DNA from: Dryomyza anilis
Lineage: Eukaryota > Arthropoda > Insecta > Diptera > Dryomyzidae
NCBI GenBank assembly: GCA_951804985.1
Contig: OX638130.1
Coordinates: forward strand, 121,161,593-121,225,592
DNA length: 64,000 bases
Reading direction: 5' to 3'
The notes beneath the pieces are model-generated. The model was not told the DNA's origin. It saw only the letters and a program-made list of their open reading frames with translations, and did no database searches. Made by a program: the position numbers and the translations under genes. Positions 1-64,000 of the stretch are shown one piece after another. Numbering within the stretch: the first letter of the stretch is position 1; each line of letters starts with the position of its first letter.

Positions 1-240
1 AATTTTTCTTTAAAAATTCAAATTTTCACTAAAAACAAATTTGTTCACTAAAAATTTCAATTTTTCACTAAAAATGAAAATTTGAATAAAAATTCAATTT
101 TTCACTAAAAATGAAAATTTGAAGAAAAATTAAATTTTTCACTCAAAATTTAATTTCTCACTCAAATTTCTATTTTTCATTAAAAATTAATTTTTTGATT
201 TTTTTCACTAAAAATTCAAAATTGCACTTACAAAATAAAA
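1..240 (+). repeat. 19-bp minisatellite family A, array 1 (partial at window edge)
   Basis: Degenerate tandem copies of a ~19-bp unit close to TTTTTCACTAAAAATTCAA. The array is cut by the left window edge. It belongs to the same family as the arrays at 1490-2890, 10200-11930, 57110-59030 and 61450-64000, whose commonest unit is TTTTTCACTCAAAATTAAA. Copies here are more diverged than in the right-hand arrays. Confidence 0.9.
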
Positions 241-1489
241 TTTAAATTTTTCTGCATGCATTGATAATGTCAATTTCTTGGCGTGAAATGCAAAGAAAAC
301 TACTTTAAAATTGTTGTTTACTTGACGCAGTCAACGTTTGCCAACCGTCCGCCACCAACTGCTACCCAGTCGTACCACCCGCGACAACATTAAAACCAAA
401 CAGCAGCCGCCAACAACAAGCGAAGGTTTTTCTTGTAGACGTTTTGCATTTCACAAGGATCGCCTGAAGAGCCCGCAGGACAGGGTGCATGTACCATCCA
501 AGCGAACTACCCTACAACCGACCGACCGTACGTGCTTCTATTTGCATTTACACGTAATAAATTCAAGTCGCAGACTACACCGTATTAAGTGTTTTTGTGT
601 CTGTTGCATGGTGTATCAAATTTTTTTGTCCGTTTCCGTTACGCGTGACGTGTAACACGGCGTTTGTTTGAAGTCGCCATTTTGTTCCGACTTCATTCTA
701 ATCGGTGATGCACAACGTGTTGCATTTCAAGCATTGCATTCAAGCGTTGTTTTTCAAGCTCCTTTTTCAGTTTTATCACATTTTCGTTTGAATGCAAATC
801 GTTGGATTTTGGTTGTAAAAATGTAAATTTAAAATATTCTTAAACAATTTATAAATCCTTTAGAATTTTTGTTAATTAAAATATTTGTATTTTTCTCTCA
901 ACATTCTATTCTTCTCCCGCAGGGATTTCACTGCATTGTCCTGCGGCACATTCACGTAATTTAATAGCTGCCGCAATGGCCTGGCAGCACCGCAGGAATG
1001 GCTCCTCGCACCACAAGAAATGTAAAATGTGATCTGTATTCGAAAATCCAACATCCCACAGAGTGCCGCAGGTTGACCTCAGGTCCTGCGCCAATTTGCA
1101 GGGTTATAACGTACGACATTAATACACACAGCGCCAGAATATGTTTTGTTTTGGCTTTGGTTTGCATTTCGGTTTTTTATATTTTTTCTTCTGGTTTTGT
1201 TTCGTGTTATTCGAGATATGGAATTCTAGTTTAGTGTATAAATAAAATGTCCATGAAGTTCTTTAAAGCAACACAATGCGGTTTTGGTTCGTGATTATTT
1301 TTTTTTTGTTTTCGAGAAAAATAATGGTATAATTTTTATATTTTATACATTAATGAAATAAAAATTTCGTAAAACAATTTTAAATTTATACAATTTTTCA
1401 AATTTAATTTTCAATATTTATCGTATATGTTTGCAAAAATTAGTATTTCAACAAAACAAAAAAAAGGTCAAAAAAATATCGGAATTTGA
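241..1489. other. Non-repetitive AT-rich DNA, no gene recognised
   Basis: The part at 330-720 is less AT-rich and contains CAG/CAA-type tracts common in fly noncoding DNA. Short open frames exist on both strands, but none has a recognisable domain or protein-like composition. I see no splice-bounded exon that I can defend. Confidence 0.6.
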
Positions 1490-2890
1490 TGACATTTATT
1501 TATTCACTAAGAGGAAATTTTTCATTAAATATTAAAATTTTCACTCAAATATCAATTTATTACTAAATATTAAATAGCATTCAACATAAATTTTTTCACT
1601 CATAATTGAAATATTTACTTGAAATTAAATTTTAAATTCAAAATAAAATTTGTCAATCAAAATAAAATTTTTACTCAAAATTAAATTTTTTATCAACATT
1701 TTTACTCAAAATTATTTTTTTTTCTCAAAAGTTTCACTCATAATTAAATTTTTCTCAAAAAATTACAAACAAAATTTAAATATTCACTCAATATTAATTT
1801 TTTCACTAAAAAAAATAAGATTTTCAGTCCAAATTACCAAAATTAAATTTTTCACTCAAAATTTATTTTTGCACTCAAAATTCAAATATTCACCAAAATT
1901 AAATTTTTCACTCAAAATTCAGGTTTTTTTTTATTAAAAATTAAAATTTTCACTTAAAACTAAATTTTTCACTCAAAATTAAAATGTTCATTCAAAATTA
2001 AAATTTTTATCATATCAAATTTTTCACTCAAAACTAAAATTTTCAGTCAATTTAACTCAAACAATTTAACTCAAAATTAAAATTTTCACCCAACATTAAA
2101 TATTTCACTCAAAATTAAAATTTTCAATCACAATCGAAATATAATGTTTCATTCAAAATAAACATTATACGCAAAATAAAATTTCTCATCCAAAAATAAA
2201 ATTTTCATTAAAATTAAATTTTGACTCAAAATTTAGTTTCTCACTCAAAATCTGGTATATCACTCAGAATTAAGTTTTTCACTCAGAATTAAGTTTTTCA
2301 CTCAAAATTATATATTTCACTCAAAATTAAATTTTTCATTCAAAATTAAATATTTCACTCAAAATTAAATTTTCACTCAAACTTAAATTTTCACTCAAAA
2401 TTCAAATTTTCACCCAAAATTAAATTTTTCTTTTCAAATTTAATTTTTCACTCAAAATTAAATATTTCACTCAAAATTCAATTTTCACTCAGAATAAAGT
2501 TTTTCGCTCAAAAATAAGTTTTTCACTCAAAATTAAATTTTTCACTCAAAACTAAGTTTTTTCATTCAAAATTAAAATTTTAACTCTAAAATAATTTTTT
2601 CAAAATAAAATTTTTCACTGAAATTAAAATGTTTCATCAAAATTTAATTTTTCACTTCAAATTATATATTTTCTATAAATTGGGTACTTCTTAGGTTTTT
2701 CTCAAAAAAATTCACTCTAATTAAAATTTTCAGTCATAATTAAAATTTTCGCTAAACATTAAATTTTTCAGTTAAAATTAAATTTCTTGCCCAAAATTAT
2801 ATTTTTCACTCTAAATTAAATTTGTAAATTTTCACTGAAAATTTGTACTTCATATTCAAATTTTCATTAAAAATTAAAATTTGAATATTT
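1490..2890 (+). repeat. 19-bp minisatellite family A, array 2
   Basis: About 1.4 kb of diverged tandem TTTTTCACTCAAAATTAAA-like units in the same orientation as array 1. Frequent variants (TATTTCACTC, TTTTCAGTCA, CTCAGAATTAAG) and single-base length changes indicate an old array. Open frames here are repeat artefacts rich in F, K, N, I and S. Confidence 0.93.
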
Positions 2891-3539
2891 CTCAAATTAT
2901 TAAAGCCTTGAATAATTTCTATTTTATTCTATAATTTTATTCTATTTAATTAAAGTACCATTCATTTAAAATTGAATTCACGTCGTGCTGCCACAAATTG
3001 TGTCACAGCTAAAAGTCAAATAAGTTTTGACATTTATTAAAATGCACACGAATTATTTAAGCAAATGCAAAAAAAAGTTCTAACTAAAAAACATAAAATC
3101 TAAATTTGTGACAGTGTTGCTTTTTTATTTAGGTTATGTTTTAACATAAAAAGATAATACAAAAACTCTAAACACTCAAACGTTCAGAACGATTACGACT
3201 CGAAAATTATGCAGCGGAACTGCGGGAGGGACTCCGACTACCGCTCATGCATATTGCAACGAATGCCTTCAGTTGCTCTTTTCTCCACTGTGCTTCTTCG
3301 TCACATTCAACAAACACATCATTGGGACACATTTATTTATTCACATATCTAGTAATTGACATAAATGCAGCTACAGAAGCAACAGCAACAGCAGCAACTT
3401 CATCTACGAGAGTTGTCTGTGCTGTCGACTCGTCATAAATATTTGCAACAATTTCATCGTCAGCAATATAAGAGTCGACAGCACAAAAGATAACATCAAC
3501 GTCATCATCAGCAACAGCTACACTAATCAACTAAATTAT
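2891..3539. other. AT-rich intergenic DNA with CAG-type tracts
   Basis: Contains an imperfect CAGCAACAGCAGCAACTT-type stretch near 3370-3400 and a TCATCGTCA-type stretch near 3450-3520. The latter grades into the TTC-rich array that follows. No gene recognised. Confidence 0.55.
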
Positions 3540-5690
3540 CTTAATCATTATTTTCTTCATAATCTTCGTCATCATTTAAACATGATTTTCAAGATAGTTT
3601 TCTTGACCAATTTCTTGCTCATTTTTTCATTATTTTCTGAATAAGTTTTTGCATAGATTTCTTCATAATTATCATCAATATTTTCTACATATTTTTTTTT
3701 TAATTTTTCACATAATTTTCTTCGTAATTTTCTTCACAATTTTCTTCATAATTTATTTCATAATTTATTTCACCATTTTCGTCGTCATTTTCTTCACCAT
3801 TTTATACATCATTTTCTACACTATATTCTTCCTCATTCTTATCATAATCTTCTACATAATTTAACTCATAATTTCCCTTAATATTTTCTACATAATTTTC
3901 TTCATCATTATTTCCACAATTTTAGCATAATTTTCTTTATAATTTTCTTTATAATTTGTTCATTATTTTCTTTATCTTTTGCTTTTTAATATTTTATTTA
4001 TTATTTTCTACAAAATATTCTTCATAATTCTCTTCATCATTTTCTTCGTCATTTTCTTCCTTATTTCTTAATAATTTTCTTCATCATTGTCTTCAACAAT
4101 TTCTACATCACTTTCATTAACATTTTCTGCGTATTTTTCTTCATCAATATCTTTCTCATTCTTTTCATCATTTTCTTTACTATTATCTCAACCATTTTCT
4201 TCATAATTTTCAACATAATTTTTTCGTAACATTATCACTATTTTCATCACCATTTCTACATTATTCTGTATGTCATTTTCATCGCCATTTTCTTCATCAT
4301 TTACTTGATATTTCCTCATCATTTTCTTTATCATTTTCTTCATAATTTTCTTCATCTTCTTTGCCATCTTTAAATCATTTCTTCATAAATTTCTTCTCCA
4401 TTTTACCATAATTTTCTTCATCATTTACATTATCATTTTCTCCGTCAATTTCTACACTAATTTCTTCCTCATTTTTATCATAATTTGCTACATAATTTAA
4501 TTTATTATTTTCCTTAATATTTTCTTCAAATGTTGTTCGAAATTTTCTTCCTGATTTCTGGATAATTATCTTCATCATTGTCTTCAACATTTTCTACATC
4601 ACTTCCTTTATCATTTTTTCGTATTTTTCTTCAACATTTTCATCACCAATATCTTCCTCATTCTTTTCATTATTTTTTTTATTATAATTTCTATCATTTT
4701 CTTCATAATTTTCTATATAATTATTTTTCATAATTTCATCATTATTTTCATCATCATTTCTACATCATTTTGTATGTAATTTTCTTCGCCATTTTCTTCA
4801 TCATTTACTTCATAATTTGCACATCATTTTCTTTATCATCTTTGCCATCTCTACATCATTTTCTTAATAATTTTCTTTACAATTTTTTCAAAATGTTCTT
4901 CGTGATTTTTTTGACAATTTCCTTCATCATTTCCTTTAACATTTTCTACATCACTTTTATTATCATTTTCTTCGTATTTTTTTCATCATTTTTATCACCA
5001 ATATCTTCCTCATTCTTTTCATCATTTTCTTTTTTATTATCCAATCATTGTCTTCATAATTTTCTGCATCATTTTTTTTTTATAATTACATCATAATTTT
5101 CATCACCATTTCTACATCATTTTGCATGTCATTTCCTTCGCCGTTTTCTTCCTCATTTACTTACTTCATAATTTCCTCATCATTTTCTTTGTCATCTTCT
5201 TCATAATAATCTTCAGCATCTTTACGTCATTTTCTTCATATATTTCTTTATTTTTTTTTAATTTTTTTCTTTATCAATTTATTCATCATTTCTTCATAAT
5301 TTTCTTCATTATATTCTTGGTGATTTTTTTCACAATTTTATACATAATTTTTTCATAATTCTTTGTATAATTTTTTTCATAATTTTCGTCAATATTTTCT
5401 ACATAATTTCATCACAATTTTCTTCATAATGTTCTTGAACATTTTTTCTAGTTAATTTTCTCCATGACTTTCTTCATTATTTAGCATCATTTTTTACATA
5501 CTTTTCTACATCATTACCTCGTAATATTATACATCATATTCTTCGTCATATTCTTCATCATATCCTTCATCATATTCTTCATCATGTTTCATCAATTTCT
5601 TCATCATTTTCCTTGGAATTTTGTTCATCTATTTCTTTGTCATTTCATTCGTAATTTTCTTCATGATTTTCGCCATTTTCTTCAGCAGCA
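3540..5690 (+). repeat. ~12-bp TTC/AT minisatellite array (family B)
   Basis: About 2.15 kb of degenerate tandem units of roughly 12 bp, alternating TTCATAATTTTC and TTCATCATTTTC, with many substitutions and small indels. On the plus strand it yields short hydrophobic open frames of F and I, and on the minus strand K/E/N-rich ones. Both are byproducts of the repeat. The right edge merges into a CAGCAACAAC tract near 5680-5700. Confidence 0.9.
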
Positions 5691-6795
5691 ACAACATTAT
5701 TCATTATACTCCACATTCTCTACATCATACGTCTTTCCGCTGGCAGCAACATCATCATCATCCTTCACAGCCACAACTAAGTCAGTCATTGCACTATTTC
5801 AAAATGCCGACGTGGCCTGCCTTAAAATATGCAACAATTTGTCAAAATGGCCAAGCAAACAACTACAACACATTCAGAACAAAAAGTCAACAGCAACAAT
5901 CTACAACTCCAGACATGTTGTCATCACCGAAAAGAGCGGAAGTCAAAAGTTTAAATCGCATTCAGAATTCATTAAAGCAAATAGCAGAGGCAGCCAAATG
6001 CCATGTCGACCAGTTGAGCCTTTTTTTTTTTGAGGAAAGAAAAGTGTGCCGCCAGAAGCCCCCTCTTCAAAGACCTAACCAACAAAAGAGGCTATGTAAC
6101 AGCAACAACATTGGCAACATATTAATATGCTAAATGTTAAAACTGCTCAAGTTTAATGCAAAAAGGACATCAGCACCAGAACACATCCTTTTCCATGTTC
6201 CAGCCACTTTGTATGACCGTCCATCCGTCTGTCCATGCTTCTATCTGTCTGTCGGTATATTTGAATGGAATTATATCTGCAACAACAACAGCAACAAAGG
6301 ACGACAATGAACTCTGAACAACAGCGAAAAGTTCAAAAGGTCGTCAGCCAAAGGGTTGTTGTGAATGTGTTTTCTATTTTTAAATAAATTGGTTTTGATT
6401 TCTCGTTTAAATTATATAATCCAACAAATTCTGTTTTGCTGGCTTATTTCGATGCCACTTTTAGGATTGGGGTGTAGCCGGCATTATGCAAAACCATTTT
6501 AATGGCATTCAATTCGACGCATGCCACATGATTATTTAAGGATAAAAGAATTTGGGTTCGAATTTTTGAGTTCAAAAGTTTATATTTTAGTACTTAGAAA
6601 TTTGAAATTATTTTTAAAAATCTAAAGAGCTATAAATTTAAGAAAATACCAATTCTAAATTTTTGTCGACTTTATAAAATATTCTTAAACAAGAAACTAT
6701 AATTAAAAATTACTCATATGAAACATATACATATTTGAAATGTTTTAAAATACTAAAATGCCATCTGTAAATCCATTAAGTTTTATAGAAATCAA
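5691..6795. other. Intergenic DNA, no gene recognised
   Basis: Moderately GC-richer DNA with opa-like CAACAACAGCAAC tracts near 6275-6330 and a CCGTCCATCCGTCTGTCC pyrimidine-rich stretch near 6215-6250. Two overlapping open frames (5584-6033 and 5621-6133) lack any domain signature and begin inside the family B satellite, so I do not call them genes. Confidence 0.55.
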
Positions 6796-8295
6796 CTATT
6801 TTGAGTGAAAACCTTTAATTTGAATGAATTGAATTGAATTTTGATTGAAAAACTAAATTTCAAGTAAAAATTTAAATGTTGAGTGAAATATTGAATTTTG
6901 AGTAAAAAAAATAATTTTGAGTGAAAAATTTAATTTTGAGTGAAAATTTGAATTTTGAGTGAGCATTTGAATTTTGAGTGAAAAATTGATTTTTGAGTGA
7001 AAAATTAAATTTTGAGTGAAAAATTGAATTTTGAGTGAAAATTGAAAATTGAGTGAAAATTGAAAATAGAGTGAAAAATTGAATTTTGCGTAAAAAATTG
7101 AATGTTGAGTGATAAATTGAATTTTGAGTGAAAAATTAAATTTTGAGTGAAAAATTGAATTTTGAGTGAAAAATTAAATTTTGAGTGAAAAATTGAATTT
7201 TGAGTGAATAATTGAATTTTGAGTGAAAAATTAAATTTTGAGTGAAAAATTGAATTTTGAGTGAAAAATTGAATTTTGAGTGAAAAATTATCTTTGAGTG
7301 AAAAATTAAATTTTTAGTGAAAATTTGAATTTCGAGTGAGCATTTGAATTTTGAGTGAAAAATGTTCAGTGAAAAATGTTCAGTGAAAAAATTGCATTTT
7401 GAGTAAAAAAAATAAATGAATTTTGAGTAAAAAAATTAGCTTTGAATGAAAAATTAAATTTTTAGTGAAAATTTGATTTTTGAATGTAAAATTTAATTTT
7501 GAGTGTAAAATTCAATTTTGAGTGATAAATTGAATTTTGAGTGAAAAATTGAATTTTGAGTGAAAAATTGAATTTTGAGTGAAAAAGTTGAATTTTGAGC
7601 GAAAACATTAATTTTGAGTGAAAATTGAATTTTGAGTGTAAAATTTAATTTTGAGTAAAAAATTGAATTTTGAGTGAAAATTAAATTTTGATTGTAAAAT
7701 TTAATTTTGAGTGAAAAATCGAATTTTGTTTGAAAATTGAATTTTGAGTGAAAAATTGAATTTAGAGTGAAAATTTTAATTTTAAATGAATAAATAAATT
7801 TTGAGTGAAAAATTGAATTTTGTGTGAAAAATTGAATTTTGTGTTTAAAATTGAATTTTGAGTAAAAAATTGAATTTTTAGTGAAAAATTGAATTTTGAG
7901 TGAAAAATTGAATTTTGAGTGAAAAATTGAATTTTGAATGAAAAATCGAATTTTGAGTGAAAAATTGAATTTTGTGTTGAAATTTGAATTTTGAGTAAAA
8001 AAACTTGAATTTTTAGTGAAAAATTAAATTTTGAATGTAAAATTGAATTTTGAATGAAAAAATTAATTTTTAGTGAAAAATTCAATTTTTACGCAAATTT
8101 GAAAAAAAATAATTCTGAAATTTAATTGGTGAAAATTGAATTTTGAATGAAAAATAAAATTTTGATTGAAAATTTGAATTTTGTTTGAAAAAAATGAATT
8201 TTGTGTAATTTTGAGTGAAAAATTCAATTTTGAGTGAAAAATTCAATGTTGAGTGAAACATTCAGTTTTGAATTTAGTGATATTTGAATTTGAGT
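6796..8295 (-). repeat. 19-bp minisatellite family A, array 3 (reverse orientation)
   Basis: About 1.5 kb of TTTTGAGTGAAAAATTGAA units, the reverse complement of family A. This is the only family A array in the window in this orientation. Units are fairly homogeneous in the centre (about 6900-7300 and 7500-7950) and degrade at both edges, as expected when unequal exchange homogenises the middle of an array. Confidence 0.94.
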
Positions 8296-10195
8296 TGAAT
8301 TTTTTTTAGTTAAAATGCAATTGCGTACAAATTATAAATATCAATTACGTCTACTTAAGTCATGTATCAATGATTTGAAAATACTATTCAAAGCATAATA
8401 GAAATAAACACGCCATAATTAAAATAAACCCTACTCAACAAATGTTTCCCACCATAATCCCATTTAATGCTTTGCACTTCGCAACGCACTCCTCCCACAT
8501 TCACTCTCTGTACTGCTGAATTTAATTTAAATTAAATTTTACGCAGCAAACATAACTTAAAGCGCTTCTCATATTTTATTGGTTGGCGCTGTAATTTTTT
8601 GGTTGGCGCAACAATTATGTTGATTACATTAAAATTAACTTATTTATTGTTATTACGATGGTGGCTGGAAGGCAGGCAGACGCTTAATACCTGTCGTCTG
8701 CCACAGACCCTCCGACGCATAGGGTCTGCGTTCCTGCTTTCCCGACAGCCACCAAACACAATGCGCGAGGGCTGCAATAAAATAAAATAAGTTAAATTTG
8801 CAAAAGTGAAAAGTTGACAACTGGCTGCGAAGTAATGCCGACAAATAAACGAATTAAGGTTATGAAAAGCACGCTTTGAATGTCATTAAAAAGAGTACCG
8901 TGCAGGGGTCTTTAATAGGAGTAGTCGGAAAGAGAAGGGCGTTGAAAGCACTACCGACCGAGGTGGCGAATTTAAAAAAAAAGCGAAAACCTCAAGGATT
9001 ACGCATAATAATGCGATAGCCACAAATGGCAGACGCTTTGTTATCAGCAGCAGCCGCAGCAACCGCTTGGTACCGCTGGGACCTAAAAGTCTCGCGGTCG
9101 TGGGGCGATTTAATCTGCGCAGACAAATTTATTCAAATTTATTTAAGCATAAAATGTACAATGAAAACTGAAACAACAACAATACGGTTTTCAGTCGTAA
9201 CCTCGAGCATTTCTCGTTTTTCATTCCCACGTTTTTCGGTGCCAACCTCAGCGGTCCAGCGCGCACTTTAAGTGTTCCTAAATTGGCATCAATTGCGCGC
9301 CATGTTTCTCTTTGTCTTACCTACCACCTACATCCGGTGGACATTTTTGTTACGCTTCTAGTTTCACCGTTTTCTTTGTTCTTTTCTTTTTGTATTTTTG
9401 GCAGTTTTACGGAAATGTCGCACAAAATAAACAAATTATGCGAATTTTGAACTCGTTGCCAATTTTGTGTTTAGTTCTATTTCGGTGCTGTTCTGGTTGG
9501 CACTGTTTTTTTTTTGAGTTTTTTCTATTTCTGTTCTGCTCTGCTCTGTTTCGAAATGTGGGTGACTTTCAAAACACGTAGTTTGTTCCGTGGTGCTTAA
9601 GTGAGTGTCACCATTTGGAATTCTTGTTTTTTTTTGTTAGAATTGTTATAAATTGCAAAACACTGCATTCGGGTGGCTGTAAAAAATACTGTTTCCAAGT
9701 CACGTTGTTTAGTTGTTTTTTAAATACTTGAAATATGTGCTAACTGTGAAAGGTCAACAAAGGACGGCTTTGCATTCGATTGTTCAGTCAAGTGTTTATT
9801 ATAAGGTCAGCTAAATATACTACACAAATTTTAATTTATTTATATTTTATTCTTTTTGAATTTAAAATTTATATTACTTAATGAAAAAAAACAATTTTCA
9901 TATTTACTTGAAATATATGCATTTCGAAAATAAATCAGTTATAATAGCAAATTAAATGTATCACTTAAAAAACCAGTTTCCTACAAAAATAAAATAATTC
10001 ACTGAAAACTCAAATTTCGAATTTAAAATTACTTTTTTCAAACAAAAATCATTTTTTATACTAAATTTTCAAAAAAAAGTCAACTTTTTGTCACATCACG
10101 TCAACCTCTTTAATTGGTAGACCACGCAGATCTATGGTTTTATTCATGTTTACTAAATTTAGAACTACTTACGCTCTACTTGATACACATATTTC
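8296..10195. other. Intergenic DNA with two adjacent hairpins, no protein gene recognised
   Basis: Mostly AT-rich DNA. A direct repeat TTGGTTGGCGC occurs twice about 20 bp apart near 8581-8610. GC-richer segments lie at 8670-8770 and 8990-9260. Small open frames, such as those near 9026-9271 and 9312-9581, show no domain and I reject them as genes. Confidence 0.55.
8675..8728. other. Two adjacent perfect 8-bp stem-loops
   Basis: Stem 1 pairs GGCAGACG (8675-8682) with CGTCTGCC (8695-8702) around a 12-nt loop. Stem 2 pairs CAGACCCT (8704-8711) with AGGGTCTG (8721-8728) around a 9-nt loop. A single base separates them. The stems are GC-rich in an AT-rich setting. They could be a structured RNA segment, a recombination scar or the core of a small mobile element; the sequence alone does not say which. 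Confidence 0.6.
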
Positions 10196-11935
10196 TTTGC
10201 ATTTTAAACTATTCACTCAAAATTTAACTCAAAATTTACTAAAAATTTACAGTCACTAAAAAAAAATTTGTTCACATAAAAAATAAAATTTTCGCTTAAA
10301 ATTCAAATTTTCACTCAAATAAATAAAAATTACAATCAAATTGAAATTTTCACTCAAAATTAAATTTTTCACTCAAAATTCATTTTTTCACTCAAAATTC
10401 TATTTTTCACTTAAAATTCTATTTTTCACGCAAAATTCTATTATTCACTCAATATTAAATTTTTCACTCAAAATTCAATGTTTCACTCAAAATTAATTTT
10501 TTCCTCAATATTTAATTTTTCACTCAAAATTTAATATTTCAATAAAAAAAAATGTTTCACTCAAAATTCAATTTTTCACTCAAAATTTAATTTTTCACTC
10601 AAAATTCAATTTTTAAATTTTTCGCTCAAAAATCAATTTTTCACTCAAAATTCAATTTTTCACTCAAAATTCAATTATTCACTCAAAATTATATTTTTCA
10701 CTCAAAATTTAATATTTCACTAAAAATTATTTTTTTTTTTTATTCAAAATTCAATTTTTCACTCAAAATTTAATTTTTCTATCAAAATTTAATATTTCAA
10801 TAAAAAAAAATGTTTCACTCAAAATTCAATTTTTCACTCAAAATTTAATTTTTCACTCAAAATTCAATTTTTAAATTTTTCGCTCAAAAATCAATTTTTC
10901 ACTCAAAATTCAATTTTTCACTCAAAATTCAATTATTCACTCAAAATTATGTTTTTCACTCAAAATTATATTTTTCACTCAAAATTTAATATTTCACTAA
11001 AAATTATTTTTTTTTTTACTCAAAATTCAATTTTTCACTCAAAATTCAATTTTTATATTTTTCAATTTTTCGCTTAAAAATCAAATTTTCACTCAAAATT
11101 CAATTATTCACTCAAAATTAAATTTTTCACTCAAAATTATAGTTTTCACTCAAAATTTAATATTTCACTAAAAAATATTTTTTTTTTCACTCAAAATTCA
11201 ATTTTTCACTCAAAATTCAATTTTTATATTTTTCAATTTTTCGCTTAAAAATCAAATTTTCACTCAAAATTCAATTTTTCACTCAAAATTAAATTTTTCA
11301 CTCAAAATTTAATTTTACACTAAAAATTCAATTTTTCACTAAAAAAAAAATATTTTTCACTCAAAATAAAAATATTTTTCACTCAAAATAAAAATGTTCA
11401 CTCAAAATTCAATTTTTCACTCAAAATTAAATTTCTCACTCAAAATAAAATTTTTCACTCAAAATTCAATTTACCACTCACAATTGAATATATCACGAAA
11501 AATTAATTTTTGCACTCAAAATAAAATTTTTCACTCAAAATAAAATTTTTCACTCAAAATTCAATTTTTCACTAAAAATGAAAATTTGAACTCAAAAAAC
11601 AATTTTTCACTCAATATAAAATTTTTTACTTAAAATACAATTTTTCACTCAAAATTCAATATTTCACTTAAAATTCCATTTTGCACTCAAAAAAAAATAT
11701 GTTCACTCAAAATAAAATTTTTGACTCAAAATTCAAATTTTCACTCAAAATGAAAATTTTAACTCAAAATTAAATTTCTCACTCAAAATTAAATTTTTAA
11801 CTCAAAATACAATTTTTCTCAAAATTCGATTTTTCACTGAAAATTCGATTTTCCACTAAAAATTCTATATTCATTCAAAATTTTAAATTTCTCTAAATTA
11901 AATTTTTCATTTATATTAAAGTTTCTTTAAAAAAT
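10196..11935 (+). repeat. 19-bp minisatellite family A, array 4, with higher-order structure
   Basis: About 1.7 kb of TTTTTCACTCAAAATTCAA units. Unusual variant blocks recur at fixed offsets. A TTCGCTCAAAAATCAA block follows TTTTTAAA at 10621 and again at 10879 (258 bp apart), and an AATAAAAAAAAATG block sits at 10541 and 10799 (also 258 bp apart). Segments of many units were therefore duplicated together. A related block, TTTTCGCTTAAAAATC, occurs near 11050 and 11240. Confidence 0.93.
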
Positions 11936-14100
11936 CAATTTCGCATATTTTCAATTCTTCGGTTTGGTTATTATTAAACCACCGCGTTCTGCATTTTATA
12001 TATTACAATTTATCAATAAACTTTCCACTGCTTTGCACAAAGAACTAACAAGTCTCTCATTTTGCTGTGCTGAGCCCAACAACAGCAACATTCAAGGACA
12101 TTATTCCTGTGCAATAAATGCAAATACTGCAGGGATGCAACATAAATCGAGCTGTAACAAAAACAAAAAAATAGCAACAAATACCAATTTATAACTCTAC
12201 TAAAAACAACAACTTTCACTGCGTCACTGAACTATAAAAGACTGCTGAAGTTAGCTGTAGCTGTAGCAGCAGCCAACCGCAGTTGCGGCAACCTCAAAGC
12301 TTTAAAATGAATGCAGCAAACGCGACGGCAACGGTGGCCACAGCAAAGGAATGTGCGCCACGTAATGCTACAAAATACTTGAGATTATCCGCACTTTTAT
12401 TTCAGGGCAGGCAAAACATATCCTGAAGTTGCTGCTACTACTTGGGGTTTTAAGTTATTTTTTTGTTATAGCATTCGTTTGTAGCCAACTCAAAGTAGTC
12501 GTAGCAGCCGTAGCAGTTGAAGTTGAGAAATACTTAAAATTCGTTGGGGATTCGTTTACTTTGCGTGCTGTATTTTGTATTTATTTCCAGTGCTAAGGCG
12601 GTTGGTCTCCTTTGAAGTTACTTGAAGCTAAATGTCTCAGGAATGTTTTTTCTATTTTTTTGCACCTTTTTTTTAAACATTTTTGTTATTTTTTCTGTTT
12701 TTAAATATTTCTTTTTGCACCTTCAACTGTTTAAATACCGCGCAAAGGTTAAGGTAAAACTCTGCGTGCATTTAAGAGGCAAAAAGAGTACCGAGTAAAT
12801 GGAGTTGAAGCAAAAACAGCGCAAATAAACATGGCTCAAATAGACTGTGCGAATAAAAGTAGCAGCATGAGTTGCTATAAAAACCATGGATTGTTGGCGG
12901 CACAGAATAAATTAGCAGCGCAGGCGATGCACGGCGAGAAATTGGCGGCGATTTTTCGAAAACACAAATGTTGCTCATACGACATGGTGCACGAATCAAA
13001 ACGATTTTGTTTAGTTTTAATTATTATTCTTTTTTATACAGATTAATATAAATATGTTTAAATTGAAATAATTTCAAAAATTTTAATTCATTCTTGAAGG
13101 GTAAAAATGTATTTTATTTAATTTTTATCAAATAATATTTTCATACAGTGTCAAAAGAAAGACTTCATGACGCACCTAAAAAGGATCAAAGTAAAAATAT
13201 AAAAAATAGCCTGATCCTGGTACAAAGCCGTCTACGTCTGCAGCAACGATGCCACCACGTTGTGGTTTTCTTGCGCGCGCTGTCTGCGCCTTAACGACTG
13301 AATGTTTTAATAAAAATAAAATAAAAAATAAAACTAAATAAAGTCGAAAAATAAAACCAATGCCATGGAAACCCTACTCAATTTACTCACTTCATGCTGG
13401 CAGACTCAGAACAACGAACGCACTTGAGTTAAACTTTTGCCTGCCGATTGTAGAAAGCAGAAGCAGGACGCGCAACGTAGCAACGGCAACTCAACGGCAG
13501 CTCAACTGTAGTGAAGTGCAATGCTATGCGATGCTGCACTGAGTGCGTTTAAGACTGCGGCTGCAGTGAATTAACTGCTTTCAGCAGCGCGATTTCAAGG
13601 CGAACAGCACAGCACAGCAATGACTGCCAAAGTGTTTAGTGTTTGTTTTATGCAAAATTTTCATTGAGTTGCGCGCAAAAAGAGACGAAATACTTGAAAC
13701 TTCAGCAACACGTTCAACGAGTTTCAGCAAAGTCGATGCAAGACGGCGTAGTCAATGAATTCAACAAAAAAAAAAAATAAGACCTGATGACGGCAGACAA
13801 AAGAAAAGCAATGCTCGAGGCAAGCAGTTTATTTGATGTTATTAGTGTTTCATTCAGTTTTGTGCTGCATAATGTTGTTATTAAGATAATGAAAAGTATA
13901 GATTAACAAAAGTTTAAACTGTAATAATTAATTTTCATTGCAATTGCTAATGCTTATCAACACGACGATACAAAAATTTAATTTTTGTTTTTGAATAAAA
14001 ATGTCTCAAAAACTAAAAGGAATATGCATTTTGATATTGAAATTCGTCATGAATATTTAGAGTTTAATTGCATTTAAAGTTTTTTGAAAAAGTTATTTTT
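11936..14100. other. Intergenic DNA, no gene recognised
   Basis: Contains CAG/GCA-type tracts (12060-12190, 12250-12300, 13430-13640) and a TATAAAAG sequence at about 12231-12238 that could be a TATA box, although I see no convincing initiator at the expected distance. Open frames here are short, without domains, and overlap on opposite strands. Confidence 0.5.
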
Positions 14101-14175
14101 ATACAAATGTATCAATTGTCAGTTGGAACTATTTCTCCTCGTTATGTAGAGTTATGTAATATAAAAGTTAGTACG

Positions 14176-14190
14176 TAACGTATGAGTAAC
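14176..14190 (+). repeat. 15-bp box, copy 1 (one mismatch)
   Basis: TAACGTATGAGTAAC; G to A at position 2 relative to the consensus. Followed by the CAGCGC and GATTCTA blocks. Confidence 0.8.
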
Positions 14191-14649
14191 AATTGATTAA
14201 TACATACAGCGCTCAGAATAATAAAGCTATTTGCTAGATTCTACATTTGATTCAAATTTATATAAAAGTGATATTTTTGATTATAAATTTTATGAAAATC
14301 ATAAGATAATCTGATGCTATACAAAGGTGTTATATAAAGTTTTAATTTGTTCGTGTTCAAATTCAAATGTCTTAAAAATTAAATACAATATTATATAAAT
14401 GACTTGACAATTCGAAGAAATGCTGCGTTTAAAATTATTTGATTAACTAGTTTTATAAACCTGAGTAATTTTATAATTCAAAAAGTAACAGAAAATAGCT
14501 TGTAATTTATAATACAAATTTTCTATAAAGATAATTTTTATCTCATTTAAAATCAAGAAACTCCCAATTTATTGAAATGATGTATAAATTGTTAGTTGGA
14601 ATTATTTTTTGCCGTTATGTAGAGTAGTATAATATAAAATTTTAATACT

Positions 14650-14664
14650 TGACGTATGAGTAAC
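14650..14664 (+). repeat. 15-bp box, copy 2 (exact)
   Basis: Exact TGACGTATGAGTAAC, followed by CCAGCGCACA about 25 bp downstream. Confidence 0.85.
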
Positions 14665-15136
14665 ATTCCATTTGTGCATCCAGCGCACATTGCAATAAAT
14701 AAATTTGCTATAGTCTTCATCTGATTAAATATTATATTGAAGTGATATTTTTAATATAAATTTTAATTAAATTATAAATTAATGTGATGTTCTAAAATGA
14801 TATTTATAAAAATTTTTCAAATTCAAATGTGAATATCTTAAAAACTAAATAGAATATTTGCGTTATTTTATATACTAAAATTTGCTTTGGCAATTCGAAG
14901 AAGAACTGTTTTTAAAATTTTGTGAAAATCAGCATTTCGAATGTTCTACATTTTTTTATTCTATAAAGTGTCGTGAAATTACTAAAAATTTCGAATGAAA
15001 TTAAGAATTTGAAGTGAAAAAAATGTAGTAAGCAGTTAAAATTAGCAGCCTCACATATTATTTAAATGATGTATGGGATATCACTAGAAAATATTTTCTT
15101 CGTATGTAGAGAAGTATAATAGCAATTTGTAGTACT

Positions 15137-15151
15137 TGACGTATGAGTAAC
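15137..15151 (+). repeat. 15-bp box, copy 3 (exact)
   Basis: Exact TGACGTATGAGTAAC, followed by ATTACATTTAT and TAGCGCAATGAATAAT. Confidence 0.85.
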
Positions 15152-15404
15152 ATTACATTTATATCTGTAGCGCAATGAATAATAAACCAAATTGCTAGTT
15201 ACTTAATTTACTTTAAACTTAAATAAATGAAGCATTTTTTTGAATATAATAATTTAAAAAGGAAATAAATGTGACTTCATAAAGTTGATAAATTTTTAAT
15301 TTTGAAATTATTCGAGTGCAAATACCAATATCTTAAAAACTAAATGCAATATTTGCATGTTTTGATATATTAAAAGTTGCCTTGACAATTAGAACTCAAT
15401 GCTA

Positions 15405-15530
15405 AATGACGCCAGTGGGTTTTACCCAAATTTCAATTTAACAAATTTTTCAAAAAAATGTCCAATGACGCAGGTAGGTTCTAGCCAAAACCCAAAGGTA
15501 CAAAATTTCCCAAAAAAAAAAAAAAAAAAA
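15405..15530 (+). repeat. Two-copy ~60-bp direct repeat at the left edge of an insertion
   Basis: AATGACGCCAGTGGGTT and AATGACGCAGGTAGGTT start about 60 bp apart, each followed by a similar ACCCAAA...ACAAATTTTTC segment. The second copy runs into a poly-A tract (15512-15533). This block and the ~181-bp repeat beside it interrupt the ~480-bp box periodicity, so they are probably one insertion. Confidence 0.6.
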
Positions 15531-15734
15531 TAAAAATAATGTGTGCAATGAATGCCTGTCCAAATTTCAAAGGAACCCATTTTACGTATTTCTAATAACA
15601 CACTTGGATGAGAATATATAGTGTATTGGAATATTTTCAACCAAAAATGTTCTAAAGGAATATCTGTACCTGGGGAAGAATTATGCACAAAATTAGAAGA
15701 ATATATGGGGGAGATATCAGAACAAAATTATCGT

Positions 15735-16262
15735 TTTTTCAAGGTCAAAGTTCACAATTTTCACAAATGGGCTACAATTGGGGTTTATTCAATATAAAAT
15801 GATATTGCGATTTTTTACAGAAAATCTAATGATGACATTCGATTAACTGAATCCCAAGGTTGCATAGGTGAAGAATCAAAACCTTTGAAAAATTTTGCAT
15901 CTCCTAAACGGAGCCTTTTTTCAAGGTCAAAAATAACAATTTTCACAAATGGGCTACTATCGGGGTTTATGCAATATAAACCAATATTGCGATTTTTTAC
16001 AGCAAGTCTAATGATTCCATTCGATTAACCGAATCCCAAGGATGCATAGGTGAAGAAACAAAACCTTTTAAAATTCTGTATCTCTCAACCGAAGCCTTTT
16101 TTCAAGGTCAAAGTTCACAATTTTCACATATGGGCTACAATTGGGGTTTATTTAATATACAACGATATTGCGATTTTTACAGCAAATCTAATGATGCCAT
16201 TCGATTACTGAATTCCAAGGATGCATAGGTGAAGAAACAAAACCTTTGAAAATTCTGTATCA
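15735..16262 (+). repeat. ~181-bp tandem repeat, about three copies
   Basis: The sequence TTCAAGGTCAAAGTTCACAA and its variant TTCAAGGTCAAAAATAACAA recur near 15738, 15919 and 16100, giving periods near 181-182 bp. All three copies share GGGCTAC(A/T)AT(T/C)GGGGTTTA, ATTGCGATTTTT, ATTCGATTAACYGAATCCCAAGG and GCATAGGTGAAGAA. Copies are about 90% alike by eye. It lies where box copies of the surrounding domain would be expected, so it is an insertion or a replaced segment. Confidence 0.85.
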
Positions 16263-16749
16263 TACCTGTAATACCATGTCATCAATGAAAAATTAATAAA
16301 TTTGATCACAATACACTATCGTCTCCATTATCAACCTTTTTGTGACATTTTCACGCTCAAAATTATTGGTCTATTAGAATTTCTGTATCGAAAATACATA
16401 TATGCTTTTATTAGTGGCGATATTTAAAATATGCTTTTGTTCGAAAAAAAATATAAGATATGTTTCCATTTATGGATAAAATAAATGTAAGCTTCAGACG
16501 TATATAAAATGAGAATGAGTTGTTTTTCATAGCTAAAAGAAATGTATGTTTGTTTCAATGAAGCATTTTTAATGCGCGGTGTAGGTATTGGTTCAAAATA
16601 GTAACAAAACTTTGTTTCATTAGATAAATAAATTTTCTACTAAAAAGTTATTTTGCTTAATTTAAAATTAAATTTCAATGATTTCGAATGTAATTTTAAA
16701 TCTCAAAATTTGCTTTTGTAAAATGCATAATTTAAAATTAAAAGTTTTT

Positions 16750-16764
16750 TGACGTATGACTAAC
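16750..16764 (+). repeat. 15-bp box, copy 4 (one mismatch)
   Basis: TGACGTATGACTAAC; G to C at position 11. Downstream flank poorly matched to other copies. Confidence 0.7.
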
Positions 16765-17843
16765 ATTGTAAAAATTGCTTTTACACAAAAAGTAATAAAG
16801 CTGTATAATGTTTTTCAAATAATTCTAAAACAACACTTAAAATGCTAATTTCTCTTATAAACCATTTGAAATTACAAATTAACTAAAACTATTTTTTTTT
16901 GTAATATATAAATTTTATTTAATAATTATAAATGTAATTTTAAATTGCTGAATTCTTGCACCTTATATTTAAACTCAAGGGATTTAAAAGTTAAATAAAA
17001 TTGCCTGAGGTCAGCAGAGTAATTTTCCTACAACAATGTACAACAATAAAACAATTACGTTTATTTACGTCCTCGTTCTCCTGACGTCGTCGTCGTAGTC
17101 GTTATATGTCGTCGTGTGGTAAAATGTGTTTAAAAAAAAATGACATTCATTTGACATTTTGTAGCATTTATAATTTAAACATTTGTCAATGCGCTTTAAA
17201 TGATTGAGTGGCTGATTGATTGTCGAAGGATGCGGACAACAAAACGAAGGATAAACAAGTTGGTAACACACGCGAGGTTGTAATGCAGTTTAAAATCAGA
17301 TGGCCTTTTAAATAAATGCAATAAAATTTTAAGAAATTCCATTGAAAAATTACATAAATAAGGATATAAAAATTAAAAATTATAAATGCGACATGTTGTA
17401 CTAATTAGCTGAGTTTTTTTAAATATAGAAAAACAAAACACTATTTTAAACATTAAAAAGAAATTAGTGCCATTAGTAGCCGATATAATCTTCAATAAAT
17501 GACAACATTATTCATGTGTTTAATGCCCTGGAATATGACGACATAATGCATTGCCAAACCACAGTCAGCTTGTAGAAAAAGGAACATTGCAAACAAAGCA
17601 GCACTTAGTCAATATATATATTTTTCAATTTTTTCGTTGCTTTTATTGTTTTTTTTGTGAAATGCGCATGCATTCATTTATAAACTTCAGGCATAAATCT
17701 ACAAAATAACAATACGCAGAAAAGTAGCAACAAACAAACAATGCAAATAAATGCGGTGTCATGGCGACCGGAAGTCAACATAATTAAAAACACATCAGTG
17801 TTTTATAATAAGTCAGTGGCTTTCTTTAGTTACTGGTGCTACA

Positions 17844-17858
17844 TGACGTATGCGCAAC
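17844..17858 (+). repeat. 15-bp box, variant type TGACGTATGCGCAAC
   Basis: Preceded by CTACA and followed by AATACTTT. The right half differs from the main type (GCGCAAC instead of GAGTAAC) and matches the variant at 20890 better than the main type. Confidence 0.65.
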
Positions 17859-18355
17859 AATACTTTACTGAAATTTACACTACTCCACAAAATTTGAAAA
17901 GAAAAAATATTTCGTATGTTTATTACATACATTGTTACTATATAATTGGATAATGCTGATTTTAAGTGTATACCTAGTTTTCAAATATCAGTTAAAGTTT
18001 AAAATTATTATTCAAATTTCGATTTGTTGTTCATTTTTTTATGCACTTTTATAATAAAGAAAAATTACAGATTTTTTTAGAAGATTTTTATAGAAAACAT
18101 TAAAAGCAATTCTTCTTTAAATTCACAGAGGTAATTTCAATATATAATAAAATATTTAAATTATAATAATTTTGAAATATATACATTTAAACTCGAAAAA
18201 TTAAAAATTTCAAACAAAACAGCTTTATAGGGTTGCATTAATTTATAATTAAAAGTAGTTTACTCTATAAATTAGCCTTTTAAATGTAGTTTTAGAAACC
18301 GAAAAAATCAGGAAGAGCACTTCAGTATTCTTCGCACTATAGGCATAAATGTAAT

Positions 18356-18386
18356 GTTACTCATACGTCATCTACGTATGAGTAAC
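18356..18386. repeat. Palindromic box pair marking an orientation flip
   Basis: GTTACTCATACGTCA (18356-18370, minus-strand copy) directly precedes a plus-strand copy ending ACGTATGAGTAAC at 18386. The arms ATGTTACTCATACGT and ACGTATGAGTAACAT form a perfect 15-bp inverted repeat around CATCT. Read on the minus strand leftward from 18370, the flank continues with ATTACATTTATGCCTATAG, the normal downstream flank of the box, so the repeat unit itself is inverted to the left. Confidence 0.85.
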
Positions 18387-19002
18387 ATTTTCCATTTTAA
18401 TACTTTAGAAAACGAGTAAAAATATTAGCTATTGATATTTCATATATCATTTTATTATAATTTGAGATTAATAATTTTAAATGCATGCTAAGATTTTAAA
18501 ATTTCCACTTAACGTTTTATGGAAATTTGCGTTTCAAATTTTTAGTTATTTTTTAGATTCTTTTTAGAATACATAAATACAGAAAAATTGCTTTTCAATA
18601 AATTTAAATGAAATATTACTTTAAATTTTAATTTTACTTTCAACAAATATACCCCTACCTCAATGTTGTTTCTACTTATTTTGGAATTTAACTCAAAATG
18701 GATTGAATAATTCTTTTATGTTTGATATACCTTTATGTTTTTTTTTTTTAGATTTATTCTAAAATTGTAAATTGTTCTCTTTGTAAAAAAAACTTGTACA
18801 TTATTTAAATTTGTCGTCATTTTTATTTAATTCAAAAAAAAAAAAATGCTTTCACTGGAATTTTTCCGACGAATCGAATTTCGTTTCCATTTACATTATA
18901 AATATTCATATTTAGATGTAAATATCTTGTAATCAAATTGCAATATGTGATTTCAATTGATTTCAATTTTTTGGAAAAAAGACCTATGTCTAGTTGTGTA
19001 AT

Positions 19003-19266
19003 GCTAGAATCACACAATTGATGCAAATCATCAACAATCAATACAATTTTGTCGAATATCAATAAATGAGGGAAAATTTAATGTGAACGCAATTTTGTAT
19101 AAATTTAAAATTTTTATTTTTGTGTCAGTTTCAATGCCAAATTTGAAAAAGCATCAACTAAATGGAGTCAATTTTGGTTGACGACTCGAGCATCAACAAC
19201 ATATATGAATTTTTGAATTGATTCAAACTGAAATTGATGTTATTTAGTCAATAGTGTGATTCGAGC
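19003..19266. mobile_element. MITE-like element, ~264 bp, with imperfect terminal inverted repeats
   Basis: The left end GCTAGAATCACACAATTGA pairs with the reverse complement of the right end (GCTCGAATCACACTATTGA): 12 of 13 terminal bases match, and more of the next ~20 match imperfectly. The interior contains further TTGATG/CATCAA symmetry. No transposase. It sits inside the decayed ~480-bp domain, consistent with insertion between box copies 18372 and 19450. I cannot define a target-site duplication confidently, so the superfamily is open. Confidence 0.6.
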
Positions 19267-19449
19267 TTAAGCTATCATTCTAAAAAGTGATTGAATAGTT
19301 ATCGAAATTTCGATTACAGGTTAATTTCTAGAAATGTGACGTTCTAATAAAAAATTGTGTATACAGTAAGAATCAACATTATAAAAAAGCGATAGATAGC
19401 AAAATTGTTCCCCGTATTGCATAGCAATTTTTATGTACTTGCTAGAAAT

Positions 19450-19464
19450 TGACGTATGAGTAAC
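19450..19464 (+). repeat. 15-bp box, copy 7 (exact)
   Basis: Exact TGACGTATGAGTAAC, followed by ATTTATGCTAACATGTTGCA and AAGCGATTTACTTGATTCTA. Confidence 0.85.
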
Positions 19465-19911
19465 GTTATATTTATGCTAACATGTTGCATATTATTTAAG
19501 CGATTTACTTGATTCTACAGTTATTTAAAACTAAAATTAAACAGCATATTTTTCGTATAAATTTATATAATTAAAAAGTTAATGAAACCTTATAAAACGT
19601 TTTCGTTTCAAATATTATTTTTTTCAAGTTTAGATGCCAATATTTTAAAAAGAGGGAATATTGCCATTTATTTGAAAATTGATATTTGAAATGGTTATTT
19701 AAAAAATTTTGCTTTTTGAAGTTTTTACAAAAACAACTTGTGTAAAGTTCCAGAACTTGTTATTCCAAAAAGTTATGCAATGAGTGCTAAAATGTCAATG
19801 CTAATTTTCTGATAATCATTATGTATAACAAGTATGCAATAAGTTACAAATTTAATAGAATTATATGGAACTAATGTATGCAAATTTTGTGTTTTTTAAA
19901 ATGCTAGTATT

Positions 19912-19926
19912 TGACGTATAAGTAAC
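19912..19926 (+). repeat. 15-bp box, copy 8 (one mismatch)
   Basis: TGACGTATAAGTAAC; G to A at position 9. Followed by AAGCGATTTGAGTGATTCTA. Confidence 0.8.
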
Positions 19927-20393
19927 ATTACGTTTTTGCATTTCAAGCGTAGATTAATTAAGCGATTTGAGTGATTCTAAATGTATTCAGAAGCACAAAT
20001 AAACCGCTAATTTTGAGTATTAATTATTATAAAATATAATTTGAGGCAACTGTATAAAACGGTTTTTCTTTCATTTTAAAAATTTGGTATGTTTAGAAAC
20101 AAATAACTTGACAATAAAAAGAAGTTTGTAAATAGTCTTGATATTGAAATTTAACATGATATTTGGCAGAAAACTTTGTTGAGTTTTTTTTTGAAAAATT
20201 ATATTTTTAAAGTATTATAATTTTTTAAACTTAGAAATGGCTAAAAATATCCTTTTATTTTACTTGCAATTTTGTTAAAAATATAACCTGCTGGAGTATT
20301 CAGTAAAATTACGCTCAAATTCTATACAAACTATTTATAGAAAATTTTTCTAATCAATATTGTAAAGTTCTGTAGATAAAAAAAGCTAACACT

Positions 20394-20408
20394 TGACGTA
20401 TGAGTAAC
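20394..20408 (+). repeat. 15-bp box, copy 9 (exact)
   Basis: Exact TGACGTATGAGTAAC followed by the best-preserved downstream block, ACATTTATGCATATAGCGCA, then CGATTCTAAATGTAC. Confidence 0.85.
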
Positions 20409-20889
20409 ATAACATTTATGCATATAGCGCACAGAATATGTACGCCATTTACTCGATTCTAAATGTACTTAAAACCACATTTAAACAATAATTTTTTGCT
20501 TAAAACTAATATATATATATATATAAAAAACTACGCGACTTTATAAAGTTTTTAATTGTTCAAGTTCAGTTACAAAAATATTGAAAACACAAAAGAATAT
20601 TGTAATATAATTTTATATTAAAATTTGACAATACAAAGAAAAACTGCGTTTAAAATTTTTGAAAAAAATACTTTTCTAAAGCATTTAAAAATTGTTTAAG
20701 CTAAGAAGTGACTGAAAATAGATTGATATTTCAATTGTTATTTTTTATTAAACAACGAAAATAAGTAGAACAAAACTAAGTATGCAGTATTTAAGAGCAC
20801 CCTCGAAGTATTTAAAAATGGTTTATACAATATCCAACAGAAAATCATGCTGAGTAGTGTAATTCACTTTCATCACTTTTTGCCCTACA

Positions 20890-20904
20890 TGACGTATACG
20901 CAAC
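20890..20904 (+). repeat. 15-bp box, variant type TGACGTATACGCAAC
   Basis: Last copy at the right edge of the domain. It shares CTACATGACGTAT and CGCAACA with the copy at 17844. The flanking DNA to the right is ordinary single-copy-looking fly sequence. Confidence 0.65.
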
Positions 20905-20910
20905 ATTTAA

Positions 20911-21980
20911 AGCCATAAATACTTGGCAAATGCAGCGACAATTATTGTTGTTTGCACCGAAGTTGTTTGGTTGTATTTGTTGTTGTTAACTTTTTAACTT
21001 ATTTATGCAGTTTTTGAACTTTTGAATAATAGCAGCAGAAGCAGCAACAAGGCCGTCGCCGTCGTCGCAATAAGCACTAAAATAAAAACTAATAAATTTC
21101 TTTATTGTGCGCGTTTTACACGTGTGACTCAAGTGTAACACATTTATTATCCTTGTTGGTTGGTTGGTTAGTTGGTGCATGTGTGTGTGTGTCTGTGTAT
21201 TTTAAGGATATGCGTGTCAAAGCGCAATAACTATACCGGCTGGCCGCCCACCATTTGTTATTGTTTGTTTTAAAGCCTGCCATAATCTCTGGCATTAAAG
21301 TGGCAACAATTTTTCTTTTATTTGTACTTTGTGCTTATCACAGCACTTGAGTCTCTCTTCTTTTGTTTCATTTTTATTGTTTTAATACTTTTTATTCTTT
21401 TTATATTCTGATTCTTGTCCGACAAATGGCTACTTTAGACAATGAATTCGTTTGGCACATTTGTCGTGATACTTAAGTGGTCGCGATGTGTTGTGTTTTA
21501 ACAAAAAAAATAAAATAACGAAGTGCTCTTAATCGCGATTAGCGCGGCAGCGGGAATAAGTGTGAAGATTATGAAACTTGTTTTGATTTAACATGTTTTA
21601 AAGCTAATTTTCTTTGTAAATTTAGTGAAATATTATAATAAAATTACACGTCAAATGAAAATAGTTTTTTGCAGGCAGTAACTAAGTAAATTCACTAAAT
21701 ATTAGTCAACGTATTATGCGATAAATAATATCCGTTTTGAGCAGTTTAGTAACATCGGCGCATAGTTCTTGAGTTAATAAAAATGTTACATCCAAATGGG
21801 CCATATTTGTTTTTTGTTACAGCTCAATACTTTACTCAGAAAACTAAATAATGTTGGACAAAATTTCACTTTTTCCAAAATAACAAAACGAATGGTATCG
21901 AAGTTAAAAGTTAAGTTAGAAAAGTTAAAAATCAAAAAATATTATTTAATATAAATATTAAAAATATACAATCGATTGCT
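20911..21980. other. Intergenic DNA, no gene recognised
   Basis: Contains AGCAGCAGAAGCAGCAAC near 21030, a short (GT)n run near 21179-21196 and AT-rich filler. No domain-bearing frame. Confidence 0.55.
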
Positions 21981-21984
21981 CAGA

Positions 21985-22182
21985 TTTTCAGTGCGTTGAA
22001 CTACGAGCTATTTCGAATCATTGCTGATTCGATCACCGTGGCGGCAACATCAAACCATTGAAATTGTTTTTTTTTCCGACGCTTCCACTTGGCTGTCAAT
22101 GGCGCAGATTTGAACCTATGCTGCGGGACCTTTTGGCTCGCAGACCAGTGCACTAAACACTGACCCACCATCGCCACTTGCT
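21985..22182 (-). mobile_element. tRNA-derived SINE (minus strand)
   Basis: On the minus strand, TGGGTCAGTGTTTAGTGCAC (about 22147-22166) matches the usual arthropod tRNA-SINE D-arm and A box. GGTTCAAATCT at 22106-22116 matches the pol III B box GGTTCRANNCC. Between them, GGTCTGCGAGCCAAAAGGTC resembles the anticodon-loop part of a tRNA head, but the arm does not fold as a functional tRNA. An A-rich run follows at 22065-22078 and a further unrelated body continues to about 21985. Limits are approximate. A relic tRNA pseudogene is the alternative, but the spacing and the tail-like body favour a SINE. Confidence 0.72.
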
Positions 22183-24528
22183 ATAGGCTTCATAAAAACT
22201 TTCATTTATCTGTGTGCCTAGGATACATGTTTAAAAGGACTTTATTAACATTACTTCGTCCTGACGGTCTAAAATAAAACCATACATAAAAATGCCAAGA
22301 TTCAACTCTTTCATTTGACACCAATTACGGCATCGTAGGACTTGTATAAGTATTTAAATAAATTTTTCGAAAATTATTAGCCTTTGAAAATTTGAAGTCT
22401 TTTTAAAAGATGACAGGATCACGAAATAAAAAACTGTGAACGCTGCTTAATTTCATTTCTATTCTAATTTCAGACATATATTATTTGGTTCATGTGTAAT
22501 ATGCACTGTTGGACGGTGTTCTATAGGAGAACCTGGGGTAAAGTGGGACATGATGTAATGTGGGAAATTGTAATTTTTGACGTGTTTTTGCACTTAGAAA
22601 AATTAAAACAATTGTCAAGTTGCTTCTTAATATGGCATTAACTTTTCCATCCATGCACAGTGGTCGGCCTTCTATGCAGTGAGCGGTCAAAAATACTTTT
22701 ATCTCAACGTTAAACTTTGGTCACGACTTCATTAAAATGTTAGAATTATTTAGTGATAAAATAGGCGTGCTGGTAACACTCCCCACCCACTTCCTTCCCC
22801 CTGTAAAGCAACAAAAAAAAAATTTAGAATTTTTTTTATTTAAAACCTAAAAAGTTATTAATTTCGTTTCGATTTACAAAATAAGAAAAAAACTATGAAA
22901 AAAAATAACAACAAAAAATTTATAAAAAAGAAATTAAAACCATATATATCAAACTTAATCAAGCAAATCAAAAACCACTGATAATGACCACGGGCCACAT
23001 GTTACCGTTTGGAAATTACAACTTAATTTTTCTAAAAGCTTATTCTATTAGCTTTAAAACGAGCTATTAACGGAGTTTCTAGCATTTCTAGGTCAAGAGA
23101 TATTTAAATATGAACAACAGTACAAAAGTGATTTTTGGCACTTTTTTTCCAACTTTGAGCCACTGTATCTCTGGAAGTAGTGGTCGGAAAAAATAAAATG
23201 CATGTCTCGATACCCTTTATCAGTTTCCAAAATTTCATTGAAATCGAAGTAGGTGAGTTCCAACCGCTGCTCGATTTGGTGTGGAATGGCCCATATATAT
23301 CCCATTGGGGGTGAACAACTGAAATTTTATTATACGGACGATTAAACTCCAACAATGGTACTGGGACAACATTAATTTTATAAAAATCACACAATTAGTT
23401 AAGAACATTAAACTTATTTAAAAATAAAGCTAATACCATGCTTTTCAATATTCATTTTGAATTATACCAATAAACACTTTCTTTTTATTATTTTTATTTT
23501 TTTAAAATTACGCTTCACTATTTAGCTGGTCACACTGAAAGCACAGACAAATTACATCCGATCACTTTAGAAGCTATTCTTAAAGGGTACGGTTGGAATG
23601 AAACAAAATCAACTTTACTTTTGAAAACCTTGTTTTTATTGCAGGTAGTTATGACACATTTGGATCTAAACTTTAGACTTCGATTTTTTATTTTTGGCCT
23701 ATGGCAGCGACCACTGTGCCATGGTTATTATCTTTTTTATTGCATTTCGAGAACAAGTGAAAATAAAATGTTTTTGAATGTTTTTTTTAGAGTGATGTTT
23801 CTTGCTTTCAAAAAGTGTAAATTTTCTCGTTTTTAATTAGGAAGTTATATTTAAAATGAACGGATGTTGTATATCTTTTGAAATACGAAAGGGTTTTCAA
23901 AAAATTTAACATTGCTTAAATGGTGATAAGTTATGTTTGTAAATCTGCTAAACTTGATATGGACTTTCAAAGCTCGTATAGGATACGGATTTTTATTTCC
24001 TCGAAGAAATCGTTGCTCGTAGGCGTATATGAAATAGAAATAGGAGATAAATAAAACGCAAGGAATTAGGATTTATCCTTTAAGGGTACGATTTATTGTG
24101 CGTGCATCGCGCTTGGTGTTCAAAGTGAAAGAGACCAATTTTTTGAACAATGTTCAAATTGTTCAAATTGGGGTGTAAAGTGGGAAATGTAATTAAAGCA
24201 ATGTTTGTTATAATTTTTAGGTTATATGAATTAGATTATTGGATTAGATAAGAAAAAATTTCAATCGTGTCCAAAAAGAAATGATAACTAACATAATTAA
24301 ATTTTAACTTTTTTTCTTCTAATTCTTTCTTTCATTACCAATATTATTTAATTATCACATTAACATTTTTTATCCTTAATATATTTGATTTTGTTTTGAA
24401 AAGAACAAAATACAAAAGAGAAAGACTAAAATAGCATTTTGTTAAAAATTTTGAAGTTTCCCACTTTAGCACAACATTTTACAACAAGTCCGAAATCGCT
24501 TAAAAATCAATTAAAAGGCATATAACTA
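22183..24528. other. Intergenic DNA with possible DNA-transposon remnant
   Basis: A GGGGTAAAGTGGGA motif at about 22534 recurs as GGGGTGTAAAGTGGGA near 24170 and inverted as TTTCCCACTTTAGC near 24464, and GTGGGAAAT occurs at 22560 and 24181. These could be subterminal repeats of one eroded ~1.9-kb DNA transposon, but no transposase domain is legible between them. Minus-strand frames near 23093-23394 are open but not recognised. Confidence 0.4.
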
Positions 24529-24559
24529 AGGACTGCGTCGAATAAAATTGTCCGTTACA
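24529..24559 (+). repeat. Left terminal inverted repeat of the DD37E element
   Basis: AGGACTGCGTCGAATAAAAT followed by TGTCCGTTACA. It pairs with 25801-25831 with two mismatches. Confidence 0.92.
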
Positions 24560-24686
24560 TATCTTCCCATAATGTGCTATTGCAAGATTTAAATTAAAAA
24601 AAAAATGAATCATAGTAGCTCTGAATTAAATGCCAGAAAATAATTTGTGTCAGTTATAGTCAATACAAAATTTATTTAACGCGAAA

Positions 24687-25671
24687 ATGGCAAACGAAGT
24701 GGAAGTGCGATAAAATATAGTTTAAATTTTTCAAAAACAACCTAGTTGATCTTTTAAAAAAATTGCCAAGAAGGTAGGGGCTAACCCTAAGACCATTTCT
24801 CGCGTTATCAACCGCTTTAAGGAAGACCTGAGTATTGATCGGAAGAAAGGTTCTGGTAAAAAAAAGGCCCACATGATCGTGAAAAGTCGAAGAAGGTTGT
24901 GAATATTTTAAAGAATGATCCAAGCATATCAATAAGGAAATTGGCGAGAAAGGCGGATTGCTCAGAATCTTTCGTGCGCAGGACTAAGAAAGAAGCTGGG
25001 CTGAAGACGTACAAGGTCCAAAAAGTTCCGGATAGAAATGCCGTCAAGAATGAAAACGCAAAACAACGAGCTAAAAAGCTGAACCAAGATTTTTTTTTAA
25101 AATTCGATTGCTGCATAATGGACGACGAAACTTATGTTTTAGCGGACTTTTCTCAACTACCTGGACAGGAATTTTATACAGCCGATTTTCGAGGAAATGT
25201 CGCTGAAAAATTCAAATCAAAAAAAATGACAAAATTCCCAAAGAAATTTCCTGTTTGGCAGGCAATTTGCAGTTGTGGAAAAAGGAGCAGCTCATTCGTG
25301 ACATCGGGTCAATTAATAGCGAAATATATGTGAAGCAATGCCTGCAAAAGAGATTGCTTCCATTTTTCCGCCAACATGAAGTGTCCACATTTTTTTGGCC
25401 TGACCTCGCTTCATGTCACTACAGCAAAACGGCCTTAGAGTGGATCCAACGAAATGCAGTGATTTTGGTGCCTAGAGAAGCCAATCCACCAAACTGTCCA
25501 GAACTCAGGCCGATTGAGAGATACTGGGCTTTAGTAAAAAGGGAGATGAATACAACAAAAAAAGTGGCCAAAGACCTTCAAGACTTTAAAAGAAAGTGGT
25601 CTTCAGCAGCTGTGAGGCTGTCGGACACTACCATTACAACATTAATGGAAAACAACATCCGGAAAAATTAA
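24687..25671 (+). pseudogene. DD37E transposase pseudogene
   Basis: Broken transposase for cut-and-paste transposition. The likely start is ATG 24687 (MANEVEVR, then stop codons). Next comes a helix-turn-helix segment (IAKKVGANPKTISRVINRFK, about 24757-24816) and a second DNA-binding segment (DPSISIRKLARKADCSESFV, from about 24917). The catalytic domain shows CCIMDDETYV (first D), WPDLASCHYSK (second D) and NCPELRPIERYW (final E). Spacing D to E is 37 residues. Breaks: in-frame stops near 24711 and 24723, a frameshift near 24866, and another near 25305 between AICSCGKRSS and INSEIYVKQC. Natural stop at about 25669-25671. Family length is about 330-350 residues, consistent with this span. Not functional as it stands. 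Confidence 0.9.
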
Positions 25672-25800
25672 AACTTTTTATTAAAAAAATATTAATTTCT
25701 GGTTTTTTATATTTTTTTTTTAAATCTAAAAATAATTTGCAAAATAAAATATTTTATTCTATGAAAATTCGATTACTAGATTTTTAGATTTTTTCATTTT

Positions 25801-25831
25801 TGTAGCGGACAATTTTTTTCGACGCAGTCCT
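25801..25831 (-). repeat. Right terminal inverted repeat of the DD37E element
   Basis: Reverse complement begins AGGACTGCGTCGAAAAAAAT, followed by TGTCCGCTACA. Confidence 0.92.
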
Positions 25832-25833
25832 TA

Positions 25834-26270
25834 GTATTCTAATAATACAAAAAGATAGATCATGAATCAGTCTATAGAATAGACCCTTCGAAATAATTAA
25901 AAAAAAAATATTCAAATGTACTTTTTTGGATGAAAATGAAAATATACTACTTCACCACAGACTACCCAATAAATTTTAATTGCTCATGAATATTATTGAA
26001 TTAATTGATTGAATTTATTAAGAGGGAGAGCAAATCTAAGTTTGAACTTCATATCGTCACTGACATGACAAAGGGGCGAATGTGCATTTTTAAAAATGTT
26101 CGAAAATCAAATTATAAAGTTTGAATTGTTTTAAAAAGTAGCAAAAATAATTATTTTTTCAATTATATTTGTTATTTTGGTTTATTCAACAATTATTATA
26201 ATGTATTTAAAATATATTTTGATTTGAACAACTGAATGAGTTATAAATACGGATTTTATGTGGATTTATC
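25834..26270. other. AT-rich DNA, nothing recognised
   Basis: No repeat family, RNA gene or coding frame that I can support. Confidence 0.5.
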
Positions 26271-26272
26271 CC

Positions 26273-26700
26273 GACCAAAACGCCAATATTTTTGTATTTT
26301 TTTACCATAACTTTTTACGGGTACAAGATCAAATAGTAATGTATAGGCATTAATTGTTGTACTTTAAAGTACCCATCGAATGGCATTATTATTTGAAAAA
26401 TAATTATCTGAAAATATTTTTGCAAATAAGAAAATAAAAAATTTAAATAATGATGTCAATTTATAGGTGCTTTAAAAGCAAACAATTAATGCAATACTAT
26501 TTGATCTTGTACCCATGAAAAATTATCGCTTGCAAATAGCAAAAATTGAAAATCTTCTCATGCCAAAAGGGCGAATTTTTTCGTTTTTTTGCCATAAAAT
26601 TTTATTGGTACGAAATAAAATAGTACTGTAAAGCAATTAATTGTTTGTTTTCAAAGAACGTATCAATTGGCATCATTATTTAATTTTTGAAAAATGTGTT
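26273..26700. repeat. Forward-reverse-forward triplicated repeat forming a long hairpin
   Basis: A segment with GGGTACAAGATCAAATAGTA and GCATTAATTGTT (from 26319) is followed by an inverted copy ending TACTATTTGATCTTGTACCC (to 26514). The arms are roughly 60-90 bp around an AT-rich centre. A third, more diverged copy in the first orientation follows from about 26566 (GGTACGAAATAAAATAGTAC, CAATTAATTGTTTG). Larger blocks, including CAAAACGCCAATATTTTT and CCAAAAGGGCGAATTTTT, recur about 295 bp apart, so the whole unit was also directly duplicated. Confidence 0.8.
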
Positions 26701-27044
26701 CTTTTTTTGTTGGAATATCTACTAAGATCCAACGCACTAAGACATATTCTATTTATTGTACTGTGAAAAATGGTATGTAAGAAAATTTAATAGATTTTAG
26801 TATTTGTTTTGACGAAATGTAGTTCTATAGCTTTTTTTTACTTTTTAAGAAAATTTGTATTTATTTGACTTGATTTTACTACACAATGTATTAAAAAATG
26901 ATCAACAGATTTCAAAAATATTTTTTAACCTCTGTTGATAATTTCAAGAAATTGTCTTGGCGTGATCAAGGTCAGCTTGGTACCAATTTGGCGTTTTTTT
27001 TTGTACCAAAAAATTAAACAACGAACAATTGGGAAAACCCAGTA

Positions 27045-27285
27045 TGCCATTCGTATCGATATCGTATCGATGGAGAAATCACACGACATCGGAGACGTTC
27101 TCGTAACGATATCGAGCGTCAAATTGGACCTAGATGGTAGGTAGATATCGAAACATTTTGTCGGAGTTTTTTCTATACGAGACATTTTTCGAAATCGGAA
27201 CGATATCGATAAAAAAAATGATCAAAGTTCGAGATTGCTGCGAAAAATATTGCGATATCGATTTGATAAATCTTTAAATATCGTA
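27045..27285. promoter_or_regulatory. Cluster of TATCG/CGATA motifs (DREF/BEAF-like)
   Basis: About ten CGATA or TATCG pentamers lie in 240 bp (for example TATCGATATCGTATCGAT at 27053-27070, AACGATATCGAG near 27107, AACGATATCGATAAA near 27201, GCGATATCGATTTG near 27250). In flies CGATA is the BEAF-32 half-site and TATCGATA the DREF site. The density is striking for AT-rich DNA. Binding is inferred only, and no gene start is visible beside it. Confidence 0.5.
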
Positions 27286-27528
27286 TCTTGTCAAAGAATT
27301 TGAATGTACATTTTTATAAATTAGAATCGAGAATGCAACGAGATCGAACTTTTTCATCGAAGTTATTCGAGAAAGCTTCGAGGCATCGAAGGTCTCCGAG
27401 ACATGGCAGACTGGGAATGCATTGAGTGACAGATCGTAGAGCTGTTTCAGAGGCAGCCAAGCCATTAGCTTTCTGGGTAGATTTTCTGGGCAGATTCTTG
27501 TATTCCTTTTTTATTAAACACCATCACG

Positions 27529-27628
27529 AATAAACGAAATAAAGTCCAATAATAACAGATTTTTGACAATTTTCTCCTATATGTATTTGTCAAAAAATTT
27601 GTTTAAAATCGACTTTATTTCGTTTATT
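27529..27628. repeat. Perfect 18-bp inverted repeat, 64-bp spacer
   Basis: AATAAACGAAATAAAGTC (27529-27546) is exactly reversed at 27611-27628. The arms do not extend outward or inward. It could be a short MITE remnant or a palindrome scar. Confidence 0.75.
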
Positions 27629-27884
27629 GGTTAAGCTTTATTGGTTAGGCCAAAATCAAAAATTTACACAAATCACTAGTTTTACAAAGTTTATGTTTCA
27701 TGCAGCAATTTTAAAATCTATTTAAATAAATACATATTGTAGTTAAATTAAATGTAGGTGTTATTATTATGCTACATATTTCTGGATGCTTTAATAAATA
27801 CAAAATGTTAATATTTGTGAAAAAAATTGAGTAAAATTTTGTACAAAAAATGCTGTTCTTTTATATAGTTATTTTTCACTTAAA

Positions 27885-28110
27885 TTCCGACTACATAATG
27901 TAGTAAAAACAAATACATATGCAGTATACACTCTTTTTTTATAGTTGTATAAAATAAAAAAAATCAATTAAGAAAATTAATACATTTTCCAATCAACTAC
28001 AAAATGTAGTAAAAACAAATACATATGCTCTTGAATTTATTTATTTATAAGACTGTTTTTTTATTTTTTATTCAGTATTTTTTTAGTTGTATAAAATAAA
28101 AAATAAAATC
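27885..28110 (+). repeat. Two-copy ~106-bp tandem repeat
   Basis: ACTACATAATGTAGTAAAAA at 27890 and ACTACAAAATGTAGTAAAAA at 27996 are each followed by CAAATACATATGC and later TTTAGTTGTATAAAATAAAA or a close variant. ACTACA...TGTAGT is itself a small inverted repeat. Confidence 0.7.
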
Positions 28111-28149
28111 GTTTGAGACAATTAATGCATTTTGCAAAGCCTTATTTTA

Positions 28150-30060
28150 ACTAACTATGACTAAAAAATTATTTATTGCATTTTTTTTGTATTTTACGTT
28201 GAAATTTATGCTGCTTAATTAATATTCGATTAATGCACATAAATCTTCATCAACGTCAAAAAAATATTTATATTTAGCCGGCTACTTTCATGGCCAATTG
28301 CGGCACACTTTTATCCTCATTCTTTACAACAGTCTTTGCACATCCTTTAACTGGTACAATGCAGCAGCAATATTTCGCGCAACGTTTAAAAAAGAGATAT
28401 GAAAAAAACAAACATAATCTGTGCATTTAAAACTTTAAACTCGACTCGTGAAAGTCAGCTGTAAGCGTTGTTGGCTTTGGAATGATTTATGCGCTGCCAA
28501 GTGGCAGCAGCTCATTTAGCCACCTTCTCGCTTTCCCCACTGAGGAGGATACTTTGAAAATTTATCGCTGAAGAAAGCAATTAAAGTGATATTTAGTTAC
28601 CTGAGTTTGATGCGCTGAGAGAGATGCTACATTAATTAATTTGCAAGTTGATGATGTTGCTGTTTTTTTGATGTTTTTTTTGTTTAGTTTGTTTTATGCT
28701 ACGCACACAGCAAGCAGCTAGAATCCTTGAATCCTTTCGCAGGAGCTGCAGCAAAGCAAAGCACGTTGACTGCGCTAATCCGGTTGTTTAAAGTTTCTCG
28801 TTTTTGTTGAAACCGTTGTCGTTCCTTTGCAGCTGTTGTTGCTGCTGCTTTTGTTGCTGATTAAGGACACTGCATAATTAAATGAAGCAAGGACATTCTT
28901 GGCAACACCACGTAAGAAATTAAAATTTTTCGTTTTTCGCTTGCAGGGCAGCGGAGCTAATAAATCACTTTAGGCAAAATTAATAAAACATAAATCACGC
29001 GTGCAACAGCAGGACGAAAAAGGACATTTTTCGATTTTTCTCTCCTTTGCACTTTTTGTTCTGTTGTATGGGATTTTGGTATGCAACAGCGAACGTTTTA
29101 CGTTTATTTAACGGCCAACGATAAACTTTATGTTTCGAGCAGGATCAACACAGAGACACACATGCATTTAATGCACACACGCACACACACACACAGATGG
29201 ACAGACACGCACACTGCTACTACTGCTGTTGTTGCGACGGATGTGCGCTGCAACCGGAAGCGGATATTGTAACAGTATTCACTGCACTTGAGTTGCGCTG
29301 CGCTTTTATTTATTTATTATTATTTTATTTATTATTTTTACAACTTGTGTTCGTGCCGCCTGCAGTCAGTCAGCAGTCCGCCAGCAATTAAATAAATATT
29401 TATTTATTCGTTGTTCTTGTTTATTTGTCTCGTTTCTCCTCTTCTTCTTCTTTTTATGAATAATTTATTTTCGGTTATTTTGTATTTTATTCTATTTTTT
29501 CTGTGTTTATTTTGGTTTATTTTATTTCACGCAGCGGAGCGCACGAAAAGCAATGCCGATGCGTTAAGTGGTTGCACGAGTACTGAATGCTGTCGACTAA
29601 TCGCTCGGTGCTTTGGCTCCACGAAGTCGTTGCGACACGAGTGCCTTGAATTGGTCGAAACACGACACGAGATTGTGCGACGCCCGTTCGTTCGTTTAAT
29701 TTCGTTCGCTACATTCGACGTATTCGTGGCGCTGTACTCGTTTGTTGAGGTGCATTGTTGGACACATGTTGTTGGCAACACTGTGTGTGTGGGCAACATG
29801 TTGTGCTGTGTTAGGGATGTGTCTTTTTGGTAGATTGGACTTTGTAAGAGATAGAAAAGTAATTTTGAAATATATAATTTTTTTTTGTGGATTTTGTAAA
29901 AGATAATTATAAATATTATAATATTTTTTATTTCATAATATTTTATTGCATATGTGTATTTCTACTTACAAACTTCTACTTACTTTTATTTTAATTTTAT
30001 TTGAATTATTTTATTACATTTTAATTTATTTTACAATTTTTGTATTTATGTAAAGCTATT
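28150..30060. other. Intergenic DNA, GC-richer island at 28480-29830, no gene recognised
   Basis: Contains opa-like GCAGCAGC and TTGTTGCTGCTGCTTTTG tracts (28500-28860), an (AC)n tract at about 29157-29217 and a CpG-containing island (29530-29830) with many TTCGT/ACGA words. The open frames across 29411-29833 (plus) and 29527-29799 (minus) overlap antiparallel and show no domain. A first exon or promoter of a neighbouring gene is possible but not demonstrable. Confidence 0.5.
29157..29217. repeat. (AC)n-rich microsatellite
   Basis: Interrupted ACACAC/GCACAC dinucleotide tract. Confidence 0.85.
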
Positions 30061-30107
30061 TAAATTTCTTTCCATTTTTTATAAGTTTTTTTTTTAATTT
30101 TAATTAA

Positions 30108-30770
30108 TTTTAGTTCATTTTAATTTATTTTAATTTATTTTAATTTATTTTAATTTATTTTAATTTATTTTAATTTATTTTAATTTATTTTTATTTATTT
30201 TAATTTATTTTAATTCATTTTAAATTATTTTAAATTATTTTAATTTATTTTAATTTATTTTAATTTATTTTAATTTATTTTAATTTATTTTAATTTATTT
30301 TAATTTATTTTAATTTATTTTAATTTATTTTAATTTATTTTAATTTATTTTAATTTATTTTAATTTATTTTAATTTATTTTAATTTATTTTAAATTATTT
30401 TAATTTATTTTATTTTATTTTAATTTATTTTAATTTATTTTAATTTATTTTAATTTATTTTAATTTATTTTAATTTATTTTAATTTATTTTAATTTATTT
30501 TAATTTATTTTAATTTATTTTAATTTATTTTAATTTATTTTAATTTATTTTAATTCATTTTAAATTATTTTAAATTATTTTAATTTATTTTAATTTATTT
30601 TAATTTATTTTAATTTATTTTAATTTATTTTAATTTGTTTTAATTTATTTTAATTTATTTTAATTTATTTTAATTTATTTTAATTTATTTTAATTTATTT
30701 TAATTTATTTTAATTTATTTTAATTTATTTTAATTTAATTTAATTTAATTTAATTTATTTTATTTTAATT
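30108..30770 (+). repeat. 10-bp satellite array (TTTTAATTTA)n
   Basis: About 65 tandem decamers with sparse substitutions. A distinctive run TAATTCATTTTAAATTATTT (two variant units in a row) occurs at 30211 and again at 30551, exactly 340 bp or 34 units apart, showing block duplication inside the array. It degrades at 30730-30860 into other T/A-rich words before the 8-bp array. Confidence 0.96.
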
Positions 30771-30898
30771 TATTTATTTATTTTATTTTAATTTCTTCTA
30801 ATTTATTTGAATTTATTTTAATTTATTGAATTAATATGTTTGAATCAATTTTAATTATTTTTGATTTATTTCATTTTTATAATACTTTTTTATAATTT

Positions 30899-32655
30899 AT
30901 TATTTTATTACTTTATTACTTTATTATTTTATTATTTTATTATTTTATTATTTTATTATTTTATTATTTTATTATTTTATTATTTTATTATTTTATTATT
31001 TTATTATTTTATTATTTTATTATTTTATTATTTTATTATTTTATTATTTTATTATTTTATTATTTTATTATTTTATTATTTTATTATTTTATTATTTTAT
31101 TATTTTATTATTTTATTATTTTATTATTTTATTATTTTATTATTTTATTATTTTATTATTTTATTATTTTATTATTTTATTATTTTATTATTTTATTATT
31201 TTATTATTTTATTATTTTATTATTTTATTATTTTATTATTTTATTATTTTATTATTTTATTATTTTATTATTTTATTATTTTATTATTTTATTATTTTAT
31301 TATTTTATTATTTTATTATTTTATTATTTTATTATTTTATTATTTTATTATTTTATTATTTTATTATTTTATTATTTTATTATTTTATTATTTTATTATT
31401 TTATTATTTTATTATTTTATTATTTTATTATTTTATTATTTTATTATTTTATTATTTTATTATTTTATTATTTTATTATTTTATTATTTTATTATTTTAT
31501 TATTTTATTATTTTATTATTTTATTATTTTATTATTTTATTATTTTATTATTTTATTATTTTATTATTTTATTATTTTATTATTTTATTATTTTATTATT
31601 TTATTATTTTATTATTTTATTATTTTATTATTTTATTATTTTATTATTTTATTATTTTATTATTTTATTATTTTATTATTTTATTATTTTATTATTTTAT
31701 TATTTTATTATTTTATTATTTTATTATTTTATTATTTTATTATTTTATTATTTTATTATTTTATTATTTTATTATTTTATTATTTTATTATTTTATTATT
31801 TTATTATTTTATTATTTTATTATTTTATTATTTTATTATTTTATTATTTTATTATTTTATTATTTTATTATTTTATTATTTTATTATTTTATTATTTTAT
31901 TATTTTATTATTTTATTATTTTATTATTTTATTATTTTATTATTTTATTATTTTATTATTTTATTATTTTATTATTTTATTATTTTATTATTTTATTATT
32001 TTATTATTTTATTATTTTATTATTTTATTATTTTATTATTTTATTATTTTATTATTTTATTATTTTATTATTTTATTATTTTATTATTTTATTATTTTAT
32101 TATTTTATTATTTTATTATTTTATTATTTTATTATTTTATTATTTTATTATTTTATTATTTTATTATTTTATTATTTTATTATTTTATTATTTTATTATT
32201 TTATTATTTTATTATTTTATTATTTTATTATTTTATTATTTTATTATTTTATTATTTTATTATTTTATTATTTTATTATTTTATTATTTTATTATTTTAT
32301 TATTTTATTATTTTATTATTTTATTATTTTATTATTTTATTATTTTATTATTTTATTATTTTATTATTTTATTATTTTATTATTTTATTATTTTATTATT
32401 TTATTATTTTATTATTTTATTATTTTATTATTTTATTATTTTATTATTTTATTATTTTATTATTTTATTATTTTATTATTTTATTATTTTATTATTTTAT
32501 TATTTTATTATTTTATTATTTTATTATTTTATTATTTTATTATTTTATTATTTTATTATTTTATTATTTTATTATTTTATTATTTTATTATTTTATTATT
32601 TTATTATTTTATTATTTTGTTATTTCATTATTTTATTATTTTGTTATTTTATTTT
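30899..32655 (+). repeat. 8-bp satellite array (TATTATTT)n, ~1.7 kb, near-perfect
   Basis: About 212 tandem octamers. From about 30919 to 32618 I see no substitution. The two leftmost units carry TTATTACT and the last few carry TTTTGTTA or TTTCATTA, so variants are confined to the edges. Because 8 is not a multiple of 3, all three plus frames read the same 8-residue cycle and none contains a stop, which creates a spurious ~600-residue frame. It is not a gene. Confidence 0.98.
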
Positions 32656-33824
32656 TTGAAATAAAATAACAAAATAATATCAATTATAGCATCAAGTTAG
32701 CTGGAAAAGAAAAATGAATTTAGACAAATCGTGTATATCATCAACATATTCAAATAATATATCATAAAAATAAAATAAAATAAAAAAGCCTTTCATTTAC
32801 TTTAGAATATCAAAAGCGTCAACGTGATTTCATCAGTTTAAATAAATTTCACAAATGATTTTGCACTCAACAAACGGCCACAAACCTAATAAATTTAAGT
32901 GCTTCGTTGGTTCAATAGATTTTAAGAGATTTGCTCTTCGAAGACTTTTGACACCTCATTGAGACTCGGGCTCTGACCCCGAACCAAACCAACAAAACCA
33001 ACCCAAGCGTTGCCTACAAATTGCCCAACCAAATTATTTCGATTTGCCACAATTTCGAGAATATCATAGGCAACACAATTTGCCTATGACAATGGCGACA
33101 GGTCCTGGTTTTGTTGGGCGTAGTGTGAACACAGCGTAGAGGTTTCAATAAAGAAATTCCTAAATTAATTTAAGGGTTTTTTTTGGGCGCACTCCAAGGT
33201 TGGTTTTGTGATGTGAGTGAGTCTGAAGATGTAGCAACTCAACGAGAGCATTTTAACCCTTTTTACAGGGGGACGAGGGATGATTTCAATGTAGATGTTG
33301 TGGTGTTTTTAGTGCATAAAAGTAATCGGATCGTGAATATGTTGAATGTAGTTTATTGTATTCAGATAAGATGCTCGCCTATTTTATACAAAGCCCTAGA
33401 TAAATATCTTTAAAATGTAATTTGAAGAAATGGAAATCAAAGTTAATACTCGGATAATACGATTTTATATAGGTATTAAATAAAATGCATATGTACGATT
33501 TTTAAAATTGAAATGTTAAAATTTTAGTTAAATGTTAAAAACTGATTTAATACTCGATTCTATTGAGATTCCGAATTCGTTAGACTTAATTAGATCCAGT
33601 AAGCGCCCTAAAATCAATGCCAAAATATATGCCAGATTATAAACCATACTCCATTCTTTAAAGATTGTAAATTCCATCTTGTGCAAGAAATCTTAATTTT
33701 TGACTGAAATAGATTATCTTCAATACTCGAAAATTCCAACTTTTGCAGTCCATTATTAGAACAAAAATATGTAATTCAAAATTTGAACAGCGCTTTGTTT
33801 TGCATAAAAATCTAAATTTGTAAC
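32656..33824. other. Intergenic DNA containing a palindrome and decayed repeats
   Basis: TATCATAGGCAA (33062-33073) and TTGCCTATGACA (33080-33091) form a 12-bp inverted repeat with one mismatch and a 6-nt loop, in GC-richer DNA (32960-33140) that ends AGTGTGAACACAGCG, a style typical of small fly DNA transposons. From 33540 a degenerate repeat with ACTCGATTCTAT and AAATTCCA words begins. It resumes beyond the DD41D element. Confidence 0.5.
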
Positions 33825-33826
33825 TA

Positions 33827-33850
33827 AAGGGTTTTTCAATAAGAGCGCTA
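33827..33850 (-). repeat. TIR of the DD41D element (3' side of the transposase)
   Basis: AAGGGTTTTTCAATAAGAGC followed by GCTA. It pairs with 35053-35076. Confidence 0.85.
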
Positions 33851-33915
33851 TAAAACAAAAACGGTTTCAGATATCAATGAAATTCTTTATTCCTGTAAAA
33901 GTACGTTCGATGCCA

Positions 33916-34964
33916 TTATGTATGGAACTCGATTTCTTTTGCATGGCCACCACGGGCACGCTTGCAGAAGTCCAGACGCTGAACCCAATTTTCGACGGTT
34001 TTCAAGCATAAATCGGCTGATATTGCTGCAATTTTACGTTCGATATTCGTACGAAGTTCATCAATCGTTGGCATAGACCATAGACTTGACATAGCCCGAC
34101 AGGAAATAGTCTAATCGCACGACCGAGGCGGCCAATCGACTGGACCATTTCGTGAGATAACAATTTCTCCAAACTTGGTTTCCAATAAATTGATTGTGGC
34201 ATTCGCTGTGTGGCTTGTGGCGCCATCCTGTTGGAACCACATGTCCTCCAAGTCCATATCATCCAATTGGGGCGAAAAATATTCGGTTATCATTGAACGG
34301 TAGCGATTCCCATTCACAGTAACGTGCCGGTCTTGATCATCACGGAAGAAGTACGGTCCATAAACCGCACCAAACCGTAATTTTTTCGGGATGCAATGAT
34401 GACTCATGGAGTACGTGTGGATTGCTGTCTGACCAATAACGCATATTTTGTTTATTGACGAAGCCATTCAGCCAGAAATGAGCCTCATCGCTAAAGATGA
34501 TTTTTCGATGAAAATCCGAATCATTTTCAAGTTGTTGCTCAGCCCAATTCACGAACATACGAAGCTTCTGGTGGTCAAGCGGCTTCAGTGCTTGCGTCAG
34601 TTTTATTTTGTAAGGATGTAGGCCAAGATCTTTTCGCAAAATTCGCCACAAGGACGTCACAATGATGCCCAACGCTTGAGAACGACGTGTGAGAGACACA
34701 TTTGGGCTTTCTTCAACTGAAGCCTCAGCGGTAGCAATATCCTCGACACTACGGGCACTTCTTTGTCTCGCTGGCACGGGAACATTTTGTACTGTGCCTG
34801 TGGATTCAAATTTTTCCACTAGACGCTCAAATTGTTGATCTGCTAGGACGATTATGACGACCATAGATTGGACGTAGCGCTCTTAATGTTGAGGCCACTG
34901 ACTCCGAATTTCGGTAGTAAATTTTAATAATTTCGACTCGTTGTTGGCTCGTATATCTTTCCAT
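33916..34964 (-). pseudogene. DD41D-type transposase pseudogene
   Basis: The start is probably at 34962-34964 (MERYTSQQRVEIIKIYY, the N-terminal helix-turn-helix found in many insect transposase-derived proteins, with YGRHNRPSRSTI), and the natural end is the TAA at 33916-33918 after AKEIEFHT. Order: HTH; LTRRSQALGIIVTSLWRILR second HTH; catalytic core with FSDEAHFWLNGFVNKQN (first D), MWFQQDGATSHTANATINLL (second D), then DYFLSGYVKS (third D). Breaks: frameshift near 34825 (STI to QQFERLVEKF), frameshift near 34370 (TVWCGL to AVYGPYFFRDD), and a ~10-bp deletion near 34110 that removes the residues just before the third catalytic D and gives an immediate TAG. The expected length of ~350 residues matches the span. 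Dead copy. Confidence 0.88.
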
Positions 34965-35052
34965 CATGAAATGGCTAACCTTAGTGAAGAGAAATGTCAA
35001 AAGAGCAGCAAGAAATATGGCGTTGTTTGCTGTCACTGTCGCTCTACTTTTG

Positions 35053-35076
35053 TAGCGTCCCTTTTAAAAAACCCTG
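35053..35076 (+). repeat. TIR of the DD41D element (5' side of the transposase)
   Basis: Reverse complement reads CAGGGTTTTTTAAAAGGGAC followed by GCTA. Confidence 0.85.
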
Positions 35077-35078
35077 TA

Positions 35079-35660
35079 CCTCAGATTATGTTACACGCTC
35101 CATTCTATCGAGATTCGAAATTTCATCTGTTGCATGAAATATGAATTGTTGACTGGAACATGTTATGATCCATACATCATTCTACAAAGATTCCAAATTA
35201 CAACTTGCGCATTCATCAGAGATCCTAATTAGAACAAAAATAGTTAAAAATTCAAAAAAAATATATATAAATTTTGAACTATTTTTGTTCTAAAAAATGA
35301 CTACAAAATTTAAAATTTTCAGTGCTGACAGAATCGAATATCGAACATAATCCGATTTAACCGTTGCAAAAGTTTTAATATTTGTCTACGATAGATTATG
35401 CTCCATATTTTCATGCAATAAAGAATATAAATTCCAATCTTCGCAGTTATCAGTTTAGCTAATTAAAACATAAATGGTGAATTATAGGAACAACGTCCTC
35501 TGTTGAAAAAAAATCTAAATTTTTGATACTCGATTCTATCGAGAATCCAAATTCCAACTATCGTTGACATCGTTAGGTCGCATACGAGCGAAAATAGTTG
35601 AATATTGGATCCTCTGTAGGCAAAGAAATTAAAAGTCAATTTTAACGATCTTATTTTTCG
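35079..35660. repeat. Decayed repeat flanking the DD41D insertion
   Basis: Words such as CGATTCTATCGAGA, CCAAATTCCAACT, AGAACAAAAATAGTT and AAAAATCTAAATTTTTGA recur on this side (35100, 35175, 35270, 35520) and on the left side of the element (33545-33830). The transposon therefore inserted into an older, heavily diverged tandem repeat. Confidence 0.55.
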
Positions 35661-36690
35661 ACTAAAAACTTCTAACTTTCTCCAGCACTAAGAGGGCACT
35701 TAATAATGTTGGAACAATCTTTCCGTCGCATCTCCAACCCACAAAGAATCTCTACAATTAGCGGCCACCTTTTCCATCTTTGCCCTGAACTACTACACCA
35801 AGCAATACTGTAAAATGTGTCTCAATGTTTTTTTTTTTCTTTTGATAGATATTGGCACTGTGGAAGGCTTAATGTAGGTTACGAAAAATCGTGTTGTTGC
35901 CTTTAAAGTGTCTTCTGCCGTTAAGCAAATGAAATACGTAGGTGTTGCAGATTCCGCACGGTGTACAAAAAATCAGTTGTTTTGAACAAAATGATATAAC
36001 TTCTATGTATATTGCATGAATTCATTAATTTTTGTTTTAACAAATCAAGAAAATATCAAGGCACATTTATAAACATATTAAAAAACTTAATCAGCGGTTC
36101 TGAAGAAATGCATAGCAATATTTTAATTAAAAGTGTTTAAAATATTTTGAATTAAAACAAATCATAAAATATTTTGGAGAACATTCGAAAATTTATAAAG
36201 TTATTTAGTCATTGTCTGATTATATGGCGATACTTAATTTTTTTACCATACTCACTTTTTTTTTCTATTATTTGACTATTTTGAGACAAAAGTCTGCTAA
36301 ATATTTCATTTTGTAAACAATAAAAAATTGAAAATTTCCAACTTTAGACGAACTACTTATAGAGTAAATTTTAAAATGTATGAACGAAATTCAGTAATTT
36401 TTCATTAATTGTATTTTAAATTTTTCATTATATTCAAGATCCGACAAATTAGTTTTTGCATTATTTTAGATAATCATGAATCATTGCTAAATATTGCTAA
36501 ACCCACTTCAGAATGAACTTCTTCGACTTTTTACTAACATTAGCGACAGCATCATAAAACAATGTTGGAGAACTCGAGTTCTCATACCTCTTTTCGTTTA
36601 CATAATGCATACCTTTCTCAAAGATAATTGAAGGGTTTGGTGCAAAAAAAGTTTAAGTCCACATTTTTTCGAAATTGATTTTTTGATGAA
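35661..36690. other. AT-rich intergenic DNA, nothing recognised
   Basis: No coding frame, RNA gene or clear repeat. Confidence 0.5.
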
Positions 36691-36693
36691 TTA

Positions 36694-36816
<123 letters not shown>

Positions 36817-37345
36817 GGGGTGAAAGATAGAGTAGTGTCGGTGAATATTTGTTTTGAACTTGCCAATATCTAAAATGTCGTAAAAACGGACGCAGGGAGA
36901 TTGTTCCACAAACGTATCTCTCTATAATGCGTGGTTCTGTTGGGAGCCGAGTGGACTACGAAGCGGTGGGCTTGCTGTGATGCCCGAGTAGAACGAGAGA
37001 ACACACGATCTGGTGGAATCCCTCGAACACTTACCGTTGTAATACCTATAGAACAGGCTTACACACCCAACGGTCCTTCGGTGCTCAAGAGAACCAATAG
37101 ACGATGAAATATTTTCATCCCCTATTGAATATATCGCACGTTGTTGTATTCCGTCCAGGAACTCCAAGGAGGATTTTGAAGCCCCTGCCCAAATGTGCGA
37201 ATTGAATTCCATTTTAGGCCGAATATAAGTAGTGTAGACAGTGCGTAAGTCAGCAGGAGTGAAGTATGTTTTACACCGTTTTAAAAAACCGAGGCACTTG
37301 GCCGCTTCTTTCGACACGAATTAAAACTAATGAGATCACTATCCG
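36817..37345 (-). mobile_element. Jockey-superfamily LINE, 5'-truncated 3' fragment
   Basis: Read on the minus strand, this is the C-terminal part of the reverse-transcriptase ORF of a Jockey-like non-LTR retrotransposon, followed by the (TA)n tail. The 5' part of the element is absent and the fragment meets an RTE fragment in the opposite orientation at about 37350. 5' truncation is typical of target-primed reverse transcription. Confidence 0.85.
36822..37345 (-). pseudogene. Jockey-like ORF2 (reverse transcriptase) C-terminal fragment
   Basis: Legible peptides in order are SKEAAKCLGFLKRCKTYFTP, YTTYIRPKMEFNSHIWAGAS, LEFLDGIQQRAI and SLEHRRTVGCVSLFYRYYNG, then, after an in-frame TAG at 36922-36924, [15 protein letters not shown] and [17 protein letters not shown]. 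This order and the HRHYS ending are characteristic of the post-RT region of Jockey-type ORF2 proteins in flies. The catalytic RT motifs and the endonuclease are upstream and missing. The start of the fragment (about 37318-37345) is slightly scrambled by indels. Non-functional. Confidence 0.85.
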
Positions 37346-37354
37346 GACCCTTTA

Positions 37355-38395
37355 TACCCTTTATAGGCAAGGTGCCTCTATCCAGCTGGCAGATGTCCTC
37401 GAAAAAAATATAAGGCTGACATCACCGCTATCCAGCAGATGCGATGGACGGGACAGGGCTGTTCGAAACAAGCGTCCTGTGATATCTACTACAGCTGCCA
37501 TGCGGAGGACACGAATTTGGATGTGGATTTGTAATCGGCAAGAGACTCCGCCACCTTGTCTCTAGGTTCACGCCCGTGGACGAAAGGCTGGCAACAATCC
37601 GCATCAAGGCTAAATATTTCCATATCGCTCCGACAAACGAGAAAGATGACGAGACAAAAGAGCGCTTCAACGAGCGCCTAGACAACGCATACGAGCGCTG
37701 CCCTCGCCTCGATATCAAAATCGTGCTAGGCGATTTTAACGCCAAGGTGGGCAGAGAAGCCATCTATTGTCCCAAAATCGGAAAATTTAGCCTCCATGCC
37801 AACACTTCCGATAACGGAAAGAGGCTAATCGACTTCGCCGCAGCACGAAACATGGTAGTTAGTACCACTAGATTCGAACATTTCGATATTCACAAGGCCA
37901 CATGATTGTCGCCCGATTAGAAAACTCGAAACCAAATTGATCACGTTGTGATTGACGGAAGGCACGCTTCCAGCGTGATGGACGTACGCACTATCCGTGG
38001 TGCCAATATGGACTCGGATCATTACCTTGTAGCAGCCAAGGTCCGCACACGCTTAGGCGCTGCGAAGAACGTACGGAACCAAACGCAGAGAAAGCTAGAC
38101 GTCGGAAAACTGCAATCACAACAGACAACGCAAGCCTTTTCCACTCGACTCTCACACCTGTTTAGACAAAGCACTCCTCCTCTCGATGATATAAGCGCGC
38201 AGTGGAATCATATCTCCTGCTCTATGCGTACGGCTGCCGAAGAGGTGCTTGGATTCCAACGCCCCCTGAGGAATCAGAGTGTCGCGCGGCCACTGCAGAG
38301 AAAGACGCTGCGTACAAATCCACTCTGCAGTCAGTAGCTACGCGAGCTGCGAAGGAGCGATAAAAAGAGAAGAGGAGGGAAGAGAGTAGAATTAC
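37355..38395 (+). mobile_element. RTE-clade LINE fragment (endonuclease region)
   Basis: The plus-strand fragment covers most of the apurinic-endonuclease-like domain and the start of the following linker of an RTE-clade non-LTR retrotransposon. Such fragments are often mis-annotated as 'craniofacial development protein 2-like' in insect genomes. The RT domain is missing, so the copy is truncated at both ends. Confidence 0.87.
37370..38370 (+). pseudogene. RTE endonuclease (EEP-family) pseudogene
   Basis: Peptides in order are KYKADITAIQQMRWTGQGC, SCDIYYSCHAEDT, FGCGFVIGKRLRHLVSRFTP, VDERLATIRIKAKYFHI, DIKIVLGDFNAKVGRE (the GDFN motif of endonuclease/exonuclease/phosphatase folds), NGKRLIDFAAARNMVVSTTR, QIDHVVIDGRH, MDSDHYLVAAKVRTRL (the SDH motif) and AYKSTLQSVATRAAKER. 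Damage: frameshifts near 37408 and 37515, an apparent loss of about six codons before the APT segment near 37625, TGA at 37903-37905 and TAG shortly after, a deletion near 38275, and TAA near 38363. It nicks target DNA in active elements. This copy cannot make protein. Confidence 0.87.
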
Positions 38396-38449
38396 TTCAG
38401 GTAGAATTCTTCCCCATATAATTTTTCAACCGTAGAGTTTTCCAAGTAG

Positions 38450-38605
38450 AAGTTTTAGTGAGATGAGTTTTAGTACGGTAGTTTTAGTGTGTTGACTTTT
38501 GATATGGTGAGTTTCGGTGTGGTGAGTTTTGGTGTGGTGAATTTTGGTGTGGTGAGTTTCGGTGTGGTGAGTTACGGTGTGGTGAAATTCGATGTGATGA
38601 ATTTA
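38450..38605 (+). repeat. 15-bp minisatellite (GGTGTGGTGAGTTTY)n
   Basis: Five clean tandem 15-mers (about 38515-38590) with degraded units on both sides (TTGATATGGTGAGTT, TTCGATGTGATGAAT). G-rich and T-rich on the plus strand, unlike other arrays here. Confidence 0.85.
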
Positions 38606-41600
38606 ACGAATTTGGAGTGGTTAGTGTGAAATACTATAATAACTCTCACTATAAAAACGTTTGACATACACCATCTTAAAAATGCGCCTTCTATGGAGGA
38701 TGACACGTCTAGTGGTCCGATCCCGTTCACATTCGGCGAGACCGTTTAGAATGGATAAATATAACGCTGACCAAAATTTCATTAAAATTGCTATCCCAAT
38801 TGCTTATATAATGTGTTTTTAATTTTTGGGTTATATGGCAGGTGCAACGTCCAATCCATCAATCTCACCAAGATATAGCCTATACTCTGCACAGATCCAA
38901 CATACATATTGTGTAAAAATGTTATTCAATTCGGTTCAGCCGTTTTTTTGTCTATTCGGAACATGGGGTTGGTTTTTTTTTTTAGTTTTGACTGTTCCAG
39001 AAAATCGAAAATTTTGACAATGTTCTAAATCTAGATTTATTAATATTTCAACATCTTTCCTTTGTAGTCAACAATATGTAAAATTTTAAAATTGTGGTTT
39101 TTGAAATGGAATTTTACAAAATATGATAATAATTATTAAATTATTTTTAAAAACTAGACTTAAAAAACTATGATCTAATATATTTTTTTTATATGTGGGG
39201 TACATTTTTTATCTTATCTTTGAAGAATCATTAAATTTGTTGTAAAATTATTATAGATTTTTCACAGTGTGTCCTTTATTTCCTGAATATAAATTTTATA
39301 ATAAAAACATAAATTTTCTAAAAAAAAGTCATAATTTTTTCCACCGTACGCGGCCGCCCTCAAACGTGTCAAACCTATGGTGCTAAATGCGGTTTTTATA
39401 CATCGACGTATAGCGGAAACTTGCGCCAGGTGGTAACCCTTTAATACCAGGTTACTTTATCGAATGAAATTTTCGCTTTTCATCTTGAGTCAATGAGACA
39501 ACGTCGATGATACCAACGACACAGACGACGACGATGACAACCTCGACGGCGTCATCAAAGCATAACTTTGACAATTTTAATGAAATGACATCAACTACAG
39601 GGTGTTTATGATGGCAACGTCTTCACATGTGCAGCAGCGACGTAATTTGCGCTGCTGCTGCTGCGACAACATTTTAAGTGCTTTTTTGTGGGCGGTGCGC
39701 CACCAGGCAGGAGTATCAAAAGCACTCGAAAGAGTTGCTCCAATCATTTTTCAAATGCGAAGCAGCAGGAGTAGGCTGTTAAAATGTGTCGATGTCACTG
39801 AGTTTTGTCAGCGATTATGAGAGTTGCCTGCCACATGTAGTTGTTGTAATTGTTAACAAAATATCGTGTTTGGTTTTTTGTTGCCTCTTATATCCTTATT
39901 GTTGAGATAAACAATTTTGACAAAAGTTGTCTTTAAATTTTATGGCAAGTCATTAATTTGTAAATTTATTTATATCGATAGTTTTTTGGGTGCTACAAAA
40001 TTTTAGCTGAATTGGTAGGATACACTTAATTTGTGGCTTATCACATTTTGTAGCATTCTCTATCAACGTAAGGGACCGTTTTAATGAGGGTTGCAAGGGT
40101 TACAAGGGTTACAAGGTTCAATTTAGAGCCTGTTTGGGAATTAACGAGTATAAAATAATGTCACAGAGCTGTAGTTAAAACTGGAAATGAGTTTAATCTT
40201 TGGAACATTTTTCAGAGTTGATTGGGGAGTACATAAAATAAATATAAAATATGGAACATTTATGAAATACACTTTATGACTAAAATGTTGAAATAAAAAT
40301 TATAATTTTTGATAGAATTCTTTGGTTTGATATGTTTTTAATGTTTTTTTTAGGGTATAAAAGAAAAATTTGTTACATTAGTAGAGTTAGAATTTTTTAC
40401 ATTTTAATGATAATACAACGCAAGACGATATTTTCTATAAGCAGTCTTTATATCATTTTTATATAATTTAATAATACTAATTCTAACTGCATTCCCAGTT
40501 TTTTTCTACTGCGCACCGTTCTTCAAACAAATAATTTCGAAATTTCAGGATATATTTCAGCACTTTTTAGAAACAAAAAATTATAGCATATTAAAAAAGT
40601 AGATTTTCAATTTATTTTAATTTTAGTTTTAATCCTAATTATTAAGTTAAATTTTAATATATTTTTGAGTTTCAAGATATTTTAAAACTTTATATTTTGG
40701 ACTATTTTTGAATTCTTCGAATGTATAATTTTCTCTTTGAAGATAAGTATATTTTAAGCATGATTTAGATAAAATGATCATTTAAACTAGAAAGATGCAC
40801 AAATGCATTTGAAACCCACTTCACGAGATTCATTTTATTTCAAAACAGTTACTGTCGCCTACTGTATGCATGAAAATCCAATGGATATGTTGCTCACAAC
40901 AAGCACTGTCAAAACAAAACAACACTGCAGTGAAGAGGTCTATAAGGGTGTGTAATAAAAATTCATATATTGCATATAAATTTTGTTTAATATTCTTACT
41001 CTAACGAATTTTCATGAATATTGAAATTTAGAAAACTAAACAAAAGGTAAGAAAACTAAACAAAAGGTCATATAATAGTTTATATTATGCTTCTTATTTA
41101 TCGAACAAAATTTTGTTCATTATTTAATTTTTTTCAATTTTTTTATGGTATATTGCTTATCGACCAATGCGTTGTTTTTGTTGTACACATTGTTTTTAAC
41201 AATTATTTTTTTTTTAATAAATAATGTTTGTTGTATTTTTATAAACATATAAATACCGACAATAACATTACTGCTGTCTTACACCGAACGGCAGATTTGT
41301 TGTTACTTTCAAAGTTCGTTTTCTCACTTGTTATTCATTGCGCTTACTCGCTGCACTCACTGTATTCGTTGCATGTTCAGCGACAAAAGTGTCATTTGAT
41401 TTTGTTTGTCAAAGCATTTATTGTTTTGAATGTCGTGATGTTTTGACAGTACTTGACACCAATGCAACACATACTGCAGTAAAGTGAAGTCGGCCGAGAG
41501 ACTTCACCATAATACTGTCGACTGTCATTGCAAAATGCATTCCAAACTGTAGAGTGCAGTAGTGCATATTTTGCAGAGGGAACATCAAATATATTTGTGC

Positions 41601-42875
41601 AGATGTCTAAAATAAACCAAGCCATAAAAGTGATTTTAATGAACTGAGGGAGAATTTTCTACAGATTGAATAAGAACCGTATCGATTTTGGGAACCGGAA
41701 TCGGTACTAGAATCGGAAATAGAATTGGAACTAGAATCGGAACCGTTTTTAGGAAATGTGTGCAACCGGAATTTATATATATTTCTTTTTGGTTGAAACC
41801 GAAACCGCCATTTTTAAGGTTTAAGTCCTTGGATAAGACTACTTATTAAGATTTTGTATGTCATTTCTAGATGACTACAGGTTTGCAGATATACTGCATA
41901 CTCCTAATTTACTTTTTGTAACACGTAAAGTATTTTAGAAAAATGTCAAAGTAATTTTAAATAACATTTCCTTAAATACATGAGGGACAAACAAATTATA
42001 TTGATTAAAAGGAGCACCACAAAACAAAATTTAAATCAAAAATCGTATGCGTGAATTTGTATTTAATCTGAAGACTTGAAGAGTGATTTGCAAAAACAAA
42101 GTAAGAGGAATCATAGAATTATGGATCTAGTTTCATATATAATAAATAATTTTATTGAATTACAAAAACTTAATATGTTATGCAAAAAATAATAGGCACA
42201 TCTAAAATCAATCGGTCTGATTAATCCGAAATTTTTGTATTTATTTATTTTATTTATTTCAAAATATTAGCTGAAGTATTCTCAGAGGAATATAAAAGAA
42301 ATTGAATCTTTTACACCAAACTGTAAAATGTTTAAATCCAAAATAAACACGATATATATTTGTATTACGTAATAACTCAAAACTTAAGGCAATCTGAAAA
42401 AACTCAGTATGAGGTTGTGATTAGAATCTTGAAATCCATTGGAAAATCATACTAAAATCGTGGATAATTAAAAAAGCTCTCCATTTGTTGTCAAGTGTAA
42501 TTTAAGGCACATTTTAGAATAAAAAAAATGTACAGAAGTTTACAATAACTGTTCTTCAAAATATTATAAATGAAATTTTTCTTTCAATTGTCATATCTAA
42601 TTTTAATATAATAAATATCTCTCATATTCCGAAAAGGTTTCCAAATATTTGGCGCTAAAAAAAAAATAATTTTAACGACTTTTTTAAAATACTTAGCAAA
42701 ATTTGTTTAAATTAAATATGCTTTAAGCCTGACAACATTTAAAGCAAAATTTATATTATTTATTAAATTTTGTATAATTTCATATTTTGAATTTTAAATG
42801 AAAACTACCCCAAATAATAGCTAATATCCTAATAATAACAATACCAAACTTGAGATTTCCTATTATCATTTCTTA
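38606..42875. other. Intergenic DNA, no gene recognised
   Basis: Contains small repeats only: (GGGTTACAA)3 near 40087-40116, a duplicated GAAAACTAAACAAAAGGTA near 41030-41068, and a degenerate GGAATCGGAACTAGAATC tract near 41670-41750. The stretch 39330-39830 is GC-richer, with a GCGGCCGC octamer near 39350 and CAGCAG/CTGCTG tracts. A degenerate TTATAGCAYWTTAMAAAA word at about 40580 recurs at 43326 and 43829, hinting at another decayed long repeat. Open frames have no domains. Confidence 0.5.
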
Positions 42876-42877
42876 TA

Positions 42878-43195
42878 CACAGAAAAAATAATCATCGTTA
42901 ATATAGCAACCGATATTAAATGCATTCATTAAATCAATCCAGAAATGAAATTAACTAATTTAATGAAAACATTTATTCTTCGTTAATTCAGCAATTACGT
43001 TTGCTAATATGAACATTTGTACGTCAATGCAATAAATAACTTAGTCGACGCAGTTTTAGCAAATATAATTGCTGAAACTGCTACTAATTAATAATATCAA
43101 ATTTTTTCATTAAATTAGTGAATTTTATTGCTAGATTGCTTAATGAATGCAATCGATGTTGAATGCTACATTTACGTCGATTATTTTGTTCTGTG
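42878..43195. mobile_element. MITE copy 1 (~318 bp, TA-flanked)
   Basis: The left end CACAGAAAAAATAATCATCG and the right end (reverse complement CACAGAACAAAATAATCGAC) are inverted repeats extending imperfectly for about 55 bp to a shared TGCATTCATTAA. Both sides are flanked by TA. The interior carries TTAGCAAATATAATTGCTGA and CAGCAATTACGTTTGC blocks also found in copy 2 at 45444. No coding capacity. The TA target suggests mobilisation by a Tc1/mariner-type transposase, which is inference. Confidence 0.8.
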
Positions 43196-43197
43196 TA

Positions 43198-44797
43198 TCA
43201 TTTCTAAATAATTCGAGGGTTTTGGTTCTTACTGCATAATCAATATTTTTTATCACATAATATTTTTCAGAAGAATTTGTCACTGAAATTTTAAGTAATT
43301 TTTAAACACTTTTTAGAATATATGAATTATAGCACTTAACAAAAATATTATATCAAAAATCTGTATACGCAAAAAAATTCTTGATTTGTCAGTCAAATTT
43401 TAATATAAAATTGAATGTCTATATTATAATTAGGTTTTATATATTTTTGAACTTAATTTTGAAAAATTATAATTTATTTGTAGAATTTTCGTTCTAAATT
43501 TTTTGAATTATTTGTATAATACATTTTAAAAAATTTGTTTAAATTTAGAATCGTTTTATTTATTGATATTTTTTATACTTTATATTTGCTTTTAAAAATG
43601 TTCTTCCAACTAAACCAATTTTCTGTACAACATAGCAAATTATTTAATCTTAAAGATAATACCACTCAACTCAATTTTTACTATGGGTACCCCTCATATC
43701 ATTTATATATAATTTCAGAATGCTGATTCTAACTGCTTACTCAGATTTTTTCTAACTCTACACGTTTTGCAGTTAAATTTTCAATTATATATTAAAATTT
43801 GTTTGCCACATTTTATGTTAAAAATATTATAGCACTTTACAAAAGTAGGTTTTACAAAAAAACTTAAATGCAAATTTTCTGCTAATTGTAAAGCCTAATT
43901 TTAATATATTATAATCTGTTTTTGAAATATTTAAATCTAAACTATTTATTTAGACCATTTCAGAGTAATTTGAATTCATTAATTTACTGGTTTTATTTAT
44001 TAAAGTATTATTAAATTATTATTAATTAGAGTAATAAAATATTATTTATTTGTTTTTTATATTTTTAATTTTTTTTTGTTTAAAAATACCGCTAAAAAAT
44101 TCTCACACAAACGCTTCAGCTCATAAAGAAACAGCCATTTATTGCCGTGTGCGACATAAGCGGATTTTTATTTTGTGACTCACATGCTCCGCTCGAATTA
44201 AAAACATAAGTGCGACGCACACGGCGAAAAGTGAAAACAGACCAAAAGTGGCACTACGTCCACGAAAGTACTGCTTGTCTTTGGGCGGCATCGTTGTCGT
44301 CCTCGTTGGTTTTAAATTATGTTTCACCTGAGAAACACATTTATTATGCTTGTATGTTCAGTTCTTTATTTGCAGCTTTTGTTTTTAATATTTTTGAGTT
44401 GCGTTTTTTTGGAAGGCAGCTGCCTGGAAATGCGGTGGTGATTCTTGTACAGGGTCCTGGCGCGTCGGGCGCATATTGCGCGAAGGAGTTGTTCAATTAT
44501 TCTTAATGGGCTGCAAAGTGAAATTTTATGAAGTGAGCAATTTCATTTAATATTTGCGCACATCGCAAATGAAAGGTAATAAAAGTGACTGCAATGATAT
44601 ATATGGCAAAATGGCATCAAGAATTATTGGTCCACATTTTTTTTTTTTGTTCAGCTGGTTTTATTTTTTCGCTTAATGTTTTTGGTGTCTTGTCAGCTGA
44701 CACGAATTTTTATTGCTGCGTCAAGCAACAGGTTTATTAATATTTTTTTAATTTGAGATTTGCAAGGTTTTTTCTTTTTTTTTTTTTAATTTGAGAA
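43198..44797. other. Intergenic DNA, no gene recognised
   Basis: The TTATAGCACTTTACAAAA-type word recurs ~503 bp apart (43326, 43829), suggesting a decayed long-period repeat. 44100-44520 is GC-richer, with no domain in any frame. Confidence 0.5.
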
Positions 44798-44798
44798 T

Positions 44799-45313
44799 AG
44801 GTTACTCTGTGAAAAATCACGTTCGTGAATTATCGTGAAAACCGCTCAAACGTGACTCATTTATCAAAATTATAACATATCACCTTGAAAAACGGGTCAA
44901 AAAACGAACTTCCAGAGTGGCCAACTTGTCCATATTTTTACATCTTAACCCTTAAAGGTTGCTGAATCTTGTCGAGTAATCGGTTTCTCTGTGAAAAATC
45001 ACGTTCGTGAATGATCGTGAAAACCGCACAATCGTGACTCATTTATCAAAATTATGACATATCACCTTGAAAAACGGATCAAAAACGGAACTTCCAGAGT
45101 TGCCAACTTGTCCATATTTTCACATCTTAACCCTTAAAGGTTTCTTAATCTTGTCGTGTAATCGGTTTCTCTGTGAAAAATCACGTTCGTGAATTATCGT
45201 GAAAACCACTCAAATGTGATTCATTTATCAACATTATGACATATCACCTTGAAAAACGGATCAAAAACGGAACTTCCAGAGTGGCCAACTTGTCCATATT
45301 TTCACATCTCACC
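44799..45313 (+). repeat. ~181-bp tandem repeat, three copies (unrelated to 15735-16262)
   Basis: GTTACTCTGTGAAAAATCAC (44801), GTTTCTCTGTGAAAAATCAC (44983) and the same at 45164 start three monomers 181-182 bp long, about 93-95% alike by eye. Each contains CACGTTCGTGAATKATCGTG, ACATATCACCTTGAAAAACG, CTTCCAGAGTKGCCAACTTG and ATCTTAACCCTTAAAGG. The third copy breaks off after CACATCT. Confidence 0.93.
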
Positions 45314-45443
45314 TTTTGTAAATTATTTTTAAAAGGCTCAATTTTAATCGTTTGAATTTTTGTTATATCTTTAAAATTGTTTTTACCAATTTTAAAACTT
45401 ATTAAAAATCGCAGGACATATTGGAACTGCAATAAAATATATA

Positions 45444-45672
45444 CAGAAAAAATAATCGACGTAAATATTGAAGTTTTAGCAAATATAATTGCTGAAACTG
45501 CGCCGACTAATTAAATTGCTGCATTGATGTACAAATATTCATATTAGCAAACGAAATTGCTGAGTTAACGAAGAATAGAAAATGTTTATATTAAATTTGT
45601 GAATTTCATTGCGGGACTGTTTAATAAATTCAATTAATGTCGGTTGCTATATTTACGTCGATTATGAATACT
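45444..45672. mobile_element. MITE copy 2 (~230 bp), same family as 42878-43195
   Basis: Starts ACAGAAAAAATAATCGACGT and ends with sequence whose reverse complement is CAGTATTCATAATCGACGT. The interior shares TTAGCAAATATAATTGCTGA with copy 1 in the same orientation, and carries the AGCAAACGAAATTGCTGAGT block in inverted orientation relative to copy 1. Terminal repeats are more eroded than in copy 1. Confidence 0.75.
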
Positions 45673-47154
45673 GACAAAAATTGAAATTTTTAAATAAGTC
45701 TAATTTAAAATCCTATATCATTTAAATAGAATTATATTATTTAAAAATAATAATTCAAATTTTTATTTTTTTTTACTTTGAACAGCAAATTGCATAATTT
45801 CGTTAGTATAATTTAAAATCACATCTTTTAAAAGTTCCTATAAATTTGTAGCATTTGTATTAAATTCTTTTGAGACCTTAGACCTTCGAAGAACCCCACC
45901 ACAATTTCCACAATACTCAACGGCTTTGTTTTGTGTGCCGCATGTTAATTGAAAAGACGTGGCAGACGAGGCTGAAGAAAGTTGGACGCGCTTCGAAGGC
46001 TGGAAAATTAAAAAAACAAAACACAGAGATTTTGTTTTAGCCTTTCTTTCATTCTCTCTCTCTCCCTCTTTCATGCATTCTTTTATTGTTTTTTCATTCT
46101 TTTCGTTGACAGCACGAAAGAGTTGTGGTTATGACACAAACAATCTGCGGGTTGTGACAACCAACAATTGCAGTTATTGTCATCAACTAGAAAACAATAA
46201 TGGCGACAGACTGACAAACGAACGGACAGACAGACAGAGAGACAGACAATAGATAATAACAACAACAGTGCTCTACTTGATATGATGAGTTACAAATCAA
46301 AAAGCGAAAACAAATCACAGCACTCCCCAGAGGTACAAGTTAAACAATGAAATACAATAAAAAAAGGAGGAATAACTGACATTTAGTATTTATGCGAACA
46401 GATTTAGAATAAACAAAGGCAACGTTTGAGTGACGGCCGAATGACGGACTGAATGACAAACGGGCGGAAAGAGTGAAGTGGAGAGCAGAAAACACAGAGA
46501 ACACACAGGACGCCTACGGAAGTAATAAATGAATGGAAACTGCGGGTGGTGATGGTGGCAACAATGAAAATGAACTAGCGGTTGTAATAAAAATAGATAC
46601 AACAACAAAAAAAAAATAGCAGTGACAAAAGGATGCAGCGATGGGTAACCGAAACAATTATGGAACAACTAGAGTTGGAGAACAAGTCAAATGTTACTTT
46701 TTTGTTGTTGTTGCTGTAAATGCGGAAAAAAGGATAAAGTATACAGTATATCGTAGAGGTTGCGCACAAATGTTAGGCTCAAGTATGCGTTGGTTGTTTG
46801 CAGTGGCATAAAACAAAAACTTGAAAATTAAAAAAAAAAAAAACAACAACAGAAAAATAAAAACCAAAAAAGAAGAATGAAAAATATTAAAAAAAAAAAA
46901 AAAAAAATTTCAAAAAAACCACAAGAATTTTCATAAAACTGCTGCAACACAAACAGTAACAGCAACAACAACATTGACAACAAATTGCAGTTGCAGTGGC
47001 TGCCGCAGGCTGGCGAGGGACCGTTGCGACATGAGCCACAAATGAATCAATGCCCAATGAAATGCACCACAAATAAATTAAAAAAAAAACTGAAATTATC
47101 AATATTTTAATTTTTTTTTTAAATGTTTTCACTATAAAATATACATTATATCTA
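45673..47154. other. Intergenic DNA with simple repeats
   Basis: (GACA)n-type tract at about 46223-46248, poly-A-rich stretches at 46825-46910, and opa-like CAGCAACAACAACA near 46955-46975. Overlapping open frames on both strands have no domain. Confidence 0.5.
46223..46248 (+). repeat. (GACA)n microsatellite
   Basis: GGACAGACAGACAGAGAGAC followed by AGACA. Confidence 0.85.
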
Positions 47155-49345
47155 ATATATTGTGATTTTAAAATTGTGATATTAAATTAATTTAAATGTT
47201 AATTTTAATTTGTGTATTTATATTTTGAAAATTTAATATTTTGAAAATTTTGATATTTTTTGTATTTAAACATTTTGTGATTTTTAATATTTTTGATTTT
47301 AAACATTCTGATTGTTGACATTTCGTGATTTGGAACACTTGCGATTTTTCGTATTTATTGAATTTAACTACTTTATTGTTTCTAATAATTTTTGATTTTT
47401 TGTGATTTTCAACATTTTGTGATTTTTAATATTTTGTGAATTTTAATAGTTTTTGATTTTCAAAATTTTTGATTTTTAATATGTTCAGATTTTTATATTT
47501 TGTGATTTTAAGGTTTTGTGATTTTTATTATTTTGTGATTTTAAGGTTTTGTGATTTTTATTATTTTGTGATTTGTAAACATATGTGATTTTAAAATATT
47601 TTAAATAATTTCAACTTTTTAATATTTTTTGGTCTTTAATATTAGAGATCATAGTAATATTGTTATTTTAGTGTAATTACATATTTTTAAGATTTGTGAT
47701 TTTACATATTTTGTGACTTTTAATATTCTGTGAGTTTTATTTAATAATTTGTGATTTTTAATATATTGTACTTCTCATTATTTTTATTATTAATATTTTT
47801 GGATTTTTTGAAATTTTAATATTTTGTGATGTGTAATGTTTTGTGATACTAAATAACTTGTGACTGTTATTATTTTGTGATTTTTAAAATTTTTTAATTT
47901 CACTATTATGTGATTTTTAATAATTCGAAATACTTAATATTTTCAGATTTTTAATATTTTGTAATTTTTAGTTTTTTGTGTTGTTTAATGTTTTGTGATT
48001 TTAATTATTTTGTGACTTTTAAGATTTTGTGATTTTTAATCATTTGTGATTTTAAATAATTTGTACTTGTTAATATTATTTAATTTTCATTATTTTTATT
48101 ATTAATATATTTGATTTTTAATATTTTGTGAGTTTTAAATATTTTAGGATTTTTTAATATTTTGTAATATTTTGTGATTTTTTAAATATATTATTTTCAC
48201 TATAGTTGATTTAATTATTTGTGATTTTAAATAATTCCTCATAATTAATATTTTCTGATTTTTAATAATTTGATATATTCAATATATTGTAATTTTTAAT
48301 ATTTTGTGATTTTTAATATTTTTTTGTGATGTTTAATATTTTAAATTTTTTCATTTTCAATTTTTTTCATTTTAAATATTTTGTGATATTCAATATTTTG
48401 CAATTTTTTAATATTTTGTGACTTCTCATATATTGTGATATTTAATAATTTGTGATTAAATAATTGGTAATTTTTAATATTTTTTGATTTACAATATTTT
48501 TGATGTTCAATATTTTCTGATTTTTGTGATTTTTAAGGTTTTTGTGATTATTATTATTTTGCGACTTTTAAGATTTTGTGAATTTTAGTCTTTTGTGATT
48601 TTAAATTATTTATACTTTTTAATATTTTTTTAACTTTAATAATATAGATCATAGTAATTTTGTATTTTTATTGTACATACATATTTTAAATATTTTTGAC
48701 TCTTAATATTCTGTGAGTTTTATTAAGTATTTTGTAATTTTTGTTATATTTGACTTTAATTATTTTGTGATTTTTAAATATTTTATGATTTTTAATATTC
48801 TGTGAGTTTTATTTAGTATTTTGTAATATATTTGATTTTCATTATTTTGTGATTTTTGAATATTTTGCGATTTTAATATTTTTTAATATTTTGTGATGTG
48901 TAATGTTTTGTGATTTTAAATATTTTGTGACTTTAAATATATGATTTTTAATATTTTGTAATTTCTCTGATTTTTTGATATTTAATAATTTGCGATTTTA
49001 AATAATTTTTAATATTTTGTGTTTTTTAAAATTTTGTGATTTTTATTTTTTTGTGACTTCTCTTATTTTGTGATATTTAATAATTTGCGATTTTAAATAA
49101 TTTTTAAAAATTTTTGATTTTTAATATATTTGATGTTCAATAGTTTTGATTTTTATAATTTTTTTAAAATTTTTATTTTGGGATTTTTAATATTTTGTGT
49201 TGTTTGATGTGTTATGATTTTCAATATTTTTGATTTTAAATTTTTTATGAATTTTAATCTTTTATGAATTTAATAATTTGTAACTGTTATAACGTTGTGA
49301 TTTTTCAATAATTTGTGATTTTTAATGTTTTGTGATTTTTGTTTT
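47155..49345 (+). repeat. ~17-bp satellite family G, long array
   Basis: About 2.2 kb of degenerate tandem units near ATTTTGTGATTTTTAAT with frequent indels. The ATATAGATCATAGTAAT-like block near 47645 and 48648 (about 1.0 kb apart) hints at an internal block duplication. No coding capacity. Confidence 0.9.
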
Positions 49346-49954
49346 TATATATTTTTTTTATTGTTTTGTTTGGAGCATATTTTCTATTATAATTTTTAAG
49401 GAAATATTTTATATTTTTTGTGTTGTATTTCATTGGGTGCAATTTCCAAGTGCCGCTGCAAGTAGGCAAAATTGTTGGTAACAGCGCCATCTAGCGGCGG
49501 CCAAGCGCAACGCATAGTTGAGGCTCTTTTAATGCGAATGCATTGCAGCATCTTGGTTTAGTTGCTGCTGCCACTGCTTCTATTGTTGTTCTGATGTTGC
49601 TGCTACTACTACTATTGTTGTTCCTAGTGTTGCTGGAATTTTTCGGTTGCTATTGTTTCTTCGGCTACAGCTACTGCTCCCTTTACCATCTTCTGCATCT
49701 TCCGCTGCTTCCTTTGGCGCTACTTTTGCCGAGCATGCAGAGAATGTTGATGAATTGCATTCCTAATGAAAATAAATGAAAACACTCTGGCGCTATACTA
49801 CTTTGCTGTATTTTTTCTGTGCTACTTTTTTAAAAATTCTTCGTTTTTTTATGTGTCGAGCAGAATACAAAAATCTATGGAATTTTATCAGCCAAAGTAG
49901 AGCAGTGTATTGGAAATGCAAATAGCAAAATATAAAAGGAAAAATTCACAAAAA
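49346..49954. other. Single-copy island between opposed satellite arrays
   Basis: GC-richer DNA separating the two oppositely oriented family G arrays. It holds a CTCF-like site (49484) and TTGCTGCTGCYACT/ACTACTACTATTG tracts at 49555-49625. The 78-codon frame across 49543-49779 is leucine-rich only because of those tracts, and I do not call it a gene. Confidence 0.55.
49484..49495 (-). promoter_or_regulatory. CTCF-like binding motif
   Basis: On the minus strand, GCTAGATGGCGC matches the core of the fly CTCF motif (AGRTGGCGC-type). It is the only good match I noticed in the window. Binding is inferred. Confidence 0.5.
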
Positions 49955-50690
49955 TTTTAATCATTTGCAATATTAAAAATCACAATATATTAAAAATCAC
50001 AAAATATTAAAAATCACAAAATATCAAAAATCGCAAAACTTTAAAAATCACAAAATATTAAAAATCGTAGAATGTTAAAAATCACAATAAACCAAAAATA
50101 TTAAAAATTACAAATATTAAAAAAACATAAACTAATAAAAATCAAATATATATTTATAATGACAAAATATTAAACATAACAAAATATTTAAAATCACAAA
50201 ATATTAAAAGTCACAAAATATTAAAAGTCACAAAATATTAAAAATCACAAAATTTCAAAAATCACAAAATATCAAAAATCGCAAAACTTTAAAAATCACA
50301 AAATATTAAAAATCGTAGAATGTTAAAAATCACAATAAACCAAAAATATTAAAAATTACAAATTTTAAAAAAAAAACATAAACTAATAAAAATCAAATAT
50401 ATATTTATAATAACAAAATATTAAACATAACAAAATAATTTAAATCACAAAATATAAAAAATAAGAATATATTAAAAGACACATAAGATTAAAAATCACA
50501 TAAAATTCACAAAATATTAATAATCACAAAAAAAAAAAAATATATATCAAAAAAAATAAAAATATTTAAAATCTCTTTAAATGAAAATAAATAAAATATC
50601 ATAAATAAATTATAACCAAAAATCACATACTATTAAAAGTCATGCAATATTAAATGTAGCATAAAATTAAAATTCAGAAAAACACATAAA
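49955..50690 (-). repeat. ~17-bp satellite family G, inverted array
   Basis: Units near AAAATATTAAAAATCAC, the reverse complement of the array at 47155-49345. A block containing AAAATCGCAAAACTTTAAAA, AAATCGTAGAATGTTAAAAA and ATCACAATAAACCAAAAATA occurs at about 50028-50110 and again at about 50272-50355, ~244 bp apart. Confidence 0.88.
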
Positions 50691-52030
50691 AAACTCTTAT
50701 TAAATAAATGTTAAATATTTGTCATGCAACTAATTTCAATAAATCATATTAAAATATCAAAAATAGTTTATTATAAAATATATTTGGTTTTGTTTTATTT
50801 TATTTTTTTTTTGTTTTGTTTATACGCCATTGCATTAAACGCGCAATAATCTATTTAATCTGTTTTAACATATTAATTAATTTTTCAATTGACTAGCAGC
50901 AACATTTGCCAATTGATTTTTTATTTTTTTAATTGCATTTTTGCCGCATGCGCTTCAAAATAGGCGGCTGTTGTAGTAAATGAAACAAAATGCAAAAATG
51001 TTAAATTGCATTTTGAAATTTAAAACATTTTAGTGAAAGCCACCCAACCAATATCTATTTGAAATGGCCGTAAATAGCAGGAATTTTACGAGACTCTTCG
51101 CGCTTTTTTGAATGCAACACATTTAAAGCAGGCATTAAATATTTGGCGTTCGCGTGCCGCAATTCAATAAATATTCGCAGAAACCGATACTCGCGGTAAA
51201 GGCGAAAATGCAGAAAAAAATACAACGAACTCAAGAAACTTGAAAAAATAAATAAATAAATGAAAAATAGTAAGGAGTAGTAGCAACACTAATCGTTTTT
51301 AAAGTGCAAGCGGTACTTAAGAGTTGCCGTGTTTCTTTTATTTTGAAACTTGCCACGAAACGAACGACCTTTTCGCGCTGTTGTTTCATTTCAATTTTTA
51401 TTTTTGTTTTTATTTTTAACTGGTCTTTGGAGGGTCTCTTCTCTCTGCGTGGGAACATAAATTCCCCTTTAAAATAGTTTCGCAACACTTTTATTATTAT
51501 TTTCGCCCCCGCATTGCGCTGCATGTTTCATGAGTTCAAGGAATTTTAAGAACTTTACGAACTTACGAAACCCTTCACTCTGACATTGGGCGGCGTCGCT
51601 TCGTTCCGTTCCGATTCGACTCAACTCGTTTCGATGGACAGAGCGAGACAACGATTTGCGCCAGAAAGAGAGCACATGTACTTTGCGTTAAGAAGCATAA
51701 GTACTTCCGACTTTAAAAGCATGTCACATCCGGTTTCGTTTTCCAGCCGTGAAGCGTATGATTTGATGTGAATGCCCAGAAGTGGTGAAGACCGAACCAG
51801 AGAGCAGAACCAAACCAGAAGACAACGCTTCAGGTAGGCAGGGTTAAAGGGTTGCAAAAGTTGGCACAAAGTATGAAGAACTTAGTGCATGGCAGACGGT
51901 AAATGCATTACCGCGAAAAATGGACTTGTCAGGCAGTATCAGCTGAAATCAAGGAGAAATTTAGTGAACGTAATGAATTTTTGAAATTCGTGAATTTGAT
52001 GTACATTATGATTTTGATGAATTTTATGAA
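50691..52030. other. Intergenic DNA, no gene recognised
   Basis: 51500-51870 is GC-richer with short antiparallel open frames and no domain. The last 50 bp (51985-52030) contain loose GAATTTT/GATGAATTTTATG words that look like ancestral units of the adjoining octamer array. Confidence 0.5.
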
Positions 52031-52032
52031 TT

Positions 52033-53724
52033 TTATGTATTTATGTATTTATGTATTTATGTATTTATGTATTTATGTATTTATGTATTTATGTATTTAT
52101 GTATTTATGTATTTATGTATTTATGTATTTATGTATTTATGTATTTATGTATTTATGTATTTATGTATTTATGTATTTATGTATTTATGTATTTATGTAT
52201 TTATGTATTTATGTATTTATGTATTTATGTATTTATGTATTTATGTATTTATGTATTTATGTATTTATGTATTTATGTATTTATGTATTTATGTATTTAT
52301 GTATTTATGTATTTATGTATTTATGTATTTATGTATTTATGTATTTATGTATTTATGTATTTATGTATTTATGTATTTATGTATTTATGTATTTATGTAT
52401 TTATGTATTTATGTATTTATGTATTTATGTATTTATGTATTTATGTATTTATGTATTTATGTATTTATGTATTTATGTATTTATGTATTTATGTATTTAT
52501 GTATTTATGTATTTATGTATTTATGTATTTATGTATTTATGTATTTATGTATTTATGTATTTATGTATTTATGTATTTATGTATTTATGTTTTTATGTAT
52601 TTATGTATTTATGTATTTATGTATTTATGTATTTATGTATTTATGTATTTATGTATTTATGTATTTATGTATTTATGTATTTATGTATTTATGTATTTAT
52701 GTATTTATGTATTTATGTATTTATGTATTTATGTATTTATGTATTTATGTATTTATGTATTTATGTATTTATGTATTTATGTATTTATGTATTTATGTAT
52801 TTATGTATTTATGTATTTATGTATTTATGTATTTATGTATTTATGTATTTATGTATTTATGTATTTATGTATTTATGTATTTATGTATTTATGTATTTAT
52901 GTATTTATGTATTTATGTATTTATGTATTTATGTATTTATGTATTTATGTATTTATGTATTTATGTATTTATGTATTTATGTATTTATGTATTTATGTAT
53001 TTATGTATTTATGTATTTATGTATTTATGTATTTATGTATTTATGTATTTATGTATTTATGTATTTATGTATTTATGTATTTATGTATTTATGTATTTAT
53101 GTATTTATGTATTTATGTATTTATGTATTTATGTATTTATGTATTTATGTATTTATGTATTTATGTATTTATGTATTTATGTATTTATGTATTTATGTAT
53201 TTATGTATTTATGTATTTATGTATTTATGTATTTATGTATTTATGTATTTATGTATTTATGTATTTATGTATATATGTATTTATGTATTTATGTATTTAT
53301 GTATTTATGTATTTATGTATTTATGTATTTATGTATTTATGTATTTATGTATTTATGTATTTATGTATTTATGTATTTATGTATTTATGTATTTATGTAT
53401 TTATGTATTTATGTATTTATGTATTTATGTATTTATGTATTTATGTATTTATGTATTTATGTATTTATGTATTTATGTATTTATGTATTTATGTATTTAT
53501 GTATTTATGTATTTATGTATTTATGTATTTATGTATTTATGTATTTATGTATTTATGTATTTATGTATTTATGTATTTATGTATTTATGTATTTATGTAT
53601 TTATGTATTTATGTATTTATGTATTTATGTATTTATGTATTTATGTATTTATGTATTTATGTATTTATGTATTTATGTATTTATGTATTTATGTATTTAT
53701 GTATTTATGTATTTATGTATTTAT
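52033..53724 (+). repeat. 8-bp satellite array (ATTTATGT)n, ~1.7 kb, near-perfect
   Basis: About 211 tandem octamers with only two substitutions that I can see, at 52591 (A to T) and 53273 (T to A). All three plus frames are open and encode the same MYLCIYVF cycle, which creates three overlapping spurious ~560-700 residue frames. It is not a gene. Confidence 0.98.
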
Positions 53725-54774
53725 TTCAGTTTAAAATCAATATTTCACATATATATCTGTATTTTTTACTTCGTAAGTCATCATTCCGAAAAAAATCGAA
53801 CTCATTACTTAATTTGTCCCCATTTATTACTTACTCCCACAATTTACCACTCACCGACATCATAAAAACGTTGATGTCAACTTCGCCAAACATGCGACCA
53901 CCGAGGTGCAAAATTTTCACTTACCACCACTTCATGATTTTCATTAATAAACTGCGACACCTGCCATTAACGCCTCAAACTACACACTAAAAGTCGCCGC
54001 GACCAGCAGCCTCGCGTATTCTGAATTCCGAACTGCGTCCCTCGCCTGCCACTTATTTCACCAACATTTCATGTTTTCATTTCAATTTGCCTCGTAACGT
54101 TGGTCAATTGTTGCGTGACTTTCAATTTGTAAAACATTTTCTCTTTAATGATTCATTTTTGCAACGTTTTGTAGTTCATAGTGTTTTTGTTCGCTTTTGC
54201 TTTTGACGTTGGCAGCCACTAGCACTCGAGATCTTTGATATGATAAGCGCAGAAAGTACAACAAAAAAAAGAAAAAATTATAATAAAATTCCCGCTTTCA
54301 AAGTGAACTCGCGCGCGACATGACGTCCAACGGCATGTTGTCCATAATATTATGAGGTACGCCCACAGCTACCGCCTCTTTTTATCATAGAACTAGAGGG
54401 CAGAGATACCCTAATCAATTAGAAAGGACTCGTCGTCGTTATTTGAAAGGCCCGACAGTGACTACATTACTTTGTTGCTGGCTCCATGTAGAGTGAGTTT
54501 GATTTCTGATTGCATGATTATGAAGTGAATTAACAGTGGGACCAAAGAGACCATTTCAATATATATGTCAAATGTATTTATTCAATTTTTATAAAAATAT
54601 ATTCGATTGGATATTTGTATTGTATCCACATATCTTTTATAAATAATAATAGTTTGGCGCGACAGTTATATAAGAACTTAGGCCGAGCACTATTTTGAGC
54701 TGTGCGTGTGATATTTGTACTCAAAGTGGTGGGACCGAATGTTTAATGCCAAATCCGAAAGGCAGGTGAGAGCT
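53725..54774. other. Single-copy-looking DNA between two octamer arrays
   Basis: About 1.05 kb of ordinary sequence with GC-richer patches (53870-54060, 54290-54440). No gene recognised. Confidence 0.5.
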
Positions 54775-55475
54775 TTTATGAATTTATGAATTTATGAATT
54801 TATTAATTTATGAATTTATAAATTTATGAATTTATAAATTTATGAATTTATGAATTAATTAATTTACGAATTTACGAATTTATGAATTTATGAATTTATG
54901 AATTTATGAATTTATGAATTTATGAATTTATGAATTTATGAATTTATGAATTTATGAATTTATGAATTTATGAATTTATGAATTTATGAATTTATGAATT
55001 TATGAATTTATGAATTTATGAAGTTATGAATTTATGAATTTATGAATTTATGAATTTATGAATTTATGAATTTATGAATTTATGAATTTATGAATTTATG
55101 AATTTATGAATTTATAAATTTATGAATTTATTTACTTATGAATGCATGAAATTACGAAATTATGAAATTATGATATTAAGAAATTTTTAAACTATGAAAT
55201 AATGAATTTATGAATTTATGAAATTATGAAATTATGAAATTATGAAATTATGAAATTATGAAATTATGAAATTATGAAATTATGAATTTATGAATTTATG
55301 AATTTATGAATTTATGAATTTATGAATTTAAAAATTTATGAGTTTATGAAATTATGACATTATGAATTTATAAATTTATGAATTAATGAATATACGAATT
55401 TATGAATTAATGAATATACGAATTTATGAATTAACGAATTTATGAATGTTTGAATTCATTATTTAATAAATTTTT
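54775..55475 (+). repeat. 8-bp satellite array (ATTTATGA)n with an internal ATGAAATT subfamily
   Basis: About 700 bp of octamers. The core 54880-55110 is nearly pure ATGAATTT. A block at about 55215-55275 switches to ATGAAATT, and the right part (55375-55440) shows AATATACGAATTTATG pairs. The unit differs from the array at 52033 by a single base (ATTTATGA versus ATTTATGT). Confidence 0.96.
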
Positions 55476-56165
55476 TGTTTTCTGCATTTGTGTATTTATA
55501 AATTATGAATTTATTGCTTTAAAATTTATAGTTTTATGTTTATCAACTTTGTGGTTTTATATTATTTTTTGATATATTTCTCGCAATTTCTCTTCCATCG
55601 CATGCCCACTGTAGAGCTACATTGCACCTGTCCGCTCGACATGAACGCACATTAAAGGCCGTCATTAACTGCGGCGAGCTGCCGCTGCGAGTAGCGCGGA
55701 CGGAAACGGAAACAAGATAAAAACAACGTGGTTTGCTGACACGCCTCCCCCCTACCCCACCACTCAGCAGCAGCATAGGTAGTAGGAAGTGGCAACTCGT
55801 CGCCCACTTACTTCACACAGCACATCAAAAACGCCCCGTTTATTGTTGACTACAAATGACCCATAATTATTCAATAAGAAATAATTACGACAAGTTCGCT
55901 CAGTCGGTGGTCTTCACTTTTGACGTTTCTTTGGCTGTCAGCTCGTTTGGTTGTTGCTATTGCTATTCACTGGACGGACGTAGTCAGTCTTGCGTGACTT
56001 TGAATTTTTTTTTAACGCCTCCCTACAATTTTATAATCGAAGATACTAAATTTAATGCCGACAAGTCCAATTAGTACTTAGTGTAGAAGAATTTATTTAT
56101 TTTGAAATTTATTTAGTGGTTGGTTTTATGGGTTGTTTTTCATCAGACTTTATTTGTTAATCGAA
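55476..56165. other. Intergenic DNA, no gene recognised
   Basis: The GC-richer part at 55590-55990 has short antiparallel frames without domains. Confidence 0.5.
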
Positions 56166-56169
56166 ATAT

Positions 56170-56370
56170 GCGAATAGTGTGAATTTCACAAAAAATTCAG
56201 TTGTTCACTAAAAATTTTGTTTTTCACTAAAAATTCAAATTTTTACTAAAATTCAAGTTTTAAATTTTTCACAAAAATTTCAATTTTTTTTACTAAAAAT
56301 TAAATGTTCTACTGAATTTCAACATTTTACTCGAAAATTAAATTTTCAGTAAGAATTTAATTCGTCACTA
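56170..56370 (+). repeat. 19-bp minisatellite family A, short decayed array 5
   Basis: About ten diverged units (TTTTTCACTAAAAATTCAA-like). Confidence 0.8.
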
Positions 56371-56374
56371 AAAT

Positions 56375-57105
56375 ATAATTATTTTATTGAACTGTTTTAA
56401 TGAGTGTTTTTTTTTTATTTAGATTCGATTTCTGGATGTCAAGTTAAGATTTTAAAAGAACTAAACAGACACAGAATTAGAGAGAAAATTTATAATTAGT
56501 TCTTATAGAAAACGTTTTTTGTTGTACCCATCTTTTAAACATTTCTCTAACATCCCTTTAACTAGTCTCATTATATATTTCACAATTTCCGCCATTGTTC
56601 CCGACATCACTTAATTAACTACAATGTGCGCAAATTAACCCAAAATTAGTGGCAACTTTACAAAAGGCAACGAGATAAAATTCTATTTATTTGCAGCAAC
56701 GTCATTCGTTACCATTTCAGCTGTCGACTCTCCATTCTTTTTCATTCTTTTGCACTCTGTCGCGCACTTTTTGGCATTCATTGCACTCAATGCTAATTAT
56801 GGCTGAACTTGTCTTTCAAACAACTGTCGAAATTATGCATTTCAAGTGACAGACAGACTGACAAGGGTACTGACTGACTGATAGAACTGCCTGTCAGAGC
56901 TATATTCAGTATGAATCACGTCATAACTTCTACACTGCATACGTAAATCAGACAAAGTTTTCATGGCGGCGACAACTTTATTTGCTGCTTTATTTCATAA
57001 AATTTAAATTCAATGCAAACGGCTCTGGCTAAAATCCGATGTAAAAATGTGCGAAATATTGTCATAAATTAAGGCGTTATTAAAGAGAAAGTTGAAAGAG
57101 AAAAT
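56375..57105. other. Intergenic DNA, nothing recognised
   Basis: AT-rich sequence with no coding frame or repeat that I can support. Confidence 0.5.
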
Positions 57106-57107
57106 TG

Positions 57108-59030
57108 AATTAATTTTTATTCAAAATTAAAATTTTCAATCAAAATTAAAATTTTCACTTAAAATTAAAATGTTCACTCAAAATTCAATTTTCACTCAAA
57201 ATTAAATTTTTCACTCAAAATTCACTTTTTCACTAAAAATTCAAATTTTCACTCAAAATTAAATTTTTCACTCACATTTCAATTTTTCACTCAAAATTAA
57301 ATTTTTCACTCAAAATTCAATTTTTCACTCAAAATTAAAATTTTCACTTAAAATTACACACAAAATTCAATTTTTCACTCAAAATTCAACTGTTCACTCA
57401 AAATTGAATATTTCACTCGAAATAAAATTTTTCACTCAAAATTCAATTTTTCAGTCAAAATTAAATATTTCACTCAAAATTAAGTTTTCACTCAAAATTA
57501 AATTTTTCACTCAAAATTCAATTTTAAATATTTCACTCAAAATTCAATTTTTCACTCAAAATTCAATTTCTCACTCAAAATTAAATATTTCACTCAAAAT
57601 TCTATTTTTAACATAAAATTAAATATTTCACTCAAAATTAAATTTTTACTCAAAATTAAATTTTTTACTCAAAATTCAATTTCTCACTCAAAATTAAATA
57701 TTTCACTCAAAATTCTATTTTTAACATAAAATTAAATATTTCACTCAAAATTAAATTTTTACTCAAAATTAAATTTTTTACTCAAAATTCAATTTTTCAC
57801 TCAAAATTAAATATTTCACTCAAAATTCTATTTTTCATTTAAAATTAAATTTTTCACTCAAAATTCAATTTTTCACTCGAAATTAAATTTTTCACTCAAA
57901 ATTCAATTTTTCACCCAAAATTAAAATTTTCACTCAAAATTAAAATGTTCACTCAAAATTAAATTTTCACTCAAAATTCATAATTTCACTTAAAATTCAA
58001 TTTACACTCAAAATTCAATTTTTCACTCAATATTCAATTGTTCACTCAAATTGAATATTTCACTCGAAATAAAATTTTTCACTCAAAATTTAATTTTTCA
58101 GTCAAAATTCAATTTTTCACTGACAATTAAATTTTTCACTCAAAATAAAATTTTTCACTCAAAATTCAACATTTCACTTTAAGTTCAATTTACACTAAAA
58201 ATTCAATTTTTCACTCAAAATTAAATATTTCACTCAAAATTAAACTTTTCACTAAAAATTCATTTTTTCACTCAAAATTAAATATTTCACTCAAAATTCT
58301 ATTTTCACTTAAAATGAAATTTTTCATTTAAAATTAAATATTTCACTTAAAATTCTATTTATCACTTAAAATAAAATATTTCACTCAATATTCAATTTTT
58401 CACTCAAAATTCAATTTTTCACTCAAAATTCAATTTTTCACTCAAAATTTAATTTTTCACTCAAAATTAAAATGTTCACTAAAAATTAAAATTTTCTCTG
58501 AAAATTCAATTTTTCACTTAAAATTCATTTTTTACTCAAAATTTTATTCTAAATTTTTCACTCAAAATTCAATTTTTCACTCAAAATTAAATATTTCCCT
58601 CAAAATTCAAATTTTCACTCAAAATACAATTTTTCACTTAAAATTCACTTTTTCACTCAAAATTCTATTTTTCACTCAAAATTAAAATTTTGCACTCAAA
58701 ATTAAATTTTTCACTCAAAATTAAAATTTTCACCCAAAATTCAATTTTTCACTCAAAATTAAATTTTTCACTCAAAATTCAATTTTTCAGTCAAAATAAA
58801 TTTTTTCTCTTAAACTTAAAATTTCACTCAAATAACTCGCAAAAAAAAATATTTGTTTCACCAAAAATTCAATTTCTCACTCAAAATTGAATTTTTCACT
58901 CAACCTAAAAATTAAGTTTTTTCCTAAAATTTCAAATTTTAGACTCAAATTCATTTTTATGTAAAATTTCTCAAAATAATTTTATTTTTCACTCTAAATT
59001 CAAATATTCACTCAAAATATATATTTCGTT
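57108..59030 (+). repeat. 19-bp minisatellite family A, array 6
   Basis: About 1.9 kb of TTTTTCACTCAAAATTMAA units. Block duplication is visible: CACTCAAAATTCTATTTTTA with ACATAAAATTAAATATTTCA occurs at about 57592 and again at 57708 (~116 bp apart), and CTCGAAATAAAATTTTTCAC occurs near 57415 and 58062. Confidence 0.94.
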
Positions 59031-59034
59031 GAAT

Positions 59035-61445
59035 ATACAAAAATTTCGTTAATCATTAAAACGGCACAATTAAAATCAAATAAATTGTATTATTTGATTA
59101 TAATAATCATTCAAACACATGTAATTCGGATACATGTTGTCGTTTTCATTGTCCTTGTTTTTGTTGTGCTGTTGTGTGGTCTGATTGCGCTTCGTTTACC
59201 GCCACACAGACCGACCGAGTGTTCATCAATATTGAATTAAAAATATCCTGCTGATGTCCTTTGCAGGCCACAATGTAAACGCGATACGTGGACGCGCTGC
59301 TGTCATGGTAACCGCAGCAACCCGTGGCCCGTACTGGATGCTGGACACTGGACAAATAGAAAAAGGCATTCATGCCATTAATACAATAAATACATTTAAT
59401 AAGTGGTTACGTGCGAATTTGTTGATTTTAAAACACATCATACACAATGCACATAATAAAGATATTTGTGGAAAAATTCAATTTTTTAATATTTTTTTAA
59501 TTTTTACCACTTATTTCGGTGTCGAGTGAAATTTAAAACCGTGGTGCTAAAAATTAAAAAACCATAAATTTTGTTGAATACTTTGCAACGACGCATGGGG
59601 CCCGACTGCCTGATGTTTGATGCTTTATTGCAGACCATAAATCTTGAATTAGCTTTTGTATAGAGCCGCTGCCTCCGCCACTGCTGTGATGGCATCGAGC
59701 GGCGGATAAAATTCCAACAGTGCGGCGCATATTCTGGGCCTTTTCCGAAGCCTGATGATGGAAAATCGATTTTCCAGCGCGTCTAGAACTTCCGCCGCTA
59801 ATGGTCAAATAAAAGCCTCAAACTGAGCCTCAACTGAGACCGAAACCGAGACTAAGGCCCAGACTTTGGCCCACGCCATGTGTTAACATGTGGCGCTTTT
59901 ATTAAAAATTCATTTGGCCACTGAACAGCACGAAGTCATGTGCAGCAGCAGCAGCTTTATTATACTTTTTAGTTGCCATGTCCTTGTAGGATGTGCGTTG
60001 CTTTGTAACCTTTGCCAGCTGCGCGCTTGAACTACGGCGGAGAGGAATTAAAGGATTTCTGACCCGCACAAAGTACAAATAATTCAGATGAATTGTTTAA
60101 AGAATGTTGCTGAGAGTAGAGCAAAACGAAAACAGAAAAATAAAGTTTTGAGCATAAAAAGTTTCTTGCAAGATATTTGTAGAGTTTACAAAAAATATTT
60201 GCTAGATTTAGGTTGAACTTTTTGTGCAGACAAATGCCTGAAATAAGGGGTTTGAAAATGTCGTTTTTAGAAATGTTTTAATTGCAATGTTGATGATTAA
60301 TATAAAAAATTATAAGATAAGAATTGTCTGAGGAAGAATGGTCTGAGGAAATAATTGCCAGGGAAGAATTGATCTGGAAATGTTTTTTTTTTTAGAGAAA
60401 AATTGTATCGGAGAAGAATTGCTGGAGAAAAAAAAGAAGTGTCAAAACAGAACTAACTGTCATTTTTTAATTAAAGTCCAGAGTACCATTAAACTTTACT
60501 ATTTTTCGGATTTCTAACAAAAGAAGCATTGTCCAGGGAAGGAATTATGGTGGAATAATTCTCCGGAGAAGAATTGTTCGGGTTAAGGAAGATCGTGCCG
60601 GAAATGAAACAAGTATCGAAAAAGGAATGCCTGTCTAATTTATTTACTTATTTTTGTAGATATGCACCATATAAACAGGTATTAATTTACATTATATATT
60701 GAAATGGTTTACGGAGTCATTATATTAGTCACTCTTCAGTGCTTTAAAAGAATTCTGTTTTTATTTTTTTTATATATTCTTTGTATTATTTTGCTGCCAA
60801 ATAACACGTTTAAAATAAATTTTCTATTAACCTTGGTAAATCCAAAAATATTTACCTGATTAACGTGTGCGTCGTCCTCGTCGTGGTCTCCATAGAATAC
60901 GTGTCATCTTAGCGCAGCAATTGATTTCGGAAGCAAGTCACACATGAGCGCACAAGCCCATGCACTCGAGCACGTAGCTCTTACGGCATGCACACTAATA
61001 CTACTATAAAACACACATACACCAGGACATCAGGACACAGGGAGACATTTGCACATGTACATGCGGAGACGGAGATTGGTGTCACCAGCAGTGATTATCC
61101 TTGAGTGCGTCTTTATTCACAGTTTGCCAATTCGAAGACACGCGTTCGGGGGCGTTGAATGTATATCTCACATGTATGTGCGTCTGTCTGTTTTTGTATC
61201 AGTGTTTAACACACACACACATACTGGCGCATCTATCAATACTTATAATTGTGCCAAGTAATAATCATAAAATATTCTGAAAGCGAACCTTTCGCCCCGC
61301 TGAAATCCCCTCATTGTGTCAGTGAGCGGGTAATGGTAAAGGCTCGAACGTGCTCATCATCTCATGGTACTACACAGTACACAGAAAATATGTTTACAAA
61401 TAATTTTCATAATTTTTTTTTAATATATAAAATTTACTACTTACC
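59035..61445. other. Intergenic DNA, no gene recognised
   Basis: GC-richer at 59140-60060 with small antiparallel open frames and no domain. (AC)n run near 61208-61222. Nothing supports an exon. Confidence 0.5.
60318..60610 (+). repeat. Degenerate ~15-17-bp GAAGAATTG minisatellite
   Basis: GAGGAAGAATGGTCTGAGGAA, GCCAGGGAAGAATTGATCTGG, ATCGGAGAAGAATTGCTGGAG, GTCCAGGGAAGGAATTATGG and CCGGAGAAGAATTGTTCGGG-type units (each longer string is given only by its first 20 bases or so) are interrupted at about 60442-60520 by unrelated AT-rich sequence. Confidence 0.6.
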
Positions 61446-61449
61446 CAAA

Positions 61450-64000
61450 CATAATTTTTCACAAAAAATTTAATTTATTCACTCAAAATTTAATTTTTCA
61501 CTAAAAATTTAATTTAACACTCAAAATTAACTTTTACACTTAAAATTCTATTTGTCACTAAAAATTTAATTTTTTTCTCAAAATTAAATTTTTCACTCAA
61601 AATTATATTTTTCACTCAATATTAAATTTTTCACTCAAAATTAAAATTTTCAGTCAAAATTACATTTTTCACTTAAAAGTAAATTTTTCACTCAAAATTA
61701 AATGTTTCACTTAAAATTCTATTTTTCACTAAAAATTAAATTTTTCTCTAAAAATTAAATTTTTCACTCAATTAAATTTTTCACTCAAAATTAAATTTTT
61801 CACTCAAAATTAAATTTTTCACTCAAATTTAAATTTTTCACTCAAAATTAAATTTTTCATTCAAAATTAAATTTTCACTCAAAATTAAATTTTTTACTTA
61901 AAATTCTATTTTTTACTCAAATTTTCCACTAAAAAAAAAATTTCTCTCAAAATTAAATTTTTCACTCAAAATTAAATTTTTCACTCAAAATTAAATTTTT
62001 CACTCAAAATTAAATTATTCACTCAAAATTAAATTTTTCACTTAAAATTCTATTTTGAACTCAAAATTAAATTTTTCACTCAAAAATTAAATTTTTCACT
62101 CGAAATTAAATTTTCACTCAAATTAAATTTTTCACTTAAAATTCTATTTTTTACTCAAAATTAAATTTTTCACTAAAAATTCATTTTTCACTCAAAAGTC
62201 ATTTTTTCACTCAAAATTCAATTTTTCACTCAAAATTCAATTTTTCACTCAAAATTCTTTTTTTTTTCACAAAACTTTTCACATATCAAATTTTCCTCAA
62301 AAAAAAAAAAATTCACTCGAAATTAAACTTTCAACTCAAAATTAATTTTTTCACTTACAATTCTATTTGTCACTAAAAATTTAATGTTTTACTCAAAATT
62401 AAATTTTTCACTCAAAATTAAATTTTTCACTCAAAATTAAATTTTTCACTCAAAATTAAAATTTTCACTCAAAATTAAATTTTTCACTCAAAATTAAATT
62501 TTTCACTCAAAATTAAATTTTTCACTCAAAATTAAATTTTTCACTCAAAATTAAATTTTTCACTTAAAATTCTATTTTTTACTCAAAATTAAATTTTACC
62601 CTAAAAATTAAATTTTTCACTCAAAATTAAATTTTTCACTCAAAATTAAATTTTTCACTCAAAATTAAATTTTTCACTCAAAATTAAAATTTTCACTCAA
62701 AATTAAATTTTTCACTCAAAATTAAATTTTTTAATCAAAATTAAATTTTTTAATCAAAATTAAATTTTTCATTAAAAATTAAATTTATCACTCAAAATTA
62801 AATTTTTCACTCAAAATTAAATTTTTCACTAAAAATTCATTTTTTCACTCAAATAAATTTTTTACTCAAAATTCATTTCTTTCACAAAACTCAATTTTTC
62901 ACTCGAAATTAAATTTTTCACTCAAAATTAAATTATTCACTCAAAATTAAATTTTTCACTTAAAATTCTATTTTGAACTCAAAATTAAATTTTTCACTCA
63001 AAAATTAAATTTTTCACTCGAAATTAAATTTTCACTCAAATTAAATTTTTCACTCAAAATTCAATTTTTCACTCAAAATTGTTTTTTTTTTCACAAAACT
63101 TTTCACATATCAAATTTTCCTCAAAAAAAAAAATATTCACTCGAAATTAAACTTTCAACTCAAAATTAATTTTTTCACTTACAATTCTATTTGTCACTAA
63201 AAATTTAATGTTTTACTCAAAATTAAATTTTTTCACTCAAAATTCAATTTTTCACTCAAAATTCAATTTTTCACTCAAAATTCTTTTTTTTTTCACAAAA
63301 CTTTTCACATATCAAATTTTCCTCAAAAAAAAAAAAATTCACTCGAAATTAAACTTTCAACTCAAAATTAATTTTTTCACTTACAATTCTATTTGTCACT
63401 AAAAATTTAATGTTTTACTCAAAATTAAATTTTTCACTCAAAATTAAATTTTTCACTCAAAATTAAAATTTTCACTCAAAATTAAATTTTTCACTCAAAA
63501 TTAAATTTTTCACTCAAAATTAAATTTTTCACTCAAAATTAAATTTTTCACTCAAAATTAAATTTTTCACTTAAAATTCTATTTTTTACTCAAAATTAAA
63601 TTTTACCCTAAAAATTAAATTTTTCACTCAAAATTAAATTTTTCACTCAAAATTAAATTTTTCACTCAAAATTAAATTTTTCACTCAAAATTAAAATTTT
63701 CACTCAAAATTAAATTTTTCACTCAAAATTAAATTTTTTAATCAAAATTAAATTTTTTAATCAAAATTAAATTTTTCATTAAAAATTAAATTTATCACTC
63801 AAAATTAAATTTTTCACTCAAAATTAAATTTTTCACTAAAAATTCATTTTTTCACTCAAATAAATTTTTTACTCAAAATTCATTTCTTTCACAAAACTCA
63901 ATTTTTCACTCGAAATTAAATTTTTCACTCAAAATTAAATTATTCACTCAAAATTAAATTTTTCACTTAAAATTCTATTTTGAACTCAAAATTAAATTTT
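61450..64000 (+). repeat. 19-bp minisatellite family A, array 7, with ~1-kb higher-order repeat (runs off the window)
   Basis: At least 2.55 kb of TTTTTCACTCAAAATTAAA units, the most homogeneous family A array here. Marker variants recur 1,007 bp apart: TTTTACCCTAAAAATTAAAT at 62594 and 63601, CATTTCTTTCACAAAACTCA at 62874 and 63881, TTCTATTTTGAACTCAAAAT at 62966 and 63973. A second marker, TCACAAAACTTTTCACATAT, occurs three times (62267, 63091, 63293), 824 and 202 bp apart. The window ends inside the duplicated unit. Confidence 0.96.

Follow-up and report, generated by a model that had tools for sequence, protein, structure and literature searches.

A 15-bp box matching the CATAC core is kept across a decayed tandem array in the fly Dryomyza anilis

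The Clock-Associated Transcriptional Activation Cassette (CATAC) is an enhancer element from Drosophila (Sharp et al. 2017, PMC5499816). In D. melanogaster, CATAC elements form clusters, of seven elements at Pdp1 and four at Slob, and four of the eight published elements carry a single mismatch in the core. Reporters with four CATAC copies show higher expression and a stronger rhythm than mutated versions, in which a residual rhythm remains. The reporter rhythm requires cyc and per, while the expression level is still high without CYC. Genome-wide, CATAC sites show no enrichment of CLK binding, and the authors infer another regulator; rhythm was also obtained from elements with poorer E-boxes (PMC5499816). 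A 10/10 core is printed as well in the DNA of the non-clock gene sog of D. melanogaster (PMC6932828). The core is therefore not confined to clock genes. Searched by name, CATAC was found in one paper only in our literature search.

Other described arrangements also bring many copies of a short site together. Homotypic clusters of transcription-factor sites pack a single site many times over into one stretch of DNA. Macrosatellites such as DXZ4 have one architectural site per unit, and the CENP-B box of alpha satellite is likewise a short box, retained in a tandem repeat that diverges around it. In this study, we examine a box array in a window of 64,000 nucleotides of D. anilis DNA, an array that resembles all three arrangements in form and CATAC in sequence.

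The box, TGACGTATGAGTAAC, occurs in 12 copies with up to three mismatches, all within 12970-20904 and none elsewhere in the 64-kb window; 0.92 copies per 64 kb are expected by chance, and the maximum over 100 shuffles was 4. An initial annotation of this DNA had placed four exact copies (14650, 15137, 19450, 20394) and three with one mismatch (14176, 16750, 19912) correctly. It overlooked a fifth exact copy (18356, minus strand) and, among the further variants, those with two mismatches at 12970 (minus strand), 17844 and 18372, the last being the inverted partner of 18356, and the copy with three mismatches at 20890. The spacing of 460-530 bp that it gave is borne out in three runs (14176-15137, 17844-18372 and 19450-20890; 462-528 bp), whereas the remaining gaps measure 1078-1613 bp, one of them containing a 182-bp tandem repeat. 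At exactly four mismatches, 19 more sites appear, scattered and in many cases inside AT-rich minisatellites. Of the 3983 15-mers of 12000-21600 with a G+C content of at least 0.33, those with 12 matches number 26, every one of them on the box motif; A/T-only 15-mers of the same region exceed 12 matches, with up to 111. Other tandem repeats of the window include two of period 182 bp, at 15734-16261 and 44796-45309, without a mutual BLAST match at E up to 0.01, and about 212 copies of TTTATGTA at 52023-53724, which match at 99% and are open in three reading frames.

The boxes sit in units of roughly 480 bp that are repeated in tandem (Table 1). Seven full units were recovered, three at 13937-15393, one on the minus strand at 18115-18610 and three at 19218-20638, by BLAST and by a profile built from the same seven units, which makes the E-values of full units high by construction. 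BLAST pairs 14580-15394 with 14107-14899 (E 1e-79) and, in inverted orientation, 19450-19650 with 18370-18170 (E 2e-18). As profile controls, the reversed window gave no match at E up to 1, and the best E over eight locally shuffled windows was 0.033. The units have been duplicated in tandem and have drifted, yet they do align, with 51-65% identity outside the box in the profile alignment of those seven, and are less decayed than the "near-unalignable" state first ascribed to them. The unit-profile search detected no unit flank around the site at 12965-12993 and no unit left of the box at 17844. Related fragments farther along the window, at 40417-43882, never reach the box columns of the model (241-255), and no box with up to three mismatches occurs there.

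Table 1. Box copies, repeat units and related fragments, in window coordinates
Feature	Coordinates	Strand	Box and core	Remarks
CATAC-like site	12965..12993	+	box 12970-12984 on minus strand; core TGCTCATACG 9/10	E-box-like part 3/6
Full ~480-bp unit	13937..14417	+	box TAACGTATGAGTAAC at 14176-14190; core 9/10 on complement	
Full unit	14411..14900	+	exact box 14650-14664; core 9/10	
Full unit	14895..15393	+	exact box 15137-15151; core 9/10	
Partial unit (model 241-375)	16749..16883	+	starts at box 16750-16764 TGACGTATGACTAAC; core 8/10	E 4.7e-5
Box	17844..17858	+	TGACGTATGCGCAAC; complement is the only 10/10 core (TGCGCATACG)	
Decayed partial unit (model 2-225)	17873..18121	-		E 4.7e-5; beside oppositely oriented box 17844
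Full unit	18115..18610	-	exact box 18356-18370	
Palindromic double box	18356..18386		18356 (-) and 18372 (+), head to head	16-bp arms including flanking bases
Full unit	19218..19688	+	exact box 19450-19464	
Full unit	19701..20152	+	box TGACGTATAAGTAAC at 19912-19926; core 8/10	
Full unit	20162..20638	+	exact box 20394-20408	E-box-like part CAAGTG, 5/6, the best in any box
Partial unit (model 7-259)	20637..20907	+	ends at box 20890-20904 TGACGTATACGCAAC; core TGCGTATACG 9/10	E 1.2e-11
Related, more decayed unit fragments	40632-40417, 43359-43192, 43882-43674	-	no box	E 7.5e-14 to 1.4e-8; model 5-208
Weaker related fragments	42584-42501, 42659-42581	-	no box	E 0.0017, 0.0033; model 5-85, 421-498

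Within these diverged units the box itself is under constraint. Averaged over pairs of the seven full units, identity is 0.96 for the box columns and 0.575 for the others; the highest value of any separate window of 15 columns is 0.76, and none of 20000 column permutations was as high as the box. On a tree of the seven units from which the box was left out (total length 3.62 substitutions/site), the 15 box columns take 2 changes, against 11 in the next-best separate 15-column window and about 25 expected; 0 of 1,000,000 draws of 15 gap-free outside columns were as low. When all 12 copies are anchored on the box without gaps, the box shows an identity of 0.88, and every 15-bp bin within 240 bp of it has 0.28-0.50. 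The initial annotation had claimed that a short box, of the kind bound by proteins, is kept while the unit decays, and had set a comparison with flanking blocks as the test. The counts and identities above are the outcome of that comparison, with the box far more conserved, and they support the claim.

A mutational or alignment artefact, whether through gene conversion or through a G+C-richer anchor that gives the box a false look of conservation, would agree with a box that is G+C-richer than its unit and with an alignment and profile made from units chosen by the box. We nonetheless hold it to be very improbable. Gap-free columns outside the box show a mean of 1.65 changes, and those with a G/C consensus change more, not less (2.28 vs 1.55 per column). 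Conversion would have homogenised the flanks as well, and the copy at 12970 lacks a detected unit flank while those at 17844 and 20890 have a flank on one side only. It is slightly less improbable, although still a poor prospect, that the array consists of copies of an old mobile element, with the box as its end or as the site bound by its transposase. Detectable similarity between units does break off at the box or next to it in three places (16749, 17873/17844 and 20907), and boxes lie in both orientations. Seven units, however, continue unbroken through the box, and lasting constraint is not explained by a mobile end. The longest inverted repeats of 12900-21000 (25 of 318 pairs) link the inverted unit 18115-18610 to other units and bound no element, and by eye no target-site duplication of more than 2 bp flanks 12970-20904.

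The "undescribed system" for which the box had been put forward as a candidate is not borne out, since its sequence agrees with that of the CATAC core, a fly element already published. In a text search of 5.39 million papers with six 10-11-letter fragments of the box, 22 papers contained at least one fragment, among them PMC6932828, and a single one, that of Sharp et al. (PMC5499816), contained four; the whole 15-mer and six 14-15-letter strings had no occurrence in the same kind of search. The complement of the box reads GTTACTCATACGTCA in the array and GTTGCGCATACGTCA at 17844. The core TRCGCATACG (nt 8-17) is matched at 10/10 in one copy, 9/10 in nine and 8/10 in two. With a matrix of nt 6-18 from the eight published D. 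melanogaster elements, 10 of the 12 boxes outrank every non-box site of the window; box 19912 ranks lower, and 16750 is absent from the best 20 sites. When the matrix spans the full 29 bp, first rank goes to a site that is not a box, at 29774, eight of the 12 boxes fall within the best 24 sites, and 16750, 18356, 18372 and 19912 are absent from those 24. Single core scores are not extreme, as the null maximum averages 14.9 and ranges up to 19.0 and ten boxes score 14.4-17.9. The pattern TTRCNYATACG, written after both sequence sets had been seen, has 11 matches in the window, 11/11 of them boxes, against a null mean of 0.36 and a largest count of 3 in 300 simulated windows.

The agreement extends to which positions vary. 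Nucleotides 8 and 13-17 are invariant in 12/12 boxes and 8/8 published elements, and the variable core positions coincide (nt 9, A/G; nt 11, T/G here and G/T/C in the published set; nt 12, C/T), with one exception at nt 10 in box 16750. The rank correlation of variability between boxes and published elements is 0.89 (rho) over nt 8-17, 0.70 over nt 6-20 and 0.54 over nt 1-29. Of the residues mutated in the dead constructs of the CATAC paper, four (nt 8, 10, 14 and 16) are kept in 12, 11, 12 and 12 of the 12 boxes. Because array copies are paralogues, this core agreement counts as few independent events: the array founder, 12970 and 17844, to which 20890, with its unit-like left flank, may perhaps be added.

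The locus resembles the published clusters (PMC5499816) further in that its sites are clustered and lie in both orientations. It differs in that tandem duplication of ~480-bp units has multiplied its sites to about 12, in having G in place of A at nt 6 and T in place of C at nt 18, and in mostly not keeping the E-box-like part. For CRCGTG (nt 19-24), the 12 boxes retain 1-5 of 6 positions, with a mean of 3.3 against a background of 1.4, and nt 21 is C in 1/12 boxes vs 8/8 published elements. The likeness claimed is thus to the CATAC core and not to the full CATAC. The only CACGTG of the window lies at 21119, 215 bp from box 20890, and is followed 5 bp later by CAAGTG. This lone CACGTG and the missing box in the fragments at 40417-43882 count against the CATAC reading.

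The strength and sharp bounds of the constraint in a tandem array, together with the tolerance of both orientations and of a palindrome, would also suit a protein that has nothing to do with CATAC, whether architectural, insulator or of another kind, bZIP proteins included, in which case the CATAC match would be due to chance; the presence of the core at sog (PMC6932828) points the same way. This reading is unlikely, though it deserves more weight than the artefact or the mobile element, given a core of 9-10 of 10 in 10/12 copies, the shared variable positions and the ranking by a matrix taken from outside sequences. Of the bZIP half-sites, TGACG and GTAAC lie 5 bp apart in the box, and TGAGTAA by itself is one base from AP-1 TGAGTCA; by eye and against the consensus, the bZIP reading is a poorer match than the CATAC core. 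The RFX X-box, compared in the same manner, was set aside as a poorer match. A reading as RNA or hairpin was also rejected, since the folding of two single-box stretches does not clearly exceed that of shuffles (z -1.3 and +1.3); only the palindromic pair at 18356-18386, near-perfect, has a strong predicted DNA hairpin (z -9.2 vs shuffles). The site of NRF1 / erect wing, GCGCATGCGC (PMC10810270), comes close in one respect, with TGCGCATACG of 17844 one base from TGCGCATGCG. It differs in that the invariant half of the box here is ATACG, and YGCGCAYGCGCR does not occur in the 64-kb window. As a candidate CATAC-core factor, NRF1 / erect wing is only a lead suggested by this resemblance.

We consider it probable, from the sequence evidence, that the array is a homotypic cluster of CATAC-core enhancer sites that arose by tandem duplication and in which selection has kept only the core. 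Since the box matches the CATAC core, the array is better read as a tandemly multiplied control element than as a centromere-like satellite. The CENP-B comparison made at the outset holds for a short box kept in a diverging repeat and is weakened by the local nature of the cluster, with about nine units in the window; the same locality, and the match of the box to a promoter element, set the array apart from both alpha satellite and DXZ4. From other homotypic clusters it differs in that its copies come from long duplicated units that later decayed.

The history of such a cluster may be outlined as follows. CATAC-type sites would originally have stood in the non-coding DNA of a gene, and a segment carrying one of them was copied into a tandem series with some of the copies inverted. 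The unit copies then drifted to about 57% identity, with selection holding the 15-bp core, and the extra inverted box at 18372 forms a palindrome with 18356, as a template switch might produce. The roughly 12 sites would be expected to act as a homotypic enhancer through a putative CATAC-core factor. By analogy with the D. melanogaster reporters, the cluster is predicted to increase host-gene transcription and to make it cycle daily under control of the clock. Because the E-box-like part is not kept, this action would take place mostly without direct binding of CLK/CYC. The fuller proposal, of a naturally multimerised circadian enhancer in which a 12-site CATAC array keeps the core, has released the E-box and depends on a CATAC-core factor instead of direct CLK/CYC binding, is put forward tentatively and is more doubtful than the enhancer cluster itself.

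A host gene is presumed, and Pdp1 would be only a guess. With 10 ORFs and a set of probes, no clock-gene exon was recognised in the window. The three non-array sites recall the order and orientation of Pdp1 elements 1-3, but the identity is too weak for a claim to Pdp1 as host, at 14-18 of 29 bp to four Pdp1 elements and 13-16 to four Slob elements. The stretch 29535-29850 is G+C-richer and looks by eye like a minus-strand first exon; 29774-29802, the best full-length CATAC matrix score of the window, lies within it. Rfam gave zero matches at gathering score, and a search with bacterial settings found no tRNA. Pfam matches on the 10 ORFs were few and all below curated cut-offs, two of Tc1 type looking real. 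Fragments of a mariner-type transposase lie on the minus strand at 34002-34882; the best named match of the query 34340-34882 is 88% to a Daktulosphaira protein, followed by gall wasp and beetle, and the retroelements of the window have their nearest named matches in Drosophila and Eurosta.

Which factor acts on the CATAC core is a question left by the 2017 paper (PMC5499816). A core that survives 3.6 substitutions/site may serve as a natural footprint, covering nt 6-20 and chiefly T8 and ATACG at nt 13-17. The array suggests that the E-box is dispensable, and the box itself would offer a convenient bait for a CATAC-core protein. If this reading is true, the locus would be an example of a tandem repeat turned into a regulatory array.
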